Source: Verrucomicrobiales bacterium
GTDB taxonomy: Bacteria; Verrucomicrobiota; Verrucomicrobiia; Limisphaerales; UBA1100
Reading direction: 5' to 3'
Length of the DNA: 35,949 nt
Assembly (NCBI GenBank): GCA_005809105.1
Contig: SYLI01000009.1
Span: 1-35,949, forward strand
The notes beneath the pieces are model-generated. The model did no database searches. It was not told where the DNA came from and saw nothing but the letters and a program-made list of their open reading frames with translations. Positions 1 to 35,949 of this stretch are shown here, piece by piece. Position 1 is the stretch's first letter. Each line of letters starts with the position of its first letter. Position numbers and translations under genes: made by a program.

Positions 1-3000
1 GATGTCGTGGTGCGGCGGCGGGCTGATGAGCCCCACGCCCGGCATCGAGTAGCGGATGCGCGCGATGGTCTCGTCCACCTTGCGGCCGGGCAGCTCCCCG
101 CCCTCACCGGGCTTGGCGCCCTGTGAAATCTTGATCTGCAGCTCGTCGGCGTTGGTGAGATACCAGATGGTCACGCCAAACCGGCCTGACGCCACCTGCT
201 TGATGGCCGAGCGCTTGGACTCGCCGTTGGGCAGAGGCTTAAATCGCTCGGGATCCTCACCGCCCTCGCCAGTGTTGCTCTTGCCACCCAGCCGGTTCAT
301 GGCGATGGCGAGGTTTTCATGCGCCTCGGCGGAAATAGAACCAAAGCTCATGGCCCCCGTGCAGAAGCGTTTAACAATCGCACTGGCGGGCTCCACCTCC
401 TCCAGCGGAACCGGCCCGGCATTGGTGCCCGTCTTAAATTCCATGAGGCCGCGCAGCGCGCAGCGCACTTTCGTGTCCTGATTGATGTGGTCGGCAAACT
501 GCCGGTACGAACCCCAGTTGTTTTCGCGCGCGGCAACCTGCAGTATCGAGATCGCCAGCGGATCCCATGCGTGGCGCTCGCCCTCGGCGCGCCAGTGAAA
601 TTCGCCGGGGTTGGGCAGCTCGGGCAACCGGTCTTCGTGCCGGCTTGGGAATCCCAGCGCGTGGCGTCGCAGCATCTCCTCCGCCAGCTCGGCCAGGTTC
701 ACCCCTTGCACTCGGCTTGCCGTGCCCACAAAGCAGCGGCCAATGACCTCGTCCTTCAATCCCACCGCCTCAAAGATCTGCGCGCCTTTGTAAGATTGCA
801 GCGTGGAGATGCCCATCTTGGCCATCACCTTGAGCATCCCCTTGGCGACGGCCTTACGGTAGCCGTAGACGATGGCCGCGTCATCCTTCAAGGGACCCGC
901 CAGCAGTCCATCCCGGCGCGACTGCCACAGCGCCTCGAAGGCCAGATACGGGTTGATGGCGTCGGCACCGTAGCCCACCAAGAGACAGTGGTGATGCACC
1001 TCGCGCGCCTCGCCCGATTCCAGCACGAGGCCAATCTGCGTGCGCAGCGCCTTCCGGACAAGGTGATGATGCACGGCGCCGACGGCCATCAGGCTGCTGA
1101 CGGGCACCCGGTCGGCGGACACGGCGCGATCGGAGAGAACCACCAGGCTGTACCGGTCGGCGATGGCTTGCTCGGCCTCGGCGCAGATGCGATCAAGCGC
1201 GCGCACGAGGCCGGCGGCGCCTTCGCCACGGGGAAAGGTGATGTCGATGGTGCGCGAGCGCCAGCCGCGGTAGTCCATGCCCTTGAGCGCGTGCAGCTCC
1301 TCGTTGGTTAGAATCGGGTGCTCGATGCGCAGGCGGTGGCAGTGTTCCTCGGTGATCTCCACCAGATTGCGCTCAGGCCCCACGTAGCATTCCAGCGACA
1401 TGATGACCTCCTCGCGGATGGAATCGATCGCAGGATTGGTCACCTGCGCGAAGAGCTGCCGAAAATAGTCGTAGAGCATCCGCGGCTGATCGCTCAGGCA
1501 GGCCAGCGCGGCGTCGTTGCCCATCGAACCCAGCGGATCGCGCTCCTCCTGCACCATCGGCAGAAGCATGAACTGCAACGTCTCGGAGGTGTAGCCAAAT
1601 GCCTGGAGGCGCGCCATGAGCGTGGCGTTGTCCAAGCCGGGCGCCTCGCCTGCGGCGGCGATGTCATCAAGGTCGATGCGCTGACGTTGCAGCCACTGGC
1701 CATAGGGCCGGCGCGAGGCCAGCTCGGACTTGATCTCGTCGTCGGGAACAAGCCTTCCCTTTTCAAAATCCACCAGGAACATGCGGCCGGGCTTGAGGCG
1801 GCCCTTCGCCTTGACGTTGGCCGGATCCACGGGGATGACGCCCACTTCGCTGGCCATGATGACGCGGTCGTCGTGCGTCAGATAGTAGCGGCTGGGGCGA
1901 AGCCCGTTGCGATCCAGCACGGCGCCGATGTAGTGGCCGTCGGTGAAGACGATGGACGCCGGGCCATCCCACGGCTCCATCAGGCAGGAGTGATATTCGT
2001 AGAAGTCGCGCTTGGCCTGCTCCATCTGCGCGTGCTTCTGCCACGCCTCGGGAATCATCATCAGCACCGATTCCTGCAGGGTGCGGCCGCTCATCAACAG
2101 AAACTCCAGAGCGTTGTCAAAGTTGCCCGAGTCGGAACAATCCGGCTCAATGATGGGGTAGAGCTTGCGCAGGTCGTCGCCCAGGAGGTGGCTCTTGAGC
2201 GTGCCTTCGCGCGCGTGCATTCCATTGATGTTGCCACGCAGCGGGTTGATCTCGCCGTTGTGGCTCATGAAGCGGAAGGGCTGCGCGCGATCCCAGCTGG
2301 GAAACGTGTTGGTGGAAAAGCGCGAGTGCACCATCGCCAGATGCGACTGGTAGTCCGCGTCGCCCAAGTCCGGAAAATAGACGCGCAACTGCGTCGTGGT
2401 GAGCATGCCCTTGTAGATGATCACCTTCGAGGAAAGGCTGCAGATGTAGAATGCCTTGGCTTGCTTTAACGTGGAGTCGGTGCGCAGCCGATGGCTGGCG
2501 CGCTTGCGGATGATGTAGAGCTGGCGTTCGAAGTCGTCGCCGGAAACCCCGTCAGCGGCGGCCACAAGAAGCTGCAGGATGTGCGGCTCGGCGGCCTTGG
2601 CCGCAGGCCCCACGCCCGCCTTGTCCGTCTCCACGGGCACGGTCCGCCAGCCGATGCAACGCTGGCCCTGCTCGGCGATGATGGATTCGACTGCGGCCAT
2701 GCAGCGGCGCCGTTCCGATTCCATCGTCGGAAGAAAGACGATGCCCGCGCCGAATCGTCCCTTCGCCGGCAAGTCCACGCCCAGATCCTTCCGGGCGACC
2801 TTTGCGAGAAACGCCCACGGCAGTCCCGTCAGGATGCCCGCGCCGTCGCCCGTGCTGGGCTCGCAGCCGCAGCCGCCGCGATGATCCATGTTGATGAGCA
2901 TCGCGATGGCGTCGGAGATAATCTGGTGGCTCGCCACGCCCTTGACATTGGCGACAAAACCAACACCACAGCCGTCCTTCTCGTACGCAGGGTCGTAAAG

Positions 3001-3042
3001 GCCCTGCTTTCTCGGAAAGCCCGTCTGTGGTTTGCTGCTCAT
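1..3042 (-). CDS. gltB: Glutamate synthase large subunit, partial (C-terminus outside window)
   Basis: Glutamate synthase (GOGAT) makes two glutamates from glutamine and 2-oxoglutarate. An open frame of 1014 codons runs from the ATG at 3042 off the left edge; the family is about 1500 residues, so about two-thirds is present. The N-terminus has a short propeptide and then DGCGVGF, with Cys25 as the expected N-terminal nucleophile of the class II glutaminase domain after cleavage. NMDHRGG and STGDGAGIL follow. Near residue 895 FGAMSFGSISAEAH opens the FMN/2-oxoglutarate-binding synthase domain, and the visible part ends in PGVGLISPPPHHDI. The 3Fe-4S cysteines and the FMN-domain end lie outside. 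No Shine-Dalgarno is evident at this start. A good promoter lies about 57 bases upstream. A gltD partner, if adjacent, would be to the left. Identity is very secure. Confidence 0.97.
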   Translation of the reverse strand, partial: MSSKPQTGFPRKQGLYDPAYEKDGCGVGFVANVKGVASHQIISDAIAMLINMDHRGGCGCEPSTGDGAGILTGLPWAFLAKVARKDLGVDLPAKGRFGAGIVFLPTMESERRRCMAAVESIIAEQGQRCIGWRTVPVETDKAGVGPAAKAAEPHILQLLVAAADGVSGDDFERQLYIIRKRASHRLRTDSTLKQAKAFYICSLSSKVIIYKGMLTTTQLRVYFPDLGDADYQSHLAMVHSRFSTNTFPSWDRAQPFRFMSHNGEINPLRGNINGMHAREGTLKSHLLGDDLRKLYPIIEPDCSDSGNFDNALEFLLMSGRTLQESVLMMIPEAWQKHAQMEQAKRDFYEYHSCLMEPWDGPASIVFTDGHYIGAVLDRNGLRPSRYYLTHDDRVIMASEVGVIPVDPANVKAKGRLKPGRMFLVDFEKGRLVPDDEIKSELASRRPYGQWLQRQRIDLDDIAAAGEAPGLDNATLMARLQAFGYTSETLQFMLLPMVQEERDPLGSMGNDAALACLSDQPRMLYDYFRQLFAQVTNPAIDSIREEVIMSLECYVGPERNLVEITEEHCHRLRIEHPILTNEELHALKGMDYRGWRSRTIDITFPRGEGAAGLVRALDRICAEAEQAIADRYSLVVLSDRAVSADRVPVSSLMAVGAVHHHLVRKALRTQIGLVLESGEAREVHHHCLLVGYGADAINPYLAFEALWQSRRDGLLAGPLKDDAAIVYGYRKAVAKGMLKVMAKMGISTLQSYKGAQIFEAVGLKDEVIGRCFVGTASRVQGVNLAELAEEMLRRHALGFPSRHEDRLPELPNPGEFHWRAEGERHAWDPLAISILQVAARENNWGSYRQFADHINQDTKVRCALRGLMEFKTGTNAGPVPLEEVEPASAIVKRFCTGAMSFGSISAEAHENLAIAMNRLGGKSNTGEGGEDPERFKPLPNGESKRSAIKQVASGRFGVTIWYLTNADELQIKISQGAKPGEGGELPGRKVDETIARIRYSMPGVGLISPPPHHDI

Positions 3043-3098
3043 CGCGGTGCTGCGCGTGGCCGATGTGGAACACCCAAGGCCACCGCTCGCGGGCGGGG

Positions 3099-3126
3099 AG
3101 TATAGGGGCGTGACGGCTCCGGGCAA
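3099..3126 (-). promoter_or_regulatory. Putative sigma-70-type promoter of gltB
   Basis: On the minus strand TTGCCC (3126-3121) is followed after 16 bases by TATACT (3104-3099). Transcription would start near 3092, giving a leader of about 50 bases before the gltB ATG. The same TTGCC-N16-TAnnnT layout recurs at other genes in this window, which strengthens the call. Confidence 0.55.
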
Positions 3127-3192
3127 TAAAAGAAATCGACTGGCGCGCGAGGGAACGCTTGAAAACCCCGGCGGCTTATCCGGCATTTGAAA

Positions 3193-4122
3193 ATGGCCGT
3201 GCGCACGGTTGCAATCGGCCCTTCCCGATGCCATCTTGGCGGCGTGGATCCCGCCAAACCTGCGCCGGCCGGTGTCCCTTTGCCGCTGAGCGAGCGCCGC
3301 AAGGAAGCGCTCGCCCGCTTGCTGGCCGATGAGGATCAGATCGTATTTCGTGCTGTGCGCCGTGAGATTGTTTCGCACGGGCCCTCGGTGCGCCCCTGGC
3401 TGGCGGGTTTTTCGTTGCACGCCGACCCCGTGCTGCGGCGGCGCGCGCTGGCCATCGTGGAGCACTTCGACCGCCTGGACGCCGACATCGCCTTCAATGT
3501 CTTCTGTCTTCGGCACGGCGAGGAACTGAATCTGGAGGAAGGCTGCTGGCTGCTCTCACGCTCGCGGTTTCCCTCGATCAACGTCGAGGCTTACCGAGCC
3601 ATGCTCGATGGCTATGCAGCAGATCTGATGGGTCGCCTTGATTACGCCGGCGAACCTGAATCCATCATCGCCACCCTCAACGCGTGCCTCTTTGCCGAAC
3701 AGGGATTTCGCGGCAATGAAGAGGAGTACTACTCGCCCGACAACAGTTATCTGAGCCGGGTGCTCGATCTACGCACGGGCAATCCCATCTTGTTGTGCGT
3801 GCTCTACCTCACCCTGTGCCGCCGGCTGCAGCTTCCCGTCGCGGGCATCGGGTTGCCGGGCCATTTCCTCTGCCGGTTCCAGAACGCACGCAAGGAGCTC
3901 TTTATTGATGCCTTCAACAAGGGGCGGCTGCTCACCAAGGCCGATTGCGTCAAGTACCTGCGCCAGGCGGGATACGAATTCCACGAGGCGTTCCTGGTTC
4001 CGGCCAGCCCGCGCCGCATCCTGCTGCGCATCTGCTCCAACCTGCACCAGATCCACCAGCACCAGGGCGACAAGGCCGAGGCCGAGCGCCTGCAGGGCTA
4101 CATCCTGGCGCTTTCCAAGTAG
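3193..4122 (+). CDS. SirB1/YchA-like transglutaminase-like protein
   Basis: About 309 aa. The middle and C-terminal parts match the SirB1 (UPF0162, transglutaminase-like plus TPR) family: an LLSRSRFPSINVEAYR-type helix pair, then SYLSRVLDLRTGNPILL, LQLPVAGIGLPGHFLCRF, and a C-terminal helical repeat with NLHQIHQHQGDKAEAER. The GNPILL and LPGHFL blocks are the family signature; its biochemical function is not established. The start is uncertain. ATG 3193 is used here. TTG 3187 and GTG 3244 are alternatives, none has a convincing ribosome binding site, and the conserved part begins only after residue 25. The gene is transcribed divergently from gltB and converges on the DUF1080 gene. The family is well recognised; the precise role is unknown. 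Confidence 0.82.
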   Translation: MAVRTVAIGPSRCHLGGVDPAKPAPAGVPLPLSERRKEALARLLADEDQIVFRAVRREIVSHGPSVRPWLAGFSLHADPVLRRRALAIVEHFDRLDADIAFNVFCLRHGEELNLEEGCWLLSRSRFPSINVEAYRAMLDGYAADLMGRLDYAGEPESIIATLNACLFAEQGFRGNEEEYYSPDNSYLSRVLDLRTGNPILLCVLYLTLCRRLQLPVAGIGLPGHFLCRFQNARKELFIDAFNKGRLLTKADCVKYLRQAGYEFHEAFLVPASPRRILLRICSNLHQIHQHQGDKAEAERLQGYILALSK

Positions 4123-4129
4123 CACGGTG

Positions 4130-4144
4130 CTCCCCAAGAGGGAG
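4130..4144. terminator. Small hairpin between convergent genes
   Basis: CTCCC (4130-4134), loop CAAGA, GGGAG (4140-4144) lies in the 23-base gap between the convergent stops at 4122 and 4146. A T-tract is absent on both strands, so termination is only suggested by position. Confidence 0.25.
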
Positions 4145-4145
4145 G

Positions 4146-5096
4146 CTACTTCTCGAGGACCCAGATATTGCGGTAGCGCACCGGATTGCCGTGATCCTGA
4201 AGGTGCAGGAATCCCGGCTCGGCGCCTTCCTTGAGCGGGGCGGCGGTGGTGGCCTTGGGCAGTTCCACCCGATCGTGAATCTTCACGCCGTTATGCAGCA
4301 GGGTGATGCGCGCCGGGGTGAGCTTCTGGCCAGCCGAGTCGAAGGTCGCCGCCGTGAATTCCACATCGTAGGTCTGCCATGACAGCGGCGGCAGGCACAT
4401 GTTCAGATCGGGCGCCTTGATGCCGTACAACCCGCCGCACTCGTTGTTCTCCCCTTTAAGTCCAAAGCTGTCCAACACCTGCACCTCGTACCGGCCTTGC
4501 AGATAGCAGCCACTGTTGCTGCGGCCTTGACCGCGCGCGGCGGGCTGGAAAGGCAGCTGGAATTCCACGTGCAGCATCTGGCTCTGGAACTTGCGCACGC
4601 TGTTGGCGCCCTGGACGAGCAGCCCCTCCTCCGTCATTTTCCCCGGCTTAAAAGCGTCGGCATTGCGGCCATCGAAGAGGACGACGGCGCCTGCGGGCGG
4701 CCTTGCTCCCAAGGACGGGCTGCGGCGAAGCTGACGCGCGCAGACCACGCTCTCACCACCGGGAGGCGTCACCGACAGCTCACCGCCCGCCAACGACACC
4801 TTCCAGCCCTTAACCGGCGCAAAGTCCGCGCGTTCGCCCACCCGTTCGCCCTCCGTTTCCACCTTGGCCAACTTGTCCCAGCCCGCGCCCGGCAGTCCTC
4901 CTTGGTGGATCACCGCGCGCAACTTGCCCCCACCCAAGGCGACCACCTGCACCCCCAGTTTTCCGCCGGTGTATTCTCCTTGCAGACGGAAATCCTCCCC
5001 GCCCTTTTCCGGATCCAGCTCCGGCGCGTCCTTTGCCGACGCGCTCATGACCAGTGCCAGCATCCAAATCAAAGAGAGTTTCAGGGAAGTGCTCAT
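4146..5096 (-). CDS. Secreted DUF1080 (3-keto-disaccharide hydrolase-type) protein
   Basis: 316 aa from ATG 5096, chosen because it opens directly on a signal peptide: positive start, hydrophobic LSLIWMLALVMSASA, then the mature chain. An upstream in-frame extension would put the signal peptide inside the protein. The C-terminal two-thirds is a DUF1080 jelly-roll domain: VVLFDGRNADAFKP, SNSGCYLQGRYEVQVLDSFG, ECGGLYGIKAPD, WQTYDVEFTAATFD, HDRVELP, and the ending GNPVRYRNIWVLEK. The family is concanavalin-like and common in Planctomycetes and Verrucomicrobia. Members have been linked to glycoside (3-keto-glycoside) cleavage, but the substrate here cannot be read from sequence. The protein is expected to be periplasmic or secreted. 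The roughly 130 residues before DUF1080 form a separate, unrecognised beta-rich part. Confidence 0.9.
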   Translation of the reverse strand: MSTSLKLSLIWMLALVMSASAKDAPELDPEKGGEDFRLQGEYTGGKLGVQVVALGGGKLRAVIHQGGLPGAGWDKLAKVETEGERVGERADFAPVKGWKVSLAGGELSVTPPGGESVVCARQLRRSPSLGARPPAGAVVLFDGRNADAFKPGKMTEEGLLVQGANSVRKFQSQMLHVEFQLPFQPAARGQGRSNSGCYLQGRYEVQVLDSFGLKGENNECGGLYGIKAPDLNMCLPPLSWQTYDVEFTAATFDSAGQKLTPARITLLHNGVKIHDRVELPKATTAAPLKEGAEPGFLHLQDHGNPVRYRNIWVLEK

Positions 5097-5109
5097 GGTT
5101 GTGGAGAGT

Positions 5110-5142
5110 TTGGCTCGCGGCGCCTTTCCCCGCAAGCGCCAA
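5110..5142. repeat. Imperfect inverted repeat between dehydratase-like and DUF1080 genes
   Basis: TTGGC (5110-5114) pairs with GCCAA (5138-5142), and GCGG (5117-5120) pairs with CCGC (5130-5133), with small internal loops. The repeat lies in the 52-base gap between the stop of the dehydratase paralogue and the DUF1080 ATG on the minus strand. A T-tract is absent; it could be a leader structure or chance in GC-rich DNA. Confidence 0.25.
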
Positions 5143-5148
5143 CATAGC

Positions 5149-6036
5149 TTACGCCAGCTCCGCGCGCGTCATCTCCTCGATGAGACTGCGAAACGAAGCG
5201 CGCGGCGACCACCCCAGCAGCCGCCGGGCCTTGGAGGCGTCGCCCACCAACCGCGCAGGCTCGGCGGGCCTCATGAGGCTTGCGTCGACCCGGACGTGGC
5301 CGCGCCAGTCCAATTGCGCGGTGGCAAATGCGATCTCAACCACGTCCTGCACCGAGTGCAGTTCGCCCGTGGCGAACACGAAATCCTCCGGCTGCGGATG
5401 CTGGAGGGCCAGCCACATGCCCAGCACGTAGTCGCGCGCGTCGCCCCAGTCGCGCCGGGCGGTCGTGTCTCCCAAAGACAAGTCTTGTTGCCGCCCCGCT
5501 TTGATGGCCGCGACGGCCCGGCAGATCTTGCGCGTGACGAACACTTCGCCGCGCCGTGGCGATTCGTGGTTGTACAGAATGCCGCTTGCCGCAAAGAGGC
5601 CGTCGGCACGAGCCTGGCGGATGGCTAGGGTGGCGCGGGCCTTGGATTCGCCGTAGATCGTGACCGGCGCGAAGGGCGTTTCTTCGTTCTGGGGAACTTG
5701 ATCAGGCCGGCCAAACACCTCGCTTGAGGAGGCGAAGAACAACCTCGCGCGGGGACAGTCCTCACGCAGCCCGTGGATGAGGTTGACCGTGCCCTGAAAG
5801 TTTACGGCGAGCATCGCCGCGGGGTCTTGGGCGGCCTGGCCCACGTGGCTCACGGCAGCCAGGTGGTACACTTCGTCCGGCGCAGCCGCTCTTAGCGCGC
5901 GACCCACGGCCGCCGCATCGGTCACGTCGCATTCGGCCCGGCCCGGGGCGATGACCTCGTATTTCTTGCCGCGCAGAAGTTCCGCAAGGTATGAGCCGTC
6001 CTGGCCGGCCGCACCGGTGATGAAGGCACACGGCAT
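5149..6036 (-). CDS. GDP-mannose 4,6-dehydratase-family paralogue / possible GDP-4-keto-6-deoxymannose reductase
   Basis: 295 aa extended SDR from ATG 6036, two bases after the stop of the upstream gmd gene. The Rossmann motif is ITGAAGQDGSY. The active-site pieces are ASSSEVFG (S105/E106) and YGESK (Y128/K132). The C-terminal half keeps the GMD blocks [16 protein letters not shown] and ARRDWGDARDYV and ends in RPAEPARLVGDASKARRLLGW. The N-terminal half differs from GMD: the usual arginine-rich NADP-binding loop and GDLTD region are replaced by a shorter GRAECDVTDAAAV stretch, resembling nucleotide-sugar reductases such as RmlD/RMD. Tight coupling to gmd suggests the next step on GDP-4-keto-6-deoxymannose, or a variant dehydratase. 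Family is certain; reaction is inferred. Confidence 0.85.
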   Translation of the reverse strand: MPCAFITGAAGQDGSYLAELLRGKKYEVIAPGRAECDVTDAAAVGRALRAAAPDEVYHLAAVSHVGQAAQDPAAMLAVNFQGTVNLIHGLREDCPRARLFFASSSEVFGRPDQVPQNEETPFAPVTIYGESKARATLAIRQARADGLFAASGILYNHESPRRGEVFVTRKICRAVAAIKAGRQQDLSLGDTTARRDWGDARDYVLGMWLALQHPQPEDFVFATGELHSVQDVVEIAFATAQLDWRGHVRVDASLMRPAEPARLVGDASKARRLLGWSPRASFRSLIEEMTRAELA

Positions 6037-6038
6037 GA

Positions 6039-7049
6039 TCAGTCCGCGGGCACCGTGGAAACCGAGCCGGACTGCGCTTGCCGCCTTTGGATGCGCGCCA
6101 TGTCGGCATCCACCATCAGGCGGACGAGTTGGGCAAACTTGACGCGAGGCTCCCAGCCCAGAACCGACCGGGCCTTGCGCGCGTCCCCGCAAAGCGTGTC
6201 CACTTCGGCGGGGCGGTGGTAGCTGGCGTCCACCTCGACATGCCGCTGCCAGTCCAGTCCCACGTGGGCGAACGCCTCCTGTGCAAATTCGCGGACGCTA
6301 TGAGTCTCTCCCGTCGCCACCACAAAGTCGTCGGGCGCATCCTGCTGGAGCATGCGCCACATGACCTCGACGTATTCTCTGGCGTAGCCCCAGTCGCGGC
6401 GGGCCTCGAGGTTTCCCAAATAGAGCTTGTCCTGCAGGCCCGCACGAATGCGTGCCACGGCCAAAGTAATCTTGCGCGTCACGACGGTCTCGCCGCGCCG
6501 GGGCGACTCGTGGTTGAAGAGGATGCCGCTTGAAGCGTGCAGTCCGTAGGCTTCGCGAAAGTTGACGGTGATCCAGTGGGCAAAGAGCTTGGCGCAGGCG
6601 TAGGGGCTGCGGGGATGAAAGGGCGTCGTCTCGCACTGCGGCGTTTCATGAACCTTGCCAAACATCTCGCTGGAGGAAGCCTGGTAGAATCGCGTGCGCA
6701 CGCCGGAGCAGCGGATGGCCTCGAGCAGGCGGACGGTGCCCACGGCCGTGACATCGGTCGTGTAGTCGGGGATGTCAAAGCTCACCTTCACGTGGCTTTG
6801 CGCGGCCAGATTATACACCTCGTCGGGTCGAATCTCACCCAGAAGGCGCGTCAACCCCCCGCCGTCGGTCAGATCGCCGTAGTGAAGATGCAGGCGAGGA
6901 TCGCCGGCCAGCGGCTGCAGCCGCTCGGGATTGTCCACACTGGTGCGGCGCACCAGCCCATGCACCTCGTAGTTCTTGGAGAGCAACAGCTCCGCCAGAT
7001 AGGAACCGTCCTGACCGGTGATGCCGGTGATGAGCGCCTTGGGGGCCAT
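6039..7049 (-). CDS. gmd: GDP-mannose 4,6-dehydratase
   Basis: 336 aa from ATG 7049, immediately ahead of [15 protein letters not shown]. The enzyme dehydrates GDP-D-mannose to GDP-4-keto-6-deoxymannose using bound NADP, the first step toward GDP-fucose, GDP-rhamnose and related sugars for surface polysaccharides. Visible motifs are the GxxGxxG loop (G9-G15), VRRTS for the NADP phosphate (R34-R35), [16 protein letters not shown], the catalytic block ASSSEMFG (S126, S127, E128), YACAK (Y150, K154) and [15 protein letters not shown]. All catalytic residues are present. It is the first gene of a two-gene minus-strand unit with the shorter paralogue. A TTGCCA box lies in the upstream divergent region, but the matching -10 is weak, so no promoter is called. 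Confidence 0.95.
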
Positions 7050-7118
7050 GGCGTTGCGGAAACTGATGGAAGAGCGCCCTCTTGGCAAGCCCATCAACCT
7101 TGGATGCAGATTTGAACT

Positions 7119-7146
7119 TTGCCGCGCCTTGCGCCACTGGTAGCCT
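7119..7146 (+). promoter_or_regulatory. Putative promoter of DUF255 lipoprotein; -10 seven bases before ATG
   Basis: TTGCCG (7119-7124), 16-base spacer, TAGCCT (7141-7146), then seven bases to the ATG at 7154. This geometry would start transcription at or next to the start codon, so the mRNA would be leaderless. The same arrangement is seen before moxR. Confidence 0.42.
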
Positions 7147-7153
7147 CAGCTGC

Positions 7154-9394
7154 ATGACTTGGAAGCAATTGGGGATCCTCTCCCTTGTTTGGGTCGCTGC
7201 GTGCACTCCACCTAGCGCGCCCAAAGAGAAGCCGGGTTCCCCTTCCGGCAATGCCACCAAACCCGGTAGCAATGCCACCGCCCCCCGCCCCGTGACCACC
7301 CCGCACCACACCACCACCAACCGGCTGGCGAAAGAGAAGTCGCCCTACCTGCAGCAGCACAAGCTCAACCCCGTGGACTGGTTCCCGTGGGGCGAGGAGG
7401 CCTTTGCCCTGGCCAAGAAGGAGAACAAACCCATCTTCCTTTCCATCGGCTACTCCACCTGCCACTGGTGCCATGTGATGGAGCGCGAGTCCTTCGAGGA
7501 CCATGAGGTGGCCGAGGTGCTGAACGCGCACTTTGTCAGCATCAAGGTGGACCGCGAGGAGCGGCCCGACGTGGACAAGATTTACATGACCTTCGTGCAG
7601 GCCACCACGGGCGGCGGCGGCTGGCCCATGTCGGTGTTCCTCACGCCAGAACGCAATCCCTTCCATGGCGGCACTTACTTCCGCAAGCCCGACTTCATCC
7701 GGCTGCTCCAGAAAGTGGATGAGGTGTGGAAGCAAAAACACGCCGAGATCTCCACTGAGGCCGGCAATATCGCCGAGGAGCTGGCCCGTGTCTCAAAACA
7801 GGAACTGAAGCCTGACGCGCAGCTTGCGCCCGGGCTGCTTACCAACGCCGTCGCGAAAATCAAGGCCAGCTATGACCCCCGCCACGGCGGCTTCGGCCGG
7901 CGCGCGCCCAAGTTCCCCCAACCGAGCGAGCCCTCCTTCCTGCTGGCCCAGGCCGTCCGCCACAAGGACGAAGACGGCATCAAGATGGTGCTGCACACCT
8001 GCGACCGCATGGCCGCGGGCGGCATGTATGACCAGCTGGGCGGCGGCTTTGCGCGCTACTCGGTGGATGAGGAATGGCTCGTGCCGCACTTTGAAAAGAT
8101 GCTCTACGACAATGCGCAGCTGCTGCACCTCTACCTCGATGCGCATCTGGTGTCGGGCGATGAAAAGTATGCGACCGTGGCGCGGGAGATTGCCGCGTAT
8201 CTGCGTCGCGACATGACCCATCCTGAGGGCGGCTGGTATTCGGCCGAGGACGCCGACAGCGAAGGACACGAAGGCAAGTTTTACTGCTGGACCAAGGCGC
8301 AGGTGCAGCAGGTGCTCTCTCCGGACGAGGCGCGTGTGGCCATCCGATATTTTGGCATCACCGAGACGGGCAATTTTGAAGACCACAGCCATCCCAGCCC
8401 GCTGAAGCAACTCAACGTCCTGCACATCTCCGACCCAAAACTCTCGGCCGACGAAGCCAAGTTGTTGGCTACCGCGAAACAGAAGCTCCTCGCCGCACGA
8501 GTCAAGCGCGTGCGCCCACACCTCGACGACAAGGTGCTCTCCTCATGGAACGGGCTGATGCTCGGCGCCATGGCCCGCGCTCATGCCGTGCTGGGCGATG
8601 AAGACATGCTCAAGGCGGCGGAAAAAAACGTGGCGTTCATCCAAGCCCGGCTTTGGGACGAGAAGACCAAGACGCTCTACCACCGCTGGCGCGATGGCGA
8701 ACGCGATAGCGTGCAACTGCTCGAAGCCTACGCGTATCAACTGGACGGCGTGCTGCACCTCTACCAGACCACCCTCAAGCCCTCTCACCTCGAGTTCGCC
8801 CTGGATTTGGCGCAGACGATGATCAGGAAGTTTTACGACGAGAGCCATGGCGGCTTCTGGCAGGATGCCGGCGCCGCCGATCTCATCCTGCGCGTGAAAG
8901 AGAACCACGATGGTGCCACGCCCGCCGGCGGATCGGTGGCCGCTCTGGCCCTGCTGCGACTGGCCGCCATCACCGATCAGAAGGCATTCGCAGAGAAGGC
9001 GGAAAAGACGCTGCGGCTTTCAGCGCCATTGTTGGACCGCGCGCCACAGGCTCTGCCCTACATGCTGAGCGCCCTCGACTACTGGCTCAACACCCCGTGG
9101 CGCGCCGTGGTGGCCGGCGATCCTGCCAACGCCGATGTCAGCAAGCTCATCCGCGGTGCGCACGGCGTCTATCAGCCCAACAAGGTCGTGCTGGGAACGG
9201 CCGGGCCTGTGGAGGAATTTGCGCGCGGCCTCAAGCCGGGCGCCGAGGGCCCTGTGGTGTACGCCTGCTCGGGCACCGAGTGCCAGCTTCCGACGGCCGA
9301 CATCGCCGTCCTCCAAGGTCACTTGAAGGCGCTGCGAAAGGCACCGGCACCAAAACCAACGGGCCCGGCCAAAGGCGGCCCACCAAGTCCATAA
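7154..9394 (+). CDS. DUF255 thioredoxin-fold lipoprotein (YyaL/SPATA20-like)
   Basis: 746 aa from ATG 7154, chosen because it opens a lipoprotein signal: [17 protein letters not shown], with Cys17 in the lipobox. A Pro/Asn/Thr-rich linker follows. Next is the DUF255 thioredoxin-like domain (about residues 55-220) with [18 protein letters not shown], the CHWC motif (C103, C106), [10 protein letters not shown] and [13 protein letters not shown]. The rest is an alpha/alpha-barrel-like region with [49 protein letters not shown] and [16 protein letters not shown]. The family is wide-spread and about this size; function is not established, though it is often described as a thioredoxin-fold protein with a glycosyl hydrolase-like barrel. 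Lipid anchoring would place it at a membrane outside the cytoplasm. It is transcribed divergently from gmd. Confidence 0.92.
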
Positions 9395-9421
9395 TTGGCC
9401 CGTGCGCCGCGCCGTTTTTTC

Positions 9422-9430
9422 TGCTACATT
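9422..9430 (+). promoter_or_regulatory. Possible extended -10 promoter for the 65-aa lipoprotein gene
   Basis: TG-C-TACATT (TG 9422-9423, TACATT 9425-9430) is an extended -10 box located 25 bases before the ATG, with GAGG (9448-9451) as ribosome binding site. No good -35 is visible, which extended -10 promoters can tolerate. Readthrough from the upstream gene is the alternative. Confidence 0.33.
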
Positions 9431-9455
9431 CGGGCAGGTGGAAAGCGAGGTGACC

Positions 9456-9653
9456 ATGAAGTCGACACTCAGATGGGCGATGGCACTGGCGTTGTTGTTG
9501 GTGCCCCTGGCAATGGGTGGATTCACAGCCTGCAAAGATCAGCAGTCCTGCATGCACTGCGGCGAGAAGTTTTCCAGCTCCGAGTTGATGGGCCACCAGC
9601 TCAGCTGCAAGAAGAACAAGACCAACATGAAAATGAACAAGCCCGCATACTAG
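9456..9653 (+). CDS. Small lipoprotein with C2HC zinc-finger-like pattern
   Basis: 65 aa from ATG 9456, supported by GAGG five bases upstream. The N-terminus is a signal peptide (MKSTLRWAMALALLLVPLAM) ending in FTAC with Cys26, a plausible lipobox. The mature chain contains C32-x2-C35-x11-H47-x3-C51 (CMHCGEKF and GHQLSC), which reads like a C2HC zinc finger. It is followed by a lysine/asparagine-rich tail (KKNKTNMKMNKPAY). Zinc fingers of this sort are usually cytoplasmic, so a lipid-anchored exported version is odd. It could bind zinc or another metal, or form disulfides outside the cytoplasm. The stop codon sits in the loop of a strong hairpin. I do not recognise a named family. The signal peptide, ribosome binding site and terminator together make it a real gene. 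Confidence 0.78.
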   Translation: MKSTLRWAMALALLLVPLAMGGFTACKDQQSCMHCGEKFSSSELMGHQLSCKKNKTNMKMNKPAY

Positions 9654-9665
9654 CCGGATGCGGGC
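9641..9665. terminator. Convergent terminator hairpin between small lipoprotein and Rrf2 genes
   Basis: A perfect 8-bp stem, GCCCGCAT (9641-9648) with ATGCGGGC (9658-9665), has a 9-base loop that contains the TAG stop of the small gene. On the minus strand it is followed by TTGTTCATTTTC, so it best fits an intrinsic terminator for the Rrf2/pseudouridine synthase operon. On the plus strand a T-tract is absent. Confidence 0.55.
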
Positions 9666-9695
9666 ATTGAAGGCGGCTCCTGGTGAGATTGGGGA

Positions 9696-10112
9696 TTAGA
9701 TATGGTACATCTCGCGGCCGCGCCGGCTGGCTTCGAATAGTTCCTCCAGCGTGATGCGATCGGCGGCGGCACGGGCTTCTCCACACACATTCGCCCATGC
9801 TGCCCGCAGTTCGGGCGGGCCGTCCACCGATGGCGCCGGCGCCTCCACCACCTCGCCTTCAACGGCGCGCACCACGTCGCCCAGAGTGATCTCCGAGCGT
9901 GGACGCGCCAAAAGGTAGCCGCCCTGCTTGCCGCGCAGGCTGCGCACCAGCCCCGCCACCTTGAGCTTGAGGAGCACATGCACCAGGCAATTGGCCGTCG
10001 TGCCCGCCGCCCGCGCCAGTGTCTGGACCTTCAACGCCCGGCGGCCGCCTGGGTCGCCCGCCAGCATCAGCATCGCGCGCGCCGCGTACTCGCAGGTGAC
10101 TGGCAATCTCAT
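9696..10112 (-). CDS. Rrf2-family transcriptional regulator
   Basis: 138 aa from ATG 10112 (MRLPVTCEYAARAMLMLA, the usual Rrf2 opening). The winged helix-turn-helix covers residues 28-72: VQTLARAAGTTANCLVHVLLKLKVAGLV, then the family signature RGKQGGYLLARP. A helix EITLGDVVRAVEG follows. IscR- and NsrR-type members carry three clustered cysteines for a [2Fe-2S] or [4Fe-4S] cluster; here the only cysteines are C7, C42 and C110, so that triad is missing. The sensor may be different or absent. The gene lies 11 bases downstream of the pseudouridine synthase gene and is probably cotranscribed with it. Rrf2 regulators often control their own promoter; candidate operator repeats sit upstream of the operon. 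Confidence 0.9.
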   Translation of the reverse strand: MRLPVTCEYAARAMLMLAGDPGGRRALKVQTLARAAGTTANCLVHVLLKLKVAGLVRSLRGKQGGYLLARPRSEITLGDVVRAVEGEVVEAPAPSVDGPPELRAAWANVCGEARAAADRITLEELFEASRRGREMYHI

Positions 10113-10123
10113 CGGCCGCCCAT

Positions 10124-10861
10124 TTACGCCCGGCGCGGGCCGGCTCGCAACGCCGAATCCCGGGTCGCCCAATCATGTGTTTGGAGAAACGCCTCCACCG
10201 GCGCCTCCACGTTCACCACCTGTCGCGTGAAGGGGTCGCGATAGTGCAATCCCACCGCACGAAGTGCCAATGCGCCCGTCGCATCACCCCGACCATAGAG
10301 CGTGTCGCCCCGGATTGGGCAGCGAGCCGCCAGCAGGTGCACGCGGATCTGATGCGTGCGGCCCGTCACGGGGCGCGCCTCGATCAGCGCCCCGCCCAGG
10401 CGCCCTTCCAGCACGCGAAAGCCGGTATGCGCCACCTTGCCCGACCGGAGATTCACGACCATGACCCCCTCCCGATCCGGATGCGGCGCCAGCGGCAGAG
10501 AGCACATCCATTCTGTTTCACGCGGTTGCCCATCGACGAGCGCCCAGTACACCTTTTCCACCTGGCGCGACTCGAAGAGCCGCGAGTAAGCCGCCATGGC
10601 GCGCGGGTGTTTGACAAAGAGCAGCGCGCCGGTGGTCTCCGCGTCCAACCGATGCACGTGGCGCAGGAAACGAAGCCCGCGTGAGCGCGCCCAGTGATCC
10701 CCCGCGGCGATGGAGGCATCCAGTGCCAGCAGCAGATTGCGGCGCGTGTTCACCCAGTGCCGTGGTGCCAGCATCCAGCCCGCGGGTTTGTCGAGGACGA
10801 GCACGGACCGATCCTCGTGCAGGATGGGAATCCGGGTCCTGCCCTCCAACACGATTTCCAT
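10124..10861 (-). CDS. RluA-family RNA pseudouridine synthase
   Basis: 245 aa from ATG 10861. The enzyme isomerises uridine to pseudouridine in rRNA or tRNA. Motifs in order: ILHEDRSVLVLDKPAGWM near residue 15, the catalytic HRLDAETTGALLF with Asp73, KVYWALVDG, ARPVTGRTHQIRVHLLAARCPIRGDTLYG, and the end LHYRDPFTRQVVNVEAPV. An N-terminal S4 domain is absent, so this is a short RluA/RluC-like protein resembling the TruC/RluA subgroup; the target site cannot be deduced. It is the first gene of the operon with the Rrf2 regulator and is transcribed divergently from queE. In-frame sequence further upstream is not conserved and would cover the promoter, so the later ATG is preferred. Confidence 0.92.
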   Translation of the reverse strand: MEIVLEGRTRIPILHEDRSVLVLDKPAGWMLAPRHWVNTRRNLLLALDASIAAGDHWARSRGLRFLRHVHRLDAETTGALLFVKHPRAMAAYSRLFESRQVEKVYWALVDGQPRETEWMCSLPLAPHPDREGVMVVNLRSGKVAHTGFRVLEGRLGGALIEARPVTGRTHQIRVHLLAARCPIRGDTLYGRGDATGALALRAVGLHYRDPFTRQVVNVEAPVEAFLQTHDWATRDSALRAGPRRA

Positions 10862-10883
10862 CGGCCGCGCCACGCGAAAGGGG

Positions 10884-10911
10884 AAGCTACGCCAACGCGA
10901 TGGACACGCAA
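10884..10911 (-). promoter_or_regulatory. Putative promoter of the pseudouridine synthase-Rrf2 operon
   Basis: On the minus strand TTGCGT (10911-10906), 16-base spacer, TAGCTT (10889-10884). Transcription would begin near 10877, inside the left repeat arm (10869-10879), and the ATG is at 10861. Confidence 0.45.
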
Positions 10912-10926
10912 CGCCGGTCTTTTCGC

Positions 10927-10955
10927 GTGGCAGGACACGCATCGGCCGGTATCAT
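10927..10955 (+). promoter_or_regulatory. Putative promoter of queE
   Basis: GTGGCA (10927-10932), 17-base spacer, TATCAT (10950-10955), only five bases before the GTG start codon at 10961. The -10 is good (5/6 to consensus) and the -35 is fair (4/6). It implies a leaderless transcript or a start a few codons later. The -35 overlaps the right repeat arm. Confidence 0.4.
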
Positions 10956-10960
10956 GTCGC

Positions 10961-11695
10961 GTGGCCGAAACGCTGGTGGTCAACGAAGTCTACCTGAGCC
11001 TGCAGGGAGAGAGCACGTTTGCCGGCCTGCCCTGCGTCTTCGTGCGGCTCACCGCCTGCAACCTGCGCTGTTCCTACTGCGACACCGCCTACGCCTTCAC
11101 CGAAGGGCGCAAAATGTCACTGGCCGACGTGCTGGCGAAGGTGCGCGAACTGGCGCGGCCCTACACGGACGCGAAAGGCGGGGCACGTCTGCCGCTCGTG
11201 GAACTCACCGGTGGGGAACCGCTGCTTCAGCCCGCCGCCTTGCCGCTCATGAGCGCGCTCTGCGACGAGGGTTTTACCGTGCTCCTTGAGACCAGCGGGG
11301 CGCTCGACATTTCCGTGGTGGATTCGCGCGTGCGCCGCATCATGGATCTCAAGTGTCCCTCCAGCGGCGAGTCTGCGCGCAACCGCCTCGAGAACCTCCC
11401 GCACCTCAAGGCCACCGACGAGGTGAAGTTTGTCATCGGCACACAGGAGGATTACCTGTGGGCCAAATCGCGCATCGCCGAGCACCGCCTCGACGCCCGC
11501 TGCCCGCTGCTCTTCTCGTGGGTCGCGCCGCTTGGGCCCCATCAGCAAGACCCGTCGCTCAAGCCCATGCCCGGCGACCAGCACCCTCTCACGCGCCAGA
11601 AGCTGGCCGAGCTCATCATCGCCGACGCGCTGCCGGTTCGCTTTCAGGCCCAGCTGCACAAACTGATCTGGCCACCCGACCAGCGTGGAGTCTAA
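10961..11695 (+). CDS. queE: 7-carboxy-7-deazaguanine synthase
   Basis: 244 aa from GTG 10961; GTG 10973 is an alternative. This radical SAM enzyme converts 6-carboxytetrahydropterin to 7-carboxy-7-deazaguanine on the path to queuosine. The start VNEVYLSLQGESTFAGLPCVFVRLTACNLRCSYCDTAY is typical: QueE lacks the N-terminal cap of other radical SAM proteins, and the cluster cysteines are C33-x3-C37-x2-C40. VELTGGEPLLQ, VLLETSGALD and DLKCPSSG follow in the family order. Other queuosine genes (queC, queD, queF) are not in the window. It is the first gene of a four-gene run (aminotransferase, rsmA, Nudix) with gaps of one base or four-base overlaps. A start further upstream would run through the divergent promoter and is not supported. 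Confidence 0.93.
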   Translation: MAETLVVNEVYLSLQGESTFAGLPCVFVRLTACNLRCSYCDTAYAFTEGRKMSLADVLAKVRELARPYTDAKGGARLPLVELTGGEPLLQPAALPLMSALCDEGFTVLLETSGALDISVVDSRVRRIMDLKCPSSGESARNRLENLPHLKATDEVKFVIGTQEDYLWAKSRIAEHRLDARCPLLFSWVAPLGPHQQDPSLKPMPGDQHPLTRQKLAELIIADALPVRFQAQLHKLIWPPDQRGV

Positions 11696-11696
11696 A

Positions 11697-12989
11697 ATGA
11701 ATCGCGACCAAGTCTTTCGACTCCTCCGCGCCCATGAGTCGCGCAATGTTACCTTTATGGACCCCGCGGGCGCGTGGCCCATCGTTTGGAAACGCGCGAA
11801 AGGAGTCCACGTGTGGGACACCGACGGACGGCGATACCTCGACCTGACGGCGGCGTTTGGCGTTGCCAATGCGGGCCACGCCAACCCGAGGGTCGTCCTC
11901 GCCGGGCAACGCCAGATGGCGGAGCTGCTTCACGCCATGGGCGATGTCCATCCGCACGAACTCAAGGCACGCCTCGCGCGCGAGCTCTCGCGCCTCACGT
12001 TTGAGCGCTGGGGGAAGACAAAGGGCGCACGGCTGACCGGCAAGGTCACCTTTAACAACTCCGGCTTCGAGGCCGTCGAAGCCGCCCTCAAGACGGCGCG
12101 CCTGGCCACCGGCAGGCGCGATATCATCGCGTTTGAAGGCGCGTACCACGGTGTGGGCTATGGCGCGCTTAACGCCACCCACCGCGCTCATTTTAAGAAG
12201 CCCTTTGGCAATCAACTCGGCCGGTTTGGCCGCTTCGCGCCCTACCCCGCCACCGAGGCCGAGTTGCCGGGAGTCGAGCGCGCCCTGCGCGAGCTCTTTG
12301 ACACCTGCGCTGTGGGAGCCGTGATCGCCGAGCCCGTGCAGGGACGCGGCGGCATCCGAATCCCGCCGCGTCAATTCCTGCCGATGCTGCGGGGGCTGTG
12401 CGACGCGCACGGCTCGCTGCTGATCCTCGACGAAGTTTTCACCGGGTTTGGCCGAACGGGCACATGGTTCGCCTGCGAACACAGCGGCGTGACTCCTGAT
12501 CTCATCTGCTTGGGCAAGGCGCTCACCGGCGGCTTCCCGCTCTCCGCCTGCGTCGGCCGCGCGGATGTGATGGACGCCGCGTGGCCTGCCAGCAACGGTG
12601 AGGCCATCCACACCAGCACCTACCTCGGCCATCCCGTCGGTTGCGCGATGGCCCTGGCGCAGATTTCTGAAATCCGTCGGCAGCGTCTCGTCCCACGAAG
12701 CGCCAGCCTTGGTCGTCACCTGCTTGCCGGCCTGCAACGTCTGGGACGCGCAACCGGCATGGTGTCCACACGCAGCTTGGGATTAATGGCGGGCATCGAA
12801 CTGCGCGGGCGCGGCGGCCCGGCAAACGGCGTGCAGACCATGGCCGTTATCAAGTCGATGTTGCGGGCCGGGTACATCCTACTTCCCGAAGGCGAACACG
12901 GCAACGTCATCAGTCTCACCCCGCCCTTGACCATCACCCGCGTCCAACTCGACAGGGCTCTGGCAGCACTGCGCCTTGTGCTCCCATGA
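11697..12989 (+). CDS. Class III (PLP) aminotransferase
   Basis: 430 aa from ATG 11697, one base after the queE stop. It is a fold-type I, PLP-dependent aminotransferase of the 4-aminobutyrate/acetylornithine/DAPA group. Motifs: GVHVWDTDGRRYLDLTAAFGVANAGHANP, VTFNNSGFEAVEAALKTARLATGR, the small-residue AYHGVGYG loop, AVIAEPVQGRGGIRIPP, LLILDEVFTGFGRTG (Asp for the PLP pyridine) and LICLGKALTGGFPLSA, where the Lys forms the Schiff base. THTSTYLGHP-like sequence (IHTSTYLGHPVGCAMA) follows. The substrate cannot be assigned; omega-amino acid or ornithine-type amines are possible. Its place between queE and rsmA gives no pathway clue. Confidence 0.92.
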   Translation: MNRDQVFRLLRAHESRNVTFMDPAGAWPIVWKRAKGVHVWDTDGRRYLDLTAAFGVANAGHANPRVVLAGQRQMAELLHAMGDVHPHELKARLARELSRLTFERWGKTKGARLTGKVTFNNSGFEAVEAALKTARLATGRRDIIAFEGAYHGVGYGALNATHRAHFKKPFGNQLGRFGRFAPYPATEAELPGVERALRELFDTCAVGAVIAEPVQGRGGIRIPPRQFLPMLRGLCDAHGSLLILDEVFTGFGRTGTWFACEHSGVTPDLICLGKALTGGFPLSACVGRADVMDAAWPASNGEAIHTSTYLGHPVGCAMALAQISEIRRQRLVPRSASLGRHLLAGLQRLGRATGMVSTRSLGLMAGIELRGRGGPANGVQTMAVIKSMLRAGYILLPEGEHGNVISLTPPLTITRVQLDRALAALRLVLP

Positions 12990-13810
12990 CGCTCTCAGAA
13001 ATGAAAGCCCTGCTGGCCGCTGGCGACATCCGCCTGACGCGTTCGCTGGGGCAGAATTTTCTGCACGATGGCAATCAGCTTCGCCGCATTGTCGAGGCCG
13101 GCGACCTCTCGTCAGACGACCCGGTGCTGGAGGTGGGACCGGGCTTGGGGCCGCTCACCCACCTGCTCGTGGAGCGCGCCGGCAGCGTGCTGGCCATCGA
13201 GAAAGACCGGCGCCTGTTCGACCTGCTTGTAAAACGCTTTGCCGACCGGCCCTCGCTCACCCTGCTGCATGATGACGCGCTCGAGTTTCTACAGCGCGAG
13301 CCGCGCGATTGGACGAACTGGAAGCTCGTCGCCAACCTGCCCTACTCCGCCGCCTCGCCCATTCTTGTAGAACTCGCAGGGGCCGCCGGCTGCCCCAAGC
13401 GCATGGTCGCCACGCTGCAGTTGGAGGTCGCACGGCGGATCCAAGCCCTGCCGGGCACGCCCGATTACGGACTGCTCACGGTGCTGCTTCAGCTTCGCTA
13501 CGAACCCCGCGGCTTTTTTCGGATTCCTCCCTCGTGTTTCCATCCCGAACCGGATGTGGACTCGGCCTGTGTCGTGCTGGTGCGGCGATCCGAACCGCTG
13601 CTCGATGGCGATCAGTTCCCGCTCTTCAGACGCATCGTGCGGCGCGCGTTCAGCCAGCGCCGGAAAATGATGCTCAAACTACTCAAGCAAGACTGGCCGG
13701 CCGCGCGTCTCGAATCGGCATTTGCCGCACTGCGCATGGATCCCAAAGTCCGCGCCGAGCGACTCTCCACAGAACAGTTCGCGGACCTCACGCGTCATCT
13801 TGCGACATGA
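12986..13810 (+). CDS. rsmA: 16S rRNA dimethyladenosine transferase
   Basis: 274 aa; the ATG at 12986 overlaps the preceding stop by four bases (ATGA). RsmA (KsgA) dimethylates the two adjacent adenosines in helix 45 of 16S rRNA late in small-subunit assembly. Motifs: LGQNFLHDGNQLRRIV, the SAM site VLEVGPGLGPLTHLLVERAG, AIEKDRRLFDLL, HDDALEF, the catalytic NLPYSAASPIL, LQLEVARRI, YGLLTVLLQ and FHPEPDVDSACV. The C-terminal helical domain is complete with RAFSQRRKMMLKLL. Length is normal for the family. Confidence 0.97.
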   Translation: MTLSEMKALLAAGDIRLTRSLGQNFLHDGNQLRRIVEAGDLSSDDPVLEVGPGLGPLTHLLVERAGSVLAIEKDRRLFDLLVKRFADRPSLTLLHDDALEFLQREPRDWTNWKLVANLPYSAASPILVELAGAAGCPKRMVATLQLEVARRIQALPGTPDYGLLTVLLQLRYEPRGFFRIPPSCFHPEPDVDSACVVLVRRSEPLLDGDQFPLFRRIVRRAFSQRRKMMLKLLKQDWPAARLESAFAALRMDPKVRAERLSTEQFADLTRHLAT

Positions 13811-14313
13811 CGGACGAGCTCTTTGACATCGTGAACGAGCGGGACGAGGTGATTGGCCAGCGGCCGCGCCGCGAGGTGCATGCCTTGGGCCTCATGCACC
13901 GCGCCGCCCATGTGTTGGTGTTTAACTCGCGGGGCGAGGTGTTTCTTCAAAAGCGGTCGGCTGCCAAAGACAACCACCCCGGCGTGTGGGATGCCTCGTG
14001 CAGCGGTCATGTGGACGCCGGCGAGGATTACCTCGCGGCCGCGCGCCGCGAGTTGGGCGAGGAGATCGGCCTGCACGAGCCGGGGCCGCTCGATTCGCTC
14101 TTCAAGCTCATGCCATGCTCCGAAACGGGGCAGGAGTTCATCCAAGTTTACCGCACGCACGCCGAGGGGCCGTTCACGCTGCACCCGCAGGAAATTGACG
14201 AGGGCCGCTGGATTGCGCCCGACGCGCTGGACCACTGGATGGCCCAGCAGCCGGAAGAATTCAGCCCGGCATTCCGTCTGCACTGGCGGCGCGCACGCGA
14301 AGCCCCGCGCTGA
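13807..14313 (+). CDS. Nudix hydrolase (YfcD/IDI-like)
   Basis: 168 aa, overlapping rsmA by ATGA. The start FDIVNERDEVIGQRPRREVHALGLMHRAAHVLVFN and HPGVWDASCSGHVDAGEDYLAAARRELGEEIGL match the YfcD/isopentenyl diphosphate isomerase-like Nudix group; the Nudix box is G-x5-E-x7-REL-x-EE-x-GL with all metal-binding glutamates. These enzymes hydrolyse nucleoside or other diphosphate compounds, and the substrate here is unknown. True IPP isomerase has additional Cys and Glu residues; a Cys is present in SCSG, so isomerase activity cannot be fully excluded. It is the last gene of the queE run. Its TGA faces the comB TGA across two bases, inside the palindrome CTGAATTCAG (14310-14319). Confidence 0.92.
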   Translation: MTDELFDIVNERDEVIGQRPRREVHALGLMHRAAHVLVFNSRGEVFLQKRSAAKDNHPGVWDASCSGHVDAGEDYLAAARRELGEEIGLHEPGPLDSLFKLMPCSETGQEFIQVYRTHAEGPFTLHPQEIDEGRWIAPDALDHWMAQQPEEFSPAFRLHWRRAREAPR

Positions 14314-14315
14314 AT

Positions 14316-15071
14316 TCAGGCCCGGCGCACCACGCCGTCGGCACCCAGTTGGGCCACGATGCCGCTCGTGTCGCGCCGCAGACAAAACTCCACGTCATCG
14401 CGAAACTGCGGCAAGGCGAGCAGCCGCCGACCATTGCGCGCCGCCTGCATGGCGCCCATCAGGTCTCCCGACGCGGCGCGCCAGGTGAGACGCGCGATCT
14501 GTGCAGAGTCCGTGACATGCGCGCCGGCGTACCGGCACCACAGCAAATCCGCCATGGCGCCCGCGCACAGCGCATCCTCATACGCCGCCTCCTCGAACGT
14601 ACCGCCGCAGACCAGGATGAGCGACTCGGGCGGGTTGGCCGCCAGCGTGTCCGCCGTGGCCCTGAGGTTTGCGAAGCTGGCAGCGAGAACCCGCGCGGCC
14701 CCCGCACAGGCCCGCAAGGCGCGCGTTCCGTTGGTGGTGGTGGAGATGATCATGCGCCCCTGCACTGCCGAGGGCGTGTACTCACGCGGGGAATTGCCCA
14801 GATCAAACTCCAAGCCGCCGCTCTGGGCGGCCGTAATGCGCAGGCCCTCCCGCTCGCCCCCCAGCAGCGCGCCGGGGTGATGCGCTCGCAGTTGCAACGC
14901 CTCGCCGATGGATGCTGCAGGGACGACACCTGCCGCGCCGTTGGCCAGCGCGGCGATGAGCGTGCTGGTGGCGCGTAGCACATCAAACACCACGCACGTC
15001 GTCGCGGACAGGTCGCGCGCGTGCAGCGTCTGAAAATCGGCCGGCGTGAACGTGACGTCGAGCAGGGCCAT
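14316..15071 (-). CDS. comB: ComB-type 2-phosphosulfolactate phosphatase
   Basis: 251 aa from ATG 15071. ComB removes phosphate from 2-phosphosulfolactate to give sulfolactate, as characterised in methanogen coenzyme M biosynthesis; homologues are common in bacteria without CoM. Visible motifs: CVVFDVLRATSTLIAALANGA, LLGGEREGLRI, FDLGNSPREYTPSAVQGRMIISTTTNGTRAL, ASFANLRATADTL and LVCGGTFEEAAYEDALCAGAM. These are the conserved Mg-binding and active-site blocks. Neither comA (phosphosulfolactate synthase) nor comC is in the window. It lies seven bases downstream of the SGNH hydrolase gene. The family is certain; the physiological substrate in this organism is inferred. Confidence 0.9.
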   Translation of the reverse strand: MALLDVTFTPADFQTLHARDLSATTCVVFDVLRATSTLIAALANGAAGVVPAASIGEALQLRAHHPGALLGGEREGLRITAAQSGGLEFDLGNSPREYTPSAVQGRMIISTTTNGTRALRACAGAARVLAASFANLRATADTLAANPPESLILVCGGTFEEAAYEDALCAGAMADLLWCRYAGAHVTDSAQIARLTWRAASGDLMGAMQAARNGRRLLALPQFRDDVEFCLRRDTSGIVAQLGADGVVRRA

Positions 15072-15078
15072 TCCCTGC

Positions 15079-16443
15079 CTATTCGGCGGTGATGCGAATC
15101 GTGTGAGTCACGGGCACGACGGCGGCCCGGACGGCTGCGGCGAGAGGCGCGCGGGTCTTCTCGGTGGCTGCGGCGATGGCGTCGCGATCGAACTTTCCGT
15201 CGGGCTTGCGCGCCGCGAAGAGCGCCTTCATTTCTGGATCCTTGACCTCGTCCACCGTCTTGTACCGGCCGCTGGCCAGATCGTGAAAGATCTGCTTGAT
15301 CTGCTTGGTTTCGTAGGCCTGTTTGGCGGCGACGGCGGCGTCCACCTTGGCGAACGCATCGCCGAAGGGGTTGGCCGGAAAATCCGCCGCGAGGTTGACC
15401 CCCGCCGCGAGCTGCCCGGCGGTGTACATTTTGGATTCCGCACCCCACGTGACTTTGTAGCGCTGGCCGTTGCCGCCCTTGGCAACCAGCATCAACCGGT
15501 TCAAGTCCTGATTGAACGGCACCAGGGTCATCAGCGAGCGGATGTTGTTGTCCTTGGCGATGTCGCCGGTGGCGCAAAAGGGATACCGTTGGCTTTTCAC
15601 GGTGGCTTCGCCGGGCTTGGCCGACACCACCTCGTGCCCGTCGCTGGCCGTCGCCTTGCCCGAATCCAAGTCCAGGGTCAACGTCCCCACCTGGCCATCC
15701 AGCCCGAAGGCCTTGAGGAATGAGTAGGCCATGGAGGCCGAGCCGGCCCAGCCCGGATGCACGCCGTCGCCCCCGGCGATGTTAAAGCCGGCACCGTATT
15801 TGGCACGGCCGTCCACGCCCGCCTGAAGCATCGGCGCGAACACGTCGGCAAATCCGACGCCTTCCTGCGCAGCAATCTCGATTCCCAGATTGCGCAGCTG
15901 GGCGAGGTTCTTGTTTTTCGCCTCCACGCCCGCGGCGTCCCAGTTGGGCTGATTCTTCGTGCCGACACAGCCCGGCGAGCCCTGGATGACCCGGGAACCA
16001 GCCCCCTTGAACGCCTGCACGATGGCGGTGGACGACTTGCGGTACCTCTCGCCAATCGCCGGCTCGTAGGGACGGTAGCCGTGGTCGTTCATGCCATAGC
16101 AGGTGGTGGCGATGGTGGGCTTAAAGCGCAGACAATCATTGGTCATGCGGCTGAGAAAGCCCGGCGCGGTTTCCCCGCTCCAGCCGTACTGACGCACCGA
16201 AATCTCCAGCTGCGGCACGCACGCGGCGAGGTAGGTCTCCATGATCCGCGAATACATTTTCTGCTCCGTGATGGAATCGCCGCAGATGGCCAGCCGGTCG
16301 CCCGTCTTGAGCACCAGCCCGGAGGGAGCCGGGGCCTTTGCCAGTTGGTACGCTTCCAAGGTGGCGGCCGCCGGCTTAATGGCCTGCTCTTGCGCGGGAA
16401 GCGCCACGCCAATGAGCAGAAGCAGAAGGATGAGCGTTCGCAT
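15079..16443 (-). CDS. Secreted SGNH/GDSL-type hydrolase
   Basis: 454 aa from ATG 16443, which opens a clear signal peptide (MRTLILLLLLIGVALPAQEQ). The SGNH domain covers about residues 45-270: block I LAICGDSITEQ with Ser57, YGWSGETAPGF with the block II Gly, block III YGMNDHGYRP with its Asn, and the block V Asp/His in GGDGVHPGWAGS. A C-terminal extension of about 190 residues contains TLVPFNQDLNRLMLVAKG and a helical end; it is common in planctomycete and verrucomicrobial homologues of unknown role. The enzyme probably removes acyl or acetyl groups from extracellular carbohydrates. The gene lies 44 bases after the glycosylase gene, with a short hairpin (16471-16487) between. Confidence 0.9.
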   Translation of the reverse strand: MRTLILLLLLIGVALPAQEQAIKPAAATLEAYQLAKAPAPSGLVLKTGDRLAICGDSITEQKMYSRIMETYLAACVPQLEISVRQYGWSGETAPGFLSRMTNDCLRFKPTIATTCYGMNDHGYRPYEPAIGERYRKSSTAIVQAFKGAGSRVIQGSPGCVGTKNQPNWDAAGVEAKNKNLAQLRNLGIEIAAQEGVGFADVFAPMLQAGVDGRAKYGAGFNIAGGDGVHPGWAGSASMAYSFLKAFGLDGQVGTLTLDLDSGKATASDGHEVVSAKPGEATVKSQRYPFCATGDIAKDNNIRSLMTLVPFNQDLNRLMLVAKGGNGQRYKVTWGAESKMYTAGQLAAGVNLAADFPANPFGDAFAKVDAAVAAKQAYETKQIKQIFHDLASGRYKTVDEVKDPEMKALFAARKPDGKFDRDAIAAATEKTRAPLAAAVRAAVVPVTHTIRITAE

Positions 16444-16470
16444 AAAATGGGTAAGGGGGCGGATTGTTGG

Positions 16471-16487
16471 CGGAAATCCTTTTTCCG
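16471..16487. other. Short A/T-containing hairpin between OGG1-like and SGNH genes
   Basis: CGGAAA (16471-16476), loop TCCTT, TTTCCG (16482-16487) starts right after the glycosylase stop on the minus strand. A downstream T-tract is absent, so it may be an mRNA processing or stability element, or chance. Confidence 0.2.
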
Positions 16488-17342
16488 TCAAGCGGCGCGG
16501 CGCCCCGTGCGCATGTAATGGAAAAGATACTGCTGCGCGTAGCCGGCATGGGGGCCAAAATACGTTTGAGAAAACCGGCGCAGCCTGCTTTCGCTGGGCC
16601 GTCGGCGCGGGAAGTATAGTTCCCGCAGGGCGCGCATCACCCACACGTCCACGGGAAACGCCTCTTGGAAACCGAAAGCAAAAAGCAGCACACAGTCGGC
16701 AACCTTGCGTCCCACGCCGGGAAGCGCTTCCAGCGCCGCACGCGCCTCTTCACACGTCACGGTGCCCAGGCGCAGCAGGTCGGGGGAGCGAGCACTCACA
16801 AGCCGGGCGGTCTCGCGCAGGTACGGCGCTCGAAATCCCATCTTGCAGGCACGCAGCTCGAGCTCGGTCGCGGCGGCAATTCGTTCGGGCGGCGGAAAGG
16901 AAAAGGCCTCCTCGAAGCCCGGAGGCGTGGCCACGCGGTCGCCAAACCGTTGACGCAGATGCGCGAGGATCTGCTGAATCTGAACGATCTGCTTCGTCGA
17001 GGAACAAATGAATGCGGCGAGGCATTCCCATGGATCCTGCCGCAGCAGGCGCAATCCCTTCGCGTGAGCCAGCGCCGCGCGCATGGGCGCATCATTGGGA
17101 AAGGACGCCACCACGGCGTCCAGATCCAGTCCCGTTTGAAGATAGTCTGCCAGCCACTGCCAGTCCGCCTGTGGCACGGCGGCCGTCGCCACGATCTCCC
17201 CGCCCTCACGCTGTTGCAGTCGCACCCAGCGCCGGGCCACGACGCCCTCCCATGCCCCTGCCCTCTCGCGCCAGCCAAAGGCCTGCCCGCAGGAAAGCGT
17301 CGCAGGGAGATGGTAATCGCACACGGGAAAGGTCGCCCGCAT
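16488..17342 (-). CDS. OGG1-type 8-oxoguanine DNA glycosylase/AP lyase
   Basis: 284 aa from ATG 17342. It has the N-terminal OGG1-like domain (LSCGQAFGWRE) followed by the HhH-GPD fold. The hairpin LEALPGVGRKVADCVLLFAF carries Lys213, and FPVDVWVMRAL carries Asp232. Their spacing of 19 residues equals that of the catalytic pair of eukaryotic OGG1 (Lys249/Asp268). These enzymes excise 8-oxoguanine and cut the abasic strand. In human OGG1 the segment CSSNNN contacts the base opposite the lesion; here it reads CSSTKQ, so lesion-opposite preference may differ. It lies 12 bases downstream of apt. An alkyladenine specificity is possible but the OGG1 layout fits better. Confidence 0.88.
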   Translation of the reverse strand: MRATFPVCDYHLPATLSCGQAFGWRERAGAWEGVVARRWVRLQQREGGEIVATAAVPQADWQWLADYLQTGLDLDAVVASFPNDAPMRAALAHAKGLRLLRQDPWECLAAFICSSTKQIVQIQQILAHLRQRFGDRVATPPGFEEAFSFPPPERIAAATELELRACKMGFRAPYLRETARLVSARSPDLLRLGTVTCEEARAALEALPGVGRKVADCVLLFAFGFQEAFPVDVWVMRALRELYFPRRRPSESRLRRFSQTYFGPHAGYAQQYLFHYMRTGRRAA

Positions 17343-17354
17343 AAGCCCCCCAAG

Positions 17355-17885
17355 CTAGTAGGTGAGGATGGAACGGATGGGAAGCCCGGCGAGCTTCTGG
17401 CGGCCGTTTAGGAATCCCAGCTCGACGAGGAAACCCACCTCGACCATCTGCGCGCCAATCCTCCGGAGCAGCGCCGCGGCCGCGGCAGCCGTGCCACCGG
17501 TGGCCAGCAGGTCGTCCAGCAGCAGCACCCGCGCCCCGGGCGCAAGGGCGTCCACATGCAGGGCGATGGTGGCTTCGCCGTATTCCAACTGGTAACGCTC
17601 CTCGAAGGTCGTGTGGGGCAGCTTGCCTTTCTTGCGGATGGGAATGAAGGCCGTGTGCAGGCGCTGCGCGGCGGCGGCGGCAAAAATAAAGCCCCGGGCG
17701 TCGATGCCGGCCACGGCGTCGATGCGCGCGCCCTCGTGCGGGGCGGCGAGCAATTCCACCGCGCCGGCGAACAGGCGTGCGTTGCCCAAGACGGGGGTGA
17801 TGTCCTTGAACTGGATGCCCGGCTTGGGAAAGTCGGGCACGTTGCGAATGGCGGCCCTCAGCTCGTCTGCGCCCACGCCGCCCAT
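17355..17885 (-). CDS. apt: Adenine phosphoribosyltransferase
   Basis: 176 aa from ATG 17885, one base after the sigma factor stop. Apt joins adenine and PRPP to make AMP (purine salvage, cytoplasmic). Typical start LRAAIRNVPDFPKPGIQFKDITPVL, then GIDARGFIFAAAAA, FIPIRKKGKLPHTTFEERYQLEYG and the PRPP-binding VLLLDDLLATGGT. The end FLVELGFLNGRQKL is also family-typical. Length is normal. An upstream in-frame extension is possible but would overlap the sigma gene and is not conserved. Confidence 0.96.
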   Translation of the reverse strand: MGGVGADELRAAIRNVPDFPKPGIQFKDITPVLGNARLFAGAVELLAAPHEGARIDAVAGIDARGFIFAAAAAQRLHTAFIPIRKKGKLPHTTFEERYQLEYGEATIALHVDALAPGARVLLLDDLLATGGTAAAAAALLRRIGAQMVEVGFLVELGFLNGRQKLAGLPIRSILTY

Positions 17886-17886
17886 G

Positions 17887-18819
17887 TCAGTGCAGCACCT
17901 CAAACTGCTCCACGCGCTCAATCATCTTGCGCAGGCGGTGCAGCGCGATGTTCTGGATCTGGCGCACGCGCTCCCGGGTGACTTTGAATTTGGCGCCGAC
18001 CTCCTCCAGTGTCCGCTCGGGATTGCCATCCAGACCAAAGCGGTAGTTGAGGATTCCCGCCTCGCGCGCGTTGAGCGTGCCCAGCATCTGCCGCAGCATG
18101 GCCGTGACGGTCTTCTCCTCCAGATCCTGATAGGGTGTGTGCTGCGCCTGATCCTCCACAAGGTCTCCCATGCTTTCGGAATCGTTCTCGTCGCCCACCG
18201 GCGCGTCAAGCGACATGGGGCGGATGGCCGCCGTGCGCAATTGCGAGACGCGCGAGGAGGTCATGTGCATCTCCTCACCCAGCTCCTCGTCGGTGGGCTC
18301 CCTTCCAAGTCCCTCCTGAAGGCGCAGGGCGACGTGGCGCATACGCGAAATCTTGTCCACGAGATGCACCGGCAGCCGGATCATCTTTGCCTGGTTTGCC
18401 AGCGCACGCTTGATGGACTGCTTGATCCACCACGCGCCATAGGTCGAAAGCTTGCCGCCTTTGGCGGGGTCGAAGCGCTTCACGGCCTTCATGAGGCCGA
18501 TGTTGCCTTCGTCGATGAGGTCGAGCAGCGGCAGCCCCAGCCCGTCGTAGTCGCGGGCGATTTTCACGACGAGCCGTAAGTTGGCCTTGATCAAGTGCTG
18601 CTCAGCCTCCAAGTCGCCCTGCTTGATGCGCGCGGCCAGCACCACCTCCTCCTGTGGCGTGAGCAGCGGCGTGCGGGAGATTTCGTTGAGGTAAAGATGG
18701 ATGGCCGAATCGCCGTCGTACGGACGCCCGGCCGGCGCCGCGCCACGGGCTTCGCGGGGGGCGGCGGGCTTCGCCTTGGGGCGAGGGCGTTTCAGGGGTG
18801 CCTCGAATGGAGCCGGCAT
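17887..18819 (-). CDS. RNA polymerase sigma factor, sigma-70 family group 2 (RpoS/RpoD-like)
   Basis: 310 aa from ATG 18819. A basic Pro/Ala-rich N-terminus (to about residue 35) replaces region 1.1. Region 1.2 starts at SAIHLYLNEISRTPLLTPQEE. Region 2 includes LIKANLRLVVKIARDY, LLDLIDEGNIGLMKAVKRFDP and KLSTYGAWWIKQSIKRALA, the -10 recognition helix. Region 3 follows (SLDAPVGDENDSESMGDLVED). Region 4 has GILNYRFGLDG and the -35-binding VTRERVRQIQNIALHRLRKM. Missing region 1.1 and short length suggest a non-primary, stress- or stationary-phase-type sigma; a primary RpoD would be longer and is presumably elsewhere. The apt gene follows after one base, so the two are probably cotranscribed. Promoter region not clear. 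Confidence 0.93.
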   Translation of the reverse strand: MPAPFEAPLKRPRPKAKPAAPREARGAAPAGRPYDGDSAIHLYLNEISRTPLLTPQEEVVLAARIKQGDLEAEQHLIKANLRLVVKIARDYDGLGLPLLDLIDEGNIGLMKAVKRFDPAKGGKLSTYGAWWIKQSIKRALANQAKMIRLPVHLVDKISRMRHVALRLQEGLGREPTDEELGEEMHMTSSRVSQLRTAAIRPMSLDAPVGDENDSESMGDLVEDQAQHTPYQDLEEKTVTAMLRQMLGTLNAREAGILNYRFGLDGNPERTLEEVGAKFKVTRERVRQIQNIALHRLRKMIERVEQFEVLH

Positions 18820-18880
18820 TGAGTGGTCAACAGGGTCTGCAGGGTCTACGCCACGCGGGCATTGGACGTTAAGGCGGCCA

Positions 18881-20053
18881 TTAGACCTCCAAAACCTTTT
18901 TAAACTGGGTCAAGTTTCGAGGACGTCTTCCAGTAACCACCAAGTCATCCTCCAGCCGCACTCCACCGATGCCAGGATAGTAGAGCCCCGGCTCGACCGT
19001 GACGACCTGGCCGGCCCGGAATACGTCTGTGGACACCGCAGAGATGCGCGGAGCCTCGTGAATCTCCAGCCCCAGCCCGTGGCCGGTTCCGTGGAAAAAT
19101 CCCTCCATGTGGCCATTGCTGCGCCGGGTCTTGAATCCCTCGGCGGCAAACGTGTCCACAACGGCTTGGTGAGCCGACGCCATGGGCAAGCCGGCGCGAA
19201 TGCGCGCGGTGGCCGCCTGCTGGGCGCGTCCCACGGCGCCATACATTCGCCGCACGGCGTCGCTGGCGCGCCCTTTCACCACCGTCCGGGTGATGTCGCC
19301 AAAGTAGCCGGTCTTGGTCGCACGGGGAAAGATGTCGAGGATGATGGGCTGGTTGGCGCGCAGCGGCCCATGACCGCGCTCGTGCGGGTCGCATCCCTGC
19401 TCGCCGCCGGCCACGATGGTATGGCTGGCTACGCCGCCAGCCTGGAAAATCGCACTGCCGATGAGCGCCTGCACACGCTCGGAGGTGAGCACCTCGTTGC
19501 GGTAAACCAATCGCCCGTGCCGGTCCACCCGGCTGCGGCGGATGGCCTGCACGGCCTCGGCCATCCCCACCTCGGTCATCGCCACGGCCGCCTTGATCTT
19601 GCGGATCTCATCGGGCGTCTTGATTTCGCGATCGGGAAAGCAAGCCCCGCTGACGGGCCGCACGCGGATGCCGGCGTCTTCAAGCTTGCAGGCCAGCCCG
19701 TGGGGGAAGCCCTGCGGCACCTCCACAGATTTAACACGATGCTCCTTGAGCACGCGCCCGACCACTTGATGCAATGGAACCGAGCGTGCTCCCTTGCCGC
19801 CAATCTTGCGAGCGTAGCGCGAGAGGGAGAGCACACGACAGTGCGGTGCGGCCTTGCGCGCCCGGTCAATCTCCAGATCGCTCATCACCACCAGCTGCCG
19901 CCGGCCCAGCTGCAGATAGATGAAAGGGTCGGGAACGAACATGCCGACGGCGTACAGCATGTCCGCATCCTTCTCGCTGTCGGAAATAAGCAGCAGGTTC
20001 TTTGGGGGCACGGCCGAAAAGTAGGGAGGCACCCCGCCTGAGGCAAGCCGCAT
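18881..20053 (-). CDS. M24-family metallopeptidase (Xaa-Pro aminopeptidase-like)
   Basis: 390 aa from ATG 20053, directly after the upp stop. It has an N-terminal creatinase-like domain (residues about 15-150) and a pita-bread catalytic domain. The metal-ligand pattern is complete: Asp in ILDIFPR, Asp in GYFGDITRT, His in GTGHGLGLEIHE, Glu in VTVEPGLYYPG and Glu in GVRLEDDLVV. It would remove N-terminal residues ahead of proline or cleave X-Pro dipeptides in the cytoplasm; PepP and PepQ cannot be told apart by eye. The IKTPDEIRKIKAAVAMTEVGM helix joining the domains is typical. It is cotranscribed with upp; no functional link is evident. Confidence 0.92.
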   Translation of the reverse strand: MRLASGGVPPYFSAVPPKNLLLISDSEKDADMLYAVGMFVPDPFIYLQLGRRQLVVMSDLEIDRARKAAPHCRVLSLSRYARKIGGKGARSVPLHQVVGRVLKEHRVKSVEVPQGFPHGLACKLEDAGIRVRPVSGACFPDREIKTPDEIRKIKAAVAMTEVGMAEAVQAIRRSRVDRHGRLVYRNEVLTSERVQALIGSAIFQAGGVASHTIVAGGEQGCDPHERGHGPLRANQPIILDIFPRATKTGYFGDITRTVVKGRASDAVRRMYGAVGRAQQAATARIRAGLPMASAHQAVVDTFAAEGFKTRRSNGHMEGFFHGTGHGLGLEIHEAPRISAVSTDVFRAGQVVTVEPGLYYPGIGGVRLEDDLVVTGRRPRNLTQFKKVLEV

Positions 20054-20680
20054 TTAGCAGCCGCAGGCACGGTCGCCTGCGTCGCCCAGTCCCGGCACGA
20101 TGTAACCGCGCTCGTCCAGCTTGGAATCGACCGCCGCCACCACAATGCGCGATTGGGGGAAATGGCTGCTGAGCGTCCTCACCCCCGCCCTTGATGCGAT
20201 GACGTGGACAAAGCTGATGCTGCGCGCTCCGCGCTGGCGCAGCAATTCTCCGGCCGCCACGGCGCTGCCGGCGGTGGCCAGCATGGGATCGAGCACCAGC
20301 ACGTCAAAGCGCCCCAGCCGCGCGGGCACCCGGTCCAGATACCACTCGGGCTTGAGGGTGGACTCGTTGCGGGCCATGCCGATCATCCCTAGATGCGCCT
20401 CGGGCAGGAGCGGCCACAACGCGTCAACCATGGCCAGGCCGGCGCGCAGGATGGGCGCGAGCAGCACCGGATGACGCAGCGCCACCCCCGCGGCGGGCAT
20501 CAGGGGAGTGCGCACGCGCACCGGACGCAGCGAAAGGCCGGCCGTGGCCTCGTAGACGAGCGGCGCCGCAAGCCCGGCCATGAGACGGCGGAACTCCCCC
20601 GGCGAAGCGCGGCGGTCGCGCAGGCGGGTCAGTTTGGCCTGGACCACCGGGTGGCGGACGACGATGAGGTGATTTGACAC
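20054..20680 (-). CDS. upp: Uracil phosphoribosyltransferase
   Basis: 208 aa from GTG 20680, the start that gives the normal family length (208-209) and the standard opening VSNHLIVVRHPVVQAKLTRLRD. It makes UMP from uracil and PRPP. Motifs: FRRLMAGLAAPLVYEAT, PILRAGLAMVDALWPLLPEA, GMARNESTLKPEWYLDRVP, the PRPP loop VLVLDPMLATAGSAVAA and the uracil-binding VDSKLDERGYIVPGLGDAGDR near the end. The usual GxxRDExTxxP is GMARNESTLKP, a small variation. It is first in a minus-strand run with the M24 peptidase and divergent from nusA. A -10-like TACAAT lies on the minus strand at 20742-20737, with no good -35. Confidence 0.96.
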   Translation of the reverse strand: MSNHLIVVRHPVVQAKLTRLRDRRASPGEFRRLMAGLAAPLVYEATAGLSLRPVRVRTPLMPAAGVALRHPVLLAPILRAGLAMVDALWPLLPEAHLGMIGMARNESTLKPEWYLDRVPARLGRFDVLVLDPMLATAGSAVAAGELLRQRGARSISFVHVIASRAGVRTLSSHFPQSRIVVAAVDSKLDERGYIVPGLGDAGDRACGC

Positions 20681-20744
20681 GGGGCCGATGCGCGCAGCAT
20701 TGCACGCCACACGAAGGGGGCGCAAGGGGCTTTGGAATTGTACC

Positions 20745-20773
20745 TTGACGCTTCCTAGAGCACGACCTACGCT
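20745..20773 (+). promoter_or_regulatory. Promoter of the nusA-infB operon
   Basis: TTGACG (20745-20750), 17-base spacer, TACGCT (20768-20773). Transcription would begin near 20780, giving a leader of about 107 bases before nusA. This is the best -35/-10 pair in the 206-base divergent gap with upp. Confidence 0.6.
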
Positions 20774-20796
20774 CTCGCCAAGACAGGATGTGGCTG

Positions 20797-20810
20797 GTTC
20801 GCCAGCGTGG
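20797..20810 (+). other. Small TTCG-tetraloop hairpin in the nusA leader
   Basis: GCTGG - TTCG - CCAGC (within about 20793-20806, just upstream of the attenuator) forms a 5-bp stem closed by a UUCG-type tetraloop. Such loops are unusually stable in RNA. It could protect the leader or pause polymerase; position is approximate to a few bases. Confidence 0.35.
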
Positions 20811-20836
20811 AAAGTCGGAGCAGATCCGGCTTTTTT
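20811..20836 (+). terminator. Intrinsic terminator-like hairpin (possible attenuator) in the nusA leader
   Basis: GTCGGA (20814-20819), loop GCAGA, TCCGGC (20825-20830), then six T (20831-20836), preceded by AAA. The stem has one G-T pair. It lies between the nusA promoter and the nusA ATG, so it would cut transcription short unless overridden. A competing pairing exists: TCCGG (20825-20829) with CCGGA (20842-20846). Confidence 0.5.
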
Positions 20837-20886
20837 GTTCCCCGGAAGCGGGGACGCGCGCGAACCCCCGCACCCAGGGGCTAGCT

Positions 20887-22179
20887 ATGAATGTCGAGTT
20901 TTTGGCGGTTCTGGATCATTGGGAGAAGGAAAAGGGCATCAAGCGTGATGTCATGATCGCTGCTGTCAATGAGGCGCTGGTGACGGCCGCGAAAAAGGCC
21001 GTGGGCCCGGCCCGCGAGCTGCGCTGCGAGATTGACCCCAAGACGGGCGCCATCCATGCCATCGCCAAGCTGGTGGTGGCGGAACGGGTGCAGTCGCGCC
21101 ACGACGAGATTTCCAGGTTTGATGCCATGCGCCTCAAGGAAGACGCCAAGGTGGGCGACGAAATTGAGGTGGAAGTCACCCCCGCCAACTTCGGCCGAAT
21201 CGCCGCGCAGTTTGCCAAGCAGGCGCTCATGCAGCACGTGCGCAAGGCGGAAAAAAGCCTGATTTGGGATGAATTCAAGGACCGCGTTGGCGACATCGTG
21301 AGCGGGACGGTGCGCCGCTTCGAACGGTCGGACGTGAAGGTGGATCTGGGCCGCTACGAGGCGCTCTTGCCCAACCGCGAGCGCGTGCCCATTGAGGAAT
21401 ACCAGCTCGGTGAACGCATCCGCTGTTACGTCAAGGCCGTTGAGGAGACGCCTCACGGACCGGAAATCATCCTCTCTCGCGCAGCGCCCGAGTTTGTCAT
21501 CCGCCTCTTTCAACTGGAGGTGTCCGAGATCGCCGACCGCACGGTTGAAATCCGCGCCGTGGCCCGCGAGCCGGGCTTCCGCACCAAGCTGGCCGTCCAC
21601 TCGCGCGACAATCGGGTGGATCCGGTGGGGGCCTGCGTGGGGTTGCGCGGCCAGCGCGTGAAGAACATCGTCCGCGAGCTGAACAACGAGAAGGTGGACA
21701 TCATCCGCTGGGATCCGGACATCCAGGTTTACATCACCAACGCCCTGGCGCCCGCAAAGCTCAAGGCCTTCCAGATTGACGAGCGCACCAAGCGTGCGCG
21801 CATTCTCGTCAGCGAGGACCAGCTTTCGCTGGCCATCGGCAAACGCGGCCAGAACGCGCGGCTCACCGCCAAGCTCACCGGCTGGCAGGTGGACATCGAG
21901 GCCGAGGCGGTGAAGACGGTGACCTTTGACGATCAGGTGGCCCACGCCGTGTCGGCACTGATGGCCGTGCCCGGGCTGGATGACACCCTGGCGCGCGCAC
22001 TCGTCAGCAACGGATTCCATTCGCTGACTGACCTGCAGCAGGCCAGCGAGGAGGACCTCTCTGGAATCCCGGATGTTGCGGCTCATGCCGCCACGATCGT
22101 CGCCGCGGTGAAGGCCGAAACCGAGCGACGCGAATCCAGCACAGCCGTCGTCGCCAATGAACCCGCCGCGATGGGCTAG
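20887..22179 (+). CDS. nusA: Transcription termination/antitermination protein NusA
   Basis: 430 aa from ATG 20887. NusA binds RNA polymerase and nascent RNA and controls pausing, termination and antitermination. Domains: N-terminal RNAP-binding domain (1-130, FLAVLDHWEKEKGIKRDVMIAAVNEALVTAAKK region), S1 domain (about 135-200, GDIVSGTVRRFERSDVKVDLG), KH1/KH2 (about 200-345, DPVGACVGLRGQRVKNIVRELNNEKVDII and LSLAIGKRGQNARLTAKLTGW), and a single C-terminal helix-hairpin-helix region (about 370-425). It is the first gene of the translation operon; rimP, which usually precedes nusA, is absent and upp diverges instead. A terminator-like hairpin in the leader could let NusA regulate itself. Confidence 0.97.
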   Translation: MNVEFLAVLDHWEKEKGIKRDVMIAAVNEALVTAAKKAVGPARELRCEIDPKTGAIHAIAKLVVAERVQSRHDEISRFDAMRLKEDAKVGDEIEVEVTPANFGRIAAQFAKQALMQHVRKAEKSLIWDEFKDRVGDIVSGTVRRFERSDVKVDLGRYEALLPNRERVPIEEYQLGERIRCYVKAVEETPHGPEIILSRAAPEFVIRLFQLEVSEIADRTVEIRAVAREPGFRTKLAVHSRDNRVDPVGACVGLRGQRVKNIVRELNNEKVDIIRWDPDIQVYITNALAPAKLKAFQIDERTKRARILVSEDQLSLAIGKRGQNARLTAKLTGWQVDIEAEAVKTVTFDDQVAHAVSALMAVPGLDDTLARALVSNGFHSLTDLQQASEEDLSGIPDVAAHAATIVAAVKAETERRESSTAVVANEPAAMG

Positions 22180-22251
22180 ACCATGAATTTGCCGTGCTGC
22201 AACCCTGCCGCGCCATGAACGCGCCGGCGAGAAATCGAGCAGCCCGATCCC

Positions 22252-24726
22252 ATGCCTGTAAGAATCTACGAAATCGCCAAGCGCCTGAACCTGGCGAACA
22301 AAGAGGTGTTGGACAAAGCCAAGGTGCTGGGCATCCAGCACGCCAAGGTCGCGTCTAGTTCGCTCGACAAGATCACTGCGGAGTTTCTCGAGCAGGAAAT
22401 CCTCAAGGAACTCAAACCCTCGGCGGCACCGGTTGTCGAGGCGCCCAAGCCGGTTGAACTCAGGCCGGTCATCATCATTGCGCCGCCAGAACCGGAGCCC
22501 GCTCCTCCCCCGCCGGAACCGGAGCCCTTGCCACCGGAGGAATTCCTCGAGCCTGTTCTGGCAGAGGCGACCGCGGCCGAGATTGTGGTGCCGGAAGTTC
22601 CCGCCCCTCCCGCATCACCTACATCTGCGGTTGCCTCCCCTGCAACCACTCCGCCCGCGGCCGCCATGCCGGTCGCCGCCGCGCCCGCGGCTCCCGCTCC
22701 TCCCCGCGTGGGAGAAAAGGTGGGCTTCATTGATTTGGGAGGGTTTGGAAAGCGCCCGCCACGGCGTGATGAACCGCGAAGAGATCCGCCCCGACGGACC
22801 GACATCCGCCCCGACCCTCGCGCCCCGCAACGGTCGGACCGCCCCACCCCAACGGGTCCCGGCGGTGCGGTCGCCAGGCCGGCAGCCCGCCCGACACCCA
22901 CCGAGCCGCGCATCCTGTTGCCGGCCGACGCGAAGATCATTTCCATCAAGCCCCCCATTGTCGTCCGTGAACTGGCTGAAAATCTGGGACGCAAACCCTT
23001 TCAACTCATCGCCGACCTGATGGGTCTGGGCGTCTTCGCCAATCTCAATCAGTCCATCGACGAGGGCATCACCGCCCGGCTGTGCGCCAAATACGGTTTC
23101 AAATTCGAGGCGCGCAAGCGCGACAAGGCGGCCAGCCCCAAGCCCCTGATTGAGAAGAAGGTCATCGAGACGGACAGCGGGGACGACCCCAAGCATCTCA
23201 AACTGCGCCCCCCCGTGGTCACCATCATGGGCCATGTGGACCACGGCAAGACCACGCTCCTCGACGCCATCCGCAAGACCAAGGTGGTGGAAGGCGAAGT
23301 CGGCGGCATCACCCAGCACATCGGCGCGTACACCGTCACCATCCCGCATCACACGCGCAAAAAGGAGATGTACCAGATCACCTTCCTGGACACTCCCGGC
23401 CACGCGGCCTTCAGCGCCATGCGCGCGCGCGGCGCCAACGTCACCGACATGGTGATCCTCGTGGTCGCCGCCAATGACGGCGTAATGCCCCAGACCCTCG
23501 AGGCCCTGAGCCACGCCCGGGAGGCCGGTGCGCAAATCATCGTGGCCGTCAACAAGTGCGATCATCCCAATGCCAATCCGCAGATGGCGCGCAAGCAGCT
23601 TCAGGAACACGGCCTGCTGTGCGAGGAATGGGGCGGCGAGGTGCAATTCGTCGACCTGTCGGCCCTGAAGAATCAGGGCCTGGACAAGCTCCTGGACTCC
23701 GTCCTCGTACAGGCCGAGGTGATGGAGCTTAAAGCCAATCCCACCCGCCGCGCCCAGGGCAATGTCATCGAATCAGGCATGGATCCGGGCGGCCCCATGG
23801 CCACGGTGCTGGTGCGCAAGGGCACGTTGCGCGTGGGCGATGCCATCATCTGCGGCCAGCACACGGGCAGAGTGCGCGCCATGATTGACGCCGATGGCAA
23901 CCGCCTCAAGGAAGCAGGCCCCTCCATCGCCGCCAAGGTACTGGGGCTTGACGGCGTGCCCGAGGCGGGCGACGAGTTCCATGCGGTGGAGGATGAGAAG
24001 GCGGCGCGCGAACTGGCCAGCGAGCGCGAGGCGCAGTCGCGCAAGGAATTCAACGAGGGGCGCGGCACGGGTGTCACGCTCGAGAACCTCTTTGCCACTC
24101 TCGACGCCGAGAGCGCCAAGGTCTTGAAGGTGATCATCAAGGCCGACACGCAGGGTTCCACCGAGGCCATCGTGAGCTCGCTGCGCAGCATCAAGTCCGA
24201 GAAGGTCAGCATGGAAGTCATCCATGCCGCCGTGGGCACCATCACCGAGTCGGACGTCAACCTTGCCTCCTCGGGCAAGGCCGTCGTGCTCGGGTTTCAC
24301 ACCAAGCCCGACAAGGGCGTGCAGGACTCTGCCAAGCACCACGGTGTGCAGATCAAGCTTTACAAAATCATCTACGAGCTCGTGGACGAAGTGAAGGCCG
24401 CGATGGCGGGCCTGCTCGACCCCGTGCTCAAGGAGGTCGTGATCGGCAGCGCCGACGTGCGGCAGCTCTTCACCCTTTCCAAAGGCAACACGATCGCAGG
24501 CTGCGCCGTGTCCAGCGGACGCATCGCGCGCGGCAAAGTGCGCGTCATGCGTCGCGGCAAAGAATTGCACAGCGGAACGGTCCACACGCTGCGGCGGTTC
24601 AAGGAAAACGTGGATGTGGTTCGCGCCGGCATGGAATGCGGCATCGGCCTCTCAGGGTTTGACACCTTCGAGGTCGGCGATGTCATCGAAAGCTGCGTGA
24701 CGGAGAAAGTCGCGCAGGAACTCTAA
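22252..24726 (+). CDS. infB: Translation initiation factor IF-2
   Basis: 824 aa from ATG 22252 ([27 protein letters not shown], the IF2N domain). A Pro/Ala/Glu-rich linker (about 70-160) and an Arg/Pro-rich stretch follow, then a second IF2N-type domain (about 230-300, [24 protein letters not shown]). GTPase motifs: G1 GHVDHGKTT (327-335), G3 DTPGH (380-384), G4 NKCD (434-437; Cys in place of the usual variable residue). Domains II, III and C2 follow, the last with [21 protein letters not shown], binding fMet-tRNA. IF-2 brings initiator tRNA to the 30S subunit and promotes subunit joining. A ylxR-type gene is not found between nusA and infB; the 72-base gap shows only an 11-codon frame. Confidence 0.98.
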
Positions 24727-24736
24727 AGGCCCGCCC

Positions 24737-25096
24737 ATGCCGCCGCTGCGTCAGGAACGCGTCCGCGAACTCATCAAGCGTGCGTTGAGCGAAATCCTGC
24801 GCCGCGAGGTGGATGTCCAGACGTATGGGATGATGACCATCCACGACGTGGGTCTGGCGCGCGACATGCACTCGGCCGTGGTCTACGTGGGCATCCTCGG
24901 AGGAGAAACGCAGCGCCGTCAGGGGGCGGAATACTTGAGCCAGAACCGCGGACGCCTTCAGTCGCTTTGTGGCAAGGAGGTGAACCTCAAGTACACGCCC
25001 ATCCTCCAGTTCAAGGTGGACGACTCTGTCGAGCGCGGCAATCGCGTGATGGACATTCTCGATCAGCTGGGGGATCAAGGGGAGCCGGCCCCATGA
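24737..25096 (+). CDS. rbfA: Ribosome-binding factor A
   Basis: 119 aa from ATG 24737, ten bases after infB. RbfA is a single KH-like-domain protein that binds the 30S subunit and assists 16S rRNA 5'-end maturation. The start RQERVRELIKRALSEILRREV, the central MMTIHDVGLARDMHSAVVYVGILG and LKYTPILQFKVDDSVERGNRVMDILDQL are all diagnostic. Its stop overlaps the next ATG by four bases. Confidence 0.96.
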   Translation: MPPLRQERVRELIKRALSEILRREVDVQTYGMMTIHDVGLARDMHSAVVYVGILGGETQRRQGAEYLSQNRGRLQSLCGKEVNLKYTPILQFKVDDSVERGNRVMDILDQLGDQGEPAP

Positions 25097-26079
25097 CACG
25101 CCGCCTTCAGATCATCTCGCGCATCCTTGAGGCCGTGTCCCAATCGCGCTCCATCTGTATTGTGGGGCATGGGCGCCCAGACGGCGACTGCATCGGTTCG
25201 CAAATCGCGCTGACCCTCGCGTTGCGCGGCCAGGGTCGGCGCGTGCAGTGCTGGAATCAGGACCCCGTGCCCGGCAAGCTCAAGTTTCTGGATCCGGACG
25301 GGGTGGTGACCATGCCCGTCGCCTCGGTGCGGCTGGACTGCGTCATCGCCGTGGACTGCGCCAGCTACGAGCGCCTTGGCGATCTGTGCGCGCGTCTGGA
25401 GAGGCGGCGGCTGCTCATCAACATCGATCACCACGCCTCCAATCACCGCTTCGGCGATCTGAACTGGGTCGTCCCACGAAGCCCCTCCACGGGCGAGCTC
25501 ATCCACCGGCTGCTGCGGCAGGCGCAGTGGCCCATCACGCCGGACATCGCCAACGCGCTCCTCACGGCCATCAGCACCGACACGGGTTCCTTTCAGTATC
25601 CCAGCACGCGCCCGTCCACGCACCGCACCGCTGCCGAGCTGCTCACGCGGGGCGCCGACTCCGCGCGCATCTGCCAGGAGGTGTATCAGAGCTATCCCCT
25701 CGGGCGCGTGCGGCTGCTGCGGCACCTGTACAACCGCTTCAAGCTGCGGCATCACAACCAGATTGGCTCCTTCTGGCTGCGCCGTCGCGACTACACGCTG
25801 ACCGGCGCCAAGCCGGATGATGCCGAGGGCCTCATCGAGCAAATCCGGGACATTGGGTCGGTGCGCGTGGCGTGCCTCTTTGAGGAACTGGAGCCGGGAC
25901 TGACGCGCCTGAGCCTGCGCAGCAAGACTCCCGCCGTCAACGTGGCCGACGTGGCCGCGCAGTTTGGCGGCGGCGGCCACGGCGCTGCCGCGGGAGCCCG
26001 CATCCCCGGCGACGCCCGGAAGGTTGAGCGCCTCGTGCTCGACGCCCTCAAGGCCGCCCTCAACGGCCACCAACATTAG
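25093..26079 (+). CDS. nrnA: DHH/DHHA1 nanoRNase / pAp phosphatase (NrnA)
   Basis: 328 aa; ATG 25093 overlaps rbfA (ATGA). NrnA degrades 2-5 nt RNA oligos and dephosphorylates 3'-phosphoadenosine 5'-phosphate. The DHH domain has GHGRPDGDCIGSQ (motif I), AVDCASYERLG (motif II), INIDHHASNHRFGDLNW (DHH) and the TAISTDTGSFQYPST block; the DHHA1 domain ends in VNVADVAAQFGGGGHGAAAGARI (GGGGH). Metal-binding residues are intact. In motif I the usual His/Asn near the start is Gly-His-Gly, a minor change. The position between rbfA and truB is the conserved one for this gene. Confidence 0.95.
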   Translation: MTRRLQIISRILEAVSQSRSICIVGHGRPDGDCIGSQIALTLALRGQGRRVQCWNQDPVPGKLKFLDPDGVVTMPVASVRLDCVIAVDCASYERLGDLCARLERRRLLINIDHHASNHRFGDLNWVVPRSPSTGELIHRLLRQAQWPITPDIANALLTAISTDTGSFQYPSTRPSTHRTAAELLTRGADSARICQEVYQSYPLGRVRLLRHLYNRFKLRHHNQIGSFWLRRRDYTLTGAKPDDAEGLIEQIRDIGSVRVACLFEELEPGLTRLSLRSKTPAVNVADVAAQFGGGGHGAAAGARIPGDARKVERLVLDALKAALNGHQH

Positions 26080-26087
26080 TCCCTTGT

Positions 26088-26813
26088 ATGCCCCGCCCTC
26101 CTGCCTTTGACGGCGCGCTGTTGGTGGACAAGCCGGCCGGCCCCACTTCGCATGACGTGGTGGACAGCGTCCGCGACCTCTACCGGATGCAGCAGGTCGG
26201 CCACTGCGGCACACTCGACCCCGGCGCCACGGGCCTGCTGGTTCTGCTGCTGGGGCGCGCCACCAAGCTCTCCAGCCGATTCATGGCCGACGACAAAGCC
26301 TACGAAGGGGTCATCCAGCTTGGGCTGACCACCGACAGCCACGACGCGCATGGGCAGGTCACGGCCAGGACGGCTGTGCCGCCGCTCACGCTGGACAAAC
26401 TCAACGCGGCGGCGCGAGAGTTCACCGGAGACCTGATGCAGCTTCCCCCCATGGTCTCCGCCGTCAAAAAGGGCGGCACGCCGCTCTACAAGCTGGCGCG
26501 CAAGGGGCAGCAGGTCGAGCGCGAGGCGAGGCTGGTCCACGTGTACCAGTTCGAGTTTAGCGGCTATCAGGCGCCACTGGGGCGGTTTCGAGTGGCCTGC
26601 ACCAAGGGCGGCTACGTGAGATCCCTGGCGCACGATCTGGGCCAGCGGCTGGGCTGCGGCGCCATCCTTAAACACCTTCATCGCACGCGCTCCGGATCCT
26701 TTGAGGTACACGAGGCTCTCCGGCTCGAGGCCCTCCTTGAAACACCCGACGCCCAGCTGCCCGGCTTGGTGGTGCCGCTCATGGACTTGGCGCCGCGGCT
26801 CAAGTCGGCATGA
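26088..26813 (+). CDS. truB: tRNA pseudouridine(55) synthase
   Basis: 241 aa from ATG 26088, eight bases after nrnA. TruB makes pseudouridine 55 in the T-loop of tRNAs. Motifs: DGALLVDKPAGPTSHDVVD, then VGHCGTLDPGATGLLVLLLGRATKLS, where the Asp is catalytic, YEGVIQLGLTTDSHDAHG, LPPMVSAVKKGGTPLYKLARKG and YVRSLAHDLGQRLG. The C-terminus lacks a PUA domain, fitting the shorter type of about 240 residues. ATGA overlap with ribF. Confidence 0.96.
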   Translation: MPRPPAFDGALLVDKPAGPTSHDVVDSVRDLYRMQQVGHCGTLDPGATGLLVLLLGRATKLSSRFMADDKAYEGVIQLGLTTDSHDAHGQVTARTAVPPLTLDKLNAAAREFTGDLMQLPPMVSAVKKGGTPLYKLARKGQQVEREARLVHVYQFEFSGYQAPLGRFRVACTKGGYVRSLAHDLGQRLGCGAILKHLHRTRSGSFEVHEALRLEALLETPDAQLPGLVVPLMDLAPRLKSA

Positions 26814-27748
26814 GGATTTTCAAAAACGCGCCCGAGGCGCGATCGCCCTCGGGCAGGGTGGCTAGGGTGGCAATTGCCATCGGCCTCTTCGACGGCGTGC
26901 ATCTGGGCCACCAGCAGGTGCTGCGGCAGACCGTGGCCGACGCGCGCAACCACGAGGCGATGGCAATCGCCGTCACGTTCGACCGCCATCCGGCGGCCGT
27001 GCTTTCCCCGCAGTCGGCGCCGCTTTTGATTCAGTCCGACGCGCAGCGACTGCGAACCATCGCCGCGCTTGGAATCGACGCAGCGCTGGTGCTGGAGTTT
27101 GATGAGGCCTTGAGCCGCGTGAGCGCAGAGGCGTTCCTCCAACAGTTACTTGAACCACTGGGCCGGTGCGTGAGTGTCTGTGTGGGGGCGCGCTTTGCCT
27201 TTGGACACGGGCGCGCCGGAAACGTGGCGCTGCTCAATCAATGGGGCGACCGGATGGGCTTTGCCGTCCACGGCCTTGCCAATGTGGCGCTGGACGGCGA
27301 GCCGGTGAGCAGCTCGCGCATACGTCAGGCAATCACCTCGGGCGACTTGGATGCGGCTGACCAGATGCTGGGCCGCGCCTACACTCTGGCGGGAACGGTG
27401 GTGGCGGGCGACCGCCGTGGACGCGAATGGGGATTTCCAACCGCCAATCTGGACGTGGCCGGGCTTTGCCTGCCGCCCTCGGGGGTCTATGCCGCGCATG
27501 CGCAGGTGGCGGGCCGGACGCACCGCGCGGTCGTCAACATCGGGATCCGGCCCACGCTCGGCGGCATCGCTCCAACGGTGCGCGTGGAAGCCCACCTGCT
27601 CGACGTCACGGGCGATTTTTACGGACAGGAGGTTGAACTTTCATTTGTAAAGCGGTTGCGAGACGAGGCGCGGTTTGAAAACGTGGACGCACTCTGCGCG
27701 CAGATTTCCCGCGATGTGCAGGCGGCGCGCGCGGCGTTTGAAGACTGA
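26810..27748 (+). CDS. ribF: Bifunctional riboflavin kinase / FAD synthetase
   Basis: 312 aa; ATG 26810 overlaps truB by four bases. RibF phosphorylates riboflavin to FMN and adenylylates FMN to FAD. The N-terminal nucleotidyltransferase domain has AIGLFDGVHLGHQQVLRQ, TFDRHPAAVLSP and VSSSRIRQAITSGDLDAADQMLGR. The C-terminal kinase domain begins at about residue 185 with VVAGDRRGREWGFPTANL, then PPSGVYAAHAQV, VNIGIRPTLGG and VEAHLLDVTGDFYGQEVELSFVKRLRDEARF. It is the final gene of the nusA operon. Confidence 0.96.
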   Translation: MRIFKNAPEARSPSGRVARVAIAIGLFDGVHLGHQQVLRQTVADARNHEAMAIAVTFDRHPAAVLSPQSAPLLIQSDAQRLRTIAALGIDAALVLEFDEALSRVSAEAFLQQLLEPLGRCVSVCVGARFAFGHGRAGNVALLNQWGDRMGFAVHGLANVALDGEPVSSSRIRQAITSGDLDAADQMLGRAYTLAGTVVAGDRRGREWGFPTANLDVAGLCLPPSGVYAAHAQVAGRTHRAVVNIGIRPTLGGIAPTVRVEAHLLDVTGDFYGQEVELSFVKRLRDEARFENVDALCAQISRDVQAARAAFED

Positions 27749-27758
27749 CGGTGCCCAA

Positions 27759-27774
27759 GGGTTGTCTGCAACCC
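27759..27774 (+). terminator. Possible terminator after ribF
   Basis: GGGTTG - TCTG - CAACCC is a perfect 6-bp stem with a 4-base loop, eleven bases after the ribF stop and upstream of the moxR promoter. A T-tract is absent, so it may terminate poorly or only protect the 3' end. Confidence 0.35.
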
Positions 27775-27803
27775 ATCGAGGTGCCCCTTCCAATAACTTT
27801 CCT

Positions 27804-27831
27804 TTGCCGGTCAGGGCCGGCCCACTACAGT
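27804..27831 (+). promoter_or_regulatory. Putative promoter of the MoxR/Bat cluster
   Basis: TTGCCG (27804-27809), 16-base spacer, TACAGT (27826-27831), then seven bases to the moxR ATG (27839). The spacer contains the palindrome GGGCCGGCCC (27814-27823), a candidate operator. The geometry predicts a leaderless mRNA. Confidence 0.45.
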
Positions 27832-27838
27832 CCCCGCG

Positions 27839-28831
27839 ATGAACAGGGATACGCTGGCGGCGCTCGAGGCCACGCTGCGGGAGGAGAGTGCCTTCGTGCG
27901 CCCGCTGATGGCCGAGATGGGCAAGGTCATCGTGGGTCAGCACTATCTCGTGGAGCGGCTCATCATCGGCCTGTTGGCTGACGGCCACGTGCTGCTTGAA
28001 GGCGTGCCCGGGCTGGCAAAAACCCTCGCGGTGAAGACGCTGGCGTCCACGCTGGATCTTAAATTCTCCCGCCTGCAATTCACCCCGGACATGCTGCCGG
28101 CCGACGTGGTGGGCACTCAGATTTACAACCCGCAGACCGGTGCCTTCACAACGCACCTGGGCCCGGTGCATGCCAATCTGGTGCTGGCTGACGAGATCAA
28201 CCGCGCCCCCGCCAAGGTTCAGAGCGCGCTGCTGGAGGCGATGCAGGAGAAGCAGGTCACCCTGGGTGACAAAACCTTCAAGCTGCAGGAACCCTTTCTC
28301 GTGCTGGCGACGGAGAACCCCATTGAACTGGAGGGCACCTACCAGCTGCCCGAGGCGCAGGTGGATCGCTTCATGTTAAAACTGCGCATCGACTACCCCA
28401 GCCGTGCGGAGGAACGGCGCATCTTGGACCTCATGGCCCGCACCCAGAATCTTCCGCAGGCCTCGCGCGTGGCCAGCGCCGCGCAGGTGATGCAGGCGCG
28501 CCGGCGGCTCGACGACCTCTACGTGGACGACAAGGTCAAGGACTACATTGTGGATCTGGTCTGCGCCACACGCGATCCCAAGGCCTACAAGCTGGACATT
28601 GGGCACCTCATTCACCTGGGCGCATCGCCGCGTGCCACCATCTTTCTGGCGCTCGCCGCCAAGGCCCACGCGTTTTTGCAGGGGCGTGGCTATGTCACCC
28701 CACAGGATGTGAAAAGCATCGCGCCCGACGTGCTGCGCCACCGCGTGACCACCACCTACGAGGCCGAGGCGGCCGAGAAGACCAGCGAGGATGTGGTGAA
28801 GATGCTGCTGGACCATCTGCCGGTTCCCTGA
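27839..28831 (+). CDS. MoxR-family AAA+ ATPase
   Basis: 330 aa from ATG 27839. MoxR ATPases are chaperone-like AAA+ proteins that act with VWA-domain partners. Walker A is EGVPGLAKT, Walker B LVLADEINRAP, then PAKVQSALLEAMQEKQVTLG and sensor 1 LATENPIELEGTYQLPEAQVDRFML, the MoxR signature. The C-terminal lid follows from about residue 215 with LGASPRATIFLALAAKAHAFLQGRGYVTPQDV. Length is normal. It opens the Bat cluster and is followed after ten bases by the DUF58 gene, the standard order. Confidence 0.95.
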   Translation: MNRDTLAALEATLREESAFVRPLMAEMGKVIVGQHYLVERLIIGLLADGHVLLEGVPGLAKTLAVKTLASTLDLKFSRLQFTPDMLPADVVGTQIYNPQTGAFTTHLGPVHANLVLADEINRAPAKVQSALLEAMQEKQVTLGDKTFKLQEPFLVLATENPIELEGTYQLPEAQVDRFMLKLRIDYPSRAEERRILDLMARTQNLPQASRVASAAQVMQARRRLDDLYVDDKVKDYIVDLVCATRDPKAYKLDIGHLIHLGASPRATIFLALAAKAHAFLQGRGYVTPQDVKSIAPDVLRHRVTTTYEAEAAEKTSEDVVKMLLDHLPVP

Positions 28832-28841
28832 AAACCGCGCC

Positions 28842-29729
28842 ATGCTCTCTCCCGAGATCCACGACAAGGTCCGGCAGATCGAGATCAAGACCAGCCGGCT
28901 GGTGACCGAGGTGATGGCCAACCAGTTCCGGAGCGCCTTCAAGGGCCACGGCATGGAGTTTGAAGAGGTGCGCGAGTACCAGCCGGGCGACGAGGTGCGG
29001 TTCATCGACTGGAACGTCACGGCGCGCATGAACCATCCCTTCGTCAAAAAGTTCGTCGAGGAACGCGAGCTGACGGTGATGGTGGTGGTGGACGTGAGTG
29101 CGTCGGGCCGGTTTGGGTCTCAGGCACAGTCCAAGCGCGAACTGGCCGCCGAGCTGGCCTGCGTGCTGGCGCTGGCGGCCAACCGCAGCCAGGACAAGGT
29201 GGGCCTGGTTCTCTTCACCGACACGGTGGAAGTCTTCGTGCCGCCGCGCAAGGGCCGGCGTCACGTGCTGCGCGTGGTGCGCGACATCCTGCATCATCCG
29301 CCGCGCCGCAAGGGCACGCGGCTGGAGGCGGCGCTGGAATTTCTCACGCGCATCTCCACCCGCAAGGCAGTGGTGCTGCTGCTCTCGGACTTCCTGGATC
29401 CCCTGCCCCTCAAGCCGCTGCGTCAGGCGCACCGGCGCCACGACGTCGTGGCGGTGCAGATCACCGATCCGCACGAGCACGCCCTGCCCTCGCTGGGCCG
29501 CGTGCTGCTGGAGGATGCGGAGACCGGGGCCGTCGCTGAGATTCACACCGGCCGTGCTGGGCCTCGCGAGGTGTTCGCGCGGGAGCGCGCAGAGGCGCAG
29601 GCCGACCTCTCCGTGCAGCTGCGCAATCTGGGCATCGACACGTTTTGCGTGCAGACCGGGCAGGACTACGTCAGATCCCTCTCGCGATTCTTCGAAGCGC
29701 GCGCGCGACGCCGGATGCGCCGGGGATGA
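28842..29729 (+). CDS. DUF58 / VWA-like protein of the Bat cluster
   Basis: 295 aa from ATG 28842. DUF58 proteins are predicted VWA-fold partners of MoxR. Diagnostic sequence: GHGMEFEEVREYQPGDEVRFIDWNVTARMNHPFVKKFVEERELTVMVVVDVSASGRFGS, in which DVSAS is the metal-dependent adhesion (MIDAS-like) motif, then LVLFTDTVEVFVPPRKG and VVLLLSDFLDP. No signal peptide or membrane segment is visible, so it is probably cytosolic and in contact with the ATPase. The next gene overlaps by ATGA. Confidence 0.92.
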   Translation: MLSPEIHDKVRQIEIKTSRLVTEVMANQFRSAFKGHGMEFEEVREYQPGDEVRFIDWNVTARMNHPFVKKFVEERELTVMVVVDVSASGRFGSQAQSKRELAAELACVLALAANRSQDKVGLVLFTDTVEVFVPPRKGRRHVLRVVRDILHHPPRRKGTRLEAALEFLTRISTRKAVVLLLSDFLDPLPLKPLRQAHRRHDVVAVQITDPHEHALPSLGRVLLEDAETGAVAEIHTGRAGPREVFARERAEAQADLSVQLRNLGIDTFCVQTGQDYVRSLSRFFEARARRRMRRG

Positions 29730-30259
29730 ACGCCACTCTCACCAACGCGCCCCCGGTCCTGCTGGTGGGCCTCAAGCCGCCCGTGGAGTTGCCCGACCCT
29801 TGGGCCTGGCTTTGGTGGACGTTGGGTGGCATTGCCGCGACCGCTACACTCGTCGCCGCCGGGGTGTGGATTTATCGGAAGGCAACCCGCCCCCCGCTGC
29901 CGGAGTTGCCCCTCGTGCGAGCCCGCAGGCAGTTGCGTGAAGTGCGCGCCCTGCTCGGCGATCCGGCCGCATTCTGTGCGGTCTTAAGCAGCGTCATTCG
30001 CGTCTATCTGGAGGGGCGCTTGGCCATGCGGGCCGCCGGTCAGACCACCGAGGAATTCCTCGCGGCCATGGAGGCCAGCCCCCAGTTCAGCGCGGCACAG
30101 AGCATTGCCATGACGCAGTTCCTCCGCCAGTGTGACCTTGTGAAATTTGCGCAAGACCGCCCGGCGCGCGAAGTGCTGGAAGGGCTGCACGGCACTGCTG
30201 CGAGGCTGGTGGAAGAAACTGCGCCCAAGCCCACCGACGGAGCTCGCCCCGCGCCATGA
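29726..30259 (+). CDS. Small single-pass membrane protein of the Bat cluster (DUF4381-like)
   Basis: 177 aa; ATG 29726 overlaps the DUF58 stop by four bases. The start is Pro-rich (LVGLKPPVELPDPWAW), as in DUF4381 proteins. One membrane helix lies at about residues 29-50 (LWWTLGGIAATATLVAAGVWIY), followed by a basic stretch and a cytoplasmic-type helical domain with VIRVYLEGRLAMRAAGQTTEEFLAAM and LRQCDLVKFAQDRPA. The TTEEF/LVKFA pattern also occurs at the end of other Bat-cluster proteins. Similar small proteins sit between DUF58 and batA in many clusters; function is unknown. Confidence 0.82.
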   Translation: MNATLTNAPPVLLVGLKPPVELPDPWAWLWWTLGGIAATATLVAAGVWIYRKATRPPLPELPLVRARRQLREVRALLGDPAAFCAVLSSVIRVYLEGRLAMRAAGQTTEEFLAAMEASPQFSAAQSIAMTQFLRQCDLVKFAQDRPAREVLEGLHGTAARLVEETAPKPTDGARPAP

Positions 30260-31347
30260 AGAGCGTGCCCTCACGCGTGGGCTTGCGACTGTTGCTCTGG
30301 CTGGCGCCGGTGGCGGCGGGTGCGTGGTGGGTGCGTGGGTCGGGAACGTCGTTCCGCGATCCGTGGTACCTGCTGCTGTTGGCGGTGCTGCCTTTGGCGG
30401 GCTGGCTGCGCGGCAGGCGCGGCGAGCCTGCGGCGCTGGTCTATTCCTCCATCACGCTTGTGGCACGGCTGGCGAACCCGCATCCGGCGCGCGCGGGCCA
30501 GGTGCTCTCGGCGTTACGCTGGCTCGCACTGGCACTCTTCATCGTGGCTCTAGCGCGTCCCCAAAGTGAACTGGGCGAATCGCGGCGCGAGCCTAGCGGC
30601 ATCGACATCGTCCTTTCGGTGGATCTCTCCGACAGCATGCTGGCCGATGATCTGGCGCCCAGCCGCATTGTCGTGGCCAAGCAGGTGCTTGAGGAATTCA
30701 TCGAGCACCGCCCCAACGACCGCATTGGTCTCGTGGTCTTCTCTGGCAAGGCGTACATCGCCAGCCCCCTGACACTCGATCATCCCTTCCTCGCCGCCAG
30801 CCTCAAACGGCTGACGGTGGACACGTTTTCCACCAGCGATGAGGAAGGCACCGCCATCGGCTCGGGCATCATGGCGGCGGTGAACCGGCTGGTGGATTTG
30901 AAGAAGTCCAAAAGCAAGATTGTGGTGCTGATGACCGACGGCCAAAACAACGCCGGCAAGGTTCCCCCCGTGCAGGCCGCCGAGGTGGCGCGCGCGCTGG
31001 GCATCAAGGTGTACACCATCGGGGTTGGCAAAAAGGGAACCAGCCGGCTGCCCCGGCCCAATCCGTTTGTGCCGGGAGGTTTTGTGTACGTGCCCCTCAA
31101 TGTGGAGATTGACGAGGAGACGCTCCAGAAAATCGCCACGCGCACCGGGGGCAAGTTCTACCGCGCCGAGAGTGCCGACACGTTGCGGCAGGTGTACGAC
31201 GAAATCAACCAGATGGAGACCACCGAGCGCGACGCCAAGCGCTTCCGCGTCTACCGCGACTTTTTCGCCGAGGTGATCCTCGCGGGCCTGCTGGTGCTCT
31301 TGTGCGAACTGGCACTCACCCACACCGTGCTAAGGAGGATTCCATGA
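30256..31347 (+). CDS. batA: BatA-type membrane VWA protein
   Basis: 363 aa; ATG 30256 overlaps the previous gene by four bases. Three N-terminal membrane helices (about 10-27, 36-51, 85-100) end in ALARPQ, the normal BatA/B lead-in. The VWA domain spans about 115-310: MIDAS SVDLSDSM (Asp123, Ser125, Ser127), NDRIGLVVFSGKAYIASPLT, a threonine-containing EEGTAIGSG, VVLMTDGQNNAG and GIKVYTIGVGKKG. A C-terminal helix (about 336-355) follows. With N-in orientation the VWA domain would be outside the cytoplasmic membrane. Bat proteins were named from Bacteroides aerotolerance; their molecular job is unproven. Confidence 0.93.
   Translation: MKSVPSRVGLRLLLWLAPVAAGAWWVRGSGTSFRDPWYLLLLAVLPLAGWLRGRRGEPAALVYSSITLVARLANPHPARAGQVLSALRWLALALFIVALARPQSELGESRREPSGIDIVLSVDLSDSMLADDLAPSRIVVAKQVLEEFIEHRPNDRIGLVVFSGKAYIASPLTLDHPFLAASLKRLTVDTFSTSDEEGTAIGSGIMAAVNRLVDLKKSKSKIVVLMTDGQNNAGKVPPVQAAEVARALGIKVYTIGVGKKGTSRLPRPNPFVPGGFVYVPLNVEIDEETLQKIATRTGGKFYRAESADTLRQVYDEINQMETTERDAKRFRVYRDFFAEVILAGLLVLLCELALTHTVLRRIP
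31332..31338 (+). promoter_or_regulatory. Strong Shine-Dalgarno for the BatB-BatC fusion gene
   Basis: AAGGAGG (31332-31338), five bases before ATG 31344, inside the end of batA. It is the clearest ribosome binding site in the window and decides this start. Most other genes here have none that is visible. Confidence 0.75.
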
Positions 31348-34193
31348 CCCGCTGGCTCAAACCTCTCGCCCTCTGGGCGGCTTTGCTGGCGCCGGTGTGG
31401 ATGCTGCTCGGGATGAGCGGGCGCCTCGGCCTCTCATGGAAACAGCCGGCGCGCCTGCAATGGCTGTGGGTGCTGCCCCTGCTGGGCGTCCTGTTCCTTT
31501 GGGCGCTCTCACGGCGGGAACGGCTCTGCGCGCTGTTCGTCCAAGCGCGGCTGCTGCCCGATCTGGCCGGCGCGATTTCTCCGGCGCGCCAATGGCTGCG
31601 GATGGGGTTGTTGCTCTTGGCGCTCTCGGCTGTGCTGCTGGCGTGGGCGCGTCCGAGGTGGGGCACCGAAACGGTGCGCTCGCAGCAGAGCACGCTGGAC
31701 ATCGTGGTGGCGCTGGACACCTCCGCCAGCATGCTTGCGGCCGATGCTCGCCCCACGCGGCTGGAACACGCCAAGCTCGCCGCCAAGGAACTCAAACGCG
31801 CCGCCATCGCCGAGCGCTTCGCGCTCATTCCCTTTGCGGGCACGGCCTTTCTGCAATGCCCGCTCACCACCGAGGAGGAGGTGTTTCGCCAGAATGTCGA
31901 GGTGGTGCGCGTGGGCATCATCCCGCAGGAGGGCACGAGCCTCTCGCAGGTCATCGCCACCGCCCAGAAAGCTTTTGTGGATGAGCCGGAGCACCAGCGA
32001 GTACTCGTGATTTTTTCCGACGGCGAGGATCATGAGGGCGAAGCACTGGAGGCCGCGCGCAAGGCGGCCGCCGAGGGTCTTAAGATTTTTACCATCGGCG
32101 TTGGAACCGTGGCGGGGGATGTGATGTCCATCCGTCCGTGCGCCCATTGCGACACGCAAAACCTGCCCGAGGCACGCACCTGCGAGCGCTGCCACGCGCT
32201 GCTGGGCGAGGCGGAGTACCTGCGCGACGCCTCCGGCGCCGTGGCGCACACGAGACTGGAGGAAGCCCTGCTGCGCGACATCGCGCAGGCCGGCGGTGGC
32301 TTCTACCTGCCCCTGCGCGGAGAGCAAACAATGCAGTCACTCTACAAAAACGGGCTGGCCCCGCTGGCGGAGTCGGAAGATACTGGCTCGGTCGAGCTGG
32401 CGGTGGCGCGCGAGCGTTACCGCTGGCCGCTGGCCGCGGCAATGCTGCTGCTCCTGCTCGAACTGTTCATCCCCACGCGCCGCCGCACCCCGGCGGCGGC
32501 CGCCAGTCCGTCGGCACTCACTCCCGCCGCCGTCGCTGCCCTGCTGCTTCTGGCTCCTTGGGCGCACGCCTCGCCTGCGACCCTGTACCGTGACAAGAAA
32601 TTTGCCGAGGCTGCCGCTGCGTACGAAGCGCAGCTCAAGGATCCCAAGCAGGCTGCAAGGTTCCCGCACCTGATCCACTATAACGCAGGCACGGCCGCCT
32701 TTCAGTCGGGCGACTATCACACGGCGCTGCGCCACTTCACAGCCGCCTTGGAGGCCGATGACCTGGCTCTGCAACAACGCGCCTTTTACAACTTGGGCCA
32801 CACGCACCACCAGCTGGGCGTCCTGGAAACCAAGGTGGAAGGGCGCATCGCCCGATGGGATGAGGCGCTCCAGCATTTTGGGGCCGCGCACCGGTTGGAT
32901 CCCGCCGACAAAGAAGCCGCCGCCAATCATGCCACCCTGCACAAAAAACTCGCGCAGGAGCTGGCCAAGATTCCCATGGTCGCTTCGCCACTGGCGCTGG
33001 GCACGATTCCGGCGATGCGCAAGAAGGACGCGGTGCTGCTCACCATTCACCCACCCGAAGGCTCGCCCCCGCCCGACCGGCCGTACTGGCGCATGCTGGT
33101 GTTGGATGAATACCGTCAGGGCGCGGCGCGCGTCAGCGAAAGTCTGGCCGCGCTGGACAGCAGCGCGCTGCGGGGCACTTACCGCTCGGCCCACGGCAAC
33201 CGCGAACCGGCCGAGGAGGACGCGTGGGCCGGCGAGTGGCGCTTTCAACTCGAGCCCTTGGCCAGCGCGCACCTGCCCGCGCCGGGTCCGTTTGAGACGC
33301 TCACCCTGCAGTCGCCGCGTCCCTTCCAGTACAACAACACCGCACTGCACGGGAGGCTGGCCCAAGTGCCGGTGAAGCCTGTGCGTTACCAGCTTCTGGA
33401 TCCGTTTGGCTCACAGCAAATCTCGATGGCCGACGCCGACCGTCCACTGACAGAGACCCCGCCCGCGCAGGCCGAAGGCTATCCTTGGACCACGCTGGAG
33501 CTGGACCTCACCCCCGCCGAGCGGCGCGAACTGACGGCGATGGTCGCTCAGGTGCTCAACGGCCAGACGCTGGACGTTGCCGCCTTTGCAGAGGCCGCCA
33601 TGGCGTGGCTGCATCGCCAGCATCCTCTCGCCGAAGAGAGCCGCCTGCCCTCCGGCGAAGGCGACCCGGTGCTGCGCTGGATGAAGACGCGCGAACCCGG
33701 CGCCAGCGACCTCTTCGCGTTTGCCTTCCAATTGCTCTCGCGCGCCTCGGGCAATCCCGCCCGCGTCGTGTGTGGCATGGTGGGTGCCGACCACGTGGCC
33801 GCGCAGAAGCGGCATGTGGCGCACTACAAGCATCTGCACGTGTGGAACGAGGTCTTCACGGGCACCCACTGGCTGCGCGTCGACCCCGCGCCACCCGACA
33901 AGAATTCCCAGCCTCAGAACGGAGAGGGCAACACGCCACCGCCGCCCAATGGCCAGCCGCAGAACCCCAACGGGCAGTCTCCCAACACGCCTCAGGGTGA
34001 GCCGCAGCCGGGCGGTCAGCAGCCCCCCGAGGGCAACAAGCCCGAACCGGGCGACTCCAAGCTCACCCCCAACGAGGCGCGCGAACTTTTGGAGGCATCG
34101 CGCGATCAGGAAAAGCCGCTGGTGTTTCCGCCCGGCGGCAGCGAACTGGGCCAGCGCTCGCGCCCCCCGCGGCGCCTGCTCAAGAACTGGTGA
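31344..34193 (+). CDS. batB: BatB-BatC fusion with Cys4 knuckle and transglutaminase-like domain
   Basis: 949 aa from ATG 31344 (strong Shine-Dalgarno, ATGA overlap with batA). Order: three membrane helices (about 7-23, 41-56, 86-102); VWA domain with MIDAS ALDTSAS (Asp125, Ser127, Ser129) and VIFSDGEDHEGEA; inside it C266-x2-C269-x10-C280-x2-C283; a helix at 362-378 closing BatB; a second signal-like helix at 391-407; TPRs (about 410-540), the BatC part; an unassigned region; a transglutaminase-like domain (about 770-850); a Gln/Asn/Pro-rich tail; and the ending LTPNEARELLEAS...RRLLKNW, like the BatC C-terminus. The transglutaminase His832 and Asp847 are present, but the Cys position is Ser788. 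With N-in topology all soluble parts would face the periplasm. Confidence 0.88.
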   Translation: MTRWLKPLALWAALLAPVWMLLGMSGRLGLSWKQPARLQWLWVLPLLGVLFLWALSRRERLCALFVQARLLPDLAGAISPARQWLRMGLLLLALSAVLLAWARPRWGTETVRSQQSTLDIVVALDTSASMLAADARPTRLEHAKLAAKELKRAAIAERFALIPFAGTAFLQCPLTTEEEVFRQNVEVVRVGIIPQEGTSLSQVIATAQKAFVDEPEHQRVLVIFSDGEDHEGEALEAARKAAAEGLKIFTIGVGTVAGDVMSIRPCAHCDTQNLPEARTCERCHALLGEAEYLRDASGAVAHTRLEEALLRDIAQAGGGFYLPLRGEQTMQSLYKNGLAPLAESEDTGSVELAVARERYRWPLAAAMLLLLLELFIPTRRRTPAAAASPSALTPAAVAALLLLAPWAHASPATLYRDKKFAEAAAAYEAQLKDPKQAARFPHLIHYNAGTAAFQSGDYHTALRHFTAALEADDLALQQRAFYNLGHTHHQLGVLETKVEGRIARWDEALQHFGAAHRLDPADKEAAANHATLHKKLAQELAKIPMVASPLALGTIPAMRKKDAVLLTIHPPEGSPPPDRPYWRMLVLDEYRQGAARVSESLAALDSSALRGTYRSAHGNREPAEEDAWAGEWRFQLEPLASAHLPAPGPFETLTLQSPRPFQYNNTALHGRLAQVPVKPVRYQLLDPFGSQQISMADADRPLTETPPAQAEGYPWTTLELDLTPAERRELTAMVAQVLNGQTLDVAAFAEAAMAWLHRQHPLAEESRLPSGEGDPVLRWMKTREPGASDLFAFAFQLLSRASGNPARVVCGMVGADHVAAQKRHVAHYKHLHVWNEVFTGTHWLRVDPAPPDKNSQPQNGEGNTPPPPNGQPQNPNGQSPNTPQGEPQPGGQQPPEGNKPEPGDSKLTPNEARELLEASRDQEKPLVFPPGGSELGQRSRPPRRLLKNW

Positions 34194-34194
34194 C

Positions 34195-35658
34195 ATGTAC
34201 TCGCGCCTGCCTTGCTGCGTCAGCATTCTTGGATTGGCATGCCGCCTTTCCGCACAGGTGGATGACGGGGTCGTGCGCAACGACTTGGCATTTCTTAAGG
34301 TGGTGATCCCCGCCGGTGAGGTGTACCGCGGGCAGATGTTTCCCGTGGACATGCAGGTTCATTTCCCCGGGCACTACGGCCGGCGCATTGACATCAACGA
34401 ATTGCGCAATCATCCGCCCCGCGCCCGCACCGAGGGCATCCGCTTTCTCCTCAACCGCTCCCTGTTCCAGCCCACGCAGCAGGCGATCGCGGGCCAGGTC
34501 TATCCCATTTACCACTACCGCGACGCGGGCGTGGCCACGCGTGCGGGCAAGCTGGAGCTGCTCTTTAACACGGAGCTGGTGCTCGACGACTTCACGGAGG
34601 TCATCCCGCGCCAGATCAAACTCAAGCTGGCCAGCCCGGTGGTGCCGCTCACGGTGCTGCCGCTTCCCACGCAGGGCAAACCGCCCGACTTCAGTGGCGC
34701 TGTGGGCAGCTTCCAGCTCATCGTCGAGGCCGACCGCACGCGCGTGGAGGTGAACAATCCCGTCGCCCTGACCCTGACGGTGCGCGGCACCGGCCCGCTG
34801 GATTTCGTGCCCTCGCCCATGCCGGCCAATGGCTGGGAGGGTTTTCGCGTGGATGCGCTCAGCCCGCGTCTGGAGACCGGCGTGCTCGATCTCGCCAGCA
34901 TGATGGTGTTCTCCACAAAAACCTTCCCCTTGCGACTCTTGCCGCGCGCGCCGGGACGCCAAGCCATCGCGCCCGTCCGCTTCAGTTGGTTCGACCCGCA
35001 GAAGCAGTCCTACCACACGACCACCTCACCCGCCACGCCGCTGGAAGTATTTGGCGACGCCCCCGCTGATCCGCCTGAGCCGCCGGAAGGCAAAGCGCAG
35101 ATCACACCCGCGGCACCCAAGCCCACGCCCGAATCGGCCCTGCCACCGCTGCGGGCCACCCTCGGCACACTCGCGGCGGCCCCCACACCGTGGTTGCGAG
35201 AGCCGTGGTTTTTTGGGGCGCAAGCCCTGCCGCTTCTGGCCATGGTGGGTGCGATCGCATGGCGGCGGCGGCTGGATTTTCTGGCGGCGCACCCGCGGCT
35301 GGTCCGGCGGCGCCGCGTCGCCCGGCTCCTTCGGCAGGGACTCCGAGAGCTGCACCGACACGAACAAGCGGGGAATGCGCCGGCGTTTTACGAATGCGCC
35401 ATCCGTCTGCTGCAGGAGCGCATCGGCGAACGGCTCGACTGCCCGGCCGGCGGCCTCACCGAGGCCATCGTGCCCGCGGCGCTCGCCACTCGCCTGCCTA
35501 GCGCGTCGGCCGACTCCTTGCGCGCCCTGTTTGACTCAGCCAATCGCGTGCGGTTTGGCACGGGCTTTGCCACAGGTTCGCTTGCGCAAGCCCGCGCGCA
35601 ATTGCAATCGGTGCTCGACGCTTTGGAGGCGCTGGAGGCGCCGCGCGATGCGTCCTAG
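34195..35658 (+). CDS. batD: BatD-like membrane protein
   Basis: 487 aa from ATG 34195, one base after the preceding stop. An N-terminal signal (to about LSA, residue 20) is followed by about 300 residues of beta-rich, Ig-like sequence typical of BatD (FSGAVGSFQLIVEADRTRVEVNNPVALTLTVRGTGPLDF, the conserved oxygen-tolerance BatD block, and FPLRLLPRAPGRQAIAPVRFSWFDP). A Pro-rich linker leads to a membrane helix at about 339-356 (FFGAQALPLLAMVGAIAW), then a basic cytoplasmic helical tail with RQGLRELHRHEQAGNAPAFYECAIRLLQERIG. The Bat cluster context confirms the call. The batE ATG lies inside its last codons. Confidence 0.88.
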   Translation: MYSRLPCCVSILGLACRLSAQVDDGVVRNDLAFLKVVIPAGEVYRGQMFPVDMQVHFPGHYGRRIDINELRNHPPRARTEGIRFLLNRSLFQPTQQAIAGQVYPIYHYRDAGVATRAGKLELLFNTELVLDDFTEVIPRQIKLKLASPVVPLTVLPLPTQGKPPDFSGAVGSFQLIVEADRTRVEVNNPVALTLTVRGTGPLDFVPSPMPANGWEGFRVDALSPRLETGVLDLASMMVFSTKTFPLRLLPRAPGRQAIAPVRFSWFDPQKQSYHTTTSPATPLEVFGDAPADPPEPPEGKAQITPAAPKPTPESALPPLRATLGTLAAAPTPWLREPWFFGAQALPLLAMVGAIAWRRRLDFLAAHPRLVRRRRVARLLRQGLRELHRHEQAGNAPAFYECAIRLLQERIGERLDCPAGGLTEAIVPAALATRLPSASADSLRALFDSANRVRFGTGFATGSLAQARAQLQSVLDALEALEAPRDAS

Positions 35659-35949
35659 CCTGCCCTTGCTCCTCGTGGCGGGCTGCCTCAAGGCGGCGAC
35701 ACCGGCCGATGCGCTCTTCGAGCAATCCCACGAAGCATTTCGCGCCGGCAAATTTGCCGACGCTGCGGCGAGGCTTGAAACGATTCTGGCAGAGCATGGC
35801 GCCTCCGCTGCGGTCCACTTGAACTTGGCCCACTCCTATTTCCAACTCAGCACCGCGACGGGTGCCGGAGCCCCCCGACTGGGTTGGGCCATTCAACACT
35901 GCCACGAGGCGTTGCGGCTGGCGCCGCGGGATGAACGGGGGGCGCGCAC
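35648..35949 (+). CDS. batE: BatE-like TPR protein, partial (C-terminus outside window)
   Basis: ATG 35648 overlaps the batD end by 11 bases; 100 codons are visible before the right edge. The N-terminus is hydrophobic and ends in LVAGC (Cys13), a possible lipoprotein signal, though it is short. A TPR-like pair follows: ALFEQSHEAFRAGKFADAAARLETIL and AVHLNLAHSYFQL, then GWAIQHCHEALRLAPRD. Position after batD and the TPRs fit BatE, which usually continues with an SH3-like domain; that part is not seen. Confidence 0.75.
   Translation, partial: MRPSLPLLLVAGCLKAATPADALFEQSHEAFRAGKFADAAARLETILAEHGASAAVHLNLAHSYFQLSTATGAGAPRLGWAIQHCHEALRLAPRDERGAR

Follow-up and report, generated by a model that had tools for sequence, protein, structure and literature searches.

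The nusA gene of this Verrucomicrobiales bacterium is separated from its promoter by a hairpin and a run of T, and the question raised is whether such a leader controls the operon and, if so, what reads it. Mondal et al. are said to have described attenuation by NusA in B. subtilis in 2016. The rimP-leader was the most widespread attenuator found by Naville and Gautheret in 2010, who favoured NusA over RimP as its sensor without settling the matter (PMC2965389, in excerpt). In B. subtilis, NusA limits its own synthesis by stimulating termination in the leader of its gene (PMC12288461), NusA feedback has also been published for E. coli, and the leader of the Streptococcus agalactiae rimP-nusA operon yields a terminated RNA, with termination 31 nt after the start (PMC4448216). 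The window analyzed here is the whole 35,949-nt stretch of contig SYLI01000009.1 (GCA_005809105.1, forward strand). An original prediction placed an attenuator ahead of nusA-infB-rbfA-nrnA-truB-ribF, through which the level of NusA would set expression of the operon. An attenuator at this place is supported by how the leader is built, by its conservation, and by the Pfam names of the six genes, and NusA as its effector has indirect support.

Results

The hairpins and the promoter of this leader are real (Table 1). As originally predicted, a promoter stands upstream of the terminator-type hairpin P2, agreeing by eye with the consensus at five of six positions in the -35 and three of six in the -10 element, and a UUCG hairpin, P1, precedes P2. 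The six T that had been noted after the stem are present, while the stem itself, first read as 6 bp, comprises nine: six base pairs and three basal A-U pairs, with one of the nine being U-G. Folded alone, P2 had -11.1 kcal/mol and a z of -3.5. A scan of the window sequence listed neither the promoter nor P2, the latter probably missed because its stem runs into the T run. In the window the leader is followed by nusA with no gene in between. The upstream gene upp (uracil phosphoribosyltransferase, 20054-20725) is divergent from nusA, so that there is no upstream transcript on the + strand for P2 to end, and a role as terminator of an upstream gene is ruled out. A further CCCC..GGGG hairpin at 20866-20883 could mask AGGGG ahead of the nusA start; it had a z of -0.13, was absent in the nearest relative (L049), and is probably due to chance. 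At the protein level L002, an assembly of a Lake Baikal Pedosphaera sp., is the nearest named relative (85% identity).

Table 1. Leader and operon features in the window; A2 is the model-fitted alignment described in the text.
Feature	Position	Strand	Details and basis
Sigma-70-type promoter	20745-20773	+	-35 TTGACG 20745-20750, 17-nt spacer, -10 TACGCT 20768-20773; window sequence and conserved spacing
Predicted transcription start	20780	+	From promoter, ~7 nt past -10
Hairpin P1, GCUGG UUCG CCAGC	20793-20806	+	Fold; 5/5 pairs changed on both sides in A2
Terminator-type hairpin P2, AAAGUCGGA gcaga UCCGGCUUU	20811-20833	+	9 bp, loop 20820-20824; fold; near-invariant stem in order
T6 tract	20831-20836	+	Invariant in 38/38; as non-template TTNTTT, predicted NusG-type pause at 20841, from geometry in excerpts of PMC12288461 and PMC8060035
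Conserved (G/A)UUC after T tract	20837-20842	+	TTC invariant in 38; predicted short-leader 3' end region
Hairpin P3, UCCCCG GAAG CGGGGA	20839-20854	+	Fold; 4/5 pairs changed on both sides; predicted in read-through RNA only
nusA	20887-22179	+	430 aa, first gene of operon; open reading frame, Pfam
infB, rbfA, DHH/nrnA-like, truB, ribF	22252-27748	+	Downstream of nusA; Pfam

Conservation is the strong argument that the leader is not a product of chance. Similarity searches with NusA gave 63 loci (L001-L063), seven of which (L040-L046) ended before the nusA start, and all 56 loci with a mapped start, found by NusA similarity alone, carried AGTCGG..CCGRC followed by T6 and (G/A)TTC. Twenty columns were invariant across 38 dereplicated relatives. 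R1, a covariance model built from these 38, had matches in 212 of the order's 245 genomes, and among the better genomes in 123 of 128; NusA protein was present in 224 of the 245. In a set where L092-L121 had been fetched because R1 matched and L182-L211 chosen mostly for a weak or missing R1 match, 133 nusA starts were mapped order-wide, 113 of them distinct, and the leader was present in 112 of the 113. The stem regex fitted 106 distinct leaders, five others had a bulge or shift as judged by eye (L192, L193, L194, L201, and L224), and in L182 the leader lay about 250 nt upstream of nusA with a tandem repeat between, leaving L211, whose NusA-like match is diverged, as the only one of the 113 without the element. 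The repeat in L182 (G587:C18, ~1300-1500) consists of about ten copies of a ~17-bp unit between leader and start codon. The L211 match (G588) has 38% identity and may represent a paralogue, a contaminant, or a fragment. Within the family, the exact motif occurred once per genome, always at nusA, in 16 of 20 genomes, the remaining four assemblies being without nusA. Among matched order copies, TTTTTTGTT stood 3' of the T tract in 77 of 101 and TTTTTTATT in 19 of 101. Outside the order, R1 matched 18 loci in 17 more genomes at E ≤0.01, and only L080 and L091 adjoin nusA; the other loci were taken as chance matches, so that R1 is largely specific to the order.

Two observations on gene copies were made alongside. 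In L188 (G554:C37, ~131507-132268) a promoter, a P2-type leader, and a 162-aa frame with only the NusA N-terminal domain stand directly ahead of another promoter, another leader, and a full nusA, a tandem duplication seen in one assembly only. Many phylum-sample genomes, several from family f6 and others, had two NusA matches per genome, which may be split genes or paralogues.

The promoter keeps its distance as well. TTGAC was positioned 66-82 nt ahead of the P2 stem in 103 of 107 order leaders, 90-91 nt ahead in three, and was absent in one, and in other families it lay 54-84 nt from the hairpin in 37 of 42. With this nearly fixed distance, RNA polymerase would meet the hairpin soon after leaving the promoter. 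A transcription start downstream of 20836, named in the original prediction as grounds for giving it up, is thus unlikely, given a TTGAC kept 66-91 nt before the stem in 106 of 107.

Covariation in related genomes, which had been proposed as a check, was detected in P1 and P3, whereas the P2 stem GUCGG/CCGRC hardly varied within the order. In A2, an alignment of 98 rows (97 distinct) that is fitted to the model and so leans towards its structure, 74.1% of P3 cells were paired, and 66 cells were changed on both sides, where shuffling gave 14.1 and sliding no more than 26, a count in which four antiparallel partial matches from the palindromic P2 were kept. In the unfitted alignment, A1, the corresponding numbers were 11, 2.2, and at most 9.

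The competing pairing of the original prediction fared less well. TCCGG (20825-20829) and CCGGA (20842-20846) are complementary in the window, as had been said, but as a switch the pairing found no backing among relatives, where the 52.6% of cells that pair does not exceed the value after a slide of 3 columns. When 107 order leaders were folded up to the T tract, the P2 stem reached a pairing probability of at least 0.9 in 106, with L185 the lone exception; in full leaders it did so in 104 of 107, and no antiterminator was predicted. Because P2 forms by default with no conserved competing fold, control must come from a factor, and a terminator that such a factor stimulates, with no switch in the RNA, is a better fit than a switch by competing pairing. 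In the minimum free energy fold of the full leader, P1 and downstream bases paired differently while P2 was kept, which we counted against attenuation.

A related hairpin was found in other families of the phylum. Sixty nusA upstream regions outside the order were hand-picked from the listed NusA matches and spread over families, with weaker matches such as those of genus g8 left out; 42 of the 60 had GYGGG..CCYRC and a T tract, typically AGAGUGGG..CCCACUCU (AGUGGG..CCCACU), and by eye seven more had a related hairpin and 11 had none, the last also counted against attenuation. Between the order and these families P2 covaried. The third pair from the loop was C-G in 101 of 101 order copies vs. 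G-C in 41 of 42 copies from the other families, plus one G-U, and the seventh P2 pair was A-U in 89 of 101 vs. G-C in 31 of 42. The C-G form occurred in none of the 60 outside regions and the G-C form in none of the order set, counts which, with classes defined by regexes, mean that no mixed case was seen rather than that none exists.

A profile search for RimP_N with PF02576 as the only profile, which would miss a very divergent RimP, found it in none of 20 family genomes and none of 387 sampled phylum genomes, with matches in 10 of 14 control genomes. RimP is therefore unlikely to be the effector.

Discussion

The nearest likeness of this element is to the rimP-leader (PMC2965389), with which it shares a single terminator hairpin and T tract in the leader of a nusA-infB operon, a strongly conserved stem, no antiterminator in the excerpted description there and none visible here, and a position within the 4-130 nt from terminator to gene start given for that leader (50 nt in the window). 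The differences are that rimP is missing from the window, where the hairpin directly precedes nusA, that helices P1 and P3 are extra, and that the GGGc..gCCC of the published stem is replaced by GUCGG/CCGRC in the window and the order (101 of 101 matched copies). As the GGG..CCC core in 42 of 60 regions from other families is the published signature, the window element is best seen, judging from sequence, as a clade-specific variant of the rimP-leader in which G-C became C-G throughout one order, a second pair (G-C to A-U) having mostly changed too. The Gammaproteobacteria rimP leader of Rfam, RF01770, is alike in its place and presumed role, and UUUUUUGUU likewise comes after the first E. coli terminator, but RF01770 has tandem terminators with a potential antiterminator, according to the excerpted text of PMC2965389. 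Searches of Rfam release 15 gave no match in the window at gathering score (47 bits for RF01770), and RF01770 was not matched at the leader up to E 5 or around the genomic nusA up to E 10; only the chance-level asX2 (E 0.46) and AgrB (E 3.5) appeared, and the element was assigned to no family. The 5' end, which reads GAACGGUAAAG in some relatives, resembles the NusA-binding RNA of M. tuberculosis, but this likeness was dropped, as that stretch is only ~30-60% conserved.

Taken together, the leader is probably an attenuator stimulated by NusA, perhaps by NusA and NusG. NusA-stimulated termination in the gene's own leader is the mechanism worked out for B. subtilis (PMC12288461), experimentally there and by prediction here, and B. 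subtilis has rimP, as its RimP_N match as a control showed. If RimP is truly missing it cannot be the sensor in these bacteria, and NusA is the best candidate effector. Under this proposal RNA polymerase would start at about 20780 and meet a weak intrinsic terminator some 50-60 nt on. With polymerase paused on T6-GTTC, P2 would close in the exit channel, the G-C core first and the three basal A-U pairs next. NusA, which binds once sigma is released (PMC12288461), and perhaps NusG on the T tract would stabilize P2, releasing a short leader RNA predicted at about 57-63 nt. Scarcity of NusA would allow read-through into nusA-infB-rbfA-nrnA-truB-ribF, and no antiterminator RNA would be required. 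NusA/NusG-dependent terminators are marked by A-U pairs at the end of the stem and by a U tract that is interrupted (PMC8060035). The leader also resembles the NusG-dependent pauses and terminators of B. subtilis (PMC8060035, PMC12288461) in the weak A-U pairs at its stem base, in its interrupted U tract, and in its TTNTTT, which falls at -11 to -6; NusG dependence is only predicted from this, with the caution that T6 is also expected of any terminator.

The near-invariance of the stem suggests that something reads it, which a plain weak terminator would not need, and we counted this too against attenuation. It is possible, though proposed only tentatively, that the leader acts as a timer of NusA loading, i.e. 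that a weak terminator is set ~30-60 nt from the start, where NusA replaces sigma, so that read-through would measure free NusA (and NusG). In that case one order's exchange of an otherwise steady G-C for C-G would mean that recognition there depends on the hairpin and not on which base it carries.

Less likely, the element could be a NusA/NusG-dependent pause rather than a terminator, the hairpin and TTNTTT holding polymerase at ~20841 for ribosomes, NusA, or folding, with P3 and the start codon coming next. Relative to 20841, the T6 does read as TTNTTT at -11 to -6 and the last G-C pair of the stem lies 11 nt upstream, a distance given for NusG pauses (PMC12288461, PMC8060035), and the T tract of order leaders ends 23-72 nt from the ATG with a mode near 31. 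Closing of the three basal A-U pairs, however, would leave 7-9 nt between the hairpin and 20840-20842, which is the termination geometry stated in the same excerpts, and the Streptococcus leader yields a terminated RNA; by this arithmetic a pause geometry would be followed by one for termination. An attenuator answering to a different effector, such as another operon product (IF2, RbfA, etc.) or a general signal like transcription rate, is rather improbable: the motif precedes the whole operon and its near-invariant stem is without a known reader, but NusA is itself a termination factor and has published feedback in B. subtilis and E. coli.

There is very little to recommend a DNA operator for a repressor, even though the GTCGG..CCGAC inverted repeat sits just below the promoter. 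The P2 loop, and with it the spacing of the half-sites, varied from 7 to 17 nt among order copies, and one P2 pair was U-A in 58 of 101 and U-G in 43 of 101 (T-G for T-A in DNA terms), which argue for an RNA hairpin; the T tract is invariant and the two flanking RNA helices covary. An N-terminal extension of nusA from an ATG at 20788, by which conservation would be that of coding sequence, is refuted, since the frame is open through 20886 in the window but in only 37 of 106 relatives, and leader length varies.

A literature search conducted mostly without subscription papers found no published description of this leader. Such an arrangement is known from other bacteria, but in this phylum it is kept where rimP was not found and has a pair swapped across one order. 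A covariance model now exists for a leader unmatched by Rfam release 15, in a phylum with little transcription data. In L188, where an N-terminal domain of NusA would stand alone behind a leader of this type, there would be a natural test of feedback, and the clade-wide pair swap offers a ready-made test of what the protein or polymerase reads. Persistence of the element immediately ahead of nusA in a phylum with no detectable RimP speaks against RimP as its sensor.
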